From Methanosarcina mazei S-6 (GTDB lineage: Archaea; Halobacteriota; Methanosarcinia; Methanosarcinales; Methanosarcinaceae), in assembly GCF_000970205.1 (NCBI RefSeq), contig NZ_CP009512.1:3410001-3474000 (forward strand): DNA of 64,000 nucleotides, read 5' to 3'. This document shows positions 1 to 64,000 of the stretch, piece by piece. The position numbers were made by a program, and so were the translations under genes. The notes beneath the pieces were generated by a model. It ran no database searches. It was not told the DNA's origin and saw only the letters and a program-made list of their open reading frames with translations. How positions within the stretch are numbered: position 1 is the stretch's first letter; every line of letters begins with the position of its first letter.

Positions 1-423
1 ACCCGGAATAAAGTGCTTGATTATCTTGAGCAGGCTGACATCTTTGCTCACCCATCCGGAGACGAAGGGTTCGGGATTTCAATACTGGAAGCAATTTTGA
101 AAAAAGTCCCTGTTGTGGCAATGAACCACAGCGGTGTTTCGGATATTATTGAGCACGGTGTAGACGGTTTTCTTGCAGAAGACCTCACGGAATTTTCATC
201 CTGCCTTGAAACCCTTATTGAGAACCCGGAACTGAGAACTGAATTTGCCCGGAAAGCAGCTGAAGGGCTTCCAAAATATGACTGGGACAGGATTTATGAG
301 CAGACATGCCGGGTGTATACAGGCATTATTAATGGAAAACATCACAACAGGAGTCTTGAACAGGAGAGCCTATCAGAGAGCGACTACAAAAAGTTGCTTA
401 AAAAGACAGACCAGAGAGAATAA
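1..423 (+). CDS. Glycosyltransferase family 4 (GT1-like), C-terminal part
   Basis: The frame is open to the first base, so this is the C-terminal 140 residues of a longer protein. The segment HPSGDEGFGISILEA is the donor-nucleotide-sugar site of GT-B glycosyltransferases of the GT4 type: the E-x7-E motif (E of DEGFG, E of LEA) binds the sugar nucleotide. It is followed by the usual G-V/x-D-I-I-E-H-G-x-D-G-F segment that completes the second Rossmann domain. The family transfers sugars to lipids, glycans or surface polymers on the cytoplasmic face of the membrane. The acceptor cannot be read from this fragment. The last 30 residues are charged and probably a non-conserved tail. Confidence 0.85.
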   Translation, partial: TRNKVLDYLEQADIFAHPSGDEGFGISILEAILKKVPVVAMNHSGVSDIIEHGVDGFLAEDLTEFSSCLETLIENPELRTEFARKAAEGLPKYDWDRIYEQTCRVYTGIINGKHHNRSLEQESLSESDYKKLLKKTDQRE

Positions 424-587
424 CTGGATAAATAAACGGAAAAATGCTGGGAAATGATGAAGAAACCGGGAAGATGAATGGTTTCAAAAGTTTTTGAACC
501 AATGTTTAAATATAAAAAATATCATAATACGCTTAGAGATTTCACGCTGTTAACATATAAAATACAGGTAAAAAAGGAGCCATAAAA

Positions 588-911
588 ATGAGAATGCTGG
601 AAGAATTTTTTCCTGAATTCACGGAAAAGCTGGACGAGATTGACAAGCTCTATGCCGAAAAAAGGATGATTGACGAAAAGACCTATCAGTTCATCTGCTT
701 TGCCCTCTCGATTAAAGCCAGGTCCAAACCCTGTGTCCTGAAGCACTTCAAGGGAGCACTTGAAGCAGGAGCCACAGTCAAAGAGCTCTCATATATCTTT
801 GCCCTGGTAATGAGGGAAGCCGCAGGCGCAGACGACTGCTGGACTCATGATGTAATAGGAGACTGGAAAGAGATCCTGAAAGGCAATATTTCATGCAGCT
901 GCGAAAAATAA
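588..911 (+). CDS. Carboxymuconolactone decarboxylase/AhpD-like protein
   Basis: A 107-residue single-domain helical protein of the CMD/AhpD type. The core ARSKPCVLKH-x3-ALEAGAT matches the family motif in which a redox CxxC precedes a His. Here the first Cys is Ser (SKPC), so only one Cys of the peroxidatic pair remains, and a disulfide-relay role like that of AhpD is doubtful. The C-terminus carries CSCEK, two further Cys that could act instead or bind metal. A GGAG ribosome site lies about 8 bases before the ATG, and a TATA-like tract (tttaaatataaa) is near 505. It stands alone between two unrelated genes. Methanogens keep several such small CMD proteins of unknown role. Confidence 0.8.
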   Translation: MRMLEEFFPEFTEKLDEIDKLYAEKRMIDEKTYQFICFALSIKARSKPCVLKHFKGALEAGATVKELSYIFALVMREAAGADDCWTHDVIGDWKEILKGNISCSCEK

Positions 912-999
912 AGACATGGAATATTTCAGAAAATAGTTTTCGGATTACCTCAAAACAAACTTTCTTTTTTTCAGACTCCAGTGAAGAATTAAATCATTC

Positions 1000-1929
1000 T
1001 TAAAAATCCGTCAGCTTGAGCTGTTTTGGGCGAGAGAGTTTTATTTCCAGAGGTTTCATGTAATCGGCTGAGAGATGATATTTTTCCATAAGACTCCTGA
1101 TTATCCCGTAAAGTTCAGCTTTATAAGCTCTGTCAGCCCCGCCTTTTGCGTACAATTTACGGTAGGGGTCCAGAAGTCCGGGAAAACTGCACGCAAGAAA
1201 ATTGAAAAAATTCTTTCTGGTTTCTCCCCTCAGATAAAGCAGTCCCGGAAGAGCATAATCCACCTCACATTCTGCTGCATGGGAAAGAACCTGTTCGAGG
1301 TTCTGAGGGCTGTCTGTAAGGAAAGGAAGAACTGGCATCATATGGAGCCCGGTGGTGGCTTTTGTGTCTTTAAAAGCCCGGAGGACTGAAAAACGTTTTT
1401 CAGGAGAAGAAGCCAGGGGTTCCAGTATAGAGCTCAGCTCTTCATCTACGGTTGTAACCGTGACCGCAATATTTACCTGCGTAAGTTCGGCAAGTTCTTC
1501 AAGAAGGTCGTAATCTCTGAGTATGAGATCGGATTTTGTGGATATGGTAACCGGGTTTTTGTATTCGATCATTACAGCCAGAACTTTACGCATCAAACCG
1601 TATTTTTCCTCAGCAGGCTGGTAGCTGTCACATACCCCGCCTATATTGATTACCTCTTTTTTCCAGGAACGAGATCCGAGCTGTTTTTCAAGGGCTTCTG
1701 CAATGTTTGTCTTTACATAGATTTTCCGAAAAAAATCTGAGTCTTCCTCCTCTGAAGATGAGGCTTTTTCCTCTTTCTCCAGATAGCTGTGAGAATACAG
1801 TGCATAACAGTATTTACAGCCGTGCTCGCATCCCCTATAAACGTTCAGATCCCACTGGAACGGCAGTGAGAGCCTGCTTGTTTCCTTGATTTTATTGAGG
1901 GTTTTTTTAACCTGGATTTCTTCAAACAT
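1000..1929 (-). CDS. SPL-family radical SAM protein
   Basis: Radical SAM protein of the spore-photoproduct-lyase-like group (also called Rv2578c-like). With the start used here, Cys34, Cys38 and Cys41 form the CxxxCxxC cluster motif inside [12 protein letters not shown] and would ligate a [4Fe-4S] cluster that cleaves S-adenosylmethionine. The N-terminal stretch VKKTLNKIK followed by [12 protein letters not shown] is typical of the family. The frame extends 17 codons upstream to 1980, but the extra residues are not family-like, so the ATG at 1929 is preferred although no good ribosome site is seen for either. The substrate is unknown; true spore photoproduct repair is not expected in an archaeon without endospores. 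A GAA/AAG microsatellite lies just upstream. Confidence 0.8.
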
Positions 1930-2008
1930 CCCGGGATAAGATAAGGTTGAAAGCCATAAGAAACTTGGCGGGGCAGCCATTTTGTACCAAACCTGTTTTC
2001 GTAAAAAT

Positions 2009-2042
2009 AAAAAAGAAGAAGAAGAAGAAGAAGAAGGGGAAG
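2009..2042. repeat. AAG/GAA triplet microsatellite
   Basis: About ten consecutive AAG-type triplets lie in the short spacer between the stop of the membrane protein at 2047 and the start of the radical SAM gene. It is purine-rich on the plus strand. Slippage here could change the distance between the two minus-strand genes. Confidence 0.8.
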
Positions 2043-2046
2043 AGGG

Positions 2047-2877
2047 TTATTCTCTGTAAATTCCATCTCCTGTAGTAAGTTTTCCTTCCGCCCGAACCCA
2101 GCCTTCCTGCGGGCCTGCTAGCTGTATAGAGATCCTATCAGTGTATTCGTTGAATTGCCAGCCGTAGATCCACCACTCGTTTCTGCCCTCCATCTCGACG
2201 AAAATCTGGACCTCAGCATCAGGAGATGCATCATAATTTGCGTACACCATGCTTTCATAATCGAAATATGCGGGATTAATATAATCGGGTAAAGGTATTT
2301 CCGGTCTTTCTTCGGATTCCCTGAGATTATGTTTGGGCAGAAGTACGGATTCGTTGCCATAAGGGAATCTTGTATTGATCGGATGGTCGGCTTTTAAGGA
2401 GGTCCCGAAGTCAATTGAGGCGAGAACCGGAGTTTCCTCGGAGTACTCGTGAGATTCCACAATCTGCTCCGCCTCCGGAATTTCATTTTCAAAATCATCA
2501 GACCCGGGCTCAGGCTCTGGCACAGCCACAGGAAGAGAATGATAGACCGGCTGAATTTCGGCAGCTTCTATTTTGAACATTAACCCGTATTCAGTATCTT
2601 CAAGGCTGAGATTCCAGTCCGAAGGCTTATTGTAATAGTCTCCATTCACCATTTCCAGCCCGATCCCGGATTTATTATCAAAAACCGGAACAGGCAAATA
2701 TAGAGTTACATTTTGAAGAGTGCTGTTGCTTGTTATGGTTATACTGTAATCATAGCTACTCATAAGGCTGTCATTATACATCTTTTCACTCTGGTTTTCC
2801 ATGTACAGGGAACCCAAAATGAACAGAAGGAGAACAAATAAGATGAGCCCTCCAAGAATTTTTATCCATTTATTCAT
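2047..2877 (-). CDS. Membrane-anchored extracellular protein, unknown function
   Basis: A 276-residue protein not assignable to a named family. Residues about 7-25 (ILGGLILFVLLLFILGSL) form one transmembrane helix or uncleaved signal anchor. The rest is polar, with several N-x-S/T sequons (for example NST, NVT, NKS, NLS, NES), so it is probably outside the membrane and glycosylated. A Pro/Glu/Asp-rich linker near the middle (PVAVPEPEPGSDDFENE) separates two beta-rich parts, and the C-terminal part is rich in Trp and Tyr (NEWWIYGWQFNEY). The start is supported by GAGGGT seven bases upstream. It precedes the radical SAM gene on the same strand by about 120 bases, but nothing links their functions. 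Confidence 0.7.
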   Translation of the reverse strand: MNKWIKILGGLILFVLLLFILGSLYMENQSEKMYNDSLMSSYDYSITITSNSTLQNVTLYLPVPVFDNKSGIGLEMVNGDYYNKPSDWNLSLEDTEYGLMFKIEAAEIQPVYHSLPVAVPEPEPGSDDFENEIPEAEQIVESHEYSEETPVLASIDFGTSLKADHPINTRFPYGNESVLLPKHNLRESEERPEIPLPDYINPAYFDYESMVYANYDASPDAEVQIFVEMEGRNEWWIYGWQFNEYTDRISIQLAGPQEGWVRAEGKLTTGDGIYRE

Positions 2878-3094
2878 TTGCAGACCCTCTTCTTTAAAGA
2901 CTTAAAGCAGATGAGAGGAGGAAATAATTAAATCTTGCTAAATTGAACCGGAAAAGGATCTTGCTTCGAAAAAGAAGGAAAAGAAAAACAGCCCGCGTAA
3001 AAAAATCGTTTTTCAGCTGTTTTAGCCTTTTTTCAGGTGAATTTGATTTCAGGTTAAATTAAGCCTTCATGCAGGCACGGACACGGTTACAGAT

Positions 3095-3988
3095 TTAATA
3101 AATAAAGTCCAGAATGATCGAAACCGCATAGATCACAAGGGTGCTGTGATAAATGGGCAGGATCTTCATTCCGGCACCTGGACTCATTTCTCTCCAGAGA
3201 TAGAGGTTTGAGCCTGCAAGAAGCACAAAGCCTGCGAAGAAACCATAGAGAGCGATGTTCCCCAGTTCCCTGAGGAAGAAAATGGACATAAAGAAATGCA
3301 GGAGCGTAAAACCTGTAACCCAGTACATGGACCCTTTTGCACCGTAAAGGACAGCTATTGATTTCATCTCCCTTGCCCGGTCATTTTCCAGGTCAATGAA
3401 ATCATTCAGCCCCAGATGAGCCATCGTCCAGGGATAAAAGAAAACCATATAGAGCAGTATGGTCATATCCGGCTGTCCGTAGCATAGATAGCCTGCTGCC
3501 GGAAAAAGGGTAAAATCCGTCCTTCCGAGAAGCTGGGCAACAGGAAGTTTCTGGTCTCTTTTTTTTACCTGATAAAAAGCCTCGATGCCGTAAGAGTACA
3601 GCATGATCGCAAAAACGTAAAGTGAATTAGGATAGGGAAGGGTGAAAATCAGGGCTGAAGTGACTAACGCAAGCAAAATAAACAGCCAGAAAGCATTTTT
3701 TGAAGAGATCCTGCCTGAAGGGATAGGCCTCTCTTTAAAAGGCCTCCAGTACCTTGTCATGGTATTTTCCACATCAAGCCTGTCTCTGTTTCTGTCCACG
3801 TAATCGTTGAGCACAAAGCCGGCTTCGAACCCGAACAGGCCTATCAGTGCAGCCTTAATAATTAACTCCCAGGAAAAGCCTCCGTAATTTGCGAAAGCGA
3901 GCACAAGTCCTGAGCAAAAGACGAGGGGCCAGGCAGGAAGAAAGTGAGCGCGTGTGAGATCGAGATAAGATTTCAGGGTTTCTTTCAT
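3095..3988 (-). CDS. UbiA-family prenyltransferase
   Basis: An intramembrane aromatic prenyltransferase-type protein with about eight hydrophobic helices over 297 residues. Two Asp-rich motifs that bind Mg-diphosphate are visible: N61-D62-x2-D65-x3-D69 (NDYVDRNRD) and N195-D196-x2-D199-x3-D203 (NDFIDLEND). Family members join a polyprenyl diphosphate to an aromatic ring, to geranylgeranylglyceryl phosphate or to a (bacterio)chlorophyllide-like acceptor. In methanogens the candidates are archaeol lipid synthesis and methanophenazine synthesis. I cannot tell which, because no lipid or quinone-type genes are adjacent. It is a single gene with its own upstream spacer. Confidence 0.85.
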   Translation of the reverse strand: MKETLKSYLDLTRAHFLPAWPLVFCSGLVLAFANYGGFSWELIIKAALIGLFGFEAGFVLNDYVDRNRDRLDVENTMTRYWRPFKERPIPSGRISSKNAFWLFILLALVTSALIFTLPYPNSLYVFAIMLYSYGIEAFYQVKKRDQKLPVAQLLGRTDFTLFPAAGYLCYGQPDMTILLYMVFFYPWTMAHLGLNDFIDLENDRAREMKSIAVLYGAKGSMYWVTGFTLLHFFMSIFFLRELGNIALYGFFAGFVLLAGSNLYLWREMSPGAGMKILPIYHSTLVIYAVSIILDFIY

Positions 3989-4079
3989 TTTTTGACCTCA
4001 ATTACAAATACAGGGGTTAAATGGAGCTATCCCATAAAAATTATGAGGAAAAGGAGAAATCTTCAATTAATAAGCGCTA

Positions 4080-4802
4080 TTAAAGGATCTTGCTCAAAAA
4101 AGACTTTGTCCTCTCATTCTGTGCATTAAAGAAGATTTCCTGAGGCGTGCCTTTCTCGACTATGATGCCGTCATCCATGAAAAGCACGCGGTCTCCTACT
4201 TCTCTGGCAAAGCCCATTTCGTGGGTCACGACAATCATTGTCATGCCTTCTTTTGCCAGGTCTTTCATGACGTTCAGGACTTCTCCCACCATCTCAGGGT
4301 CAAGAGCTGAAGTTGGCTCGTCAAAGAGCATCACTTTAGGACGCATGGCAAGGGCTCGTGCGATTGCAACTCTCTGCTGCTGGCCTCCGGAAAGGGAACC
4401 TGGATATACATCGGCTTTGTCTTCAAGCCCCACTTTTTTAAGAAGGTCATAAGCCCTGTCATAAGCCTCTTTTTCAGGAAGCCCGCGTACTTTTATGGGA
4501 GCAAGGGCAACGTTTTTAAGGGCAGTCATATGGGGGAAGAGGTTGAAACGCTGGAAAACCATTCCAACTTCTTCGCGGATCTTGTTTATATTCGCTCCCT
4601 GGTCTGTGATTTTTACCCCGTCTATCCAGATTTCCCCTGATGTGGGGGTTTCAAGAAGGTTCAGACAACGGAGGAAAGTGCTTTTTCCGGAACCTGAAGG
4701 ACCTATTACACAGACGACTTCACTTTCCCTAATTTTTTCGCTGATTCCTTTAAGCACTTTCAGGTTTCCGAAACTTTTGTGGAGGTTATTCACTTCTATC
4801 AC
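4080..4802 (-). CDS. Polar amino-acid ABC transporter, ATP-binding protein
   Basis: GlnQ/HisP-type ATPase of 240 residues. Walker A is GPSGSGKST at residues 34-42, the ABC signature LSGGQ at 137-141, Walker B VMLFDE at 157-162, followed by the D-loop SALDPE and the switch His in VTHEMGFA. It would hydrolyse ATP on the cytoplasmic side to drive amino-acid uptake through the permease encoded immediately upstream. Its first codons overlap the end of the permease gene (4786-4802), indicating translational coupling. Order on the minus strand is binding protein, permease, ATPase, with a 420-base spacer between the first two. Confidence 0.95.
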
Positions 4803-5481
4803 TTACACCAAGCCTCCTCTCGATATGATTAAGTACGCGTGAAATGCCCATGGTCAATGCAAGGTATACAAAAGCAACAGAGATGTATGTGGGGAAAGCT
4901 GCAAACGTCTTTGAAACGTACAGCATACCGTTCTTTGAAAGCTCATGTACGCTGATCACTGCAAGCAGGGACGAGTCTTTCAGAAGGGCTATAAACTCAT
5001 TTCCAAGGGGAGGAATGATCAGCCTCACAGCCTGCGGCATGATAACTTCCTTCATAGCCTGCCCTTCGGTCATACCCAGGGAACGGGCGGCTTCCATCTG
5101 GCCCCTGTCAACGGATTTGATTCCTGCACGCACGATCTCTGCATTATAAGCTCCGCTGTTAATGCTGCAAACGGCAATGCCCGCAAGAATAGGGTCGATC
5201 CTGAACGGTTCTCCTGTGATCCCGATAATAAGGCCAGGAATTCCGTAGTAGAAAAGCAGTATCTGTACAAACAGGGGGGTGCCCCTGATGAAGTCAACAT
5301 ATACGGAACTGGGGATCCTGAAAATAGCCCTTTTAGAGAGTTTTCCGAAAGCTGCAATCGTCCCCAGAATTAACCCGAAGAATATCGCAAAGGTAGTGAC
5401 CTCTATGGTAATTACCGCACCCCGTAACAGACTGGGGAATACATTGATAGCGTGTTGAATATAGGACGCTAAGAGAGACAA
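4786..5481 (-). CDS. Polar amino-acid ABC transporter, permease
   Basis: A 231-residue HisM/GlnP-type permease. It has five or so transmembrane helices and the EAA coupling loop [20 protein letters not shown], which docks into the ATPase. The N-terminus [18 protein letters not shown] is the standard start of the family. A single permease gene implies a homodimeric channel. It overlaps the ATPase gene by 17 bases and lies downstream of the substrate-binding lipoprotein gene. The substrate (Gln, Arg, His or another polar amino acid) cannot be decided from sequence by eye. Confidence 0.95.
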
Positions 5482-5901
5482 GCTCTAACCTCAATTACTT
5501 AATAAAACGGAATACTTTTTATAAATAATAAATTTGTTATGTGGGTAGATAATATTTAGAATACTTCACAATGCATACAGCATTAAGGTTCTTTTTCTGG
5601 GATATCTCTGCAATAGCTCTTCAGCAGCGTCTTCAGCAGAGATTTTAAAGGAATATCAATAGAAATACGCGTTTTGCAGAAATATATTAATTGAAAAGTG
5701 TTTTCCATTATATAAATTCAATCATTTTAAATTATCATATCAGCGAATATATTTTAAGAATGACAGGGTTGGAAATCACGAAAAACAGTGGGTTATCTAA
5801 TCCGATGATATCAAAAAAGAGAGAATGAAAAAACAAAATTAATAAGAAAAGAAATTGAGAGCAGAAAAATTATGCAGCTCTCGAAGTAAATCTGGTTAAG
5901 T
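5482..5901. other. Spacer within the ABC-transporter cluster
   Basis: About 420 A/T-rich bases between the permease start and the binding-protein stop. I see no gene. The length suggests a separate promoter for the permease-ATPase pair; the tract tttttataaataataaatttg at 5517-5537 contains TATA-like sequence on both strands. Abundant expression of binding proteins relative to the membrane parts would fit such a gap. Confidence 0.5.
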
Positions 5902-6756
5902 TTATTCTTCCATATATTTGGGCAGGTTTGTCAGAAGTTCGTCATACTCGCCGCTTGCTTTGACGTTTTCAAGGCCGGTGTTGATCTTCTGAAGGAGCTC
6001 TGTGTTGCCTGTGCGGACAGCAAACCCATAGGACTCGCTGTTGAGAGGCTCTCCCACAATCTTAATCACGTCTGGCTGGGTTGCAATAAAGGCTTCTGTC
6101 ACTGGAAGATCATTGATCATTACATCCGCGCCGCCAATCTTGAGTTCTTCGATGGCTTCATTGACGTGAGGGAAGTCTTTGATCTCAGCAATGACTCCGG
6201 CTTCTTTGAGTTCTTCTGCTTTCATGAAACCGGTGGATCCAGTCTGGACAGCTACGGTCTTGCCCTGAAGATCAGCAACACTCTGGATCTCTTCATTGTT
6301 AATGGGTACGGCAAGAGCCAGGCCTGCGGTAATATAAGGCTCGCTGAAATCGACTTCCTGTTCGCGTTCCTCGGTAATTGTCATGCCTGAAGCAATGATG
6401 TCAATGTTTCCTGTCTGAAGGGCGGGGATGAGGCCTGCAAAGTCCTGGTCAAGATACTGGACTTTAAAGCCCTGATCTTCAGCAATTGCGTTCAGGAGGT
6501 CAACGTCAAAGCCGACCACTTTCCCGCGGGAGTCTACAATCTCAAAGGGGGGGAACTGGGCTTCAGTACCTACGATATAGGTGGGCATTTCTTCGCCGGA
6601 AGCATTCACTTCAGCGCTGGCTGTCTCTTCAACGGGAGCGCTTTCTTCAGCAGCTTCCTCTACTGTTTCCTCTCCTCCCTGTTCAGCACAGCCGGCTGCA
6701 AAGACAACAGTAGCAATCACAAAAAGCATTGCCATGATCTTTAACATTTTTTTCAT
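5902..6756 (-). CDS. Amino-acid ABC transporter substrate-binding lipoprotein
   Basis: A family-3 periplasmic-type binding protein of 284 residues. A hydrophobic leader ends in a lipobox AAGC with Cys23 as the predicted lipid anchor, so the mature protein sits on the outer face of the membrane. A Glu/Ala/Thr/Val-rich tether (about residues 24-55) precedes the Venus-flytrap domain, which has typical blocks such as AQFPPFEIVDSRGKVVGFDVDL, SGMTITEEREQEVDFSEPY and VAVQTGSTG. It delivers a polar amino acid to the permease/ATPase encoded downstream. The first 25 codons and the preceding ribosome-site region are nearly the same as in the Glu-rich lipoprotein gene just upstream, which points to local duplication. 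Confidence 0.95.
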   Translation of the reverse strand: MKKMLKIMAMLFVIATVVFAAGCAEQGGEETVEEAAEESAPVEETASAEVNASGEEMPTYIVGTEAQFPPFEIVDSRGKVVGFDVDLLNAIAEDQGFKVQYLDQDFAGLIPALQTGNIDIIASGMTITEEREQEVDFSEPYITAGLALAVPINNEEIQSVADLQGKTVAVQTGSTGFMKAEELKEAGVIAEIKDFPHVNEAIEELKIGGADVMINDLPVTEAFIATQPDVIKIVGEPLNSESYGFAVRTGNTELLQKINTGLENVKASGEYDELLTNLPKYMEE

Positions 6757-7480
6757 TAATTTTACCTCTGAAAACTCTTCCTTAATATTAATTATGTAAG
6801 ATAATTAAACTTTTATAAATAGTAAAACAACAGATTAATAGCTTTAGAGTTTAAAATATTTTCTTTATAAAATAGTAAATTATAAAGTAAAGATTGAATC
6901 TGAATAGAGAAGTTTGAAAGTATTTCAGGTCAGATTGGGCTTCACGTTATACAGTTACAATAAAATTAATGTGAACAGAAAAATCTATTTGAAAAAAGTG
7001 ATCGGAAAGCTGCATTTTGCAATACCCGGTAAAAAAATGAAATATCTCTCCCACTTTTTCAGAACGGGCAGAATAAATAAATTCAAAACATTTGTTTTCA
7101 TTTATTTTTTAGAGTGAGCTGAAAGACCCTCCGTTCCCAGAAAAGAATAAATGAAGTTAGCCAGGTTCAGGCAGAAAGTCAGTCATTTATCATGGACAGG
7201 ACCAAAGAAAACTGAGAATGATTCTCTGGAGCCAGATAATAAAAAGTGTTGATGTCATTGCGGCTTTGTCCCGGAGACCTGTAGTAATAAAAGAGTTATG
7301 TAAAAGCTCCATATCTTCAAAAGCTTCAGCTGACTCAATAATTTCCTGACCTGAAATTTGCCCGAGTACTTAATCTGAGCAGAAAAAGCGAAACTTTCCG
7401 GGATTAAAGTACATAAAATCCATTTTTCAGAAATAAGAGGGGGACTATAACTGTAAATTGGGAATAAATTTCAAAAATAG
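6757..7480. other. Long A/T-rich spacer, no convincing gene
   Basis: About 720 bases between the binding-protein start and the terminator of the upstream lipoprotein. The minus-strand promoter for the transporter should lie near 6800-6830, where a TATA-like tract (reverse complement of ttataaatagtaaaac) is seen. A 67-codon plus-strand frame at 6914-7117 has Lys/Phe-rich composition without a ribosome site and is not called. Confidence 0.5.
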
Positions 7481-7505
7481 AAAGATGTAGCCTGAAAAGG
7501 CTACG
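7470..7505 (-). terminator. Hairpin terminator after the Glu-rich lipoprotein
   Basis: GTAGCC (7488-7493) and GGCTAC (7499-7504) form a six-base-pair stem with a six-base loop. Read on the minus strand it is followed by a U-rich tract (atctttctattttt). It lies about 45 bases past the lipoprotein stop. Confidence 0.65.
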
Positions 7506-7546
7506 CGCATTGTGACTTAGAATAAACCGCTTAAGAAGTTTCACTC

Positions 7547-7939
7547 TTATTTAGCTTCTTCAGTAGCTTCTTCTTCAGTAGCTTCTTCTTCAACTACTTC
7601 TTCTTCGGCTACTTCTTCTTCGGCTACTTCTTCTTCAGCTACTTCTTCTTCAGCTACTTCTTCTTCAGCAGGTACTTCTTCTTCGGTAGCTTCTTCAGCT
7701 ACTTCTTCTTCAGCAGGTACTTCTTCTTCGGTAGCTTCTTCAGCTACTTCTTCTTCAGCAGGTACTTCTTCTTCAACTACTTCTTCAGCCATTTCGTCTT
7801 CAGCAGGTGCTTCAGCTACGGGGGTTTCTTCAACAACTTCTTCAGTAGCTCCTTCTTCTGTCTGTTCAGCACAACCGGCTGCAAAGACGACAGTAGCAAT
7901 TACAAGGAGCATTGCCATGATCTTTAACATTTTTTTCAT
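7547..7939 (-). CDS. Glu-rich repeat lipoprotein
   Basis: A 130-residue lipoprotein whose leader is one residue different from that of the amino-acid binding lipoprotein up to the lipobox Cys23. After it the whole mature chain is low complexity: repeats of the form EEVAEEEVPAEEEVAEEATE, rich in Glu, Val, Ala and Thr, with no globular domain. At DNA level these are imperfect tandem repeats of cttcttcagcta-type units. The mature protein would be an extremely acidic flexible rod on the outside of the membrane. It may be a vestige of a binding protein that kept only leader and tether, with the tether expanded by slippage. Function unknown; a cation or metal-buffering surface role is only a guess. 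Confidence 0.75.
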   Translation of the reverse strand: MKKMLKIMAMLLVIATVVFAAGCAEQTEEGATEEVVEETPVAEAPAEDEMAEEVVEEEVPAEEEVAEEATEEEVPAEEEVAEEATEEEVPAEEEVAEEEVAEEEVAEEEVAEEEVVEEEATEEEATEEAK

Positions 7940-8343
7940 TAATTTTACCTCTAAAAGTTCTCTTCCTTTTTTACACCCATCTCATACAAATTCATGAGAC
8001 ATTCATATGAGATATTTATGCATGACCAATCAATTAGATTAAAACCTTTCGATTTGGTAAAAAAATACGAGAACGAGGTAGTCCCAGATATTCCAATAAA
8101 TGGCCCGCTATAAATATATATCTTAATATATCCGGCATATAAATGCTCGATTTTGACATTGGAGGAGAGATAGGATATTAAATATGCTGATGGGGAGCAA
8201 TAAAAGCAGAATTTGAAAAGGGGCGAGCAGGCGAGCAGCAGAAAAATACTTAAAGATATTAAAGTGTTTTCCTGTTGCGCCACTGTAAAACTTTAAAGCC
8301 TTAAGTGCAAAAGTAATTAAATAAGAAATATTGAGGCAGAACT
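7940..8343. other. Divergent promoter region between lipoprotein and IMPACT-family gene
   Basis: About 400 bases between divergent genes. The first 40 bases repeat the ribosome-site region seen before the binding-protein gene at 6757-6780. A/T-rich stretches around 8113-8140 (aatatatatcttaatatatcc) could hold promoters for either direction. A 110-codon minus-strand frame here overlaps the leader region and has no domain-like features, so it is not called. Confidence 0.45.
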
Positions 8344-8946
8344 CTGAATAACTACGAGACCCTGAAAAGTTCCGGAAAGGCTCAAAAAGAGTTCAAAAAC
8401 TCTATATTTATCGGGTACTCCAGACATGTAAAAACCGAAACCGAAGCAAAAGCGTTCATAAATGAAATAAAAAAGCTGCATAAAGACGCGAATCATAATG
8501 TTTCAGCTTACCTTGTTAAAGAAGAGGGGTCCCTTACGCTCAAATATGACGATGACGGAGAGCCCGCTGGCAGTTCCGGAAAACCTGTTTTTAAGGTAAT
8601 CGAGTCTAAAGGATTGCATAACACGGTTGTGGTCGTGACCCGGTATTTTGGGGGTATAAAACTGGGCTTTGGAAGGCTTTCAAGGGCTTACAGGGAAACT
8701 GCAGTTTCAGCTATTGAAGACGCAGGTGCTGTTGAGGTATTTGAAGAGGTAAGGTTCAGAATTCGCTTCGGATATCCCGATCTCCAGAAGATAAGGAGGC
8801 TGGTAGAGGAATACGGGAGAATAGAGCAGGAAAAATACTCGGATACGGTAGAGTTTGAATTTCTCATAAAAAAGGATTTTGAAGAAGAGTTTCATGAAAA
8901 AATGGCAAAACTCACAAAGAACAAAATCGAGCTTGAAAAGGCTTAA
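8344..8946 (+). CDS. IMPACT/YigZ family protein (CTG start)
   Basis: A UPF0029/YigZ-type protein of about 200 residues. The N-terminal domain has the block LKYDDDGEPAGSSGKP followed by VVVVTRYFGGIKLGFGRLSRAY, the family signature. The C-terminal half is the small ferredoxin-like domain of YigZ. The frame has no ATG, GTG or TTG upstream of the conserved start region; the only good position is CTG at 8344, seven bases after GAGG (8333-8336), giving an N-terminus of M-NNYETLKSSGKAQKEF. An in-frame stop lies at 8332. A later TTG at 8614 would delete half of the conserved domain. Eukaryotic IMPACT binds Gcn1 and restrains Gcn2; the archaeal role is unknown. Confidence 0.85.
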   Translation: MNNYETLKSSGKAQKEFKNSIFIGYSRHVKTETEAKAFINEIKKLHKDANHNVSAYLVKEEGSLTLKYDDDGEPAGSSGKPVFKVIESKGLHNTVVVVTRYFGGIKLGFGRLSRAYRETAVSAIEDAGAVEVFEEVRFRIRFGYPDLQKIRRLVEEYGRIEQEKYSDTVEFEFLIKKDFEEEFHEKMAKLTKNKIELEKA

Positions 8947-9208
8947 ACGGGAGGTTAAGATTTATTCCGGAGCCAGGTTTACACCAATATCCCATAAAAA
9001 AGAAAACACTGAAATTCAGGAAATCGCTAAAAAGTATGGAAGACATTATTGTTAGGGGACTGTTTAAAGGCTTTTCATATATTGAACAATTCCGTGCTGT
9101 AAAAGCCTTAAACGAAAAACAGGTTTAACCAATAGTCCTGAGTTGAAAAGCACACTATATTAAAACAACCCGTACTGAAATGCGAGAGGGAATACCGGAA
9201 GTGTAACT

Positions 9209-10333
9209 TTGAAGCGTAACATCTTTTCAATTGGTTTTATTTCAGTTGTTTTATTCATTGTACTGGGCGCATGTGTAGGTCTGGCTGCCAGCGAGGCTTT
9301 GCAGGGAAGCGAGCAGGAGATTAACTCGGCTTTTAGCAATCAGATCACCCCTGTAATTTCAGGAGACTATATTGTCTGGCAGGATGAGCGGGACGGAAAC
9401 TGGGACATCTACATGTATGACATGTCCGCTGGAAGGACGGAAACTTCCCTGTTTAACGGTCCAAAAGATGAAATTGAGCCTGCAATCTCAGGCAGCCGTG
9501 TGGTTCTGGCAGATAACAGGAGAGGAAATTATGATATATACATGTATGATATCTCCACTAAAAAGGAAGTTCAGGTTACTTCGGATAAATCCGAGCAGAA
9601 AGAGCCTGCAATCTCAGAAGATATAATTGTCTGGACAGACCGAAGGAACCAGAACACAGATATCTACATGTACGATCTCACCACGAAAGAGGAAACCCGG
9701 ATTACAGATGATAAAGCTGACCAGAGCCAGCCTGCAGTCTGGGGAAACATCATAGTCTGGAAAGATACACGGAATGGGAATGAAGATATTTACATGTACG
9801 ACATCAGCGCAGGGAAAGAAAGCCCTGTGGTAATGGATTCTGCGGCACAGACAAACCCTGTCATAGAAGGCGATTACATCGTATGGGAGGACAGGCGTGC
9901 AGGAAACCTTGACATTTACATGTACGAGATTTCCACCGGAAAAGAAAAACCTGTCTGCACCGACCCCTCCCCGCAGAAAACCCCTGCTATCTCGGACGGA
10001 AGGATAGTCTGGGCTGACGGGAGAATTAAAGGGACAAACATCTTTATATATGATATCGCCACAGGGCAGGAAAAGACGGTTTCCACAGCATCCGAATATG
10101 AAAGCAACCCCTCAATAGACGGCAACAGGATAGTCTGGCAGGACAAGCGTAAAGGCGCAATGGACATTTTTATGTTTACTGAAGACGCTTCAGAAACCGA
10201 ATCAACTGCAGGAGAAAAAACAGAAGCTGAAACAGGCTCAAAAGCGCCTCTCGGGATATATCCTGTATCAGCCGGGGTTATAGCGGCATATCTTATGATA
10301 AATTCAGGGAAAAAAGGGAAAAGAAAAACATAA
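9209..10333 (+). CDS. TolB-like beta-propeller surface protein
   Basis: A 374-residue secreted protein. Residues 1-27 are a signal peptide. Then come seven repeats of about 44 residues with consensus I-V-W-x-D-x-R-x-G-x-x-D-I-Y-M-Y-D-I-S-x-G-x-E, together a seven-bladed propeller of the TolB/WD40-like type. A Thr/Glu/Ser-rich linker and a C-terminal hydrophobic segment followed by GKKGKRKT would anchor it. Such propellers are common in Methanosarcina envelopes and probably serve in adhesion or protein contacts. The start is TTG at 9209 with GGAAGTG six bases upstream; an in-frame TGA at 9176 rules out a much longer product. Confidence 0.85.
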   Translation: MKRNIFSIGFISVVLFIVLGACVGLAASEALQGSEQEINSAFSNQITPVISGDYIVWQDERDGNWDIYMYDMSAGRTETSLFNGPKDEIEPAISGSRVVLADNRRGNYDIYMYDISTKKEVQVTSDKSEQKEPAISEDIIVWTDRRNQNTDIYMYDLTTKEETRITDDKADQSQPAVWGNIIVWKDTRNGNEDIYMYDISAGKESPVVMDSAAQTNPVIEGDYIVWEDRRAGNLDIYMYEISTGKEKPVCTDPSPQKTPAISDGRIVWADGRIKGTNIFIYDIATGQEKTVSTASEYESNPSIDGNRIVWQDKRKGAMDIFMFTEDASETESTAGEKTEAETGSKAPLGIYPVSAGVIAAYLMINSGKKGKRKT

Positions 10334-10391
10334 GCCTGTAACCCAGATCCTGGAGAGCAGGTAATGCAGAGACTTAATGAATAAATAGAAA

Positions 10392-11270
10392 GTGAGAATA
10401 TTAACTGTCATGGGTAAAAGTTCGGAAGAGATAAAAAACCTGGAAATCCGAAGAATGAACCGGGAAGAAACCGAATTCGCAATTGAGATGGCAGCTGCCG
10501 AAGGCTGGAATCCCGGCATCCATGATGGAGAACTTTTTTACGAGACTGACCCTGAAGGCTTTTTTATTGCAGAACTTGGAGGCAAGCCAGCAGGCTGTGC
10601 CTCAGCTGTTGCATATGATGATGAATTTGGTTTTCTCGGGCTTTACGCGGTCAAACCCGAATTCAGGAAAAAAGAAATCGGAATGAAATTAACCGAAAAA
10701 TGCCTGGAGCACCTGGGAGACAGAAATATAGGGCTTGACGGGGTTGTGGAAAACGAAAAGAAGTACCAGAAAGTTATGAAATTTAAATCCTCTTACAGCA
10801 ACCTGCGTTTTGAAGGCAGAGGAGGAGGAAAAACCTCTGATGGGCTGGTAGATATCTCGGAAATCCCTTTTGAAAAGCTGCTTGAATACGATAGAAGAAT
10901 GTTTCCTGCCCCAAGGCAAGGTTTTCTGAAAAAATGGATCAAACAGCCAGACTCTTACGCTTTTGCAGCCCAGGAAGACGGAGATCTTAAAGGGTACGGC
11001 GTTATAAGGAAATGCAGACAGGGCTATAAGATAGGCCCCCTTTTTGCGGACGAGCAGTGTACGGCAGAAAAAATTTTCAGGGCACTCAGGGCTTCAGTTC
11101 CTGAAGAAACCTTTTATTTTGATGTTCCCGAACCAAATAAAAAAGCAATGGAAATAGCGAAGAAATATCACATGAATGTAATGTTCAGAACTATACGCAT
11201 GTACAGCCGGGAAGAACCCGTAATAGAGCTTGATAAGGTCTATGGGGTTACAAGTTTCGAGCTAGGATAA
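10392..11270 (+). CDS. GNAT-family N-acetyltransferase, two-domain
   Basis: A 292-residue protein. The N-terminal half is a GNAT fold: after an IRRMNREETEFAIEMAAAEGWNPG start come LGLYAVKPEFRKKEIGMKLTE, the acetyl-CoA pyrophosphate-binding loop (R/Q-x-x-G-x-G/A variant RKKEIG), and a final strand with GLDGV. The C-terminal half (from about residue 145) matches the second domain often found after YitH-like GNATs, with SYAFAAQEDGDLKGYGVIRK and GPLFAD blocks. The substrate is unknown. GTG at 10392 is used; ATG at 10410 is an alternative. Four tandem purine-rich repeats follow the stop. Confidence 0.8.
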   Translation: MRILTVMGKSSEEIKNLEIRRMNREETEFAIEMAAAEGWNPGIHDGELFYETDPEGFFIAELGGKPAGCASAVAYDDEFGFLGLYAVKPEFRKKEIGMKLTEKCLEHLGDRNIGLDGVVENEKKYQKVMKFKSSYSNLRFEGRGGGKTSDGLVDISEIPFEKLLEYDRRMFPAPRQGFLKKWIKQPDSYAFAAQEDGDLKGYGVIRKCRQGYKIGPLFADEQCTAEKIFRALRASVPEETFYFDVPEPNKKAMEIAKKYHMNVMFRTIRMYSREEPVIELDKVYGVTSFELG

Positions 11271-11327
11271 TGAGGAAGATTGGTTAGAAGGGAAAACAAA
11301 CAGAGTATAATCAGATAAAATATAATA

Positions 11328-11396
11328 AGTGAGAGAAAAATAAATGAGAGAGAAAAATAAATGAGAGAGAAAAATAAGTGAGAGAGAAAAACAAAA
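11328..11396. repeat. Four-copy 17-18-bp tandem repeat between convergent genes
   Basis: Units close to tgagagagaaaaataaa are repeated four times in the 130-base spacer between the convergent GNAT and MazG-cupin genes. It is purine-rich on the plus strand and pyrimidine-rich on the minus strand, so a minus-strand reading gives U-rich tracts. Confidence 0.85.
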
Positions 11397-11404
11397 TTTA
11401 ATGA

Positions 11405-12124
11405 TTATAGTTCAATATCCCTTATGTGCCTCTCATATCTTTCATCCCATGCAGGAGCTGTTATGCAGATCTGCTTAAGGTTTCCGCGAAACCAGAATCT
11501 TTTTCCCGCAGGCACAACTACTACGTCTCCTGATCTTACTTCAAATTCTCTGTCCTCAACTATCCATGTGCCTGACCCTTCCAGGATATAATAAAGGAAA
11601 TCACTTTTTTCGTGAACGAATTCTTCCGCATGCCCGGACTCTGTTTCCTGATAAAGGACAGCAGCATTCGGGGAGTCTGCTCTGGTTGTGTAAATCCTCA
11701 TACGGACCCCGTATTTCTCGATTACCTCTGAATTTTCAGGCCTGAAAACCACACGGGGGAATTCTTTTGAAGCTGCAGGAGGACCACGACAGAGACGGTT
11801 TTCATCAGCCATGTTAAGCAAAATCAGATTCTTTTCAAACCCCCCACTTTCCTTTCTCTTTTTCAATCTTACCGATTCAAGGGCTTCTTTAGAAAAGCCT
11901 CTGAGTTCTGCAATTCTGTAAATTACTTCAAGAAGGTCAGCAAGCTCTTCAGCCTCTTTGCTTTCAAGATACTCAGCCAGTTCTTCTTCAAGTTTTCTCT
12001 CCAGCTCCAGAAGGAATTCAGGATCTGAAATTTCTTTTACGGCAAAATCCCTGCCGGAATCCCTGAGGATATCCGGTATTCTGTCCCTTATCGCTTTATG
12101 CCCGTGTTCTGTGAAAGAAGTCAA
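11405..12124 (-). CDS. MazG-like NTP pyrophosphohydrolase fused to a cupin
   Basis: A 239-residue fusion. Residues 1-105 are a compact all-alpha NTP pyrophosphohydrolase-like module: RDRIPDIL, then EEELAEYLESKEAEELADLLEVIYRIAE with the E-x-x-E and E-x-x-D metal-binding residues, and the closing KRKESGGFEKNLIL that is usually the C-terminus of stand-alone members. Residues about 150-239 are a cupin beta barrel (YYILEGSGTWIVEDREFEVRSGDVVVVPAGKRFWFRG). The start is TTG at 12124, seven bases after GGAGG. The module probably removes aberrant nucleotides; the cupin may sense or bind a small ligand. The joining of these two domains is unusual to my knowledge. Confidence 0.75.
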   Translation of the reverse strand: MTSFTEHGHKAIRDRIPDILRDSGRDFAVKEISDPEFLLELERKLEEELAEYLESKEAEELADLLEVIYRIAELRGFSKEALESVRLKKRKESGGFEKNLILLNMADENRLCRGPPAASKEFPRVVFRPENSEVIEKYGVRMRIYTTRADSPNAAVLYQETESGHAEEFVHEKSDFLYYILEGSGTWIVEDREFEVRSGDVVVVPAGKRFWFRGNLKQICITAPAWDERYERHIRDIEL

Positions 12125-12217
12125 GAATTGCCTCCCGCCTGTGGACTGCCAGATAATACAAAAGATTACGACAGATTAAAACAGGTTACAGCAAATAAAT
12201 CATTTCTTTAAACAGAA

Positions 12218-12222
12218 AAATA
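12218..12222. repeat. Target duplication of the outer insertion sequence (left)
   Basis: AAATA directly precedes the left terminal repeat at 12223 and is repeated at 14996-15000 directly after the right terminal repeat. A five-base duplication is usual for ISH3-type elements. Confidence 0.8.
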
Positions 12223-13115
12223 CAGTAGTTCCGAATATCCTTAGTTCCGAGACCTGTTTTTTACAATTGAAGGTATAATCAAAAAAGTATTGAAGACTAT
12301 GAAGTCGTTTGCTATGACTCCAAAAAACGACTCCATGTCTGATGTAGACACAGCCAGTTTACTGGCTTTGTCTTCTGAATTCTTTAGCATCGTTGATATA
12401 ATAACTTTACCCGATGGAGCAAATTACAGCTATCAAGAGTTTCTTAACGTTTTACTTCATGCGGCAACATCTTCTACTGATTCTCTTGAATCTGCAAGTA
12501 ATGATCTCAAATCAAAAGTTCCAAACACAAGAATACCTTCAGCTGATACTATTTTCAATTACATAAAATCCAATTCTATTGAATATATCCTCTCTTCTTT
12601 CCGAAAAATAAATAATGAAATTTTTAGGATGATGAAGCTTAAAAACAATGTTCATGACATCGCTATTGACTTTCATGACGTTGAATATTATGGATGCAGA
12701 GACACTCTCTGTATAAGGGGAATCAAACCAAAGAATGGAACTTCATGGGGATATTCTTTCTGCACTTTAGATGTAATTGGGAATTCTAAGCTAACACTTG
12801 ATGTTATTGACATCAACGGATTAAGCAAAGATTATTCAATTCTTATGGAATCATTGTTTGAAAGGATTGAAAAAATGGGAGTAAAAGTGGGAACAGTATA
12901 CATGGATAGAGAATTTTTTAACAGAAAAGTTATCTCAAAGATGGAGAAATACAAAGTTGATTTCGTAATTGCAGCTAAATCAAACAAAAGAATTAAGGAG
13001 ATGCTTGAAAGGCATAGAAAAGAAAATGGAGATACTTCTACGGTTTTTGAATATAAGTTTCAAGGAGAAGAACAAACTTTTAACATTGTAGCAGTGTGGG
13101 ATAAAGAAAAAAAAT

Positions 13116-13123
13116 ACAGTATA
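13116..13123. repeat. Target duplication of the IS256-family element (left; right copy 14392-14399)
   Basis: ACAGTATA is found immediately before the left terminal repeat (ggcagtgt...) and again immediately after the right one (...acactgcc). Eight bases is the usual duplication for IS256-family insertions. Confidence 0.95.
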
Positions 13124-14391
13124 GGCAGTGTGCCTAATTTTCTGTAAAATTTGCTCTATACCCCTTAGTCTTCTTTTTTGATTACTGCTCCATTACTATA
13201 TACCTGTTTCCAGTAATCCAGTCTTCATTTATATCAATGAGTATTGAGACTACCAGTCTCAATACTGATTCCTGGTTAGGGAATGCTCCTACAACTTTGG
13301 TTCTTCTTTTTATCTCCTTGTTAGTTCTCTCCATCATATTTGTCGTCCTTATTTTTCTCCAATGACTCTGTGGAAACTGCATGTAATTCATTACATCATA
13401 CTGAAAATTCTCAAGAGTATCAGCTGCACTTTTATATTCCATCTTATCCAGTTCCCTTATCAAATCATTGTATTTTTGACGGTCTACCAATGCTTCTTTT
13501 ATCTTATCTGCTACTTCTTTTTGCTTCTTTTTTTGAACCTTTTTTAGAGCTTGCCTTATCAGATGAACGTGGCACATCTGCCAGCTTGATCCGATGAAGG
13601 ATTCTCTAACTGCTTTTTGTATTCCTTTATGACCATCAGAAACAATTAACTTGACACCTCTTAACCCTCTTTCTTTCAGGTCTTCGAATAGATCTTGCCA
13701 GAACAGAGAGTCTTCGCTGTCTGCCAATCTTGCTCCAAGAATCTCGCGAAAACCATCATCCCTGACTCCAGAAACTATAAAGAGAGCTTTATTTTCGTAA
13801 TGAAGTCCATCTCTTACTTTGAGATAAGTAGCATCAATAAACAAATAAGGAATTTCGTGTTCTATTGGCTTTGACAAAAATTCTGAAACTTTCTCATCCA
13901 GCTCTTTTGTAATTCTGGAAACTGAAGAGGCTGAGATTCCCTCAACTCCCAAAGCAGTCATGACCTTATCCACCCTTCGGGTGGAAACGCCTTGCAGGTA
14001 AGATTCAGCTACAGCGGATAAGATGGCCTGTTCAACTCGGGAATATTTCTCAAATACCTGAGTTTCAAAGGGAAACTCACGGAATTGAGGTTTTAATAAT
14101 TCAAGTTCTCCATACTTGGTAAGGAGGGTTCGGGGTTTGTAGCCATTTCTACTGGCTTTACGAGAATCAGTCCTCTCATAACGTTGTGCACCAACCTGGA
14201 GGAGGGCTTCCTCCTCCATTACGAGATTTAAAAACCACGTAATTAAATGGCGAATTCCATCTTCCTGATCGACAAGATAATCTTTTATGAGTGAGAATAA
14301 ATCTACCATTGACTCTGCATCCTGTTTTTTTGTGGTGAAAGGAAAAGGATACAGAGTCAATCATAATTTACAGAACTTTCGGTACACTGCC
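13124..14391 (-). mobile_element. IS256-family insertion sequence, complete
   Basis: A 1268-bp element with imperfect terminal inverted repeats of about 28 bp: the left end ggcagtgtgccta and the right end (reverse complement) ggcagtgtaccga, both continuing into a shared tctgtaaa block. It is flanked by an 8-bp duplication. One transposase gene on the minus strand fills it. Because it sits inside the ISH3-type transposase and both duplications are perfect, it arrived later and probably recently. Confidence 0.95.
13182..14360 (-). CDS. IS256-family (mutator-type) transposase
   Basis: A 392-residue DDE transposase, full length for the family. The catalytic residues are Asp176 (FIDATYLKVRD), Asp242 (IVSDGHKGI) and Glu344 (MMERTNKEIKRR), with the conserved CHVHLIR block at 263-269 between the second Asp and the Glu. 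The N-terminus contains the NGYKPRTLLTKYGELEL segment common to the family. It appears intact, so the element may be active. Confidence 0.97.
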   Translation of the reverse strand: MTLYPFPFTTKKQDAESMVDLFSLIKDYLVDQEDGIRHLITWFLNLVMEEEALLQVGAQRYERTDSRKASRNGYKPRTLLTKYGELELLKPQFREFPFETQVFEKYSRVEQAILSAVAESYLQGVSTRRVDKVMTALGVEGISASSVSRITKELDEKVSEFLSKPIEHEIPYLFIDATYLKVRDGLHYENKALFIVSGVRDDGFREILGARLADSEDSLFWQDLFEDLKERGLRGVKLIVSDGHKGIQKAVRESFIGSSWQMCHVHLIRQALKKVQKKKQKEVADKIKEALVDRQKYNDLIRELDKMEYKSAADTLENFQYDVMNYMQFPQSHWRKIRTTNMMERTNKEIKRRTKVVGAFPNQESVLRLVVSILIDINEDWITGNRYIVMEQ

Positions 14392-14780
14392 ACAGTATAT
14401 TTGCAACAAATAAAAAAGTGAGTTCAATAGACACATTTGTAAAGCAAATACCTGAAGAATACAGGAAGAGATGGAATATAGAAACAGGGTATAGAGTAAA
14501 AAAGGATTTTAAGATACGAACATGTTCTAAATCACCTGTTGCAAGGACACTATTTTTTGTAGTTCAATGTATCATGTATAATATTTTGAATGTATTAAAG
14601 TCAGTTCTTGACATTACAGCATACCAAATGAAATCAGTAATAAATCAAGACATTATTAAGGCAGTAAAAGAAGGAGTTAATTCATTATCCAATATTACAG
14701 TCAGGTCATTTCTTGAGTGCTTAACCAGATATAATAAAGAAAGAAGGCGAGCGCTTCGCGCTCGATTAAGAGATTTATAA

Positions 14781-15040
14781 ATTTTTAAATATAACCAAAA
14801 AAAAATCATAAAATTAGTTAGTGGAAACTATGCACAAATTTTACTTCAGGACTTTAAAATACTGAAGTTTTTAGAACATTATATAAAAAATGAAATCAGA
14901 ATCGATGAGATGAAAACATTTTTCATGAACTATTAAGGAAAAATTGTAAACGAATGAAAGTTGTCATTCGGAACTATAACAAATCGGAACTACTGAAATA
15001 TCCAATAAATATATAAGTTCTATACATATACCCATGCAGA
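14781..15040. other. Right end of the ISH3-type element and leader of the transporter gene
   Basis: Bases 14781-14995 are the non-coding tail of the outer insertion sequence; an A-rich tract and a gcgctcgattaagag segment follow the transposase stop. Bases 14996-15040 hold the second AAATA copy and a TATA-like aatatataagttc before the EamA gene. Confidence 0.6.
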
Positions 15041-15973
15041 ATGTTTCATCCATGCAGAATGTTTCTGGAGAGCAAAAAAGCGCACCTGGCAGTCATTATA
15101 GGCTGCGTATTTTACAGCATGAACGGGCTTTTTATTTCCCATATCCATGATATGGATATTTCTCCGGTAATATTTTACAGACTATTTTTTGGAATTCTCT
15201 TCCTTTTTATATACATAATTTCAAGAGGAAAAACCCCTGACCTGAGGTTAAAGAAAAGAAGAGGAAGCCTCTTTCTTCAGGGTGTGCTTGTGGTTATGTG
15301 CATGTTGCTTTATTTTACCTGCCTGAAGACCACCTGTGTATCCATAGCGATTTTACTCCAGTACACAGCCCCTGTTTACGTGATGCTGGTCTCTCCTTTT
15401 CTCCTGAAAGAAAAAATAAGAAAGGAAAGTATAGCTGCACTCTTTATCGCAATTACAGGAGTATTTCTAATGGTCAGACCTGAAGACGGGCTTTCCGGTA
15501 TTGAACTTACAGGCAGCTATATGATAGGCATAATAGCAGGGCTGCTTTCGGGGGTCGTGTTTGCGGCTCTGATCCTGAACGTGAAAGTTTTAAAAACGGA
15601 ATATCCCGAACTTGCGATTGTCTTCTGGCCTATGGGGATAGCACTTTTACTGCTCAGCCCTTCTGCATTTGATGTCTCCAGGGACGTACTCTACAGCAAC
15701 CTGACAGTTCTTGCTGTTTTCGGAATAGTGTCAATAGGTTTCGGAGAAATCTTTACGATTCTTGGGTTTGCCAATCTTAAAGCCCAGACAGGAAGCCTGC
15801 TTGCCCTGATAGAACCTGTAAGCGGGGTATTTCTGGACATAGCTGTGCTCGGGATCGCACTGTCACCGGAAACCCTTGCAGGCTGCGCCTTAATTATGGT
15901 TTCTGCGTTGATCATAAGCCTTAAGGGGCCCGAGGATATTTCGGAAAAAACAGGAGAAAGAGTTTTTATTTGA
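15041..15973 (+). CDS. EamA/DMT-superfamily transporter
   Basis: About ten transmembrane helices in two homologous halves (EamA repeats), 310 residues. The first half has the GCVFYSMNGLF start and ALLQYTAPVYVMLVSPFLLKEKIRKES block with Pro and Glu typical of the family. The second has IGFGEIFTILGFANLKAQTGSLLALIEPV. Members export amino acids, nucleotides or other metabolites; the substrate here is unknown. An 18-bp direct duplication at 15032-15067 (catgcagaatgtttc twice) gives two possible starts, 15041 and 15059. The outer insertion sequence ends only 45 bases upstream and may have replaced the promoter. Confidence 0.9.
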   Translation: MFHPCRMFLESKKAHLAVIIGCVFYSMNGLFISHIHDMDISPVIFYRLFFGILFLFIYIISRGKTPDLRLKKRRGSLFLQGVLVVMCMLLYFTCLKTTCVSIAILLQYTAPVYVMLVSPFLLKEKIRKESIAALFIAITGVFLMVRPEDGLSGIELTGSYMIGIIAGLLSGVVFAALILNVKVLKTEYPELAIVFWPMGIALLLLSPSAFDVSRDVLYSNLTVLAVFGIVSIGFGEIFTILGFANLKAQTGSLLALIEPVSGVFLDIAVLGIALSPETLAGCALIMVSALIISLKGPEDISEKTGERVFI

Positions 15974-16009
15974 AAGAACTCCCCCCTTACCGCAGCCACT
16001 AATGAAAGT

Positions 16010-17035
16010 TCAGAGTGAACAGTACTCGTCTCTTGCCCTGAGAAGTGCTTTTATGTTCCCGAGTGGAGTGTGGGGAGCAAGGCCACAGCCGGGTGCAAGG
16101 ATATCGATTCCATCTTCAAGGCACGCCCTGGCTTCAATAATAACCTCTTCAGTCCCTTTCATCAACAGGGTATCCGAAGGGGAAACATTTCCTATCAGAC
16201 GTATCCGGTCGCCCACAATCCGCTTTGCAAAACTGACCTCTACTTTTTCTTCAATACTGATTCCCTCAAATCCTGAGTCTGCAAGAGGATCAAGGACAGC
16301 CGTTGCATCTCCACACATATGCAGGATTTTCAAGCCTTTGACTTCTTTGCAGAATTTCCTGTAGAGCGGAAAAACCGAGGTCTCAAACATCTGAGGGGCA
16401 ATGATATCAGGTCCGGCTTCAGAATCTATCAGGGTCACGGCATCTGCACCTCTTTCAATTAATCCGTTCGCATATTCGATACAGGCTTCCATTACGGTTC
16501 CCATGAGCTCTTCAACGACTTCGGGGTTTGTTACAAACCACATGAGGTAGTTTCTCATTCCCGCAAGCATGGAAGCAAGCCCGGCAGGACCTACAACCCC
16601 TGCGACAACAGGAACATCCTCCCCCACACGTTCTTTGAGGATTTCAACCGCGTCCAGCACTACGGATGTCAACCTGCTTTCAAGAAGAGAATCAGGAACT
16701 GAGATGTCCTTAACGTCTTTCTTTTTCTTGCAGGGGAAATCTGTTACATAAGGCTGTATATCAACGCTGCCTTCGTCTACCGTACATCCCAGAGTTTCAG
16801 CAAGCACTGTGGTGCAAAAAGGGCACCGCACATTCTCAAATCCTGCGATCTCGTATCCACCCAGAGCAAGTGCAGCCATTTTAGCTGCATCGTAATTAGC
16901 CTGAGGCCAGTATGCTCCAGTCATTTCCATAAGTTCTACCGTGCCAGTCTGGGTAACAGAACAGACAGGAACCATGTCAATAGATTCACCTTTCAGCGCC
17001 CGTTTAAATCTCGTGTTAAGGGTTAATTCTCTCAT
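16010..17035 (-). CDS. MtaA-like methylcobamide:coenzyme M methyltransferase
   Basis: A 341-residue member of the uroporphyrinogen-decarboxylase/MtaA-MtbA-CmuA superfamily. The zinc site H-x-C-x(n)-C is present as His239-Met-Cys241 and Cys317 (HMCGD ... APGCGLAP). Blocks such as MVPVCSVTQTGTVELMEMTGAYWP and GFEGISIEEKV are closer to MtaA (methanol) than to MtbA (methylamines), judged from memory of those proteins. Such enzymes move the methyl group from a corrinoid protein to coenzyme M in the cytoplasm. No corrinoid protein or methanol/methylamine methyltransferase gene is adjacent, so its partner is unknown. Extra Cys71/Cys74 (CPFC) and Cys84 are notable. Confidence 0.85.
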   Translation of the reverse strand: MRELTLNTRFKRALKGESIDMVPVCSVTQTGTVELMEMTGAYWPQANYDAAKMAALALGGYEIAGFENVRCPFCTTVLAETLGCTVDEGSVDIQPYVTDFPCKKKKDVKDISVPDSLLESRLTSVVLDAVEILKERVGEDVPVVAGVVGPAGLASMLAGMRNYLMWFVTNPEVVEELMGTVMEACIEYANGLIERGADAVTLIDSEAGPDIIAPQMFETSVFPLYRKFCKEVKGLKILHMCGDATAVLDPLADSGFEGISIEEKVEVSFAKRIVGDRIRLIGNVSPSDTLLMKGTEEVIIEARACLEDGIDILAPGCGLAPHTPLGNIKALLRARDEYCSL

Positions 17036-17213
17036 ATTTTCACCAGCTATAATCAGATATTGATAGTTCAGTTTCGGCTGCCAGCCTGATAAATAATGTC
17101 CTGGAAATATTTGTTATTTTATAATATACCGGGAAACGTATATAAAAAATATAAATCAAAGAAAAAAAAGCAAATTACTTACGCTGCATGATTGGGGCTT
17201 TATTTTCATGCTT

Positions 17214-18938
17214 TCAATTGCATACTTCTATGGAACTGGCTCTGCACTCTGTCGGAACTATCCTCCAGTTCCCGGGGGGTACCCTGATTTCAAATCTGGC
17301 GCCCTCGCCTTCGATTCCCGTTTCGGCAATTTCCATGCCTGTAATGGAAAGTATTCCCCTGACAAGGAAAAGACCAAGCCCGGTGTTTCTACCAACTGAT
17401 TTTTCAAAAATAAGCTCTTTCATAGCGGAAGAGATTCCTATTCCGTTGTCCTTTACTTCAATTACGACATTTTCCCCGGCTGTGTGAAAACGGATGTTAA
17501 TCTCAGTCACACGTTCACCATGGGCTCTTGCATTGTCAAAAAGATTGTAAAAAGCTTTTTTAAGCAGAGGGTCAGCATAGATTTCAAGGCCTTTATCCTC
17601 TATAGAAAACTTGATTCCCTGCCCTGAAAAGGCGAATGCTGCCTCTTTTGCAATGCTGCATATAGACTGCCATGTAGGAGAAACGACTCCGAGTTCCTGG
17701 TAGTCTTTTGTGAAAATAATCTGGCTATGAATTGTTTCAATTCCTTTGTTGAGATTCCTGAAGTACTTCGCGATCCTGGGGTCTCCCCTTACGTCCAGAG
17801 GGAGCATCTCGGAGATCAGTTCTGTATATCCCGAAAGCACGTTTACCTGATTGAGAATATCATGCCTTGTAATATTGCTCATGAGGTTAATTTTTTTATT
17901 TGCCTGTTTCAGTGCTTCCTGGTATCTGTGTATCTCCGTGATATCATGGATCATTATCAGTTTACCTTCTGGCTCATTCCTTGCCATAAGGGGGCTGACA
18001 CTGACAGTAAAAAACTTAATTTCCGAACCGCTTTTAAGTGAAATCTCCCTGCCAAAATCTCCTTCAGGCGTATGACATAGAAGCTCCACTCCTTCTCCGA
18101 AAAGGTAAGTTAAGTTTTTTCCCAGTACCTCTTTTCTTGTTTTCCCTGCAAGTTCAAGTACCGCCCTGTTAACGTCCACTATTGAGTTTGAAGTATCCAC
18201 AACAATATATCCATCGCTCATGGATTCTATAACGTTTTCTCTGGCAACTGGAATAATATTAAGAAACTCATGCTGGATTGTGCCCCAGAAAAGGATCAAA
18301 CCGGTTATTGCAAGAGAAAATGGAGTAGGGTCAAGGGATTCAAAAGGTCCTACATCTGCGAGATGAAGTATATTCCCAAGAACCGGAACACAGGCTGCGG
18401 TAAGAGCGATGCCTGCCTGGGTACCGTAAGGTGCAGTAAGGCGGACAAATTGCTTGAAGAGGAGAAAGATTCCAAGAACCAGTAAAACAAAAGAATAGAG
18501 ATAAAAAATCCAGAACAACGATCCATGCTGAATTATAAGGAGAGGAAACTCTCTGGAGTAATCAAGATGAAAAGATTCGAAAAACAGCCCATGGACATTA
18601 TTCGTGACCATCAACAGAATTACAGAGCAGGGCAAAAGATAGAGCAGCTTTTCATATTTTCGTGCAAATTGAATGCCTATCCCAGAATATTCGGAAGTAA
18701 ATAAAAACCAGGATACAGGAATAAAGGAGAGACCAAGATACTGGAGGCGGGCAAAGAAATATTTTTGTCCGGGTTCCATAAACCCAATTTCAAAAGCATA
18801 ATTTATAGACCAGAGCGTCATGCCGAGCATAACTAACGTAAAATGTTTTACAAAAGGCGATCTGTGGCAATTATAGGCTTTGTATGCCCTGATCGCAAGT
18901 AAGGTAGATATGAGCCCTGAAAAAATTAATGCTCCCAT
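17214..18938 (-). CDS. Sensor histidine kinase (7TM-PAS-kinase)
   Basis: A 574-residue membrane sensor. Residues 1-220 hold seven hydrophobic helices of the HisKA_7TM type. A PAS domain spans about 235-340 (VIESMSDGYIVVDTSNSIVDVNRAV). The phosphoacceptor region reads NITRHDILNQVNVLSGYTEL with His359. The ATPase domain shows the N box LFDNARAHG, DNGIGIS, and GRNTGLGLFLV. No response regulator gene is adjacent, as is common in Methanosarcina. The signal is unknown. It appears monocistronic, with a long non-coding region upstream. Confidence 0.92.
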   Translation of the reverse strand: MGALIFSGLISTLLAIRAYKAYNCHRSPFVKHFTLVMLGMTLWSINYAFEIGFMEPGQKYFFARLQYLGLSFIPVSWFLFTSEYSGIGIQFARKYEKLLYLLPCSVILLMVTNNVHGLFFESFHLDYSREFPLLIIQHGSLFWIFYLYSFVLLVLGIFLLFKQFVRLTAPYGTQAGIALTAACVPVLGNILHLADVGPFESLDPTPFSLAITGLILFWGTIQHEFLNIIPVARENVIESMSDGYIVVDTSNSIVDVNRAVLELAGKTRKEVLGKNLTYLFGEGVELLCHTPEGDFGREISLKSGSEIKFFTVSVSPLMARNEPEGKLIMIHDITEIHRYQEALKQANKKINLMSNITRHDILNQVNVLSGYTELISEMLPLDVRGDPRIAKYFRNLNKGIETIHSQIIFTKDYQELGVVSPTWQSICSIAKEAAFAFSGQGIKFSIEDKGLEIYADPLLKKAFYNLFDNARAHGERVTEINIRFHTAGENVVIEVKDNGIGISSAMKELIFEKSVGRNTGLGLFLVRGILSITGMEIAETGIEGEGARFEIRVPPGNWRIVPTECRASSIEVCN

Positions 18939-20279
18939 AAAGGGAAACGCAGTGGTGTGAATTTGCAGGCTGATAAGACGACCTTCCTTTTTTCAATTGT
19001 GGATATGTAAATTTGGAGAGTAAGGAGGTGAAAGTAAAAAAACACCAGACGTTTTAATCATTACATTAATGCTAACTATATAAATTTATATGCCCTGCAT
19101 AAGGAACGGACAACCTTCTGAGATATAATTCGCAACATATCTGCAGAAAATGAGAGATAAAAAATGTGCAAATACTCTCACAAAAAACAGGCAAATTTTG
19201 CCCGGATAGAAAATTCAATACGATATGATGAGTTTTCAGACAATTTGTTCAGAAAAACTTGATATATTCAGATAATTTTCATTTAAGATGTCAGATTCAG
19301 ACAATTTTTATTTAAGATGTTAGCTGAACATTCAAGGTTCTTAAGTATCCCAGGGTCTCCTCCCTTTTCACTACTTCTATTTATTGCATTTAAATAACCT
19401 CTAGCTCTGTAAATATTCTATGAATTTTCTTCCATACATTATAACCTTTCTTCTTATTATAGTATGTGTATCTTTCAAGAACCGAGCATCTGGATTTTTA
19501 AGCCTTAAAAAATGAAAACCCCTGAGAAAGCTTCTGAAAACTTCCTTTTATTTTCTACCAGGCACCTTAATTTTTGAGGTTACGGAAATAACGGTAAATT
19601 AGCTGTTGTACCCGTGATTTCCAGAATAAGGCAACTCAGAATTTTGGGATTTAAAGCCTGAAGTCTGCCCTGCTAACATCCTGTATCTCAAATTCATAAC
19701 TCACATACAGAACTTTAAACGTAATCTTAACCTTTATTTAGTCCCGCTCCACACAGGCCAAAAATTCTCCCAGGGATATCGTTTTTCAAGAAAGTGTCCA
19801 AGCGTTAAGGAGGGTAATAACCAGGATTAATATCCATGCTCCTGCAGCATAGGAGCCAGGATTAACCCCTTGCACAGCAAAGATCTGAAACCTTCAGGGT
19901 CTCAGAATTCCGACTGGAAAACCGGCATCCTGCCCTGAGAGCACTTTTACCCCAGTGGGGGGGAAAATGTCAATATATATAAACATTTGCACAAAAATCT
20001 AAATATAAAATGCTGAAGAATTGGCTTTAAAAGCAGTGGCAAACAAGAGTCAAAACTTTAAAACACAGGTCAAAAGTTAAAAAACAGAATAAAAGTTAAA
20101 AACAAATCTAAAGTTAAAAAACAGAACAAAAGTTAAAAACAAGTCTAAAGTTAAAAAACATTCAAAAATTAAAAATAAAGGTTAAAAATTAAAAAACAAT
20201 CAAAAATCAAAAGGTTACAGACCTGAAACGGTCACATGCCTGAAAATATATCATGCCTGAAACCGAAAAAAAGAGATTA
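18939..20279. other. Long non-coding or decayed region
   Basis: About 1.3 kb without an intact gene. A TATA-like tract (actatataaatttatatgc at 19074-19093) is the likely kinase promoter region. On the minus strand between about 19300 and 19510, short open stretches in shifting frames (for example GYLNAINRSSEKGGDPGIL and NPDARFLKDTHTI) suggest a decayed gene, though I cannot name it. Two similar sentences of DNA at 19250-19320 (cagacaattt / gatgtcagattcagac) are direct repeats. Confidence 0.4.
20040..20215. repeat. Degenerate AAAGTTAAAAAACA tandem repeats
   Basis: About ten imperfect copies of a 14-18 base unit close to aaagttaaaaaacagaataa run head to tail just left of the IS110 target site. 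The strand is strongly A-rich. It has no reading frame and may be a low-complexity expansion. Confidence 0.8.
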
Positions 20280-20329
20280 AAAAAAACACACATGATATTC
20301 TTGGAATAACATGCCCAAAAAATGAAAGT
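20280..20329 (-). repeat. Left half of the two-hairpin 3' element split by the IS110 insertion
   Basis: Read on the minus strand this is the distal half of the element seen whole at 52190-52270: the arm actttcat, then ttttttgggcatg, the hairpin catgttattc/gaatatcatg and a U-rich tail. 45 of about 47 bases match the reverse complement of the 52.2-kb copy. The other arm lies at 21791-21810 on the far side of the IS110 element. Confidence 0.85.
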
Positions 20330-20339
20330 CCTTTTCACT

Positions 20340-20525
20340 TAGCTTTTTTGATAATAGAACTCCATCATTACCTTTGGACAGGAAGGTTGTTTTTACTTTG
20401 GTTCTCCGAAGCCGTCAAAAAACTAACCATTGAATTGCCATCGAAGGCCCAGATGTGACCTTGATCACGGATGCCAAATTGCCTTTGAAGCAATTCTACT
20501 GTCCTGGAAATGATGGAGTAATGTA
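20340..20525 (+). ncRNA. Candidate bridge (seek) RNA of the IS110 element
   Basis: The left end folds into a nested structure. An 11-bp closing stem pairs ACTCCATCATT (20359-20369) with AATGATGGAGT (20509-20519). An inner GGACAG/CTGTCC stem (20376-20381 with 20499-20504) follows. Within it, GGTTGTTTTT (20385-20394) pairs with AAAAAC-T-AACC (20418-20428) around a 23-base loop, and AATTGCCATC pairs imperfectly with GGATGCCAAATT around a second large loop. Two large internal loops within a closed stem are what known bridge RNAs use to bind target and donor DNA. The closing stem also covers the GGAG ribosome site of the transposase. Confidence 0.6.
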
Positions 20526-20527
20526 AA

Positions 20528-21772
20528 TTGGACGGAGAAATAAACAAATCTTGTGGTTTAGACATTCACAAACGTTTTGTTATTGCTACTATCCTCAGTA
20601 GATCCGGTGAAAAACAACAACATCGTTTTGCCAGAGATGATGATGGGATTTTAGATCTTAAAAATTTAGTAACCTCTGAAAAATGTGATGTTGTTGCCTG
20701 TGAATCAACAAGTGATTTCTGGGTTCCGATTTATGAGGCATTGATAGATCATTTGCCTGTTATAGTTGGAAATGCTCGAGATATGAAAGCATTTACACAT
20801 AAAAAAACAGATAAAATAGATTCCGAAGTAATTGCAAAACTTGCATTGAATAAGATGGTTCAACCATCAAGAGTTTTTCCGAAGAAACATAGAGAATTCA
20901 GGTCATACGTCAGGCTTCGCCTAACTCTTGTAAGAAAAAGAACGGACATTAAAAATGAAGCTCATGCAATTCTTTCCTCCGAAATGTTACATCTGGGTGA
21001 TGTTCTGACTGACATTTTTGGAAAAAATGGTAGAGCAATTCTAGCAGGAATCTCTTCAGGTAAAAATATTGATCAAATTATAGAGTCGCTTTCTCCAAAT
21101 GTTCGGAAAAAGAGTGTTCAGATAAGGGAAATTCTGGATAGAGAAATATCACAGAGTGCTGCAATAAGGCTTCAGATATGTCTGAACCTTATAAAACATT
21201 TAGATGAAGAAATTGAAGTTCTTGAAAGAGAAATTTTCAATTATGCTTATCAAAAGCATAAAAGGGAAATGGAAATTTTGATGTCAGTTCCAGGTATTGG
21301 GGAGCTTGGTGCGGCAACTCTAATTGCTGAAATAGGAGATTTCAGGGATTTTCCAACGGGAGATAAACTTGCTTCATGGCTTGGAATAGTTCCTAATGTG
21401 TATCAATCTGCAGATAAATACCATAACGGAAGAATCACTAAGAGAGGATCAAAAGTAGCAAGGTGGATTCTAACTCAGATTGCTCAAGCAGCAGCAAGAA
21501 AGAAAAATAGCAGATTAAAGGAGTTTTTTAACAGGAAAAAGAAGACAATTGGATATGCTAAGGCAATTATTGCCTTAGCAAGGAAAATTGCAACAATAAT
21601 ATGGCATTTGATCACAAACGATGAGATGTACGAAGATGAAACAGGATACCAAAAGGGAGAAGTTAAAAAGAGAAAGATTGTTGAGGCAGAGATATTCTCG
21701 GTTGATGAAAGGATAACAATAATTAGTGGAATTATCGCAATTATGGGAAAAAAGGAAGGAGAGAGTACGTGA
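20528..21772 (+). CDS. IS110-family transposase (DEDD recombinase)
   Basis: A 414-residue transposase. The N-terminal RuvC-like DEDD domain shows Asp12 (GLDIHKRF), Glu in ACESTSDFW, and Asp residues in HKKTDKIDSEVIA. The C-terminal domain has the helix-hairpin-helix SVPGIGELGAATLIAEIGDFRDF and the serine of GRITKRGSKVARWIL, which forms the second part of the composite active site in this family. The start is TTG at 20528, nine bases after GGAG, with an in-frame stop at 20519. It appears intact. Confidence 0.95.
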   Translation: MDGEINKSCGLDIHKRFVIATILSRSGEKQQHRFARDDDGILDLKNLVTSEKCDVVACESTSDFWVPIYEALIDHLPVIVGNARDMKAFTHKKTDKIDSEVIAKLALNKMVQPSRVFPKKHREFRSYVRLRLTLVRKRTDIKNEAHAILSSEMLHLGDVLTDIFGKNGRAILAGISSGKNIDQIIESLSPNVRKKSVQIREILDREISQSAAIRLQICLNLIKHLDEEIEVLEREIFNYAYQKHKREMEILMSVPGIGELGAATLIAEIGDFRDFPTGDKLASWLGIVPNVYQSADKYHNGRITKRGSKVARWILTQIAQAAARKKNSRLKEFFNRKKKTIGYAKAIIALARKIATIIWHLITNDEMYEDETGYQKGEVKKRKIVEAEIFSVDERITIISGIIAIMGKKEGEST

Positions 21773-21790
21773 TGAGTTTTCTCATCATGG

Positions 21791-21810
21791 ACTTTCATGC
21801 CAAATTAAAA
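21791..21810 (-). repeat. Right half of the split two-hairpin 3' element
   Basis: actttcatgccaaattaaaa matches the reverse complement of 52190-52209 base for base. On the minus strand it directly follows the stop of the specificity-domain gene at 21856, so before the IS110 insertion the complete element lay about 45 bases past that stop, in the same orientation as at 52.2 kb. Confidence 0.9.
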
Positions 21811-21855
21811 TTTTGAATAAACCCGGGATAAGGGTCATTCAGATATTTTCCATGC

Positions 21856-22914
21856 TTAAAGAAAGCTGAGAATCCCGGAAAACTCTTTATTGAAAGTGTA
21901 TTTATTGAAGTTAGAGCTTTCCATAATCTTTTGCCTGATGTAATGGAGCACGCTCAGAAGGCTCTCATCGCTTTCAGACTCCATATCTCCGGCATATGGG
22001 TGGATATTCTCCTCAAGAGCACCAAGGAGCCTGGGGTCAATCCCGTTTTCAAAGTAAGCGTCCACGACCAGAAGGTCCGAGATCTGCTCATAGAAACCTG
22101 CAAGCTCATTAAGCCAGTCAGGAGCACTGTATCCTGCCTCATATTTTTGCTGGTTAAGGAACATGAGGTAACCGGAAATGCTGTTAATCAGGTCCTCAGT
22201 CAACCGGTCCTCGGGAAACACTATTGGGAAACGTTTCATTACTGCAGGGGTTGTGGAGCTTGAGTAAATCATCTCATACTCGCAGACCGATGGAAAAAGC
22301 CTCGAAATCTGGCTGTTAAGCACTGCAGTCACATAGGGGTACTTTTCAGGGTCTTTGAGTACAATACCGCAGCCGTCCTTAAACACATGGTTTCCGGAAA
22401 CATCATATGCTGCCTGCAAGCGGTACCCTTCGGTAGCAATGATCTTTGGAGTATTGAGGTACTCCAGAAGTTTTCTTCCTCTTATGCTGTAGTCTGCAGG
22501 TTCTACAGGAGAATCATCATGACCAAACTGGTTTTTGAATTCCAGAATTCTCCCGTATGTCAGAGGGAACCTGACTCTAAGTTCTTCAGGAGGAATTATT
22601 CTGCACTCCTTCCTGTTGTCTTTTTCCGACAGCTCATAGGGGAGCATAAAACGGTAGGGTGAAGAGTTAAGTGCAAACTTTTCGGGAAAAGAGCCTGAGA
22701 CATAGGGATAAATAAGCTCGGATTCTAAAATTACGGGTTTACAGAGGCCCTCACAAAGGTAAAGCGACTCGGAACCGCTTCCTTCTGGAACGACGAGCCT
22801 GTGAAGAAGGCTATTTTTTGAGCTGATTCCTCCGAAAATGTTTTCGGAGATATCTCCAAGAGTAGTCGGAAATTCACAGATCTTTTCTACAATTCTGTTT
22901 TCGTTCAGGAACAT
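21856..22914 (-). CDS. Orphan TaqI-type DNA specificity-domain protein
   Basis: A 352-residue protein that looks like the C-terminal target-recognition part of type IIG restriction-modification enzymes of the Eco57I/TaqI type, without the methyltransferase or nuclease. Family-like features, in order, are a start ICEFPTTLGDISENIFGGISSK, a block PYVSGSFPEKF, SIRGRKLLEYLNTPKIIATEGYRLQAAYD, a VTAVLNSQISRLF segment and a following MKRFPIVFPED, which mirror the order in these specificity domains. No N-PP-Y methylase motif is in the gene or in the 580 bases before it. It might act as a free specificity subunit or a decoy, or be a relic that remained open. This assignment is by pattern only. Confidence 0.55.
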   Translation of the reverse strand: MFLNENRIVEKICEFPTTLGDISENIFGGISSKNSLLHRLVVPEGSGSESLYLCEGLCKPVILESELIYPYVSGSFPEKFALNSSPYRFMLPYELSEKDNRKECRIIPPEELRVRFPLTYGRILEFKNQFGHDDSPVEPADYSIRGRKLLEYLNTPKIIATEGYRLQAAYDVSGNHVFKDGCGIVLKDPEKYPYVTAVLNSQISRLFPSVCEYEMIYSSSTTPAVMKRFPIVFPEDRLTEDLINSISGYLMFLNQQKYEAGYSAPDWLNELAGFYEQISDLLVVDAYFENGIDPRLLGALEENIHPYAGDMESESDESLLSVLHYIRQKIMESSNFNKYTFNKEFSGILSFL

Positions 22915-23497
22915 CTATTTTTCACTTCTGTAATATTGAGAAAATTAATTTCTCCTGTTTTTATTCTCAGGTCGAATCCCGCCTGAGATTTCGAAAAATA
23001 ATCTGGTATCAGCCCTCCGGACCTGATGCCCCATTAAATCATCAAATCCTGACTGAACTGCAGGGTTGGTTTCTGGGTAATTATCTGCAGGAGATAGTAG
23101 AAGAACATAAGTATATAAATATATTCGCACTGAAAATTAATTATAAATATAAATCGTGACAAATAGCTGGAAAAAAGGCTATGAATTAAAAAATGGAGAG
23201 CTGCAGCCCTCATGTTCCAAAAGAGAACCATCAAAACAGCTAAATAAATAACGAAAACTAAAGAAGTAAGAAGACTGAATTCCCGGTGCCGTAAAGTTTA
23301 AGGCAGCTGATTATCAGAAGCTCGTGACTTCCTGTCCTTAGCAGCCGTTCTATCAATTTATTTTTTAAATTCCGGGATCCGATCCAGGTCCAGTTGCTCA
23401 AGAAAAATTCAAAAAAAGGAAAACCGGTAAAAAGGAAAAATACTGACAGGAGTACTAACTAAAAAAATTTAAATATTAACCTTCCGACTACCTATAC
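22915..23497. other. Spacer between divergent genes
   Basis: About 580 bases between the specificity-domain gene and the GNAT gene. No gene is supported. TATA-like tracts occur at 23115-23155 (minus-strand promoter candidate). The plus-strand leader has aaatttaaatattaacc about 25 bases before the GNAT start. Confidence 0.5.
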
Positions 23498-24031
23498 ATG
23501 CAGGAAAACAAAAATTCCGGAAAAGATTTGATAAGAGAAGCCTCAACAGAAGACATACCCGGAATGCTTGAGGTCTTTAATTATTATGTTGAAAACAGCT
23601 TTGCATCCTACCTCGAAAATTCAGTGGGTCCCGAGTTTTTTCAGCTTATCCAGAGTGAAAAAGACCAGGACAGAGACGATCATTTCCCATTTTATGTGAT
23701 TGAGGAAGATAGCAAGATAATAGGAATCGGAGCTCTCAGACCTTATTTTCCATTCCCTAATTTCCGCCACACAGGAGTTGTTTCCTATTTTATCCTGCCG
23801 GCATATACAAGAAAAGGGCTTGGATCGATGATGCTTGAAAAACTCTGTATGGAAGCCCGGGAAAAAAAGATGCAGAGCCTCCTTGCAAACGTATCCTCAA
23901 AAAACGAAGCCAGCCTGAACTTTCACCTGAAAAAAGGCTTTATTGAATGCGGAAGGTTCAAAAAAGTGGGGAGCAAATTTGGGAAATATTTTGACATTGT
24001 ATGGATGCAGAAGTTCCTTGAACAGGATTAA
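23498..24031 (+). CDS. GNAT-family N-acetyltransferase (phosphinothricin-acetyltransferase-like)
   Basis: A 177-residue single-domain GNAT. It begins IREASTEDIPGMLEVFNYYVENSF, has a VVSYFILPAYTRKGLGSMMLEKL block (acetyl-CoA loop R/T-x-K-G-L-G), then LLANVSSKNEASLNFHLKKGF and a C-terminal DIVWMQKFL typical of the PAT/YwnH branch. A paralogue with the same length and many identical blocks lies at 55255-55746. The branch acetylates amino-group metabolites such as methionine sulfone or phosphinothricin; the natural substrate here is unknown. It is convergent with the following surface-protein gene, with only 26 bases between stops. Confidence 0.9.
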   Translation: MQENKNSGKDLIREASTEDIPGMLEVFNYYVENSFASYLENSVGPEFFQLIQSEKDQDRDDHFPFYVIEEDSKIIGIGALRPYFPFPNFRHTGVVSYFILPAYTRKGLGSMMLEKLCMEAREKKMQSLLANVSSKNEASLNFHLKKGFIECGRFKKVGSKFGKYFDIVWMQKFLEQD

Positions 24032-24057
24032 AAGTAAAAAAGAATTTGGAAAGGGAA

Positions 24058-26643
24058 TTAGATTGAACCTGCAAGAGGCAGGTAATCAACATTTCCCTTC
24101 CCCATGACATAAGCCATTTCACAGATGCCGTCGTGGTCCGCGTCCTGATGTGTCTGACTGAATCCGCTCCTTTCGGGTGAAGCCCAGAAATTCCCTCCTG
24201 TGAAAGATCCTCCAGCAATATTAGCTCCTGACCTTTTGCTAACATTCCAGAGATTTGCCGAACTTTTGCTATCGAAATAAAGATTTTTGGTATTATTCAG
24301 GTAATTGTCATAGGCTTTGTTATTACGGGAGTTCAAAAGATACATGCCGTATCCTGAATTTGAAACTATCCTGTTAGTATTGATCGTATTGCCGGTGGCA
24401 GAGTTCAGATAGATGCCGTACAGCGTATTCAGGTTTGCACTATTAGCTGTTAAAACATTGTTTCCGGAAGCTTTCAGGTATATGCCGATTTTATTGCCTG
24501 ATACTTCATTCTCAACCAGAGTATTGTTATTGCTGAGAGAGTCAAGCCAGATACCGTAATTGCTGTTAGACACTGTATTGCTGGCCATCACATTCATACT
24601 GGCATTATGCAAAATAACAGACACTTCACTGTAAGAAGCTGTGTTTTTGATCAGGTCATTTTTAACAGAATTCCATAAACTGATTCCATACTTGCTGTTG
24701 TTTGACGCCGTATTATTTCCAAGTTTGTTTTTGTCTGAGTCTTTCAGGTAAATACCGATATTATTGTACAGTGCCCCGTTCCCACTAAGACTATTGTTAT
24801 TGCTTGAGGACTCCAGCCAGATACCGTAACTGCTGGAAGACGCAGTGTTATTGCTCAGGTTGTTTTCACTGGAATTGTGCAGAATAATACAGACGTTGCT
24901 GCTGTTTGATGCTATATTATCGTTCAGAGTATTTTCACTGGAATCCCACAGGTTGATGCAGGACCCGGAGCTATTTAATGCCGTGTTATTGAGAATTGAA
25001 TTCCTGCCGGAAGCTTTCAGATAGATCCCTATCTTATTATCTGCTGCAAGATTACTGTCCAGCATGTTATCTACGGAAGAATCCACCCATATACCGTAGC
25101 TACTGCTGGAAACCCTGTTCTCAAGAAGCATGTTCCCGCCCGAGTTGCGCAGAAGAATGCCGGCATGGCTGTATGATATTGTGTTGTTGTCAAGAATATT
25201 GTTGCCGGACAGATCCAGGCGGACGCCGAAACCCGGGATTACACCGGAATTATTTCCGGCTGCCTGAGCAGAACCACCGGAAGAATTAAAAAGATAGTTT
25301 GGAGAGATAAACAGTTCATTGTTTTCAATACGGCAGTCTTCAACCTCATAAAGATGGATCCCCGAATCGGGAAAACTTATGTTTCCTGTAATATGAAATC
25401 CGTTAATCTCTACTCCATCTGCTGTCACGGAGAAGATGTTATCCAGGCCGCTGGCTGCTTTAACTATGGTATCCGACGGGCTGCCGGAAGCGGAAATGAG
25501 AGAAAGGTCTTTTACGCCAATTTCGATGTTTTCCACATAAACGCCCGGGTAAACAAGAATTGTATCTCCTGGATAAGAATTATCCACTGCAGACTGAATT
25601 GAGGAGAAATCGGCAACATGGTCCTCGCTGTTGCTTACGGTAATTAAGGTGGAGTTCGATTCTTTGAGAGGGAGATAATCAGTGTATCCGCTACTTTCGA
25701 TGTCATATGGGGAGTCAAAAATACCGTCAAGGTCAATGTCTCTGACGCCTCTGGGATAAACCGTACCATCGGGCATTCCCCAGAAGTTGCCTCCGAGATA
25801 AGGACCGCCTACAATATTCGTGCTCCCGGATCTTGTTGTGTTCCAGGTATTTTCCCCTGCAACCTGTCCAGATTCCACATTTACAGTGTTGTTGAAATAG
25901 TTATTGTATATAAGGTTGTTAGAAGTCTCGTAGATTCTCAGGCCTGCCTGATTGTTATACTTTAAGATATTGCTCACCAGAAGATTTCCATTTGATTCGC
26001 CTGTGAGAGAAAACCCTTTATCATTTTCCGAAACCGTGTTATTTTCCAGGGTGTTTTTTGCAGAATCAAAAAGTGAAATCCCGATCTTGCAGTGTGAAAC
26101 CGAATTACTTTTTATGTTATTATTCAGACTTTCACTCAGGCTAATCCCTGTAAGGCTATCTGAAATATTATTGTTTATCAGTGTGTTACCCGAACTGAAC
26201 ATGTAAAGATCTATGCCACACCTGTTATTCGAGAGAATATTGTGCTCAAGGAAACAATCTGCAACTCCAAAAAAATGGACCCCGGAAGCTGAACCCGATC
26301 CTTTTATAGTGAGCCCTTTAATTTTCACTCCGTTTGCCCAGATACTGAAAACATTTTTAGAACTATCAGCTGCCTGAATTATGGTATCTGCAGGGCTGCC
26401 GGATTCAGAAAGAATGGTCAGAGAAGTATTAATTTCAATGTTTTCCGTGTAAGTGCCCGGTTTGATAATTATTTCATCTCCCGGGTTTGCAGCGTTTACC
26501 GCAGCCTGAATGGATGTGAAATCCGCAGCCTGATCTGTATTACTTACTGTAATTACACTGGCTGCTGCACTTCCTGCGACTGCGAAATTTAATGCGAGAA
26601 CTGCAATAAGAACGATTATGGCTCTTGTTTTTACTGGATGCAT
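24058..26643 (-). CDS. NosD-like parallel beta-helix surface protein
   Basis: An 861-residue secreted protein. The ATG at 26643 gives a normal signal peptide (KTRAIIVLIAVLALNFAVAG ... AAA); the frame runs 18 codons further up to 26697, but those residues would bury the signal. Two modules follow, each opening with ITVSN-x-ADF-SIQ-AV-PGD and ending with a GNFW-x-P ... DxDxDG ... DYLPL segment that contains a dockerin-like Asp ladder. Between them run tens of PbH1 turns rich in Asn (NNTASSNS, GIYLKASG). Such right-handed helices bind or cleave polysaccharide or act as structural envelope parts. Many N-x-S/T sequons suggest glycosylation. There is no C-terminal membrane segment. Confidence 0.88.
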   Translation of the reverse strand: MHPVKTRAIIVLIAVLALNFAVAGSAAASVITVSNTDQAADFTSIQAAVNAANPGDEIIIKPGTYTENIEINTSLTILSESGSPADTIIQAADSSKNVFSIWANGVKIKGLTIKGSGSASGVHFFGVADCFLEHNILSNNRCGIDLYMFSSGNTLINNNISDSLTGISLSESLNNNIKSNSVSHCKIGISLFDSAKNTLENNTVSENDKGFSLTGESNGNLLVSNILKYNNQAGLRIYETSNNLIYNNYFNNTVNVESGQVAGENTWNTTRSGSTNIVGGPYLGGNFWGMPDGTVYPRGVRDIDLDGIFDSPYDIESSGYTDYLPLKESNSTLITVSNSEDHVADFSSIQSAVDNSYPGDTILVYPGVYVENIEIGVKDLSLISASGSPSDTIVKAASGLDNIFSVTADGVEINGFHITGNISFPDSGIHLYEVEDCRIENNELFISPNYLFNSSGGSAQAAGNNSGVIPGFGVRLDLSGNNILDNNTISYSHAGILLRNSGGNMLLENRVSSSSYGIWVDSSVDNMLDSNLAADNKIGIYLKASGRNSILNNTALNSSGSCINLWDSSENTLNDNIASNSSNVCIILHNSSENNLSNNTASSSSYGIWLESSSNNNSLSGNGALYNNIGIYLKDSDKNKLGNNTASNNSKYGISLWNSVKNDLIKNTASYSEVSVILHNASMNVMASNTVSNSNYGIWLDSLSNNNTLVENEVSGNKIGIYLKASGNNVLTANSANLNTLYGIYLNSATGNTINTNRIVSNSGYGMYLLNSRNNKAYDNYLNNTKNLYFDSKSSANLWNVSKRSGANIAGGSFTGGNFWASPERSGFSQTHQDADHDGICEMAYVMGKGNVDYLPLAGSI

Positions 26644-26697
26644 GGTACACACCGTAACGAAATTTTTGGGTTCTGTGACAAAACTTATTTTAATCAT

Positions 26698-27434
26698 TTA
26701 AACTGATGAGTAGAGATACAGAAATTCAGGTGAGAAAGCCTGCCCGAAGTGCTAAATAAATACCAATGATTTCGGAAAAGTTTCCGGTAAATATTGTGCA
26801 CTGGTTCGCCTGTGAACTTTAGACTTTATAAATATATAGAGGGGAAAAAACCCGAAAAAAACTGAAAACTCACTCAAAATTTCAAATATCCTGTATCTGA
26901 TTTATTAATTTGACTGTCTTGCTACCTTAAGAAATGTAAAGACAATATTTCAACTCAGAGAGTTAAAGTTCTAAATTTAATTAATATGTAGAAAAATAGT
27001 ACAGTTATATAAAATTAACTCAGATCTGAGAAAGCCGCTCTTCTAAACACCTTATTTTCTGTGTATCAGTACACATTTGTATAATATTTAGAACAAATAG
27101 TAATAAAAACAAAGAATTATGGCATATTTTGTATATTAATTACATATTAAGACCATCTATAGGAAAGATAGCAGATAGAAAAACGAGAAAATTTATGGAA
27201 ATCAGAATATTAGCTTCATGTACTCAAAACAAGCCGTAATTAACGAAAAAGAAAATAAAGGCACTTAATAACCGGCTTTCATTTCTATTTTAACATATAT
27301 CAGTTAGTCATTTATGTAAAACCAGTTAGTCATTTATGTAAAAGTTTAAGAGGCGCAAAGTTTGAATAAATTTTTAAAAACAGTGAAAATTGAAATAGAA
27401 TAATCCAAATATAAATAGATGGTGGGGAGTTAAT
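26698..27434. other. Divergent intergenic region with a 22-bp direct repeat
   Basis: About 740 A/T-rich bases between the beta-helix protein and the next small secreted protein. No gene is supported. The only ordered feature is the tandem pair at 27301-27343, listed separately. Confidence 0.5.
27301..27343 (+). promoter_or_regulatory. Tandem 22-bp direct repeat, candidate operator
   Basis: cagttagtcatttatgtaaaa occurs at 27301 and again, identical, at 27323. A spacing of 22 bp is two helical turns. It is about 90 bp upstream of the small secreted protein gene at 27435, a plausible place for an activator or repressor pair. Confidence 0.45.
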
Positions 27435-27719
27435 TTGAAGTGGATAAGAGCTTTGCTGCCGTTAGTTTTCATTTTATTTGTTTCGCTCACGACTGCAAAC
27501 ACAGATGCAAACACAGATTGGATAAAGTATATGGATAGGTCGGAATCTTCAGCCGGAAACCTGTTAACAGACACGACAGAAGGAGAGATAAAACTGAATG
27601 ATAGTGGAAAATACAGGGACGGATTAATTGATAATTTTGATTATTTCATAAATCCGGGCTATCCGTCAGGCCATATGCGGCATTCCGGGAATACAGGGAG
27701 TGATAAGTACGCTCTGTGA
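27435..27719 (+). CDS. Small secreted protein, unknown function
   Basis: A 94-residue product starting at TTG 27435, five bases after GGGGAG. Residues 1-21 are a signal peptide ending near LTTANTDA. The mature part (about 73 residues) is polar with many Asp, Ser and Gly and no Cys. It does not resemble a family I know. The ribosome site plus clean signal peptide are the evidence that it is real. The following 290 bases before the next gene hold no convincing frame. Confidence 0.5.
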   Translation: MKWIRALLPLVFILFVSLTTANTDANTDWIKYMDRSESSAGNLLTDTTEGEIKLNDSGKYRDGLIDNFDYFINPGYPSGHMRHSGNTGSDKYAL

Positions 27720-28008
27720 CACGGTTCCGAGAAGATGTGTCAAAAGTAATGTAAAAAATTTATGCTGCGAGGACGGGTTCCCAGAAAATATAAAAGCCTG
27801 GAATCCAGAACCTTCAGCTCCAGCCATGCTACCCGCAGTAAAACAGATAGAAAGGAAGACGGGCCTATAAGAGAAGATGAAAATACCATGCAGAGGAAAG
27901 GATTTTTGCTTGCAGAAAAGAATCCTGAGTAAAAATACATTGAGAACAGATTCCAGTAGAAGAGCGGTAAAGGTTATCTGAGAAATCAAGCTGTCAAAAG
28001 GGGGGGAA

Positions 28009-28392
28009 ATGACAGAAGACCCGAAAAAGTCAAGGAGCCTGATCCCACTTTATATAATTATTATTTTATATTACGCGATTGTGGCGCTTCAGGGGGGCGG
28101 GGATAGCGTCCTTTCTGAACCCGTATCTAAAGAATCGGATTTTCAGGTCAACCTCGCCAGAGGCGTAAATTATCAACTCCGGATTGAGGGTCCTGGCGGT
28201 CCCGAGAAGATAGATGTTACAATAAGAAATGGCTCCGATGTTGCATTCCAGAATACATTCGTATTAACAGATTCCAAAATAAGCTACCTTCCTTATCATC
28301 CCGAATTTACCGTGAAAGAAAACGGGACTTATCATGTGCACGTTAAACCGCTTAACTCCGGAACTATAATTCTGGAAATCAAAAAATCCTGA
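28009..28392 (+). CDS. Membrane-anchored extracellular protein, unknown function
   Basis: A 127-residue protein. The start has an extended G-tract ribosome site (gggggggaa) directly upstream. One transmembrane helix at residues about 11-29 (IPLYIIIILYYAIVALQ) is followed by an external beta-rich domain (FQVNLARGVNYQLRIEGPGGPEKIDVTIRN) that looks like a small Ig-like or emp24-type sandwich. There are sequons at NGS and NGT. I do not recognise the family. Upstream is another small secreted protein, and the two may form an envelope unit. Confidence 0.65.
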   Translation: MTEDPKKSRSLIPLYIIIILYYAIVALQGGGDSVLSEPVSKESDFQVNLARGVNYQLRIEGPGGPEKIDVTIRNGSDVAFQNTFVLTDSKISYLPYHPEFTVKENGTYHVHVKPLNSGTIILEIKKS

Positions 28393-28830
28393 ATTTCGCG
28401 GTTTTAATTAAAATTCTCCAAACCAGGTGATGCAGAACTTTCTGGTTTTTCAATTAAAATTCAGGAAGATCATTCAGGAAGATCAGGACGAGCTTCAATA
28501 AACTTAATATACATATCAATACTATTTTTATCTGCACTCAATTATTTTAGTACCCTGCCTTTTGCAGTAAAATGAAAATGACCATTTATACTCATTTATA
28601 ACTATTTATGATCGTTTAATTCAAAATATATTACGACAAATAAATCTTGATTTTAAGTCGAAATTTAAGAGTCAAAATTTAATTCATTATTTAAAAGATC
28701 ATTCATAACCTCAATTGACCGGAAAAGAGAAAACATATTCTGTATAATATTACTCTGGAAAGTAATAACACTTCGGAAAGTAATAACACTCCGGAAAGCC
28801 TGAATATAATCCGGAGATAGGGAGGATCAT
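28393..28830. other. Spacer with short direct repeats
   Basis: About 440 bases without a gene. It contains attcaggaagatc repeated at 28462 and 28475, and cggaaagtaataacact repeated near 28772 and 28791. A TATA-like aaatatattacgac near 28623 may be a promoter for the DUF1232 gene. Confidence 0.5.
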
Positions 28831-29223
28831 ATGGATAAAACCAGTAATATCAGAGCGAAAAAAGTCGGATCAAATCTAAAAGAGTTTAAAGCCGATAATA
28901 AAGAGGCTTATGATATTGATACCGATTTTTCGGAAGGACTCGAAGACACTAATTACCTCACAGGCAACTTTAGAAAAATCTGGGACTATCTAGGATTATT
29001 GTTTTCCATGCTAGCAGACTCATTTAACAGAAAATACCCGGCTCCGAAGAAAACGGTAGTTGTGATGGCGGTTACTCTCATGTATCTTGTAAGTCCGGTT
29101 GATTTTATTCCAGATTTAATTCCTCTACTCGGATTTGCAGATGATATCGCATTGATTGTTTTTGCATTTAGCCTTATTAAAGAGGACCTGGACAATTACA
29201 GAGCCTGGAAAATGAGTTACTGA
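28831..29223 (+). CDS. YkvA family (DUF1232) membrane protein
   Basis: A 130-residue protein with the DUF1232 core at about residues 70-115: YLVSPVDFIPDLIPLLGFADDIALI, the hallmark P-x-D-x-I-P-D and G-x-x-D-D motifs, flanked by two hydrophobic segments. The first 60 residues are charged and not conserved. A gggaggatcat ribosome site precedes the ATG. The family is widespread and of unknown function; it is often called YkvA. It stands alone here. Confidence 0.92.
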   Translation: MDKTSNIRAKKVGSNLKEFKADNKEAYDIDTDFSEGLEDTNYLTGNFRKIWDYLGLLFSMLADSFNRKYPAPKKTVVVMAVTLMYLVSPVDFIPDLIPLLGFADDIALIVFAFSLIKEDLDNYRAWKMSY

Positions 29224-29279
29224 AAGCATTTTCGATCCGGATAGTATAATTCAAGCTTTAGCTTTACATCTTTGCCGGG

Positions 29280-29425
29280 GTAACATTTTATGTGGGTATT
29301 AAAAGTTGTTACCTGCAGGGCTGAAGATAAAAGTTAACTGACAGCAGTGGAAGCCGAAGCAAGATAACTTTTTTATTATTTTCCGGCCCGCCAACCCTCA
29401 AATCCTTCGATTGGGAATTCGGAGA
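29280..29425 (-). repeat. Degenerate third copy of the hicB promoter repeat
   Basis: The stretch starting taacattttatgtgggtatt and running through aaagttgttacctgcag, ggctgaagataaaa, aagataactttttta and aatccttcgattggga follows, block by block, the region upstream of hicB at 29938-30085, with indels. No hicB-like gene remains beside it, so it is a relic of a lost duplicate. Confidence 0.7.
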
Positions 29426-29469
29426 TTGTGCCGCTGTTGAAAAAGAGAAGAAAACTTAACTTTGATTTA

Positions 29470-29703
29470 TCAAACCTTTTTCCTTAATTCCTCATACATT
29501 TCCCGTGAAATCCTGCTCTGCTTCAGGATTTCTTTGATCAGACCAGTGCCTAAATCTTCATTTCCATGAACAGGCACTACAGTCTTTCTACCGTCAGGAT
29601 GAACGTATCTCACATGGCTTCCAACCTGATACACCTTTTGAAAGCCAAGCATCTCAAGTATTTTACACATATCCCTCCCGCTTACAGGAAGGAGTCTGCT
29701 CAT
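29470..29703 (-). CDS. hicA: HicA-type toxin (mRNA interferase)
   Basis: A 77-residue double-stranded-RNA-binding-like fold toxin. The catalytic region QVGSHVRYVHPDGRKTVVPVHGNEDLGTGLIKEIL holds the G-S-H motif with the active His and the conserved P-x-H-x-x-x-x-L-G-x-G-L. It would cleave mRNA ribosome-independently when free. It follows its antitoxin gene with a 4-base ATGA overlap (29700-29703), the usual coupling, although the antitoxin is first. Confidence 0.92.
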   Translation of the reverse strand: MSRLLPVSGRDMCKILEMLGFQKVYQVGSHVRYVHPDGRKTVVPVHGNEDLGTGLIKEILKQSRISREMYEELRKKV

Positions 29704-29927
29704 ACTTTTACCTCCACCTGCTGGATTCCAATAAATTTCAGCGGCAAAACATCTTCAAGTTCCTCAGCCTCAAGACAAACCTGTATCGCTTCCCTTATAC
29801 GTTCCATAGCCTGTTCCACAGTTTTTCCCTGCGTATAACAACCCGGTATGTCAGGAACCTTTGCAACGTATACACCATCTTCGTCCTGTGCGATCAGAAC
29901 CGTATAATTCAAGCTCTTGCCTTCCAT
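29700..29927 (-). CDS. hicB: HicB-type antitoxin
   Basis: A 75-residue antitoxin from the ATG at 29927; the frame runs 27 codons further up but only from the promoter-like repeat. It has the partial RNase H fold of HicB: YTVLIAQDEDGVYVAKVPDIPGCYTQGKTVEQAMERIREAIQVCLEAE. The C-terminus is short and lacks a DNA-binding helix-turn-helix or ribbon-helix-helix, so autoregulation may need another protein. Bases 29771-30057, covering its first 52 codons and promoter, are repeated exactly at 32221-32507. Confidence 0.92.
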   Translation of the reverse strand: MEGKSLNYTVLIAQDEDGVYVAKVPDIPGCYTQGKTVEQAMERIREAIQVCLEAEELEDVLPLKFIGIQQVEVKV

Positions 29928-30057
29928 CTTTACCGGAATAACATTTAATCTGTGAGTATTTAAAGTTGTTACTGGCAGGAGTGAAGATAAAACAGAGCCG
30001 AAAACCATCGGAAGCAGAAGTGGTATAACTTTTTCATTATATTTCCACCCCAGCCCC
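29771..30057 (-). repeat. 287-bp exact duplication, first copy
   Basis: Identical, by direct comparison of the lines, to 32221-32507. It includes the hicB promoter and the first 52 codons. The exact match implies a recent copying event or continuing gene conversion. Confidence 0.95.
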
Positions 30058-30137
30058 TCAATCCTTCGATTAGAAATTTTTCGATGTGCTGCGAAGTTAG
30101 AAAAAAGTAAGAAAGAAATGTAAAAGGAGTATAAAGC

Positions 30138-30440
30138 TTATCGGATCCTTTCCAGATGCAAGGAACTTATAAAATTATACCTGTCTGCGTTTTCCTTCAA
30201 TACGGAAATAACCAGTTCCCTGTGAGCCTTAAGAAGGCAATAATCATCTCTACCCTGAGCTTTGTATACCTTTAGAATCCCTTTCTTAACTAGATTGTCT
30301 ATAGCTGTCCCATAAAATCCCAAGTCACTTCTTTTTCTTCCCTGTAGCAAGTCTTCTCTGGAAATATGTTTATCGCACCATCTATTTTTTATTGCGATTT
30401 TGTTCAATATGAACAGCTCATATTCAGAGAATTCCTCCAT
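30138..30440 (-). CDS. Small winged-helix-like protein
   Basis: A 100-residue protein from the ATG at 30440, chosen because GGGTG lies about seven bases upstream; the in-frame ATG at 30467 has no ribosome site. The sequence FSEYELFILNKIAIKN ... SREDLLQGRKRSDLGFYGTAIDNLVKKGILKVYKAQGRDDYCL is the length and pattern of a winged helix (two helices, recognition helix, wing). It lies upstream of hicBA on the same strand and could regulate it, since HicB here lacks a DNA-binding tail. That link is inference. Confidence 0.65.
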   Translation of the reverse strand: MEEFSEYELFILNKIAIKNRWCDKHISREDLLQGRKRSDLGFYGTAIDNLVKKGILKVYKAQGRDDYCLLKAHRELVISVLKENADRYNFISSLHLERIR

Positions 30441-30672
30441 AAACAGACACCCAAGAGAACTGTTCATTTAGTTGAACAGCAGGACAATAAGTATAAATAT
30501 TAAGGACTCATTAATTTGATTTACTTGTAAGAAGGCTTCCATTAATATTAAATCATTAATAACTTTCTGCACAGTTATTAATTGTTAATCAGGAGATAAA
30601 TTATTAATTGAGACCTTTCTAGTAATACGAAAGGATCATATAAAATTTTAACTGTAATTGGAGGAAAAGCGG

Positions 30673-31164
30673 ATGTCACTTGTAGACTTCCTGGGGGCCA
30701 CATCTGAAATAAAAATTATAGATTTCCTGGCCGAAAATATGGACATGGCCTACAACCAGACAGAAATTAGTGAGTGCCTTGGGATTTCCCGTACCGTTGT
30801 AAATCAGAAAATCCCAGTATTAATATACAACAATATTATAGAAGTAAAAGAGTGTAAGGGAAATACAAAAAAGTATGGACTAAAAGAAAACAGTCTGGTA
30901 AACAAAATAATTGCCACAATCTATGACCACAGTTTCAGAATGGCAGAATATGAAGGAGACGAAGAAGAAGTGCTCTCCGAAATTTCTGACAAACACCAAG
31001 CATCACCTGAAGAAAATTGTGATTGCTATTGCGGAGAACCACGCTATATTGAGTTTTACGAGACGCCAGGATACCAGCTTGACTGGTTCCAAGAAAGAAT
31101 GGAAAAGGCAGAAAACTACAAACCAAAATGGGAAAAGATGCAGACGGTGTTTGCTTCGGCGTGA
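30673..31164 (+). CDS. Winged-helix transcriptional regulator
   Basis: A 163-residue protein starting at ATG 30673, seven bases after GGAGGA (30660-30665); an in-frame TTG at 30658 overlaps that ribosome site and is rejected. Residues about 1-80 are a helix-turn-helix: GATSEIKIIDFLAENMDMAYNQTEISECLGISRTVVNQKIPVL. The C-terminal part contains a CDCYCGE Cys cluster and an aromatic GYQLDWFQERM tail of unknown role. It is followed after 22 bases by a DUF3467 gene, a common pairing. Confidence 0.82.
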   Translation: MSLVDFLGATSEIKIIDFLAENMDMAYNQTEISECLGISRTVVNQKIPVLIYNNIIEVKECKGNTKKYGLKENSLVNKIIATIYDHSFRMAEYEGDEEEVLSEISDKHQASPEENCDCYCGEPRYIEFYETPGYQLDWFQERMEKAENYKPKWEKMQTVFASA

Positions 31165-31186
31165 GAATTTTTTTGAGGGATAATTC

Positions 31187-31525
31187 ATGGCAGCAGAACA
31201 GGATAAAGAGCAAGACAGCAAGCCAGAAGAGGCCGAAGAAAAGAAAAAAGTCGCTGTATATAGAACTCCACTTTTTACTAAATTATATGCAACAAACCTG
31301 AGGGTTTCTCCAACAGATGTAGATATCAGGATTGAGTTTTTCAATGAGAAGGTTAAAACCGAAGAAGGAATAGTATTCTATAGTGACGGCGTGGCAATGT
31401 TAACTCCAGAAGCTGCGAAAAAGTTGTACTTAGAGTTAAAGAATGCCATAGAGAAGTATGAAACAGAAAAAGGAGAAATACAGATAAAAGGAGAAAGGCA
31501 AGATTGTGAGTTTAATGATGAATAA
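31187..31525 (+). CDS. DUF3467 family protein
   Basis: A 112-residue protein. After a charged start (AAEQDKEQDSKPEEAEEKKK) comes the DUF3467 fold: LFTKLYATNLRVSPTDVDIRIEFF ... DGVAMLTPEAAKKLYLELKNAIEKYE. The family occurs in bacteria and archaea, often beside helix-turn-helix genes; its role is unknown. GAGGG lies eight bases before the ATG. The gene is 22 bases after the regulator, so the two are likely one transcript. Confidence 0.82.
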   Translation: MAAEQDKEQDSKPEEAEEKKKVAVYRTPLFTKLYATNLRVSPTDVDIRIEFFNEKVKTEEGIVFYSDGVAMLTPEAAKKLYLELKNAIEKYETEKGEIQIKGERQDCEFNDE

Positions 31526-31607
31526 TCCTTTTCTTTAATGTAATCTCCTTTTTTACAATTTTCGTAGTTTGCTGCCACATAGGTAAAGAATCCTCTTAAT
31601 TTTATAC

Positions 31608-31898
31608 CTAGAGGACTTTTGCTTCCCTTTTAATCCCATCAATTAGATAAGGGCTTATCGACTCTTCGGTAAGCAAATCGACCTTTAACCCAAGAAACTC
31701 TGATAGCTCCCTTTCAATTCTTACAAGGTTTAACAGACCTTTTGTTTCGGAAAACTCCACAAGAATATCAATATCACTTTCCGGCTTTTCTTCTCCTCTT
31801 GCATAAGAGCCAAAAACAGCTACTTTCGTTGCTCCTTCTTTTTCAAGGAAAGAAGAGATTTTTTCGAACAACTCTTTGTGCCGGTCAGCATTTTCCAT
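31608..31898 (-). CDS. MNT-type nucleotidyltransferase (orphan antitoxin)
   Basis: A 96-residue minimal nucleotidyltransferase. The signature G-S-x-A-R-G-E ... S-D-I-D-I-L-V-E-F (VAVFGSYARGEEKPESDIDILVEF) holds the catalytic Asp pair. These proteins normally act as antitoxins of HEPN ribonucleases by adding AMP to them. No HEPN gene is found on either side: downstream on the minus strand lies the convergent DUF3467 gene after 82 bases, and upstream only the frameshifted small gene. It may act on a HEPN protein elsewhere or be a remnant of a degraded pair. Confidence 0.9.
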   Translation of the reverse strand: MENADRHKELFEKISSFLEKEGATKVAVFGSYARGEEKPESDIDILVEFSETKGLLNLVRIERELSEFLGLKVDLLTEESISPYLIDGIKREAKVL

Positions 31899-32058
31899 GT
31901 TAGTATATTTTGTTTGTGATCATTTAAAGATATCCTGATTGAGTGAAGAGGACATTGAGAAAAATAAAAAATTAAAGCCAAAGCAGTCTCTTAGCTATCA
32001 TAAGAAAAAGCATACTTACAAATAAGACTCGTATTAACCATCATTAGGAGAGGATTGT

Positions 32059-32191
32059 ATGAGAGAGTACATGTTAGACATAGACCGAATACTCAACGAT
32101 AAAGAGAAAACTCGTAGATGAAAGCTACGAGAATCAGAAGAAAGGAGTGTTAGTTCCCATTTCAGAAGTCAAGAAAGAGCTGGGAATCTAA
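32059..32191 (+). pseudogene. Frameshifted small antitoxin-like gene
   Basis: GGAGAGG at 32047-32053 is followed by ATG and MREYMLDIDRILNDKEKT before a stop at 32119. If one A of the tract gagaaaac is removed, the frame continues as KLVDESYENQKKGVLVPISEVKKELGI and ends at 32191. Total length would be about 43 residues, like small VapB/RelB or Phd-type antitoxins. The family assignment is tentative. The place where a partner toxin gene would follow is occupied by the hicB-promoter duplicate. Confidence 0.45.
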
Positions 32192-32212
32192 TAAAAAATA
32201 CTATTTGTGTTA

Positions 32213-32377
32213 TTAAGCTTCAAGACAAACCTGTATCGCTTCCCTTATACGTTCCATAGCCTGTTCCACAGTTTTTCCCTGCGTATAACAACCCGGTATG
32301 TCAGGAACCTTTGCAACGTATACACCATCTTCGTCCTGTGCGATCAGAACCGTATAATTCAAGCTCTTGCCTTCCAT
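32213..32377 (-). pseudogene. Truncated second hicB copy
   Basis: Identical to the first 52 codons of the hicB at 29700-29927, then it runs into a stop just past the junction at 32220. It lacks the last 20 or so residues and there is no hicA beside it. It keeps the whole upstream region, so it could be expressed as a short HicB-like fragment. Confidence 0.8.
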
Positions 32378-32507
32378 CTTTACCGGAATAACATTTAATC
32401 TGTGAGTATTTAAAGTTGTTACTGGCAGGAGTGAAGATAAAACAGAGCCGAAAACCATCGGAAGCAGAAGTGGTATAACTTTTTCATTATATTTCCACCC
32501 CAGCCCC
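32221..32507 (-). repeat. 287-bp exact duplication, second copy
   Basis: Matches 29771-30057 without a difference that I can find. It lies directly upstream of the SIR2-STAND gene, with the duplicated promoter pointing away from that gene. Confidence 0.95.
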
Positions 32508-32648
32508 CCCTCAAATGCTTCAATTGAAAAGTCTACAATTTCACCGCCGTTTTAAAGATCAAGTTAAGGAACAGTTAAAAATCGCAACATTTTAAAAGTA
32601 GTATTCTCATTTGATTTTTGAGTTGTAAATAAAATAGCGGTGCTCCAT

Positions 32649-35468
32649 ATGTCAGACTCTATAAGAGCTTTAGCTAGCAGCATGGTTTCAAGGAAAATCT
32701 CAGGTGCTGATCCATATATTTTGTTTCTCGGTGCCGGAGCGTCCATAAGTTCGGGATGCTCAAGTATGATGCAAATTGTAGATTGTGTTTTGGAACAACA
32801 TGCTAAGTCAGAGTTTGAAAAATGGGAAAATGAAATTGAAAAAGCTACTAAAGAAAATAAAAAATTTGGAGAACTCTTAGGAAATGAAATTGGTAAAGAG
32901 AAACGTACTCGTTTTTTTGAGATATGGGGAACATTAGATCACGAGACTCAATATTCAATTCTTAGACCTCATTTATGGGATGACAAAAAACCTTCAGAAG
33001 GATATGAGAATTTAGCTAAACTCGTAAAAAAAGGTTATATTAAAAAGATTCTTTCAACAAATCTGGAGAATTTACTGGAAAAAGCCCTGAACAATGTAGG
33101 ATGCTACCAACCAGATGATTTTGTTGTAGTTGTAAATGGAAAAGATCGACATGAAGAGTTAGTTGAACAACTTAATTCCTCTCGCTCTTCATTAAAAATA
33201 ACAAAATTACATGGCAGCTTAGAATCTCCAAAGAGCTATGCTTTTAAGCAAGACGAAATCTCTGATTTTGCGAAGAAAATCAAGCCAGATCTTTCTCGAT
33301 TAATCAACCAAAGCCTCATTATTGTAGGATACAGTGGGCAAGACCGAGACGTTGATCTACTTTTTGAAGATGAAGGGAAAGAAATACATTTCGTGAATCC
33401 ATCAAAACCAGAAGCTGAAAGCAGAATTTCCCAGATATTGGCAGTTCGTGGAAAGGGAAAAATAATAGACGGAAACGATGGAAAATTTGATACTTTTTTT
33501 GAGAAATTACTAAAATATGTCGAACTTGAAGAAGAAAGAAGTAATGCTTCAGATTCTGAACCCTCAATAGAAGGGTTTTTAAGAAATATAGGTTTTGGAA
33601 AAGAATTAGAAAATCCTCGAAGTCGTTACAAAAATTTAACTTCCCTTTACGTAAAACCAACAGAGTATAATGAAATATGTTCAAAACTCGAAAAAGATCA
33701 TGTAATATTCATAATAGGAGAGCCTCATTTAGGTAAAACATATACTGCAATCCATTTACTCTGGGAATACTACCAAAAAGGCTACGAAACTCTTCATATA
33801 AGGCACGATAACTTAGTTACACGGTTACATGAGAATGAAGGTAACCTTACAAATCTCCTTTTATCCTTACTGTCTTCTAAAGATGGAAATCCTGTAATTA
33901 TTCACTTTGATGATCCCTTTGGTGAAACGATGGAACGTCGAACAGACGAGTTTGCCAAGGGATTAAATGATTTTTTGTTATTATCCAAGAAATATGAGCA
34001 TTTGAGAATTATAGTAACCACTAGATTGAATATATTCAGAGAAGCTCTGGCTGAACAAGATTGCCAAAATATTGAAGGACTTGAGAAAGATCTGAGAGTT
34101 CATACCTCATATAAATCGGAAGTTCTGGTTGATATTTTACATAGATATACTCAGTTTTACAAACCTCTTTGGTCAACAGACGAAAAAATAGTTAGAGAGC
34201 TGGATGAAAAACTACCAAAAATGCTTCCAGCTCCTCACAATATCGAATTCTTTGTAAGAACCTCAGAAAGGCTTACCTCCTTAGAAGAGATATTTCAACA
34301 TGTGGATAAATCAAAAGAGATGATTAAAGCTCTCGGAGAATGGATGGCAAGCTTATCTGACCATGAGCAGATCTTCCTGACGTGGGTAGAAATACAATCA
34401 ACCTCAAACATACTCTTTACAAATGACTCTGCATCTAAAATAAACCTTGAAGATGCTTATAGAGAAACTTTAGCTTTTTTGTATAAAAGAAGATACATAT
34501 TTAGCATTCCTCCAAGTTCATTTTCAGTTGACAAAGATAAGTTTGATATGATACTTTTGGAAAGTAGAGAAAAAGATTCAGATGTAAGTAAATTTGACTT
34601 TGTACACCCTTCTTACCATGAAGCTTTTTGGTACGCCATAAAAGAGGAGTCAAGATTGCTTTATTGGTGGAGAGTATTAAAAGAAAACTTAGCAGGGATA
34701 TTGGATGACTTGGATAATAAACTGGATCGCGTCCAATTACGTATAATTGAAAATTACGGGACAGTAAATAGAGATTTAGATAAATTATTACTTATTTCAG
34801 CAGAAAGTGAAGATGTTGACGAAAAGGTTATAGCTCTAAAGCACATGATGGAAAGAATCGAAGTATTTGGAGAATCTTATTCATTTTCTTCTTGTATGGA
34901 AGCTGTTATTTCAGCACAAGATCCAAAACATAGAATGGTACTCGTAAACTTACTTCCCAAAAACTTCAGCACTTTGCCTCCGGGAATTATTGATAAGTCA
35001 ATGTTGCTCCTCGTTGATCCCGAAAAAGAAGTTAGGAATAGATACTGGGAGATTTACTCAGACAGAATCGAAATAATTGATAAGCTGGAAACAAATCCAG
35101 AATTTAAGCTAGGAAGGTTAGTAAAAAAAATTCAATTGATAGAATTATTAAATAGGCACCTAAATAATAAGTCAATAGAAATAAAAGTGATAAATAGATT
35201 TCTTCAGATTACCCTACCTGAATTCAAAATAGTATTTAAGAATAATTTAGAACTTGGATACGATTTAACTCAATATGCTTATAGCAGCGGGGGAATCTTG
35301 CGTCGAAGCCTATCTAATACACAAAAGGAAAACATAAAATATATTGAAGAGTATATTATAACAAATTTGCACGATGATCGTTTCCTACAGAAAAGAAGTG
35401 CTAGATTAGTAGTAAATGCATTAGAAAGAGCGCGAATGAATAAAACTAGAGCTACAATGAAAAAATGA
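32649..35468 (+). CDS. SIR2-STAND ATPase, predicted antiphage defence protein
   Basis: A 939-residue protein from the ATG at 32649, which has GGTG six bases upstream. Residues 22-290 are a SIR2-type NAD-binding domain: GAGAS at 28-32, STN (Asn138), LHG (His188), VGYSGQDRD at 226-234. Residues about 330-560 are a STAND-type P-loop NTPase of the nSTAND3 type: GEPHLGKT at 357-364, Walker B VIIHFDD with Asp421/422, TTR at 457-459. The long alpha-helical C-terminus (about 600-939) probably senses the trigger. By analogy with Avs/ThsA-type systems, activation would deplete NAD+ and stop infection. The gene is visibly more A/T-rich than its housekeeping neighbours and lies among toxin-antitoxin and repeat remnants. 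Confidence 0.8.
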   Translation: MSDSIRALASSMVSRKISGADPYILFLGAGASISSGCSSMMQIVDCVLEQHAKSEFEKWENEIEKATKENKKFGELLGNEIGKEKRTRFFEIWGTLDHETQYSILRPHLWDDKKPSEGYENLAKLVKKGYIKKILSTNLENLLEKALNNVGCYQPDDFVVVVNGKDRHEELVEQLNSSRSSLKITKLHGSLESPKSYAFKQDEISDFAKKIKPDLSRLINQSLIIVGYSGQDRDVDLLFEDEGKEIHFVNPSKPEAESRISQILAVRGKGKIIDGNDGKFDTFFEKLLKYVELEEERSNASDSEPSIEGFLRNIGFGKELENPRSRYKNLTSLYVKPTEYNEICSKLEKDHVIFIIGEPHLGKTYTAIHLLWEYYQKGYETLHIRHDNLVTRLHENEGNLTNLLLSLLSSKDGNPVIIHFDDPFGETMERRTDEFAKGLNDFLLLSKKYEHLRIIVTTRLNIFREALAEQDCQNIEGLEKDLRVHTSYKSEVLVDILHRYTQFYKPLWSTDEKIVRELDEKLPKMLPAPHNIEFFVRTSERLTSLEEIFQHVDKSKEMIKALGEWMASLSDHEQIFLTWVEIQSTSNILFTNDSASKINLEDAYRETLAFLYKRRYIFSIPPSSFSVDKDKFDMILLESREKDSDVSKFDFVHPSYHEAFWYAIKEESRLLYWWRVLKENLAGILDDLDNKLDRVQLRIIENYGTVNRDLDKLLLISAESEDVDEKVIALKHMMERIEVFGESYSFSSCMEAVISAQDPKHRMVLVNLLPKNFSTLPPGIIDKSMLLLVDPEKEVRNRYWEIYSDRIEIIDKLETNPEFKLGRLVKKIQLIELLNRHLNNKSIEIKVINRFLQITLPEFKIVFKNNLELGYDLTQYAYSSGGILRRSLSNTQKENIKYIEEYIITNLHDDRFLQKRSARLVVNALERARMNKTRATMKK

Positions 35469-35484
35469 AAATGGGTTTTAAAAA

Positions 35485-35619
35485 TTACTTAGGAGTCGTC
35501 ACAGAACAAACAATGCACAGGTTTCGATTGGATGTCTTGATTTTCAAGATCATTATCACCAATTGAAAATTAACTTTATGAATAATCTGCCTAATTTATT
35601 TTGTGACAGTTACTTAGGA
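35485..35619. mobile_element. 115-bp MITE-like relic
   Basis: TTACTTAGGA at 35485-35494 and again at 35610-35619 flank a 115-bp segment whose ends are partly inverted: gtcgtcacaga... on the left and ...ttttgtgacag on the right, sharing gtcaca. No coding capacity. It lies 16 bases after the SIR2-STAND stop. The long 10-bp direct repeat is suggestive of a target duplication, but the terminal repeats are weak. Confidence 0.45.
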
Positions 35620-35695
35620 AAATAATTTTATAATTTGAAAGTTGAAGATTTAAAAGTAATTGAATACTTCAAAGATGTTTATTCCACTCACACAC

Positions 35696-38590
35696 TCATT
35701 CCCAGAACTTCTTCGTCTTCACATAATTCCTCTCCGCAACCAGAATATCCCTGTAAAAAGCCTCCTCGTCCACCCTCATTTTCTCAATAACTCTTGACGC
35801 CGTTTCAGGTCCTATCCCCCTGCTGGCAAGCGCAATGACCGCCTTTTTCCCCTGAGAGCGGACTATGCTTGCGTTCCTGTAAACTCTCTGTATCCTCTTC
35901 TTTTCTTCAGGAGTAATTTTGATATTTTTACCCTGCTTAGCCTGCTTTTTGACAAGGTTAATTTCCTCTTCTTCCCAGGGCTTGAGGGCTGCAACCATTC
36001 TGGACTCGCATACAGGACAGATGATTTCTTCAGGCACACTTTTCACCTGGCGGTGAGAGGTCCATTTCTTGCAGTTCGTACAGAACAGGATGATTTTGTC
36101 GTTCATTATGCGTTCTTTGAGGGCAAGGACGATTGAACGGTCAGCTTTCTCCGGGGCTATAAGGTCTCTTTTCATGGCAAAGCCGGCTGAGCCTATCGGA
36201 GTCGGACCGGATACCTCGACAGAAATTTCGCCGGCTGCAAGTTTTATCAGGACTTCTTTTGCTCTCTGGACGTCAAGCATATCGTGGAAGATCTCACGAA
36301 CAACCTCGTCGTACATCGAAGAGCCTTCATAGATTTCAAGCAGCTTTTTCATGCTGATCCTGTCGTAGTCGATGTCACGGGAGAGGGCTCCGAACTTTCG
36401 GGCTACGTGGACCATTTTCCATTTCATCAGGGTTGTGTTTTTCAGGGTCATTTCGATAATTGGCTCAACGTGTTCCGGGCGGAGAGAGAGGAGCATATCC
36501 CGGATCTGGACGGGGCCGACCCTGCGCGGGAGAGTTAGCCTGATCCTGTACGGGTCCACTTCCTGAGCTACACTGCTCCCGAAGCGTGCCGACAAAAGGG
36601 AGGTTAAAACTCTTGCCAGCGTCCCGTTGGTGTTGTGGCCGAAACAGGCGTTGAGGGTCACAGCGTCCCCTTCGTCTTCAATCACTATTGTGTCTGCATC
36701 AGGGAGAGGGAAATTTCCTTCAACATGGTCCCTCAATAGCCGAATAACCTCAAGAACGGCTGCCTTTGCTACAGGGTATTTTCTCTGAAGCTTTTCCGCA
36801 ACCTCATCATCATCAAGTCCTTCTCGAATCAGGGCTGCTGTCTCAGCTCTAAGAGTCCCCACATCCTGGGCTACCTCAAAGGGGACTGGAATCTCTTCTC
36901 CTGACCAGCTCGGGACTTCTCCCATGCCTTCAACCGGCTCGACCTTTATCCTGTCCCGGTCAGGCTCCCGTTCTCGGTCAGGCATCTCAATTACGCGCCA
37001 CATGTCCCCTTTGGTAATAAAAACGGCTCCGGGTTCGGCAAAGTTTACCACGAAGGCTTCGTCCAGCACCCCTATAGACCTCCCGCTCACGATGTCGTAG
37101 ATTTCGTATTTCTTTTCGTCCGGGATCATGGAAAGGTTTTCGTAATAGTATTCCCGGCTTTTCTTGCGTCTTTTCAGAAGGTTTGACTCTTTATCCTTCC
37201 AGACCAGTTTGTAGTCCCCTATCTGGTCAACCACCCTCTGAAGTTCTTCAATCCTCAGGTCCTTGAACGTATAGGTGCGCCTGAGAACCCTGAAAATCCT
37301 GTCTACTCCGATCTCCCCGAAGTCCATAACCATGCCTGCAATCTGGTTTGCCACAACGTCAAGAGAGTTTATATGCGGGGAGATCACTTCAACCCTGCCT
37401 TCGAGTGCAGCTTTTGTAATTGCCATACTTTCAGCAGTATCATCGGCTTCCATTGTAAGAATCGTGCCGTGTGAGACTTCATGCAGCCTGTGTCCAGCTC
37501 TCCCCACTCTCTGGAGAAGCCTTGATACCTGCCGGGGAGAGCCGTACTGGACTACCCTGTCAACATTTCCTATATCGATCCCAAGCTCCATTGAAGAGGT
37601 GCAGATAAGGCCCCTGAGGGCTCCAGCCTTGAACTCTTCTTCAGCTTCAACACGGGCTTCAAAGGAAAGGGAGCCGTGGTGGACTCCGATAGAAGCCCCC
37701 AGTTTCCTGAAACCTGCTGCAAGGGCTTCTGCACTCTGCCTGGTATTTACAAAAATGAGGGTGGACTGGCTTTCCTCAACAATTTTTTTGATGCACAGGA
37801 GATGGGAGGCGAATTCAGGTTCACAGCCAACCGTTTTTGCAATTTCCATGACCTCTTTTTCCCGGTCTACCTCTTCTGCCGTGCCTGATATAGAAAGATG
37901 AGGGCTGACCACATCAAATTCAAGCAGTTTCAGGAGGGCAACTTCAATAACCGTAAAGTTCCGGTTTGCTCCTGCAAGGAACTTTGCAATTTCCCAGGGG
38001 TTCCCGACTGTTGCAGAAAGCCCTATCCTCTGGAACTCTCCAGAGATTTCGACAAGCCGTTCAAGCCCAACAGCCAGCTGGGCTCCGCGTTTCGAGCCTG
38101 CAAGTTCGTGGATCTCATCGATAACAACATGGGTTACAGTTTCAAGGTTCTGCCTCAGGCGGGAGCCTGTAAACATTGCCTGAAGAGTCTCAGGTGTTGT
38201 AATCAGCACGTCAGGAGGATTTCTGGACTGACGCTGCCTCTCACTTTGAGGGGTGTCCCCATGCCTGACCTGAACCTTAATGTCAAGCATCTGCCCCAGA
38301 TTTTCAATGCGGGAAAGCATGTCACGGTTAAGCGCGCGGAGAGGAGTAATATAAAGGGCGGAAATTCCTCTGCGAGCTTCAGGCTTCTTTTTGAGGATGC
38401 TGTGAAAAACAGGAAGAACCGCGGATTCGGTCTTTCCCGAACCTGTGGGAGCTATCAGAAGGGTGTGCTTGCCGTCCATTATATGAGGAAATGCCCTTTC
38501 CTGCGGCTCTGTGGGCTTTTTAAACCCCAGTGTATTTAGAGCTCCCTGGATTTTCGGGTGAAAAGTATTGAATATGTTATTGAATGTCAT
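35696..38590 (-). CDS. Lhr-family ATP-dependent helicase with zinc finger
   Basis: A 964-residue superfamily 2 helicase. Motifs: Q motif [15 protein letters not shown], Walker A APTGSGKT (47-54), TPLRAL, TPETL, DEIH (158-161), SAT (LSATVG), motif [18 protein letters not shown], and motif [11 protein letters not shown]. After the RecA domains come the winged helix and the large Lhr-specific region. The C-terminus adds a zinc ribbon CTNC ... CPVC (about residues 865-890) and a helix-hairpin-helix-like end ([17 protein letters not shown]). It would unwind or remodel branched DNA or RNA:DNA in repair. A COG1407-type phosphoesterase (43285) and an ATP-dependent ligase (62598) in the same window are its usual companions. 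Confidence 0.93.
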
Positions 38591-38820
38591 TTTTCCTGTA
38601 ACTTATCCTGTGAATGATTTGTAAAGTGAATTATTTATAAAGTGGCTGGTTTGTAATTATAGATATCCTGATATTTTGTTAATACGCGCCTGTATAAATA
38701 CCAGTGTGTAGAATGCGAACCGCACACCGAAGTTAATCTTTTGTTTTCATTTATTGACGCAGGAGGTCACGGCCGGCGCGTGGAGTTGCCGATAAAAATG
38801 AAAAATCCCTCCAGGCCCCG

Positions 38821-38880
38821 GAAATAAAAAAGTGGGGATTTCTCCCCGATAAGCCTGTCCAGTTAGTAAAACAGGCTCAA
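38821..38880 (-). terminator. Hairpin terminator after lysS
   Basis: On the minus strand past the lysS stop are two stems: AGCCTGT/ACAGGCT (38852-38877) and GGGGA/TCCCC (38834-38847). The second is followed by a U-rich tract (acttttttattt on the minus strand). Confidence 0.65.
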
Positions 38881-38909
38881 ACCTTCAAAACAAAAAAATC
38901 GGAAGCAGA

Positions 38910-40445
38910 TCAGTCTTCCCTTTTCATCTGCGGGAAGAGGATTACTTCTTTGATGGATTCGAGACCGGAAAGGATCATGGTAAGGCGGTCAATCCCAAGC
39001 CCCATGCCTCCGGTAGGGGGCAGGCCATATCCGAGAGCGTTTATGAAGTCATAATCGACGGTCTGGGCTTCAAGGTCTCCCAGTTTCCTTTTCTTGTCCT
39101 GTTCCTCAAACCTCTTTTCCTGCTCAAGAGGGTCGTTTAATTCGGAGTAACCGTTTGCCAGCTCCCAGCCGTTAAGGAAAAGCTCAAAACGCTCGACAAA
39201 ACCTGCTTTCTCCCTGTGGTTTTTGGCAAGCGGGGAGTTTTCTACGGGGAAGTCGTATATGAAAGTCGGGTCTATCAGCTTGTCCTCTACAAGGCCTTCA
39301 AAGAGCAGGGCAAGGAACTCACCGTGGCTCTTTGCTTTCTCGTAGTCCTCTATCCTGTTTTCGATGGCGATTTTCTTCAGGTCTTCAATAGAGTGGGCAA
39401 AGATGTCAAGCCCGGCATATTCCTTTAAAGCATCCTCCATGGAAATCCTCTTCCAGGGAGAACGGAGGTTGATAGTTTTCTCTCCCATCTGCACTTCATA
39501 ACTGCCTGTAAGCTTGAAAACAAGTTCCGAGACCAGGGATTCGGTTAAGTCCATCATGTCATTATAGTCCCTGTAAGCTTCATAGACCTCGATCATCGTG
39601 AACTCAGGGTTGTGAGTTGTGTCTATGTCTTCGTTCCTGAAATTTTTGCAGATCTCGAAAACCTTCTCATACCCGCCGACAACAAGCCTCTTGAGGTAAA
39701 GTTCGGGGGCAATTCTCAGAAAAAGGTTCTGCCCGAGACAGTTGTGGAAAGTTGTGAAAGGCCTCGCATTTGCTCCCCCGTACACGGTCTGGAGTATAGG
39801 GGTCTCGAACTCCAGGAATTCCCTGTCAGTAAGGAACCTTCTGATTTCCGATATGAGCTTGCTCCTCATAACAAAAATTTCCCTTTTTTCGGCATTGACT
39901 ATAAGGTCGAGGTACCTCTTCCTGTACCTTGTTTCAACATCTTTTAAGCCGTGGAACTTTTCCGGAAGGGCGCAGAGGGATTTTGAGAGCAGGGAGAATT
40001 CCGAAACGCTGATCGAGTTTTCCCCTCTCTTTGTCCTGAAAAGATCACCCTGAACACCAATTATATCTCCGGAATCTACAAGATTTTTAAAAATCTCGAA
40101 TTCCTCGTCCGGGAGGTTTCCTTTCCTTACGAGCACCTGGACCCTGCCTGCCTGGTCACCCAGATCGGCAAATATCATCTTTCCGTGCTTGCGGATGTTG
40201 TAGAGCCTTCCAGCAGTTCTTACAGTCAATCCTTCGTTCTTTTCAAAGTCCTCAAATTTTTCCAGGATCTCACAGATGTCTTCATCTTTTTCAAATTTAT
40301 AGGGATAGGGGTTGAGGCCCTGGCTTATAACACCATTTAATTTTGCAAGTTTTGAGTCATCAAAAGCCCCTGAACCGGATAAACCGGAATCATCAGGGAG
40401 GGGCATTTTTTCAAATGGATCCGTGTTGTTAATTTCCATAGTCAT
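38910..40445 (-). CDS. lysS: Lysyl-tRNA synthetase, class II
   Basis: A 511-residue class II enzyme. The OB-fold anticodon-binding domain (about residues 75-180) includes TAGRLYNIRKHGKMIFADLGD. Motif 2 is FRNEDIDTTHNPEFTMIEVYEAY and motif 3 is GGMGLGIDRLTMIL at the C-terminus. It attaches lysine to tRNA-Lys in the cytoplasm. Methanosarcina species are known to carry both class I and class II lysyl-tRNA synthetases; this is the class II one. The upstream 650 bases contain two short tandem-repeat arrays instead of a gene. The first 45 residues are not conserved. Confidence 0.97.
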   Translation of the reverse strand: MTMEINNTDPFEKMPLPDDSGLSGSGAFDDSKLAKLNGVISQGLNPYPYKFEKDEDICEILEKFEDFEKNEGLTVRTAGRLYNIRKHGKMIFADLGDQAGRVQVLVRKGNLPDEEFEIFKNLVDSGDIIGVQGDLFRTKRGENSISVSEFSLLSKSLCALPEKFHGLKDVETRYRKRYLDLIVNAEKREIFVMRSKLISEIRRFLTDREFLEFETPILQTVYGGANARPFTTFHNCLGQNLFLRIAPELYLKRLVVGGYEKVFEICKNFRNEDIDTTHNPEFTMIEVYEAYRDYNDMMDLTESLVSELVFKLTGSYEVQMGEKTINLRSPWKRISMEDALKEYAGLDIFAHSIEDLKKIAIENRIEDYEKAKSHGEFLALLFEGLVEDKLIDPTFIYDFPVENSPLAKNHREKAGFVERFELFLNGWELANGYSELNDPLEQEKRFEEQDKKRKLGDLEAQTVDYDFINALGYGLPPTGGMGLGIDRLTMILSGLESIKEVILFPQMKRED

Positions 40446-40640
40446 TTAATCAGTACATCCTTCATCGTGTGGTACGAGTAAATCAATTAACGAAATATAA
40501 ATCAACCGTAACCGGACAGTGCCAAATTGCCAGATAGATATCAGGCTGATAAATAGCAGAGAAGTAACCCGGCAGCAGACTAACCATAAATGAATTGATA
40601 ACGAATAAATCGCCTGAAGTCCGGAACAGGAACTGGTCTT

Positions 40641-40730
40641 AAAAGACCTGTCTGGTCTTAGAGAACTTACCTGATCTCAAAGAACTTACCTGATCTCAAA
40701 GAACTTACATTGTCTTGAAGGACCTGCCCG
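40641..40730. repeat. 20-bp tandem repeats upstream of lysS
   Basis: Copies of a unit close to gaacttacctgatctcaaa occur at 40662 and 40682 with degenerate neighbours on both sides (gacctgtctggtctta, gaacttacattgtcttga). Period is 20 bases. They lie about 200-290 bases upstream of the lysS start. Confidence 0.8.
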
Positions 40731-40860
40731 GACCCTGTGAACTTAAAGTCCAATCCTGCGGCTGAAAGCTGCAAGCCTGAATTATAAGGAATAATAACCG
40801 TTTATAAGCCTGATTCCTGACATTTATTTTTTTCCATAGATCCATGCATCTTATATAAAC

Positions 40861-41051
40861 ATTGAGAAATATTGAGAGACATTGAGAATATTGAGAGACA
40901 TTGAGAATATTGAGAGACATTGAGAATATTGAGAGACATTGAGAATATTGAGAGACATTGAGAATATTGAGAGACATTGAGAATATTGAGAGACATTGAG
41001 AATATTGAGAGACATTGAGAATATTGAGAGACATTGAGAATATTGAGAGAT
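40861..41051. repeat. Ten-copy 19-bp minisatellite
   Basis: The unit attgagaatattgagagac is repeated nine times in register from 40881 to 41051, preceded by one 20-base variant at 40861. Copies are identical except the first and last. Within each unit attgaga occurs twice. Nineteen is not a multiple of three, so it is not selected as protein. It separates the lysS upstream region from the stop of the PocR-PAS kinase. Confidence 0.97.
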
Positions 41052-41102
41052 ATCGAAAAAAGAGTAGACACATTGAAAATCAACTGTTTCTGGCATACGG
41101 GT

Positions 41103-42929
41103 TTATGATTTCTCCAGTACCCTGAAAGAAATCCTGAATTCTGTCCCCTGTCCCCGTCCAAGCTCCAGATTTCCATCCAGCTGATCGACGAGGATACCTA
41201 CCAGCTTCAGCCCAAGTGTTCCGGGGTTTTCCAGTTCTATATTATCAGGGATCCCTTTTCCGTTATCTGAAATTGTCAGGCTGAAGAGGGATTCCTGTGT
41301 TTTATCGTTCTTTTCTTCCCTGCAAAACCGGATGCGAATTTCCCCTTCATTTCCAGTAAACGCATGTTTGAGGGAATTGGAAACAAGCTCGTTAACAATA
41401 ATCCCTAACGGGACTGCGGTATCCATATCAAAAAAGATGTTTTCTTCAAGGGTCACGTTTAATCTGAGATTGTCATTTCCAAGCCTGTATGTCCGGAAAA
41501 GGTTTTCGACAAGTTCTTCAATGTACGATGAAAAGTTAAGTGTGTCAAGCCCTCCACCTCTGTACAGTTCCTCATGGATGAGTGCCATTGATTTAACTCT
41601 GTCCTGACTTTCCCTGAAAGCGGCAAGGACTTCCAGATCCTTAATATCTTCTCTGTTATTGAACTTTTCAGCCTGAAGATCGAGAAGGGAGGAGATTACC
41701 TGCAGGTTATTCTTAATTCTGTGATGGATTTCCTTTTTGCGGGCAACTTCGATATTTGCCAGGGCTTCTTCAGCCTCTTTTCGCTTGGTGATGTCGGTTA
41801 GCAAGCTTATCGAGCCCATAAATTTCCCATCCTTATCAAAAAGGGATTTAGCATTTACGAGCGCCCATAAGGATGACCCGTCCTTACATACCAGTTTCAA
41901 TTCATAGCTATCATTAATACCCTGCCGCCTTCTTTTCTGGTTCAGTTTGACAATATCCTTACTCTCTTCACTGACAAAGTCGCACATCTTTCTGCCAGTA
42001 ACCTCTTCCAGAGGACATCCGAGCATATCCGTCATTTTCTTATTAGCGTAGCTGATCCTGACTTCAGAATCAATTATCAGTATGCCTTCACTGGCTGTCT
42101 CTATGATGTTGCGATACCTTCTTTCGCTCTCTCTCAATGCGTTAACAAAAGAGTCCCTCTCCACAAGTGAGTGAGCCAGTCTGGTATTGCTGTAGCTTAA
42201 CTGTGAGATCATATGGGCAAGCTTCGTTAAGAAAGTCATTCCTGCTTCCACGGATTCCCTGCTCAGCCTCGGGACTTTTTCCAGTGCTGCCATGTATTCT
42301 TCTTCATTGAAACCGTATTTTCTTGCCTGAGACCGGAAAAAACCATAATCAACATACTCGTCCTCAAAAAAGAACTGTCCTGAAAAGATATTGCCTATGT
42401 GATGGCCGCCCACCATAATAGGCGTCGCTATGTCCCACATATTGTTCCTGCATCTGTACAGCTTAAATTGTCCAGGGAGAACGCCAGCGGATAGTTTTGT
42501 ATCGCTTTCTATACAGTGCTTGCAGGTTTCTGGGTGAACCCTGTGGAACCTGGTGCATATATCCTGCCATCCGGAACTCACAAGAATATTGCCTTTGAGA
42601 TCGACCAGGGCAAAGGTTATGTGAATAAGCTTATTAAAGTCGTCCATGAGGGATTTAATCGCCCGGGCATCAATAATATCAGCAAGCTCGAGGTTCTCAA
42701 CCTCAGGAACAGGAGAGAAAGTATTCCCCATCTCAGGTTTCGTGCGCTTTTCAGTACTGTTGTGAATCTTCCTTTCTTCAGACCTTCCTTCCGCAACATC
42801 CCGGCCAATAAAGAAACCTTCAGGTATGCTGTTGCTGTCAAATTTCAGATCTGCCTCTTCACGCGTCCACCTGGCATTACTTTCCGTGGCGGTGAAAGGT
42901 TCAGGTTTTTCCCGATTCTCTTTCTGCAC
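41103..42929 (-). CDS. Sensor histidine kinase, PocR-PAS-HisKA_2
   Basis: A 608-residue soluble kinase. After a variable start, residues about 80-240 are a PocR ligand-binding domain (LMDDFNKLIHITFALVDLKGNIL ... ETCKHCIESD ... LYRCRNNMWDIATPI). A PAS domain spans about 270-395 (ETASEGILIIDSEVRISYANKKM). The kinase core is the HisKA_2 type: EIHHRIKNNLQVISSLLDLQ with the phosphoacceptor His, then an ATPase domain with NELVSNSLKHAF and DNGKGIP. The PocR domain suggests sensing of a small organic ligand or a redox state through its Cys residues. The start is GTG. No response regulator is adjacent. Confidence 0.92.
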   Translation of the reverse strand: MQKENREKPEPFTATESNARWTREEADLKFDSNSIPEGFFIGRDVAEGRSEERKIHNSTEKRTKPEMGNTFSPVPEVENLELADIIDARAIKSLMDDFNKLIHITFALVDLKGNILVSSGWQDICTRFHRVHPETCKHCIESDTKLSAGVLPGQFKLYRCRNNMWDIATPIMVGGHHIGNIFSGQFFFEDEYVDYGFFRSQARKYGFNEEEYMAALEKVPRLSRESVEAGMTFLTKLAHMISQLSYSNTRLAHSLVERDSFVNALRESERRYRNIIETASEGILIIDSEVRISYANKKMTDMLGCPLEEVTGRKMCDFVSEESKDIVKLNQKRRRQGINDSYELKLVCKDGSSLWALVNAKSLFDKDGKFMGSISLLTDITKRKEAEEALANIEVARKKEIHHRIKNNLQVISSLLDLQAEKFNNREDIKDLEVLAAFRESQDRVKSMALIHEELYRGGGLDTLNFSSYIEELVENLFRTYRLGNDNLRLNVTLEENIFFDMDTAVPLGIIVNELVSNSLKHAFTGNEGEIRIRFCREEKNDKTQESLFSLTISDNGKGIPDNIELENPGTLGLKLVGILVDQLDGNLELGRGQGTEFRISFRVLEKS

Positions 42930-43284
42930 TTCCTTAACCTTCCATTGTCTGCGAGTAGGCCTGACAACTTCAGAATTACCGGGGGGTATAAATTAGACAT
43001 TATTTGTTTCTGAAACCCCAGAATAATTCCCCATATTCGACGTCCCTTAAAATAACCTGAAAATTATGCCAGTAATAATGTGAGTTAGTAATATAACATT
43101 AATTTCATAAAGACGTTTGGATACTGTTAACAAATATTTTATTGGCTGAGTTTTTAAAGAAAAAAAATCGTATTCCGAAATAAAAAGAGATGTTTTTTCG
43201 AGCCAGAATATATTTATACAGAGCTGCCCACTACAGAACAGTTGACATACCTGTAGCCGGGATATCTGACTTTTTATTCACGGC
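42930..43284. other. Upstream region of the PocR-PAS kinase
   Basis: About 355 bases. On the minus strand, ggaaggttaaggaa precedes the kinase GTG. A/T-rich promoter-like sequence is at 43080-43200. No gene is supported. Confidence 0.45.
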
Positions 43285-44142
43285 TCATACGGATTTACCA
43301 GAGTTCCTTCGCTTTTTGCTTCCGATCTTGCTTCTAACCCTTGTATACTCAAGCTTGCGGATATTCCGGATCTGCCCGAGCCTTGTCCCGTCCAGCAGAT
43401 ACACTTCAGCATTTTCAAGCTCTATTCCGCCTGAAGAAAAAATCGGACCTAGAAGGTCTTCTTTTGCAGATTCGTTAAATGGCACGCCTCCGCACAGTTC
43501 GTTGAAAGCAGGCATAATAAAGACTTCAGGGTCAGCCCAGACATTTTCATTTTCAAAATTAAGGTCCCCAAAGCGTTCTTTCAGGACTTCAGCCCTGAAT
43601 TTCGTCCTTATCCATGCAGGTTCAACTGTGGAATATCCTAAGGAATCGGTAAAACGTACCGTGGGATGGTTATGCGCGGTAATAACATGGGAAGCAGCCA
43701 GAAGTTCTGGAGCAGGCCAGGTATGCCCGTGAAAATACCCGATCCCGTCAAGGACAGCTCCTTTTGCAGAATGAACTTTTATATCCTTTTGCCCGCTGAA
43801 AAGAAATTCAATTCCCCCATCATGGTTTCCTGGTAGAATGTCCACATGTGCGTGCTCTGCAAGCGTTTCAAGAAAACACGGAATCTCATCTTTTTCCTGC
43901 CAGGAAACCTGGGGAACATTGTGTTTTATGTCCCCGAGCAGCACTACCCGGTCAGGGGAAACTGACTGTATATAACTCAGAATCCGGTCAAGCCGGTCTT
44001 TCATCCGGCTGGGGAGATTGATTCCACTCCTGTAGAGGTCCCATTCGATCCCCAGGTGGACATCGGCAATAACCAGAGAAGTTTCCGTGTTCGTGGCTGT
44101 AAGTGCAGGTTCTTCAATAATTGGAATGATTTCAGGCGGCAT
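43285..44142 (-). CDS. ICC-like metallophosphoesterase (COG1407 type)
   Basis: A 285-residue calcineurin-like phosphoesterase. Metal-binding motifs appear in order: ADVHLG (D-x-H), LLGDIKH (G-D-x-x), PGNHDGG (G-N-H-D), HGHT and ITAHNHP. Members of this archaeal group often sit next to Lhr-type helicases and are the counterpart of the bacterial ligase-associated phosphoesterase. Here the helicase is about 5 kb away, separated by lysS and a kinase. It is probably a nuclease or phosphatase acting in DNA repair. The C-terminal 60 residues are basic (RSKIGSKKRRNSGKSV), suitable for nucleic-acid contact. Confidence 0.9.
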   Translation of the reverse strand: MPPEIIPIIEEPALTATNTETSLVIADVHLGIEWDLYRSGINLPSRMKDRLDRILSYIQSVSPDRVVLLGDIKHNVPQVSWQEKDEIPCFLETLAEHAHVDILPGNHDGGIEFLFSGQKDIKVHSAKGAVLDGIGYFHGHTWPAPELLAASHVITAHNHPTVRFTDSLGYSTVEPAWIRTKFRAEVLKERFGDLNFENENVWADPEVFIMPAFNELCGGVPFNESAKEDLLGPIFSSGGIELENAEVYLLDGTRLGQIRNIRKLEYTRVRSKIGSKKRRNSGKSV

Positions 44143-44457
44143 AAATAATCACAGAGGGATGACATTTAAAATGTGATAGCATATTGAGAAAATTTTGATA
44201 AGAAGTTCCGGACGATCCAGGGGATTCAGGCACAGGATATGTGCCTCATAATATATAAATAAAATTGATGTTATAAAAAAAGCAGTGGCTGGATAAGGAA
44301 ATTAAACATCAAAAAAGGAACATGGTTCCAACCAGGAGCACAGGGAAAACTCCCAGCCGTGCTGTCATCCTGAGCTGGAGAGGGATGATTTAATCAAATA
44401 TTTTCAGTACTGTGTTTTGATAAGAAGAATGTTTTACAGAAAAAATAGTCATACGGA
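44143..44457. other. Spacer upstream of the phosphoesterase
   Basis: About 300 bases without a gene. A TATA-like tract (ataatatataaataaaattg, 44248-44268) on both strands may serve as the phosphoesterase promoter. A palindrome-like CAGCCGTGCTG lies near 44355. Confidence 0.45.
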
Positions 44458-44459
44458 AG

Positions 44460-44514
44460 AAATATAAAAAGCAGGCTCCAGGGGTTGAAAGATCAGGCTC
44501 TTATCCGCCCCTGG
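44460..44514 (-). terminator. Hairpin terminator after the S16 protease gene
   Basis: CCAGGGG (44478-44484) pairs with CCCCTGG (44508-44514). On the minus strand it is followed by agcctgctttttatattt, a U-rich tract. It begins 18 bases beyond the stop of the protease-domain gene. Confidence 0.65.
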
Positions 44515-44531
44515 CATGAGGCATTTCTGCT

Positions 44532-45449
44532 TCACATTGCATACCTGAGCACATCATCAATTGTGTCCACATACTGGACATCAATATCCATCTGGTCTTC
44601 AATGTAGTCTTCAGCATCCACGATTTCCGGAACCCTCTCAACAATTGTAAAGCCGCCAACTCTTCTTTCCACCAGTTTGTAAATGACAAGTTCACTGTTT
44701 TCCCGGGGCAGAAGGAAGAGAGTTTTTCCTCCGGCTTCTGATGCTTCGGCTTTTTCAAAGACACCGCCTATGGCGCCGACATTGCCTGCAGCATCTATGG
44801 TACCTGTAAGGGTTACACTGTCATTAAGCTCAGTTCCGTTGATTGCGGCAACGGTAAGGAGGGTCATGAGAGCACCTGCACTGGACCCGTCAACACCTGG
44901 GATTTCATGGTCTGCAGTAATGCTGAAGATAACGTCGCTGCCTGAAAGGGAAACTCCTGTTTCCTGCTGGGCAACAAAGACTGCAGTGTTTGCAGCGTCC
45001 TGGAAAATCACACCCATAAGAGGCGTTGTCTGGACAAGTACCCTCCCTTTTCCAGACCTGATCTCAACAGAGATATTGAGAAGGGCTCCCTCTTCAGTAA
45101 CTACCTGCCGGCTGAAAGGACCTGATCTTCCCGGTTCAATGCTCTGAAAAACGGCAGGTGCCTGAAGACTGGCATAGCCTTCCATACCCGCGGGACAGGC
45201 CTGAAGGTTGTTTTCGAGTTCGTAAACCCTCTCACGGTAGAAGTCCAGCTGGGAAGCATAAGAGTTGAGAGACTGGTTATTCTGCGAGATTTGCGTTTCG
45301 AGTATTTCGTTTTCCCTTTCAAGGGAATTTATCTGTGCCTGCATTTCCTGGACCTGCTCCCCCTCAACCGGAGTCTGCTCAAATAAAAGAAAATAAGCAT
45401 TTGCAAATAGAGACAGGACAAGGATAACAGTGATAAGTTTGGATTTCAT
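44532..45449 (-). CDS. Membrane-anchored Lon-type (S16) protease domain, no ATPase
   Basis: A 305-residue protein. Residues 5-23 form a signal anchor, 30-82 a coiled coil (MQAQINSLERENEILETQISQ), and about 110-290 a Lon protease domain. The Ser-Lys dyad is Ser190 in PGVDGSSAGALM and Lys233 in GGVFEKAEAS. There is no AAA+ domain, so the protease would act outside the membrane without ATP, perhaps on envelope proteins. This arrangement recurs in methanogens. The gene 160 bases upstream on the same strand encodes a Trypco-like small protein, possibly its partner. Confidence 0.88.
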   Translation of the reverse strand: MKSKLITVILVLSLFANAYFLLFEQTPVEGEQVQEMQAQINSLERENEILETQISQNNQSLNSYASQLDFYRERVYELENNLQACPAGMEGYASLQAPAVFQSIEPGRSGPFSRQVVTEEGALLNISVEIRSGKGRVLVQTTPLMGVIFQDAANTAVFVAQQETGVSLSGSDVIFSITADHEIPGVDGSSAGALMTLLTVAAINGTELNDSVTLTGTIDAAGNVGAIGGVFEKAEASEAGGKTLFLLPRENSELVIYKLVERRVGGFTIVERVPEIVDAEDYIEDQMDIDVQYVDTIDDVLRYAM

Positions 45450-45608
45450 ATAAAGAATTATTTTGCCGCGACTGGTACTTATTTCTTCCTCAGGCTGCCT
45501 GAAGAACAGGAAAAGAATATAAAAAGAACATGTTTTACAGCACTGGACTGAAACTTAATGCGGCACGGTAAGTCCGGTTACTCCGGCTGCATGGAAAAAC
45601 CTGGCTTT

Positions 45609-46013
45609 TCAGCAGGTTTCTTTTTTTCCATCCTCCTCATGCTTCCATGTCATAACTATTCTCAGGTTTGCGTCCCTATCTGACTTGGTGATTACAGCCT
45701 TACCATCTGTGGTGAAAAGGATATTAAAGCCCATCTGAATCTGAGAAGGCCCCCGCTCTAAAGAGACTTCCTCAACGGTATCTGCAACCATTTTCGAAAA
45801 CTCTTTAATAAGAAGCATCGCATTGTTAATCGAACTTATTGACTTTTCTTCCACAGCTTTTGAAGATAATACCGCCATTTTTATAGTGCCAGTGCCCGGA
45901 GCATGCCCCAGCTCTGCCAGAATTGTTCTTACTTTTGCAGTTTCCTTGCAGGAGTCCTGGTTTTCATCTTTATTATCGCTCTTGTCTTTATCAATAATGC
46001 TTTTAAGGTTCAT
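45609..46013 (-). CDS. Small protein with a Trypco1-like C-terminal part
   Basis: A 134-residue protein. The N-terminal 30 residues are charged and disordered (DKDKSDNKDENQDSCKE). The rest shows helices (VEEKSISSINNAMLLIKEFSKMV) followed by a short strand pattern VEEVSLERGPSQIQMGFNI ... KAVITKSDRDANLRIVMTWKHE. That pattern, ending in V-x-W-K, resembles the trypsin-co-occurring (Trypco1/CU044_2847) domain linked to proteases in conflict systems. The match is by eye and tentative. It lies upstream of the S16 protease-domain gene on the same strand. Confidence 0.45.
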   Translation of the reverse strand: MNLKSIIDKDKSDNKDENQDSCKETAKVRTILAELGHAPGTGTIKMAVLSSKAVEEKSISSINNAMLLIKEFSKMVADTVEEVSLERGPSQIQMGFNILFTTDGKAVITKSDRDANLRIVMTWKHEEDGKKETC

Positions 46014-46133
46014 GCATTACCACCCCCAGGGTAATACAGGGACGTATGGGAGAAAAGGAGAATACGGCCCGAAAAAGTGAATAAGATAAATAAAATAGTA
46101 TATAATTGAATAAATAATTGATGCTTTTCCTTT

Positions 46134-47555
46134 TCAGCTTTCTTCAGATTTTTTTATTTTTGGCCCCTCTTTTGTGTCCTGAACAATATAACCCAGTGAC
46201 TTTATTTTTTCCCTGATAGCGTCAGAAGTTTTCCAGTCTTTTATATTCCGGGCTTCTTCGCGCTCTTCAACAAGCCTGATCACTTCATCAGGAACTTCTT
46301 CTCCGCCAGCCTTTGCAAAGATGCCAAAAGTGTCTGAAAACCGCTTATACAGGGCGTGAATCTCTTCCAGAACCTGCATGTTCTTTCCGGTCTCAAGGTA
46401 TACATTGGCTGTACGCGAAAGTTCCCTGAAAACTGTTATTGCTTTCGGGGTATTGAAATCGTCCTCAAGGGCTTCCCTGAACCGATTCTCAAGTTCAGGA
46501 AGGGTTTTAAGGGTTTCCAGGTCTCCGGGACCAGGTTCATCTTCCACATTCTTCAGGGCAAATTCCAGGTTGTCAAGGGTCTCTTTAAGTTTCAGATAAT
46601 TATTTTTTGCATTTTCTGCAAAGGTTTCGGAATAGTCCAGTTTTTTCCGATAATGCACAGAAAGGAACATGAAACGCACAACCTCGCCACCGTACATTTC
46701 GACAATCTCGGGTAGGGTGAAAACGTTCCCTTTAGATTTGCTCATCTTCTCTCCTTCAACTATAAGATGCTCTCCATGAACCCAGTGGCGCACAAAAGGT
46801 ATTCCTGTTGCCCCCTCTGACTGGGCAATCTCATTTTCATGGTGAGGGAAGATAAGGTCAACGCCGCCGATATGGATATCCAGAGTAGGACCGAAACTGT
46901 TCATTGCCATAACCGAGCATTCGATATGCCACCCGGGGCGGATTTTACCCCATGGGCTTTCATAATAGATGCTTCTTTCAATCTCTTCAGGAGCTGAAGC
47001 TTTCAGGAGAGCAAAGTCCCTGGGGTTGTCCTTATCATACTCATCCACATCCACAGATGCGCCAATCCTGATACTGTCAAAATCAAGTTTTGAAAGCTTG
47101 CCGTAGTCAGGAAAACCTGAAATCCTGTAATACACAGACCCGCCTTTTTCGTAAGCCAGCCCTTTTTCGATCAGCTTCTGTGCAAGCTCAATCATGCCGT
47201 CAACATTTTCCGTAGCCCTTGGATAGGCTGAAGCCCGTTTTATATTCAGCATATCAAGGCCCTTAAAGAATTCTGCAGAGTATTTGTCCGTAAAATCCTT
47301 AAGAGACATCCCCGCTGCCTTTGAGTCCCTGATAGTTTTGTCGTCTATGTCAGTTATGTTCATTACGAGCTTTACTTTATACCCCAGATACTGAAGTGTC
47401 CTGACCACCGTATCCGCCAGCAGAAACGTCCGGTAATTTCCTATATGAGGCATATTGTAGACTGTGGGTCCGCAGGCATAAATCGAAACCTCGCCTTCCT
47501 TTAAAGGTTTGAATGTCTCTTTATTTCGTGTCAGGGTATTGTAGACTTGCAGCAT
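46134..47555 (-). CDS. cysS: Cysteinyl-tRNA synthetase
   Basis: A 473-residue class I enzyme. Cys28 in [15 protein letters not shown] and the later Cys/His/Glu residues ([21 protein letters not shown]) form the zinc site; HIGN at 37-40 is the HIGH motif and KMSKSKGN the KMSKS loop. The C-terminal helical domain ends in lysine-rich sequence. It charges tRNA-Cys directly with cysteine. Many methanogens use the SepRS/SepCysS route instead, and some Methanosarcina carry both, so direct charging is at least available here. Confidence 0.97.
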
Positions 47556-47775
47556 TTGGAACGCCTCTGAGAATGAAGATCCTTAAAATGAAAAAAAGCG
47601 CATTTCAACGCTTCCAATCTCCTTAAATCAGCCAGATTACCTGTATATCATCTAATTAGCCCTATTTTTTTATTAAATTCAGCTATATTTCTTATTGCTT
47701 CCAACTGCTTTATTACTTTTGCAAGAAAAACAATTTTCCGGCTGAAGAGCCTGAAACCCGGAGCAAAACTGAAAT

Positions 47776-48369
47776 TCAGGAAAAACTTTCATCAAACACA
47801 GATACTCCAAGCTTTTCCAGAATTTTTCCAAGCCGAAAAAGAGGGAGCCCAACTGCATTAAAAAAATCCCCTTCTATCCTCTCTATAAGGACCGCTCCTT
47901 TTCCCTGAGCTGCAAAAGCCCCTGCTTTGTCAAGAGGCTCCCCTGTCCTGACATATACCAGGATCTGTTCGTCATCCATTTCAGACATCCAGACATCAGT
48001 TGACTCGGATTCGCTAATTTCCTGAGCACTGTCAAGGTCCAGAACAGTAAGCCCGGTTACTACCCTGAACTTTCTCCCATTCAGCTTTTTGAGCATTTCT
48101 TCGGCTTTTTCAGGAAAATTCGGCTTTCCCAGAACCTCACCGTTATAGAGAACCGATGTATCAGCAGAGATAATAATTCCTGAACTGAAGTGTTTTGCAA
48201 CATCTCTGGCTTTCCCTATGGAGTGCCTGATCAGGAGTTCTTCAGGGGCGAGATCCGGCTGGGGAGGTTCTTCGTAAGAACTGGGGGAGACAAGGAAATT
48301 ATCTCCGATTAACTGTCTAAGCAGTTCTTTCCGCCTTGGGGATGCAGACGCGAGAATTATCCTGCGCAT
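47776..48369 (-). CDS. maf: Maf-type nucleotide pyrophosphatase
   Basis: A 197-residue protein from the ATG at 48369, which gives the canonical [17 protein letters not shown] start with the S-x-S-P-R-R loop. Further family features are the [16 protein letters not shown] block with the catalytic Asp and the [30 protein letters not shown] segment. Maf proteins hydrolyse dTTP/UTP or modified nucleotides and act in nucleotide-pool cleaning. The frame extends 13 codons upstream to 48408, into a triplicated 17-bp repeat; those residues are not family-like. Confidence 0.93.
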
Positions 48370-48406
48370 GGAGAAAAATCTGGATGGATAGGATATATCA
48401 CTATCC

Positions 48407-48456
48407 ATGAAAAGGTAAGTTCCATGAAAAGGTAAGTTCCATGAAAAGGCAAGTTT
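48407..48456. repeat. Three-copy 17-bp direct repeat
   Basis: tccatgaaaaggtaagt occurs three times head to tail, the last with one change (ggcaag). It spans the spacer between the antiporter stop and the maf start, including a possible upstream maf start codon. Confidence 0.85.
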
Positions 48457-48463
48457 TCATTCA

Positions 48464-50479
48464 CTACTGAACGCTTTCAAAGAACTTCCGGACATTGTAG
48501 AGGTCTTCGGTTTTTCCGAGGAGGACGCAGGCATCTTTTGCGTGAAGAAGGAAGTCTCCTGCCGGGGTATGGAACATATCCGTGCCTCTGCGCACAGATA
48601 TTATCGTCACTCCATGCCTTCTTCTGAAATCCAGTTCTGAAAGGGTTTTTTCCTGGAAACTCGAACCCTCTCCTACCTTGAGGACCTGAATATCAATTCC
48701 AGGAAGCCCGTCCTTTATACTGAACCCACTGTCAATTCCCGGCTCGACAACCAGTTTTCTCAGTCTTCTGTAACCGTTAGCCCTCAAATCGTTTACCATT
48801 TTTTCAATATTTTCCCTGGGGACAAGGTATTTTTCAAGCAGGCGGACAAAAATTTCCACTGAGGTTTCGTATTCTTCAGGAATGATTTCATCTGCGCCCA
48901 TGGAGTTGAGTCTTTTCATTTCCTGCAGGTCATGCACTTTTACAATTACACAGATATTGGGATTCAGCTCTTTTGCTTTCTCTACAATTTTCCCTGTGGA
49001 GGAAGAATCAGCTATTCCTGTTACAAGGACCCTTGCATTTTTAATTCCTGCATGTTCCAGGACAGCTCCGAAGGTTGCATCCCCATACTGGATTTTCTCC
49101 CCTTTTGCTTTCTCATGCTGCACAATTTCGGGATTCATTTCAATTATAAGATAGGGGATACCAGCGGCTTTTGCTGCCTTTGAGATCGTCTTTCCGGAAA
49201 AGCCAAACCCCACTATAATAAGATGGTCTTTAATCTGGGGCTCGGTCATCTCTTCATTATAAAGGGGCTCGGAATAAATGCCGTTTATCAGCTTCATGCC
49301 ATGAGTCGTATCTGAGACCTTTTTGACAATGAAATCTGCAGGCCTGTAAGAGGCATTGATCAGGAAAGGTGTAACTCCCATGGTGAGGATTGAAACTGCC
49401 AGAAATGTCTGATAGGTTTCTTCTGCAAGAAGGGAGTACTCCAGCCCCAGCCTGGAAAGGACAAAGGAGAATTCCCCTACCTGAGAAAGGGCAAGTCCTG
49501 TAAGTATAGTGGTGCGGAGGGGGCAGCCAAGAAGGAAGGTCACAAGACTTCCGGCGATCAGTTTTATGATGATGAGGCTGACCGTGGCAAGAATAATAAC
49601 AGAAAGGTTGTCAAGCAGGTAGTGGAGATCCAGAAGCATTCCTACGGACACGAAAAAGAAGCTCATGAACATGTCTTTTAAAGGCATGATATTACCTATT
49701 GCCTGCTGGCTGTACTGGGACCCTGAGATGACTATCCCGGCTAAAAAAGCTCCCAGTGCCAGGGAAAGCCCTATACTGTAAGTGAAGACGGCTGCTGAAA
49801 GGCAGATGAAAACGACGCTGACGAAGAAAAGCTGTTTGCTGCCCGTCTTACCTACATGGTAAAATATCGCGGGGACAACAAACTTGGCGCTCAGGATAAA
49901 AGTCAGAATAATCAGGGAGCCCTTGAAGAAAATGTTCGGAAGAGACCCCTCAAAACTCACAGAACTTCCTGCAAGTATCGGAGTGATCAGGATAAGGGGC
50001 ACGATAGCAAGGTCCTGAAATATAAGAATTGCAAGCGAGGTTTTTCCGTGCGGAGTATAAACCTCATTTCTGTCCTGAAGGACCTTGAGAACTATTGCAG
50101 TGCTGCTAAGTGAGATCAGGAGGCCTGTAAATAAGGATGCAGAATGACTGAAACCAAGATTTGTGCAGACAGCCAGCACAATTCCTGTTGTAAAGAGGAT
50201 CTGAAGAGCACCTCCCACCAGTACAGCCTTTTTCATATTCCAGAGGTCTTTTAAAGAGAGGTCGACTCCGATCGTAAATAGCAGAAAAATGACGCCCAGT
50301 TCGGCATTTATTTCCATGTTTTGCCCGCTGTCCATAATCCCAAGCCCGTGAGGGCCTATCAGCACCCCGGTTACAAGAAATCCCAGCACAGGAGGGACTT
50401 CAAATTTGGAGAATATGGTAAGGATAAGAATGGCAAAACCCAGAATTACATCGACATGCGCCAGCACAGAGAGATCCAT
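48464..50479 (-). CDS. CPA2-family cation:proton antiporter with RCK domains (KefB-like)
   Basis: A 671-residue membrane protein. Residues about 1-385 contain about twelve hydrophobic helices of the Na+/H+ exchanger type, with a conserved GVLIGPHGLG near the start and the helix containing ALGAFLAGIVISGS. Residues about 405-540 are a TrkA-N/RCK Rossmann domain (IIVGFGFSGKTISKAAK) that would bind NAD(H) or a nucleotide. A TrkA-C domain closes the protein (from about 585). It exchanges K+ or Na+ for protons under regulation by its cytoplasmic domain. Confidence 0.93.
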   Translation of the reverse strand: MDLSVLAHVDVILGFAILILTIFSKFEVPPVLGFLVTGVLIGPHGLGIMDSGQNMEINAELGVIFLLFTIGVDLSLKDLWNMKKAVLVGGALQILFTTGIVLAVCTNLGFSHSASLFTGLLISLSSTAIVLKVLQDRNEVYTPHGKTSLAILIFQDLAIVPLILITPILAGSSVSFEGSLPNIFFKGSLIILTFILSAKFVVPAIFYHVGKTGSKQLFFVSVVFICLSAAVFTYSIGLSLALGAFLAGIVISGSQYSQQAIGNIMPLKDMFMSFFFVSVGMLLDLHYLLDNLSVIILATVSLIIIKLIAGSLVTFLLGCPLRTTILTGLALSQVGEFSFVLSRLGLEYSLLAEETYQTFLAVSILTMGVTPFLINASYRPADFIVKKVSDTTHGMKLINGIYSEPLYNEEMTEPQIKDHLIIVGFGFSGKTISKAAKAAGIPYLIIEMNPEIVQHEKAKGEKIQYGDATFGAVLEHAGIKNARVLVTGIADSSSTGKIVEKAKELNPNICVIVKVHDLQEMKRLNSMGADEIIPEEYETSVEIFVRLLEKYLVPRENIEKMVNDLRANGYRRLRKLVVEPGIDSGFSIKDGLPGIDIQVLKVGEGSSFQEKTLSELDFRRRHGVTIISVRRGTDMFHTPAGDFLLHAKDACVLLGKTEDLYNVRKFFESVQ

Positions 50480-50790
50480 TTCGTTTTACTCCTCTGGAAA
50501 TCAAAACAAAAATACTTACAGATTTCTAAATTGAAGTTTCTCAAATTTTCAAAGAACATTACAGAGTGAAGTTCATGAAATATTATTTTACTCACCCGCC
50601 CCGCGAATATTATCTGCTGTAAGTGAACAAATATTTATTAACAGATATAGTATTTTCGGTAGAAAATAGAAAAGAAAAAATAGGAAGCATATACAGTATC
50701 TTAATTAATTTTCATTTTTTTCCAGAGCTTATCTTTCTGGAAATAAGGTAAAAGATTCAGGAACTTCATCCTCAGTAACCTGATCTAGAA
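50480..50790. other. Spacer between the antiporter and the ICMT-family gene
   Basis: About 310 bases. A TATA-like aacaaatatttattaacag around 50626-50644 could be a minus-strand promoter for the antiporter. No gene is supported. Confidence 0.45.
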
Positions 50791-51450
50791 TTACCATATT
50801 TTTGGGACCAGCCTGTAAGTTCTCTTTACATAATCTTTATACCCGTTCACTTCCCGGAGCAAGGTCTCTTCTTCCAGCTTCAGCCTGTACAGGAAGAGAA
50901 AAACAAGTACTGCCGAAATGCTGAGTGAATAATACGCATTGAGGATAAGAGGAATACCGACGGCCTGCAGGAGATTCCCTGCGTAAGCAGGATGTCTTAT
51001 GAACCTGTAAGGTCCGCTTTCTATAAGCTCGTGCCTGTCCTTAATCTCAATATGCACGGAAAAGTATTTGCCCAGGGTCCATATGCCCCATGCCCTGAGG
51101 ATTGTACCGGATACTGCCAGAAATGTGCCTGTGGCTGTAACGGCAGGTGAATACCCGGGAAATAGGCTGTATTCAAGAGCCGGGAGGATTAAAAGCAACC
51201 ACCAGAAGAATAAAAGCAGGTAACGAGTCCATTTATCTGACTGTATTCCTGGAAGGTCAGAACCCCTGTATGCGAATTTTTCTGCCTTCAGAGAAAATAT
51301 AAGGGTTCCTGCATAAACATAAACCGGTAGATGATTTAAAGAGTTCCAATTCCTGTCCAGAACTGTCCAGATTACGGCTGCCAGTAAAATCATGGGTATG
51401 CTTATGGTCCAGCTTATCTGATCTTCTTTTTTTATTTTGGGTCCACGCAT
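50791..51450 (-). CDS. Isoprenylcysteine carboxyl methyltransferase (ICMT)-family protein
   Basis: A 219-residue protein with five or six transmembrane helices. The C-terminal catalytic part has the ICMT/PEMT signature GPYRFIRHPAYAGNLLQAVG followed by EEETLLREVNGYKDYVKRTYRLVP, which bind S-adenosylmethionine and the substrate. Prokaryotic members methylate unknown membrane substrates; isoprenylated Cys is not established in archaea. It is a single gene with a divergent isochorismatase-type gene upstream. Confidence 0.88.
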   Translation of the reverse strand: MRGPKIKKEDQISWTISIPMILLAAVIWTVLDRNWNSLNHLPVYVYAGTLIFSLKAEKFAYRGSDLPGIQSDKWTRYLLLFFWWLLLILPALEYSLFPGYSPAVTATGTFLAVSGTILRAWGIWTLGKYFSVHIEIKDRHELIESGPYRFIRHPAYAGNLLQAVGIPLILNAYYSLSISAVLVFLFLYRLKLEEETLLREVNGYKDYVKRTYRLVPKIW

Positions 51451-51626
51451 TGAATATTTTAATGAAATTAATTATTCTTCTATTTTTCCAGCCTCTCAGT
51501 AAATTCATAAAGTGAAGCAAAAACAAACAGCAAATAAAAAACAGGTCATGCATAAAAATGAGAATTAATTAAAAAGCCTGTGAGAAAACCGTCAAAAATA
51601 TCATTATTGACAGCTTCACTGGCAGT

Positions 51627-52169
51627 ATGAAAGAAACCCTTCTTCTTATTGATATTCAAAACGACTATTTTCCAGGCGGTAGGATGGAACTTGCAGGCAT
51701 GGAAGACGCGTCAAAAAAGGCGGCTGGTCTCCTTAAAGCATTCCGTGCTTCAGGCAAACCGGTATTTTTTATCAAACACCTTTCTACCAGGCCCGGAGCT
51801 TCCTTTTTCATACCCGGAACTCCCGGAGCGGAAATCCATGACAGCGTCCAGCCCCTATCAGAGGAAACAGTTATTGAGAAACATTTCCCGAACAGCTTTT
51901 TCCAGACTGAGCTTCTCTCACGGCTGAATGAAGAAAATGTGACAGATCTGGTAATCTGCGGGGCAATGAGCCATATGTGTATAGACACAACTGTGAGGGC
52001 TGCAAAAGAACTCGGTTTTACATCTACCCTGATTGCCGATGCCTGTGCCACTCGTGATCTTAAATTCAAAGATGAACTCCTGCCTGCCAGTACTGTTCAT
52101 GCATCTTTCATGGCTGCACTGGATGGAATGTTTGCAAAAGTAATGACCACAGAAGAATATCTTGTATGA
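51627..52169 (+). CDS. Isochorismatase-family cysteine hydrolase
   Basis: A 180-residue cytosolic hydrolase. The catalytic triad of the family is visible: Asp9 in LLIDIQNDYF, Lys in VIEKHFPNSFF, and Cys in GAMSHMCIDTTVRAA. Members act on nicotinamide, isochorismate, ureidoacrylate or N-carbamoyl compounds. The substrate is unknown. The gene is followed within 20 bases by the complete two-hairpin 3' element that is the likely terminator. Confidence 0.93.
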   Translation: MKETLLLIDIQNDYFPGGRMELAGMEDASKKAAGLLKAFRASGKPVFFIKHLSTRPGASFFIPGTPGAEIHDSVQPLSEETVIEKHFPNSFFQTELLSRLNEENVTDLVICGAMSHMCIDTTVRAAKELGFTSTLIADACATRDLKFKDELLPASTVHASFMAALDGMFAKVMTTEEYLV

Positions 52170-52189
52170 AAATCAATTTTCCATCCTTC

Positions 52190-52275
52190 TTTTAATTTGG
52201 CATGAAAGTTCTCTCAAGTACTTTCATTTTTTGGGCATGTTATTCGAAGAATATCATGTGTGTTTTTTGTTTTTT
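52190..52275 (+). terminator. Two-hairpin 3' element with oligo-U tail (uninterrupted copy)
   Basis: Hairpin 1 pairs atgaaagt (52202-52209) with actttcat (52220-52227) around a ten-base loop. Hairpin 2 pairs catgttatt with aatatcatg around cgaag (52236-52258). A T-rich run tgttttttgttttttttt follows. It lies 20 bases after the isochorismatase stop. The same element, in the same position after a stop codon, is the site into which the IS110 element at 20.3-21.8 kb inserted, between the arms of hairpin 1. Confidence 0.85.
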
Positions 52276-52354
52276 TTTAATAATAAAAAAATAGTAACAG
52301 TGAATAAATGAAAAATTGCAGGTAAATGAAAAACTACTACCTTTCAAACAGAAA

Positions 52355-52729
52355 TCAGGTTGCTTTGCCGTTCATACAGAAGTACTGCGACGGCTTCCCC
52401 TCTCCCAGGTCATACTCTTTCCAGACTTCACAGGTATTGCAGATGCATTTTCTGTCAGGGTTAAGGTCCTGGCATGTAGCTTTGCCTGTCGAGCAGTATA
52501 GTCCCGGAACATCTTTGGGGTCAGGAACTTTTTCTCCAGACATGTTTTCCATTGCTTTTTTTGAGCTTTCAAGTTTGTCCTGTGCACACTTGCTGTTAGC
52601 CTGAACCGGACATTGTGAGCACATGCATTTTTGAATGTTTTCCCGTGCATAAGGGACTTCGAAGTCCGTACCTCTCTCCCTGGGCTCTAAAGAACCCTTT
52701 CCTTCTGATGTATCTCTTCCTCTGTTCAT
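52355..52729 (-). CDS. DUF2769 Cys-rich protein
   Basis: A 124-residue protein with about eleven Cys in two clusters: CMCSQCPVQANSKCAQ in the middle and CSTGKATCQ, CICNTC and YFCMNGKA at the end, a DUF2769 pattern. These probably bind zinc or iron-sulfur. The ATG follows gggggataac, a strong ribosome site. DUF2769 is found mainly in methanogens and its function is unknown. It lies convergent to the isochorismatase gene across the two-hairpin element. Confidence 0.88.
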   Translation of the reverse strand: MNRGRDTSEGKGSLEPRERGTDFEVPYARENIQKCMCSQCPVQANSKCAQDKLESSKKAMENMSGEKVPDPKDVPGLYCSTGKATCQDLNPDRKCICNTCEVWKEYDLGEGKPSQYFCMNGKAT

Positions 52730-52906
52730 GTTATCCCCCTGGTCTGTATTCCAATTAGTATTCCATTTCTGGTTTTGGTTTAAGGCATAAAAGTCTTTTC
52801 AGTTGCAGAACAAATATTCAGTGGATTATTCATCAACCATTTAAAAATATAACAATGAAATCAAGCATTTTTACTGAAAGAACCCTGAAAATTCCAGAAG
52901 AAAAAA

Positions 52907-53446
52907 ATGCAGGATATAAGATATATATCTATAAAAATTAAGTATATAATTATGAAAAGAAAGGATAAGATCCGGGTGGGGATGTACTTATCGTATATGG
53001 TTTTCATAACCATTATAGGAGTAGCGTCGTATTTTGTGAACAACCTTCTGGACCTTGCATTATCTGTAATTGCTCTGATTCTGATATTTTCTCCAGTCCT
53101 TATACGAAAAGATTTCAGTGCAAATTTTCCAAGTCTCATTGATACTCTTATCCTTGTGTATCTTTTCCTTGGAACATACCTCGGGAGCTTCAAGTCATTC
53201 TTTGAGAGGATCTGGTGGTGGGATATTTTACTGCACTTATTGATGGGGGTCAACATAGCCCTGATCAGTTTTTCAGTCATATACCGCCTGAAAGAAGTAA
53301 AATCTCATGTCCAGTTGAGTCCGTTCATGGTAGCGTTTTTCTCATTTGCAATTTCGATGGCTGCAGGAGGGATCTGGGAAATTGTAGAATATGTCCTTGA
53401 CACATTCTTCGGGTTTGAACTTCAAAAACCCCCCCGGATACGATGA
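52907..53446 (+). CDS. Membrane protein, N-terminal part of a split gene
   Basis: A 179-residue frame with four or five hydrophobic segments. TTSV-like motifs include RIWWWDILLHLLMGVNIAL and GGIWEIVEYVLDTFFGFELQKP, which resemble the E-x-x-E-x-x-x-D region of the YjdF/DUF2238-type membrane proteins. It ends abruptly after seven C residues with RIR and a TGA. The sequence that should follow (a last transmembrane helix) is found in another frame, starting at 53443. ATG at 52952 (MKRKDKIRVGMYLSY) is the more natural start. Confidence 0.7.
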   Translation: MQDIRYISIKIKYIIMKRKDKIRVGMYLSYMVFITIIGVASYFVNNLLDLALSVIALILIFSPVLIRKDFSANFPSLIDTLILVYLFLGTYLGSFKSFFERIWWWDILLHLLMGVNIALISFSVIYRLKEVKSHVQLSPFMVAFFSFAISMAAGGIWEIVEYVLDTFFGFELQKPPRIR

Positions 53447-53619
53447 TAGATTTGATATTCGTATTTATAGGAGGGCTGATAGTTTCCACAGGAGGCTACC
53501 TGTATGCAAAGTACCCGAGAGCAAATATGATCGAACTGCTGTTCTCAAAGGACGAAATAGAAGCCATGAAAGATGACCATCCTGAGCTCCAAAAAGGGAA
53601 AAGGCGCCTGGAATTGTGA
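53443..53619 (+). CDS. Membrane protein, C-terminal part of the split gene
   Basis: Fifty-eight residues beginning MIDLIFVFIGGLIVSTGGYLYAKY, one transmembrane helix, then a charged tail. Its ATG overlaps the TGA of the preceding frame (ATGA at 53443-53446). In the related full-length proteins this part continues directly from the first frame, so a frameshift in the C-run or the adjacent gatacgatgat repeat split the gene. Translational coupling could still give both parts. Confidence 0.6.
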   Translation: MIDLIFVFIGGLIVSTGGYLYAKYPRANMIELLFSKDEIEAMKDDHPELQKGKRRLEL

Positions 53620-53711
53620 AAACGCACTGATTTTCTGAGCTATGAAACAGAGATGAATAAATCATCTTTCTTCGTAAATAATGGAGATATCAAAAGATTG
53701 CAGTTTCCTGG

Positions 53712-54155
53712 TTATTCCGAACTTACAACCGGATACCCTGCACCTGTCCAGGCGTTAATGCCTCCTTCCATATTGTATACCTGTGAATATCCGGCATTCA
53801 CAAGGATCTTACTCGCTGAAATGCTTCTGTGCCCTGATCTGCAGTAAACCAGTATTTTTTTGTTTTCAGGAACTTCGTCCACCCGTGCTTCAAGCAGTTT
53901 ATCAGAACTTAGACTGGACCCGGACGAGTTAGTTACAGGGATCAGGGTTGCACCTTCAATATGAAAAGAATTAAACTCAGGAGGCGTTCGGACATCAAGT
54001 AAAAATACATCTTCTTCGTCGAGCAGTTCCTTTGCTTCTTCAACGCTTACGTTTGTAAACCCCGAAGGACGGTCTCCACCCCGCGGGGCAAAAATCAGTA
54101 TTGCAATCAAAATTACTAAAAAAGAGGCTAAATACACTAAATTCTGTTTGTTCAA
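53712..54155 (-). CDS. Membrane-anchored rhodanese-like protein
   Basis: A 147-residue protein. Residues 7-24 form an N-terminal helix, so the domain lies outside the membrane. The rhodanese domain has FLLDVRTPPEFNSFHIEGATLIP and the active-site loop VYCRSGHRS with the catalytic Cys. It moves a sulfur atom as a persulfide; partner and donor are unknown. The start is typical for a lipo- or anchor protein. It is a single gene. Confidence 0.92.
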   Translation of the reverse strand: MNKQNLVYLASFLVILIAILIFAPRGGDRPSGFTNVSVEEAKELLDEEDVFLLDVRTPPEFNSFHIEGATLIPVTNSSGSSLSSDKLLEARVDEVPENKKILVYCRSGHRSISASKILVNAGYSQVYNMEGGINAWTGAGYPVVSSE

Positions 54156-54567
54156 TCAAAGGCTCCTCCCTATTGAATTGATAAAGACAAAAATAAGAGA
54201 GCCCAGAACAGTCAAGGACCTCTTAAGCAGTCATCGGATAATAACAGGCTTACATAAATATAAAACAATTGCGGAGAGATAAAACAATTGCGGAGAGTTC
54301 TGAAATTTCATTCTGTTCCTCTTTCGTTTTCGAACGTGACAGGAGGCTTTATTCTGGATATTCAGGTATGTTTTAGTGGAACTATCTGAAATCAGAATGT
54401 TTATAGAAGCCAAAAAAATATAATGCTGGCATGAAATTCCCCGGAGAAGCGAACGCAAATAGGACCTGTCGTATAAAAAAGAATATAAGTAACTCACATC
54501 CAATTTCAGAGAAATAAAGTCGCAGACTGAAAAATATGCAGACTAAAACATTCCCGGGGACGCAGAT
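54156..54567. other. Spacer between divergent rhodanese and MarR genes
   Basis: About 410 bases. The sequence aacaattgcggagagataaaacaattgcggagag at 54265-54298 is a 17-bp tandem direct repeat that could be a regulator site. No gene is supported; frames on the minus strand are Phe-rich shadows. Confidence 0.45.
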
Positions 54568-55044
54568 GTGGATAAACTGAGCCTTGAAGAAAAAGTAGAT
54601 CTCCTTATAGAAAACGGAATCCGAATCCTGAATAAAGCGTATGCTCTTGAAAAAAAACCTGTGGACATGGGGCATGGTGTTCTTCTCTATCCTTCGGAGT
54701 TCCATCTGATTGAAACTGCCGGCAAAAACCCGGCAGAAAACCTGACTTCAATATCTTCCCGTTTAGGAGTGACTAAAGGGGCAATCTCCCAGATGGTCAA
54801 AAAGCTTGAGAAAAAAGGGCTTGTAAAAAAGGTCCGCGTTCCAGGGAATAAAAAGGACGTCATGCTCGAACTGACAGATTTCGGCAGGGAAGCCTTTGAG
54901 TGGCATAAATCTCTCCATGAATCAATGGAAGCCGGAATAAGAAAGGAGCTTGAGGGCATGAGCAGTTCTGAAATGGAGACCTTTCTCAGAGTCTACGGGC
55001 ATCTTGAAAGGATGCTTGACCGGTGTATGGAGAGGTACAGATAA
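54568..55044 (+). CDS. MarR-family transcriptional regulator
   Basis: A 158-residue winged-helix regulator. The DNA-binding part is SEFHLIETAGKNPAENLTSISSRLGVTKGAISQMVKKLEKKGLVKKVR, with the wing GNKKDVMLELTDFGREAF. Long flanking helices would make the dimer interface. The start is GTG. MarR proteins respond to small aromatic ligands or oxidants. A GNAT gene follows after 210 bases on the same strand, and the rhodanese gene is divergent. Confidence 0.92.
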   Translation: MDKLSLEEKVDLLIENGIRILNKAYALEKKPVDMGHGVLLYPSEFHLIETAGKNPAENLTSISSRLGVTKGAISQMVKKLEKKGLVKKVRVPGNKKDVMLELTDFGREAFEWHKSLHESMEAGIRKELEGMSSSEMETFLRVYGHLERMLDRCMERYR

Positions 55045-55254
55045 AAAACAGGTTAAATCCCGCGTTAATCCCGGACAAACTAAAACCCAGCCTGAAAAAT
55101 AATTTTTTGTTTAACAGCTAAATTAAAATAGCAAATCTGCGATAGATAGTATAGGTACTATATAATTTAGAACCGGTAATAGATTAGCAAACCAGAAAAA
55201 AGATTACGGACAGGCAAAATAAAATTTTTGAAACATGGAAAACAGGTGAGTAAA

Positions 55255-55746
55255 GTGGGATACAAATTTTCTCCAATCTCTTCCGAAGATAGGGAGGCTG
55301 TGATTGATACTTTCAATTACTATATTGAGAACAGTTTTGCTGCTTATCCTGAGACCAGGGTTCCTTACGAATTCTTCGAGTTCTTTCTTCAGGTCACTTC
55401 AGGATACCCGAATGCTGTCGTAAGGGATGAAAATAAAAACTTCGTGGGCTTTTGTATGCTCCGCCCCTATTCTCCAATGTCTGCATTTTCCGGAACAGCC
55501 GAGATATCTTATTTCATCAGGCCCGAGTTCACGGGAAAAGGAACTGGTTCCTTAATGCTCGAACACCTCCTTTCAGGCGCCAGGGAAAAAGGGCTGCACT
55601 CTATCCTGGCAAGCATTTCTTCTCTCAATGAAGGAAGCATCCGTTTCCACAGCCACCACGGGTTCTCGGAATGTGGAAGATTCAGGGAAGCGGGAAAAAA
55701 GAACGGGAAGTTCTTTGATACGGTATGGATGCAAAAATTACTTTAA
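55255..55746 (+). CDS. GNAT-family N-acetyltransferase (paralogue of the 23.5-kb gene)
   Basis: A 163-residue GNAT of the same branch as 23498-24031: FNYYIENSFAAY, EISYFIRPEFTGKGTGSLMLEHL, ILASISSLNEGSIRFHSHHGFSECGRF and DTVWMQKLL all match in order. GTG at 55255 is preferred because AGGTGAG lies four bases upstream; the frame is open to TTG at 55228. The acetyl-CoA loop is T-G-K-G-T-G. The substrate is unknown. Confidence 0.9.
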   Translation: MGYKFSPISSEDREAVIDTFNYYIENSFAAYPETRVPYEFFEFFLQVTSGYPNAVVRDENKNFVGFCMLRPYSPMSAFSGTAEISYFIRPEFTGKGTGSLMLEHLLSGAREKGLHSILASISSLNEGSIRFHSHHGFSECGRFREAGKKNGKFFDTVWMQKLL

Positions 55747-55923
55747 TTACCAGATAAAGTGATAAAAAAGTAAAAAGCTAATCCCGGCCTGCTTTGAATG
55801 TTACAGATCATCATGATTTATACGATATAATGAAATTTCGTAACAATTCACTTTGTTTTAACAGGCCGCAGTTAGCTTTAATTTATGTCTGGTTCAGTCT
55901 TTTAATTAGTTTTTTATGTTCAA

Positions 55924-56325
55924 TTAGCAGCATTTAGAAAAGCATTTCCCGCAGTCAAAGACGTCTCCGAAAAACATCCACAGGATAGAGAAACAGCTGT
56001 TGAACTTATAGCCAGTGTAGTTGTAACACTTGACAGCGCACTTGTTTTTAGGGGCACACTTCTCTTTAGGAGCGCACTTATCTTTAAAGTCGCACCTGTC
56101 TTTAATCTTGCACTTCTCTTTAGGAGCGCACTTGTCTTTAAAGTCACATTTGTCTTTAAAGTCACATTTGTCTTTAGGAGCGCACTTGTCTTTAAAGTCA
56201 TATCTGTCGTCACAGTCACATTTCTTATTGCAAGAGCATGCGCTTACTGATGCAACTGTCGATGCCATTACAAAAAAGACTGCTAGCAAAAGAACCAGCG
56301 CCTTTCTAAATCTTGATTTTAACAT
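55924..56325 (-). CDS. Secreted Cys-rich KDKC-repeat protein
   Basis: A 133-residue protein from the ATG at 56325, which starts a normal signal peptide (SRFRKALVLLLAVFFVMAS). After a CSCNKKCDCDD start, the mature part has about eleven hexapeptide repeats of form [DF/AP]-[FP]-K-[DE]-K-C in a row, then a short tail with a CFSIL and CGKCFSKCC end. At DNA level these are 18-bp repeats (ctttaaagtcacatttgt-type). Cys every sixth residue with alternating Lys/Asp suggests a disulfide- or metal-linked filament outside the cell. I know no matching family. Confidence 0.75.
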   Translation of the reverse strand: MLKSRFRKALVLLLAVFFVMASTVASVSACSCNKKCDCDDRYDFKDKCAPKDKCDFKDKCDFKDKCAPKEKCKIKDRCDFKDKCAPKEKCAPKNKCAVKCYNYTGYKFNSCFSILWMFFGDVFDCGKCFSKCC

Positions 56326-56349
56326 TTTATATACTCCCCAGATTTTCAT

Positions 56350-56938
56350 CTTTTTGATATTATTTTAAAGCCGTTGGTTTTTATTTGCTTTCAATCGGAG
56401 ATGTATTGTATCACACAATTTTACCATTTAAACACAGAATCCATTCCCCGGTAATTAATAAGTAGATTCTGTCCTCGCCCTGTTACCGATGAAAGTGACT
56501 TAAAATTATACCAACGCATAATACCAACACAAAATTAGTACCGGAATGATATAATATATACAGAAATATAAATTAGAAACGAATGTTATTGAAAAATATA
56601 TAACCTATATTATAGGTTTATACAATTTCTTTATTAAAACGCGATTTTTACCATTTCTGATCGTTAGTATGTTATTATTTATACAAAGTCTAGTGAAACT
56701 ACAGTAACAGATTGAGGAAGATAAAAGGGATGTTGCCTAAAAAAGCAGCAGTGGGAAGAGATTTTTTTTAACTGAATCAGATTTATGTGATTGGAGTTAT
56801 TTACAGAATACAATTATATAAAGCTAATTTCACAGGAGATGAACCACCATAAGAAAAACTTATACTGGATTCTGATAACAGAAATGTTCCAGAAAATCAG
56901 TGCTGTTAAAAGCAGCAGACAAATGAGGGGGTAATATT
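56350..56938. other. Spacer upstream of the ferric-reductase-like gene
   Basis: About 590 bases. It has TATA-like tracts at 56548-56615 and many short repeats of ataccaaca. A plus-strand ribosome site GAGGGGG at 56925 serves the next gene. No gene is supported. Confidence 0.5.
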
Positions 56939-57595
56939 TTGAGCAGGGGAGATACTGGAAAAGAAACCGGCAATAAACAAGGCAAAGAAACTCCAGGCAA
57001 CAGAAAAAAAGATCAGCAATTTTACTTAATTTATGGCATTATTGTGATAATGATCCTTTTCATAACATACCTTATTCTGCAGAAACCCGGGGAACCCCTT
57101 AGGATGATAGCCCGATTTGCAGCAACATTCGGATACCTGGCAATTTTCCTTTCAATACTCAGCTCCGAATACATGGCTAAAATGAGAAAAATATCAGGAA
57201 TGCCTTTTTTAAGAGCCCACCATAATCTGGCAAGAATTGGAGTCCTGTTAATCCTGATTCATCCTTTAAGCCTTGCCCTTCAAGCTCAGGACTTCACGAT
57301 TTTCCTGCCAGTATTATATCCTGTAGAGACTTTTCTCGCACTGGGCGGCAGGACTGCACTCTATCTATTCCTCCTGGCTGCGGGCATTGCCCTTTACAGG
57401 AGAAAATACAGAAACTGGAAGAAGGTGCATTACCTGAATTACCTGGCTTTTTTGCTTGTTTCAGCTCACGCTTTAATGATAGGGAGCGATTTTAAACAGG
57501 ACATAATGAGAATCATTGCAATTATAATGGCAGTTACTGTAACAGGTATATTCATACATAAGAGAATCGGTGTCGGAAAAAAGATATATAAGTAA
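56939..57595 (+). CDS. Ferric-reductase-like transmembrane protein
   Basis: A 218-residue membrane protein starting at TTG 56939, seven bases after GAGGGGG. After a polar start of about 26 residues come six hydrophobic helices. Pairs of His that could coordinate heme occur in RAHHNLARIGVLLILIHP and HYLNYLAFLLVSAHALMIG, as in the FRE/MsrQ-type domain. It has no FAD or NAD domain, so it would be the membrane electron carrier of a larger complex. The next gene overlaps its last 26 bases in another frame. Confidence 0.82.
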   Translation: MSRGDTGKETGNKQGKETPGNRKKDQQFYLIYGIIVIMILFITYLILQKPGEPLRMIARFAATFGYLAIFLSILSSEYMAKMRKISGMPFLRAHHNLARIGVLLILIHPLSLALQAQDFTIFLPVLYPVETFLALGGRTALYLFLLAAGIALYRRKYRNWKKVHYLNYLAFLLVSAHALMIGSDFKQDIMRIIAIIMAVTVTGIFIHKRIGVGKKIYK

Positions 57596-57863
57596 AAATA
57601 TATTTCTGTTCATGGTTGAATTTTCAGTGATAGTGGGCTCAACAGGCGTACTCATGTTACTGCTGGCCTTTCTCCTTAATCTCTTTAAGATTTTGATGCA
57701 GGATACAAAAACATATGCTATGCTAAACGTGGTCGGTGCAGGGCTTTCATGTTATGCTTCGATAATTATTGATTACATGCCTTTCGTAATCCTTGAAGGT
57801 ACATGGGCGCTCGTAGCCTTTATAGGACTTGTCAGACTCATTAAAACCCCTGGAGAGGCTTGA
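57570..57863 (+). CDS. CBU_0592-family small membrane protein
   Basis: A 97-residue protein with three helices (VGSTGVLMLLLAFLLNLFKIL, AMLNVVGAGLSCYASIIIDY, VILEGTWALVAFIGLVRLI), matching the CBU_0592 family pattern of N-x-x-G-A ... E-x-x-W-A-x-x-x-x-x-G-L. It begins at GTG 57570 inside the previous gene, or at ATG 57612 just after it. Function unknown. Position suggests a joint unit with the heme membrane protein. Confidence 0.78.
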   Translation: MSEKRYISKNIFLFMVEFSVIVGSTGVLMLLLAFLLNLFKILMQDTKTYAMLNVVGAGLSCYASIIIDYMPFVILEGTWALVAFIGLVRLIKTPGEA

Positions 57864-57937
57864 AAATAAAAGAGAGTCAGGTACAGACCACAAATTCATT
57901 AAAATTTTACTCAGCTTTATTTTAGGAAGACTTAAAT

Positions 57938-58711
57938 TTACTTTTTTTCCTTTTCTGAAAACTTGCTTATTTCACTGGAAAGCCTCTGCACTTCCTTCCG
58001 CAGTTCCACAATTTCTTTAGAAGATTCTTCCTTCTCTTTTCCGATAAGAAGACTGGCAAGGGCTGCTGTGATATATCCAAAAATTGCAAAAGCGTAAACG
58101 GATAAGAAAAAAGTTAAAATCCGTCCTTCAAAGGTTTCAGGCCAGTAATCGCTTCCAATTGTCGTCATAATCATTGCTGTCCACCAGAAAGCATCCCAGT
58201 AGGAACTGAGACCAGGTCTTTCAAAGCTGTACATCCCTGCTGCACCTATAGAAGTTACCAGAGCCGTAAGCAGAAGGACATATTCCAGCCCTCTCTGTCT
58301 CACAGCCTTTCTGACAGTCCTTATGCTCCTGTTAAATGAAGAAAGAATTCTGGCAAGGTTAAATGACCGGATGAAACTTGAAAGTTTAAATAGCCTGAAA
58401 CCGCGGAATAATTTTAATATCCTCAGAGCAGGAAGGAAGAGAGAAAGAGCAACAAGCCAGTTTTCCTTTAAATAAACCTTTTTTTTCGGAGCAATATACA
58501 GTTCAACAAAAAAATCAGCTATAAAAATACCCCAGATAACAGTACTTGCCGTTTGCAGGCGTGAGGAAAGCCCGTAGACAAAATCAACAATAATAAGGAT
58601 TAACCATACTATTGACAGCAAAATCAAAGGAAAATCCAGAATCTCGTTAATCTGGGAAAGCAGGTCCAAACGTTCCCGCTGTATCTGTTCTTTGTCCATA
58701 TGCTCTCTCAT
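57938..58711 (-). CDS. Voltage-sensor ion channel with unusual selectivity filter
   Basis: A 257-residue six-helix channel. S1-S3 lie at about residues 28-95. The S4 voltage sensor is rich in Arg/Lys (LRILKLFRGFRLFKLSSF, from 96). The pore helix WDAFWWTAMIMTTIGSDYWP gives a filter T184-I-G-S-D-Y189 where K+ channels have T-V-G-Y-G-D. The missing second Gly and presence of Ser-Asp suggests different selectivity or low conductance. The C-terminal coiled coil (KEIVELRKEVQRLSSEISKF) would tetramerise it. It is convergent with the CBU_0592-family gene. Confidence 0.85.
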   Translation of the reverse strand: MREHMDKEQIQRERLDLLSQINEILDFPLILLSIVWLILIIVDFVYGLSSRLQTASTVIWGIFIADFFVELYIAPKKKVYLKENWLVALSLFLPALRILKLFRGFRLFKLSSFIRSFNLARILSSFNRSIRTVRKAVRQRGLEYVLLLTALVTSIGAAGMYSFERPGLSSYWDAFWWTAMIMTTIGSDYWPETFEGRILTFFLSVYAFAIFGYITAALASLLIGKEKEESSKEIVELRKEVQRLSSEISKFSEKEKK

Positions 58712-59093
58712 CTCAAATTATATAAAAAATAAAGAAGTGTGCATTATAGTAAAAGAAAAAATCTGTAAATATTATTAGTCTCATGAGATAATTTAAGGTT
58801 CTCAGACAGACCTTTTTTAGTTAGAGAACTGTTTTATGCGGTTATTATTCCTGGAGATGAAAACTCGAAAGAATTGATTCTCAGCAGAAATTGTTGAATA
58901 CGACAGAAAAGAGAAATTGTTGAACATGTCAAAAAAGAGAAATTGTTAGTATAGCAAAATGCAGAAGTAACCCTGAAGATCTACATTTTTTAAGGATATC
59001 ATATTAGTAAAAAAGAAGAGAGCTGCAAATCATATAGACTTACAGCCCAAACCTCCAGAACAGAGTTTCCAATCGGAAGACACTGTTGATCAA
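58712..59093. other. Spacer with 26-31-bp direct repeats
   Basis: About 380 bases without a gene. The segment at 58880-58955 repeats agaaattgttga three times (agcagaaattgttgaatacgac..., agagaaattgttgaacatgtc..., agagaaattgttagtat). A TATA-like region is at 58725-58745 on the minus strand for the channel. Confidence 0.5.
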
Positions 59094-61022
59094 TTACATG
59101 TCGTTATTTGTACTGTCATCTCCATTCATGTCGTCCGTGTCGTTTTCATTCATGCCTTCTGTACCCGTGTCCATGTTATTGGTATCGTCTTCACCCATGT
59201 CGTCGTTATTCATATCATCCATGTCGTCACTGGTGTCGTCAGTCGCATTGTCCATAACTGACGCGACAAATTCAAGCCCGCTCGCATTAAGAGCTCCAAT
59301 GTCAGTAAAGTTATCGATTTCAGACTCCTGGTTAGAGCCTTCAGGCGTGAAGGTAAAGGTCCCTTCAGTGAGGTTTACCGTATTGTCGAATAATACAGTA
59401 AGATCCTCATTTTCGTTCTCCTGCTCTTCTGCTTCATCGACAACTGTGATATTAGCTACGTAAAGAGCATCTCCAAGTACCGCATTTCCATCATCTTCAG
59501 TTGTGTACCAGAAGCTTATTACGTCTCCTTCATTTACTTTGTTCATCCCGAAATCCTGTTGAGCTGGTTCCCCGTTTATGTAGACGAACCACATTTTATT
59601 GAATTCCCGGTCGTTTTCGATTTCCTGGATGCTCTCAAGCTTGAGTGGCACGTTTGAAACATTGCCGGTCTGGTCCCCGGTCACGTTAGTCATATTTCCG
59701 GTGGTCACGCCAGTCATATTACCGGTCATGTTGTCTGTAACATTATCAGCTACACCGGTCATGTTGTCCGTGGTCACATTGGTCATGTTGCCTGTAACAT
59801 TGTCAGTTACGTTGGTCACATTTCCAGTGGTCACGTTAGTCATCTTTTCGACCAGATCACCAATATCTTCAATGGTAGCCGTGTTCTGAGTTATGTTGCA
59901 GATAACCGTCCATGTCACGATTCTGACCATATCATCGATATTTCTGACTGCGACCATTTTCTTGGTTACGTTTTCCACGCCCTGATTGGTGTTTTCTTCC
60001 ATTTCGGTTGTGTTATCCATAGCCCCGATAATAGCCGTATTTCCGTCCATCGCAATCAGATCATCTATATCCTCTTCATCTATTTCGGGTACATCATCCG
60101 TACTTCTGACTATGACCATGTTCCCGGTGAAATTGTATGCAGCGGGTTCAGTCATATTAGCCGTGCCTGTGTCCGTTTCAGTGAGATTGGCTATTGCATC
60201 GGATATTTCGGCGGCATCAGCTATGTTTTTGATTACAACCATTTTTCGGGTCATATCGCCGGTCACGGTTCCGGTCATATTTCCAGCCGTAAGTACAGTC
60301 ATGTTGTCCATGCCTTCTGTCATGTTATTCATACCGCTGGCATTATCCATGCCCTGTGACGTGTTCAACATGATTGTTCCGGTCATATTCCCGGTTGTAA
60401 TTATGGTTATGTTTCTGGAGACATCCATATTACTGGTATCGTTGGTAGCGTTATTTGTAGCATTATTTGCGTTATCGGCAGTCTCAGTAACATTATTTAC
60501 AGTCTCAGTAATGTTATTGGCAGTCTCAGTAACGTTATTTCCAGCCTCAGTAACGTTATTTCCAGCCTCAGTCATATTTTCAGTGGCATCATCCATACCT
60601 TCTGCCATGCCATCCGTTTTTCCGAAGATGACCACGCTTCCAGGTATACCATCAACTTTTCCGGCCATGACGGCTTTTTCTGTCATGTTACCCATATCTT
60701 TGATCAGAATAATCTTCCCGCTTACCTCAAGCGTTTCGGGAATATTCATATCACTGCTAACATCAGTCGTATTACCGGTGGCGTTATTCATACCGTCAGT
60801 AACATTACTCATGTTATCATCACTCATGTTATCCTCAAATTCCATTTCTTCGACAACGACCGCATTTCCGATGATATCACATGTAATGGTTTCAGTAATA
60901 TCGCCGGTTGTGATCATGTTTATGTTCTCCATGTTTCCGAATACGTCTGTCTGTGCCTGTACGGCCACAATAGGCAGAGCCAGACATAATACTAACAGGA
61001 AAACCATCAATTTCATCTTCAT
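59094..61022 (-). CDS. Asn/Thr/Met-rich repeat surface protein with DUF4430-like domain
   Basis: A 642-residue secreted protein from the ATG at 61022, seven bases after GGGGGGT; the frame extends 15 codons further. Signal peptide KLMVFLLVLCLALPIVAVQA. The long middle has repeats of NMTG, NVTN, NVTE and GDMT, with dozens of N-x-T/S sequons. Near the C-terminus, MWFVYINGEPAQQDFGMNKVNEGDVISFWYTTEDDG resembles the DUF4430/transcobalamin-like fold. The end is an Asp/Asn-rich tail (DDMDDMNNDDMGEDDTNNMD). It is probably a heavily glycosylated stalk with a small binding domain. There is no membrane anchor at the C-terminus. Confidence 0.78.
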   Translation of the reverse strand: MKMKLMVFLLVLCLALPIVAVQAQTDVFGNMENINMITTGDITETITCDIIGNAVVVEEMEFEDNMSDDNMSNVTDGMNNATGNTTDVSSDMNIPETLEVSGKIILIKDMGNMTEKAVMAGKVDGIPGSVVIFGKTDGMAEGMDDATENMTEAGNNVTEAGNNVTETANNITETVNNVTETADNANNATNNATNDTSNMDVSRNITIITTGNMTGTIMLNTSQGMDNASGMNNMTEGMDNMTVLTAGNMTGTVTGDMTRKMVVIKNIADAAEISDAIANLTETDTGTANMTEPAAYNFTGNMVIVRSTDDVPEIDEEDIDDLIAMDGNTAIIGAMDNTTEMEENTNQGVENVTKKMVAVRNIDDMVRIVTWTVICNITQNTATIEDIGDLVEKMTNVTTGNVTNVTDNVTGNMTNVTTDNMTGVADNVTDNMTGNMTGVTTGNMTNVTGDQTGNVSNVPLKLESIQEIENDREFNKMWFVYINGEPAQQDFGMNKVNEGDVISFWYTTEDDGNAVLGDALYVANITVVDEAEEQENENEDLTVLFDNTVNLTEGTFTFTPEGSNQESEIDNFTDIGALNASGLEFVASVMDNATDDTSDDMDDMNNDDMGEDDTNNMDTGTEGMNENDTDDMNGDDSTNNDM

Positions 61023-61067
61023 TCTATACCCCCCGTATACGAGTCCGGTCTTATGGACCGATTGCAA

Positions 61068-61325
61068 TCATAGAGTTTGATTAAATAAAAATGGTTTTAA
61101 TAATAACCACTTTAATAATAAAAGGGGAATTTATAAATAATTAATCTTTATTTAACTATAGAAGGGGTAATTTAGAGTTTCAGAGTCAATAAATGCTCAG
61201 AAAATGGTATTGACCACAAAAGTATATTTTTTATGATATTTATACAGCTTCTGCGCAAAAACTTCAAAAAAGAAATATTCCAGGCCATAATTTTTAAAAA
61301 TAGAGATACAGGAAATCTAAATAAC
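61068..61325. other. Upstream region of the repeat surface protein
   Basis: About 260 bases, A/T-rich, containing promoter-like tracts (61085-61150) for the minus-strand gene. No gene is supported. Confidence 0.45.
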
Positions 61326-61672
61326 TTATTTTAAGCAGTTTTCAGCCCATTCTCTTACCATATTAAACATTCCATCCGGTACTTCTGACAGATCGTGCCC
61401 TGTAACTTCGAATATTGAGTTTTCTGGTTCCTATTTCAGGAAAATATGAATACATTGATCTTCATGAAGGAAGTTTTTCACATTCATCTCCGCGTATAAG
61501 GAGAAATAAAACCACTCATCAGGATAAAAGATCGGTCTTCTGGAACAGGACAATAAAGTGCTCCTTCAGGACTAAAATCAGTTTTAAAATGAATATCATA
61601 AGTACTTGAAGAAAAATAACATAAAAAGATAGTTTTTCCAGAGAGAAATGTTATAATAACTTCCAGGCACAT
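61326..61672 (-). pseudogene. Decayed gene fragment
   Basis: On the minus strand a frame from about 61672 reads YDIHFKTDFSPEGALYCPVPEDRSFIL and stops at 61484. A shift gives AEMNVKNFLHEDQCIHIF, a second shift continues as ENSIFEVTGHDLSEVPDGMFNMVREWAENCLK with a stop at 61326. The three pieces look like one protein of about 110 residues broken by two frameshifts. I do not know the family. Confidence 0.4.
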
Positions 61673-61759
61673 TCAAAGGCATAACTTTAATTAAAAATAT
61701 GGCAAATGAAAAGTGATTTTGCTGACAATACTTTACTGGCACTTACCGGAGCTATTATT

Positions 61760-62167
61760 ATGGAGAATCTCATAAATTTTTTTAAGAAGGATAAATTCGC
61801 CATGCATTCAGGCATACAACTGCTGGAAGCCTCCCCAGGCTATGCAAAAGCCAGAATGGAGATAGAAGAAAAACATCTTAATGCATTAAGGGCAGTGCAG
61901 GGAGGCGCATTGTTTACTCTTGCAGACCTTGCTTTTGCAGCAGCCTCGAATGCATACGGAATTGCTGCAGTCGGGATAAACTCAAATATATCTTTTGTAA
62001 AAGCCGCAACAAAAGGGACTCTCATAGCCGAAGCAAAAGAAACTTCAATAAATCCTAAAATTGCCACATATACCGTAAACATTACTGATGAAGAAGGAGA
62101 TCTTGTAGCAATATTTATGGGTATGGTTTACAGGAAAAAATTTACGCTTGATTTTTCTGAAGCTTAA
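61760..62167 (+). CDS. PaaI-type hotdog thioesterase
   Basis: A 135-residue hotdog-fold protein from the ATG at 61760 (GGAG eight bases upstream). The frame is open to 61706 without a ribosome site. Family motifs: HLNALRAVQGGALFTLADLAFAAASNAYG, in which Asn and Gly-Gly shape the active site, and ISFVKAATKGTLIAEAKE. PaaI-like enzymes cleave acyl- or phenylacyl-CoA esters. The substrate is unknown. Single gene. Confidence 0.9.
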   Translation: MENLINFFKKDKFAMHSGIQLLEASPGYAKARMEIEEKHLNALRAVQGGALFTLADLAFAAASNAYGIAAVGINSNISFVKAATKGTLIAEAKETSINPKIATYTVNITDEEGDLVAIFMGMVYRKKFTLDFSEA

Positions 62168-62315
62168 GCTTCAGAAATAAAAATTGCGCCTGAAATTGTG
62201 ACTTAAGCTAAGCTCAAAAGAAAAACAGCGGCAAAATAAGTAAGATGCTGCTTAAAGTAAAAACAAAATAAAAACACCCTAAAAATATCCGTTTTTTGTA
62301 ATTTAAAAAAGCTCA

Positions 62316-62387
62316 TGCGACTGCCGGGATTCGAACCCGGGTTCTAAGCTTGGGAAGCTCAGGTCATAGCCACTAAACCACAGTCGC
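62316..62387 (-). tRNA. tRNA-Gly, anticodon CCC
   Basis: Seventy-two bases on the minus strand fold as a complete cloverleaf: acceptor GCGACTG/CAGTCGC, D-arm with TTTAGTGGCTATGA, anticodon arm TGAGC-TTCCCAA-GCTTA with anticodon CCC, and T-arm CCGGG-TTCGAAT-CCCGG. The discriminator is A, usual for archaeal tRNA-Gly. CCA is not encoded and no intron is present. It reads GGG codons. Confidence 0.97.
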
Positions 62388-62597
62388 ATACAGTCTAAGG
62401 AACTGCTATGTACTCTTCTCATGCATCTTTTAGATATTAAAGTTTTCGGTGACAGTGATAAAAACACCCGGGAGAGCCGGCTTGCCCTCTGCAGGAATGA
62501 AATCTCTTTTTTGGAAATTTGAGGGTGCAAAGCGATAAAGACCGGGGCAGGGAATAGTTATTGTAGAAATTTCAACCAGCTTTTTCGGAGAGGGGCA

Positions 62598-64000
62598 ATG
62601 GTGAGGTTTAAAGAGCTTGCAGAGCTTTTTGAGGAGCTTGAGAAGACCACGTCCCACAGGGAAATCGTAAGAAGGATTTCTGAATTTTTTAAGAATCTCA
62701 AAGGAGATGAGGTGAAGGACAGTGCGTATCTTTTTCTTGGAAGCACCGGGCCTGCCTTTGAAAACACAACCCTGGGGATCAAGGACATGCTTGCCATAAG
62801 GGCCATTGCAGGAGCTTACGGAGTTACCAGAGAAGATGTCAGTAAAAGGTATGCAAGAACAGGAGACCTTGGAGATGTGGCTTTTGAACTCAGCAAAAAA
62901 AGAGAATCTTCCCTGACCATTGAGGATGTTTTTCAAAGGCTTCTGCAGATAAGAGAAACCTCAGGAAAAGGCAGTCAGGAAGAAAAAACAGCCCTTTTTT
63001 CGGACATCTTACAAAAAGCCACACCTGAAGAAGGTAAATATATAGTGCGACTTGTGCTCGGAAGGCTAAGATTGGGGTTCGGAGACCAGTTCTTGCTCGA
63101 AGCTTTCTCAATCGCATTTACAGGGGACAAAAAACATGCCGCAAAAATAAAAGAAAGCTACAGCGTCTGTACGGATATCGGGGAGCTAGCAAAAATCCTT
63201 GCAGAAAACGGAGCAAGGGCTACAGGGTTTATCTCCATAAAACCGGGTAGGCCGGTAAAATCCATGCTCTCCCAGCGAGTCGAAAGTTTTGAAGAGCTTG
63301 AAAAAAGGGTTAAGGGAAAAAAAGCTGCTGAAGAGAAATATGATGGAGAGAGGGTGCAGGTACATAAAACCGGTGAGGGGATTAAAGCTTTTTCCCGCAG
63401 GCTTGAGGACATAACTTCCCAGTACCCTGAAATTATCGAAGATGTCAGAAAAACCGTCCCTGCAAATGAAATAGTGCTTGATGGAGAAATAGTTGCATAC
63501 GCAGAACTGGAAAGAAACGGTAACCGGATAGAAGAATTTTACCCGTTTCAGAACCTCATGCAGAGGCGAAGAAAGTACGAGATTGAAAATTACAGGAAGA
63601 AATGCCCGGTAGCAGTATTCTTTTTTGATATCCTTTACCTTAACGGAGAGCCCCTTCTAAAGAGGCCCTATCCTGAAAGAAGGGCTTTGCTTGAGATGAA
63701 CGTTGTTGAGTCAGGAATAATTCGTCTGTCAAAAAGAATCGTTACGGAAAGCGTTGAGGAAATTGAGGATTTTTTTAACGAAACCATAGAAAAGGGGCTT
63801 GAAGGAATAGTGGTCAAGTCCATGAGCAGCAACTCTTATTACGAAGCCGGGAAAAGGAGCTGGTTCTGGTTCAAATGGAAACAGGAGTATTCAGAGGGGA
63901 TGAGAGAGACCTTTGACCTTGTGGTTGTGGGGAGTTATTACGGAAGAGGGAGGAGAAAAGGGTCATTTGGAGCTCTTCTCTGTGCAGTCCTGAATAAAGA
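62598..64000 (+). CDS. lig: ATP-dependent DNA ligase (partial, cut by window end)
   Basis: The frame runs from ATG 62598 (GGAGAGGGG just upstream) to the last base, about 467 residues; the C-terminal OB fold is cut. An N-terminal DNA-binding domain spans about 1-215. The adenylation site is Lys247 in EKYDGERVQVHK (motif I). Motif III LDGEIVAY, motif IV EGIVVKS and motif V WFKWK follow in order. It seals nicks with ATP in replication and repair. It lies 210 bases after the divergent tRNA-Gly. Confidence 0.96.
   Translation, partial: MVRFKELAELFEELEKTTSHREIVRRISEFFKNLKGDEVKDSAYLFLGSTGPAFENTTLGIKDMLAIRAIAGAYGVTREDVSKRYARTGDLGDVAFELSKKRESSLTIEDVFQRLLQIRETSGKGSQEEKTALFSDILQKATPEEGKYIVRLVLGRLRLGFGDQFLLEAFSIAFTGDKKHAAKIKESYSVCTDIGELAKILAENGARATGFISIKPGRPVKSMLSQRVESFEELEKRVKGKKAAEEKYDGERVQVHKTGEGIKAFSRRLEDITSQYPEIIEDVRKTVPANEIVLDGEIVAYAELERNGNRIEEFYPFQNLMQRRRKYEIENYRKKCPVAVFFFDILYLNGEPLLKRPYPERRALLEMNVVESGIIRLSKRIVTESVEEIEDFFNETIEKGLEGIVVKSMSSNSYYEAGKRSWFWFKWKQEYSEGMRETFDLVVVGSYYGRGRRKGSFGALLCAVLNK

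Follow-up and report, generated by a model that had tools for sequence, protein, structure and literature searches.

The window, that is, the whole 64,000-nucleotide stretch of Methanosarcina mazei S-6 DNA that was analysed, contains a gene that we consider probably to encode an Avs5-type intracellular virus receptor of an archaeon, built from a SIR2 effector, an nSTAND3 switch and a helical sensor and exchanged in a slot bounded by lhr and hicB. The frame is open and intact for 939 codons from the ATG at 32649. The features of the gene and of the slot are given in Table 1.

Table 1. Features of the SIR2-nSTAND3 gene and of the lhr-hicB slot (positions in the window; G numbers denote genomes)
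Feature	Position	Strand	Evidence or remarks
Truncated hicB copy	32209..32507	-	99% identical to 29759-30057
Left flank of slot (hicB remnant side)	32216..32533		84% identical to G075 and G077 over about 310-320 bp; cargo there is a different receptor
Variable segment of slot	32534..35694		Not conserved between strains; holds the SIR2-nSTAND3 gene alone in the window's genome
SIR2-nSTAND3 receptor gene	32649..35468	+	939 aa, apparently monocistronic; lhr convergent downstream, hicB remnant upstream on the opposite strand
SIR2-like NADase effector module, residues 1-305	32649..33563	+	Pfam, profile, AF2, Foldseek
GAGAS NAD-binding motif, residues 28-32	32730..32744	+	Invariant in alignment A1
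STNLE (TTNxD-type) motif, residues 136-140	33054..33068	+	Asn138 (catalytic) retained; Glu140 in place of Asp, codon 33066-33068
HG motif, His188-Gly189 (KLHG 186-189)	33210..33215	+	Motif positions checked
Low-confidence linker, residues 301-333	33549..33647	+	pLDDT below 50; SIR2-module homology stops and receptors are swapped here; G099 junction at its start
nSTAND3 NTPase domain, residues 334-501	33648..34151	+	Pfam PF20720, E=9.9e-18, over curated cut-off
Walker A GEPHLGKT, residues 357-364	33717..33740	+	Motif position checked
Walker B IIHFDD, residues 417-422 (HFDD 419-422)	33897..33914	+	Motif position checked
TTR, residues 457-459, candidate sensor/arginine finger	34017..34025	+	Role inferred from Avs5
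All-helical C-terminal region, residues 502-939, predicted sensor	34152..35465	+	Model; alignments
Right flank of slot, from lhr stop codon	35695..35868		84-90% identical to G075, G077, G082 and G099

The original prediction was of an intact SIR2 NADase-type domain joined to an nSTAND3-type ATPase, and the motifs named in it (GAGAS, Asn138 and His188 in the first; GEPHLGKT, HFDD and TTR in the second) are all where it had placed them. Pfam SIR2_2 (PF13289) matches residues 133-241 over the curated cut-off (E=9e-10), and a divergent alignment of relatives shows no variation at Asn138, His188 or Gly189. The structure prediction that had been suggested as a check was run on the SIR2 module with 21 related archaeal sequences. 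The resulting AF2 model (pLDDT 85, pTM 0.84) has anti-phage SIR2 NADases as its nearest PDB folds: the best Foldseek matches are EcThsA, the SPARSA SIR2, BcThsA, DSR2, SIR2/HerA and KomC, with a TM of about 0.6 (range 0.5-0.64 by query length). In a profile search of solved structures the module matched the SPARSA SIR2 (E=1.9e-7) and KomC (E=3.7e-5) best. The PADLOC hits were limited to models for SIR2, Ago-SIR2 and candidate defence, together with mads_8, and the Ago-SIR2 matches are confined to the SIR2 part (residues about 14-240). There is a second SIR2 protein, of 545 aa, in the window's genome (G000:C1:1580260-1580679; L020:7235-8869). It is a strong match to the candidate defence family PDC-S65 (E=8.7e-50), and IS66-like transposase ORFs directly adjoin its gene.

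The region downstream of the ATPase had been described as a helical sensor. It is all helical in the full-length AF2 model, which was built on a 12-row alignment and is of low confidence (pLDDT 61), too weak for describing the sensor; this model agrees with the helical part of the claim, and the sensor role is assigned by analogy. Foldseek with the same weak model gave DSR2, ThsA, SAMD9, SPARSA and Avs4, of which the SAMD9 match counts for the Avs5-type reading because SAMD9 is a reported relative of Avs5. A search of a viral fold library was uninformative, giving AAA+ clamp loaders and a single phage protein that carries an NLR-like label.

The full-length protein is present in two of the 112 family genomes, the window's own and G104 (79% identity). 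Identity between these two copies is about 90%, dropping to 21-67% past residue 720-730, and dN/dS is 0.15 for the SIR2 part, 0.08 for residues 306-560 (nSTAND3), 0.16 for residues 561-730 and 0.28 for residues 731-905, where dS also climbs to 1.25. In this single pairwise comparison the SIR2 and nSTAND3 parts look to be under purifying selection. The C-terminal residues up to about 727 also align with other nSTAND3 proteins, and residues 731-939 diverge fast. Such divergence would fit a diversifying sensor or replacement by recombination, two histories that a pair of sequences cannot separate.

The original prediction also drew attention to the T-N-x-D motif, in which the usual Asp is replaced (STNLENLL), and raised the possibility of an altered active site. 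The replacement is real and specific to the window copy. The codon is GAG, compared with GAT or GAC (Asp) in all four close relatives, and in a survey of 30 further archaeal SIR2_2 proteins Asp occupies the position in every one of the 22 in which the motif was found. An alignment of 21 rows likewise has near-invariant Asp in this column. In PaAvs5-1 the substitutions N110A, D112A and E202A each abolish defence (PMC12931631); the effect of D112A makes the activity of the Glu140 copy uncertain. It may be, then, that Glu140 impairs the window copy and that this is a decaying or decoy allele, with fold and sensing kept and little NADase activity. We think this unlikely. The reading frame, GAGAS, Asn138, HG and Walker A and B are intact, Asp to Glu preserves the charge, and the apparent purifying selection on the SIR2 and nSTAND3 parts speaks against decay, although a recent loss could not be dated from one pair of sequences. 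As a natural variant, Glu140 can be used to test the TNxD aspartate.

Some SIR2-fold proteins transfer ADP-ribosyl groups, and Glu140 would lie where nicotinamide chemistry is controlled in sirtuins. The SIR2 domain could on these grounds make or transfer an ADP-ribose product, as a signal or a protein modification, rather than simply deplete NAD+. However, the nearest folds, including SPARSA, DSR2, ThsA and KomC, are all defence NADases, and no separate signal-responding effector gene adjoins the receptor gene, so that we regard this alternative as very improbable. For the Avs5-type receptor that we favour, the activity, the trigger and the oligomerisation are modelled on Avs5, DSR2 and ThsA. 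The STAND ATPase would be inactive in the resting state. On infection the C-terminal region would bind a viral protein, and nSTAND3 would then bind ATP and oligomerise. The N-terminal SIR2 domains would be brought together and would convert NAD+ to ADP-ribose and nicotinamide, and virus growth would be halted.

nSTAND3 is found in 18 of 393 genomes of the same phylum, and among the nSTAND3 loci inspected there its pairing with SIR2 occurs only in the window's genome and G104; the other nSTAND3 proteins have different N-terminal domains. Within the genus, the alignment to the best-matching proteins (P0006-P0009) spans nSTAND3 and the next 150-220 residues. Two scans of genome contigs and a tblastn search against plasmids and phages revealed no full-length relative; two rhizobial plasmids had matches to nSTAND3, but these were weak.

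Several nSTAND3 proteins (L016:7953-10436, L017:9702-13727, L018:8059-10797, L048 and L051) have a common N-terminal domain ('YIDILGF...DDWLL...EIAIGTG'), and three of them carry long arrays of helical repeats of about 32 residues. This domain has no Pfam match and no informative PDB match; by eye it is cyclase-like, but its identification as a class III cyclase was dropped when a PDB profile search gave no support. The L016 and L018 genes adjoin RAMP genes of type III-like CRISPR loci, the latter locus also having a repeat-like array and Cas1, and the L017 gene adjoins type I restriction-modification operon-like genes. Separately, one protein (L091:1-2196, in G062) is a SIR2 domain fused to an ORC-CDC6-like ATPase.

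The SIR2 module itself recurs on other receptors. In three larger proteins the N-terminus is 58-62% identical to residues 1 to about 305 of the window protein, and the remainder is unrelated by BLAST: P0002 (1530 aa, G075) and P0003 (1532 aa, G078), which are NACHT-like receptors with NACHT/nSTAND3-weak matches, and P0004 (1442 aa, G099), an nSTAND_NTPase5-weak receptor. At the level of sequence, one SIR2 module is therefore joined to three receptor types: nSTAND3, NACHT-like and nSTAND_NTPase5. From residue about 304, P0004 shares 70-82% identity with receptors of G082, G075 and G077, whose own N-terminal domain is a different one, about 146 residues long. The module in G099 is joined in frame, at the same slot as the window gene, to a receptor that is 81% identical to proteins with the other N-terminal domain. 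In the G099 DNA the similarity to the window extends as far as the linker codons for SDSKP, after which the match is to G075/G082. The G099 assembly is fragmented (220 contigs, 79% complete), and this one fusion protein could be an assembly chimera. Module exchange stands without it, since the remaining pairings come from near-complete assemblies of one or two contigs: SIR2 on nSTAND3 in the window's genome (G000) and G104, and on a NACHT-like receptor in both G075 and G078. The strains thus form a natural set in which one SIR2 effector is found on three receptors and one receptor is found with two N-terminal domains, which makes the independence of effector and sensor modules directly testable.

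A further N-terminal domain, of roughly 120-146 residues, begins the nSTAND_NTPase5 receptors of the lhr slot (L023:347-4201, L030 and L034) and also the nSTAND3 protein P0009 (L019:7706-8075; 30% identity). It is a candidate effector or adaptor common to receptor types.

With regard to the genomic setting, lhr was found in 25 of the 31 genus genomes and the DNA 3' of lhr was read in all 25. The window gene, the G099 fusion and the receptors of G082, G075 and G077 directly adjoin lhr in the same orientation, and a hicB-like ORF then follows in the window, G099, G082 and G075; diverged hicB-like ORFs lie near lhr in ten strains. The flanks of the slot are mostly 84-92% identical among Methanosarcina-like genomes (the right flank is 84-87% identical to G075/G077 over about 165-175 bp) but the cargo differs. 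In other strains the place near lhr is taken by an ORC-CDC6-like protein next to a CARF6-like protein (G098; L024:6787-9377, genes overlapping), an ORC-CDC6-like protein (G081, G086), a Mrr/TIR-like protein (G084), a PLD/NgoFVII-like protein (G102) or a reverse-transcriptase fragment (G076), and some have nothing comparable there. The original prediction was to be judged by whether related genomes hold the gene in a defence context, and the lhr-side site does carry STAND receptors and other defence-type cargo. Neither this check nor the structural one overturned the prediction. The G104 copy is away from lhr, but its neighbours are genes that other strains carry downstream of lhr, so that its slot was probably split from lhr by rearrangement.

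The window gene was correctly predicted to be A/T-rich and to have toxin-antitoxin and repeat debris in its flanks. Its G+C is 0.337, compared with about 0.47-0.51 in the nearby lhr/lysS region. HicA/HicB lie at 29470-30008 and a single MNT-type nucleotidyltransferase at 31608-31898, and the hicB region at 29759-30057 is duplicated over 299 bp (99%) to give the truncated copy listed in Table 1. Elsewhere in the window, at 40859-41050, there is a 19-bp tandem repeat of ten near-perfect copies (99% matches). Since 19 bp do not make a whole number of codons, several frames are open with a repeating peptide, and these are probably not a gene.

The proximity of HicAB, the hicB remnant and the MNT nucleotidyltransferase could point to a cellular or toxin-antitoxin role, as a regulator or a HicAB-associated addiction gene, instead of virus defence. 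This is extremely doubtful: the hicB copy borders the slot also where another receptor is the cargo, the toxin-antitoxin genes are on the opposite strand, and the receptor gene is patchy, unlike a housekeeping gene. HicAB was likewise rejected as a functional partner, since hicB lies at the edge of the slot irrespective of the cargo. The comparisons between strains show that whole receptors and, separately, their effector modules are exchanged at the slot, probably by recombination through conserved flanks; conservation of the lhr and hicB flanks points to homologous recombination as the route. More tentatively, the lhr-hicB slot of Methanosarcina may be an allelic receptor locus in which the halves of STAND proteins, effector and sensor, are reassorted through the flanks and the inter-domain linker, as an archaeal counterpart of NLR modular diversification.

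Among known systems, DSR2 and ThsA have a fold like that of the SIR2 module (TM about 0.6), but neither published protein is known to have an nSTAND3 switch, whereas the SIR2 domain described here is predicted to be driven by a STAND ATPase. A plain DSR/ThsA homologue was rejected because of the nSTAND3 domain. Thoeris ThsA has its SIR2 domain linked to a SLOG/STALD sensor and works with a ThsB TIR partner; in the window protein it is nSTAND3 that follows SIR2, and there is no TIR gene among the annotated neighbouring ORFs. SPARSA (SIR2-APAZ/short pAgo) and KomC are the closest sequence-profile matches of the module among solved structures. The sensor is a guide-loaded Argonaute in SPARSA and the Kongming dITP signal in the case of KomC. 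The Ago-SIR2 matches of the window protein fall in the SIR2 part alone, and no Ago was found among its neighbours. The G104 orthologue (L015, P0005) has the same architecture over its full length but the standard TNLD in place of TNLE.

The closest counterpart is Avs5. Bacterial Avs5 (AVAST type 5) consists of SIR2_2, nSTAND3 and C-terminal helical repeats, has SAMD9 as a reported eukaryotic structural relative and hydrolyses NAD+ on activation (PMC12931631). Domain order is the same in the window protein, also within a single gene (PF13289 effector, PF20720 ATPase and a C-terminal region predicted to be helical), and this agreement with published Avs5 supports the original interpretation of a single-gene SIR2-STAND protein resembling Avs5, ThsA and DSR proteins. 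Additionally, its Walker A shares residue numbers 357-364 with the GPAGSGKT of PaAvs5-1 (PMC12931631). Of the SIR2 motifs of Avs5, GAGxS is present as GAGAS and the HG or NG motif as HG, and TTNxD reads STNLE with its Asn retained. The window protein differs from Avs5 in its archaeal host, in TNxE instead of TNxD and in a C-terminus with no TPR, Sel1 or PPR family match in Pfam, and from PaAvs5-1 in having HG instead of NG and, in Walker B, the canonical DD. Searches of PADLOC and NCBIfam with E values up to 1 gave no model that bears the Avs5 name. Given this result and the differences in TNxE and the C-terminus, the label 'Avs5-type' refers to architecture and not to clade: the protein is assigned to it by domain order rather than by a tree. 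Avs5 has been characterised in bacteria, against jumbo phages. An archaeal build of this type in an exchange slot is a defined case for STAND sensing and its diversification in archaea, and what it adds to the known Avs5 kind is an allelic slot with swapped effector and receptor modules and the unique Glu140.
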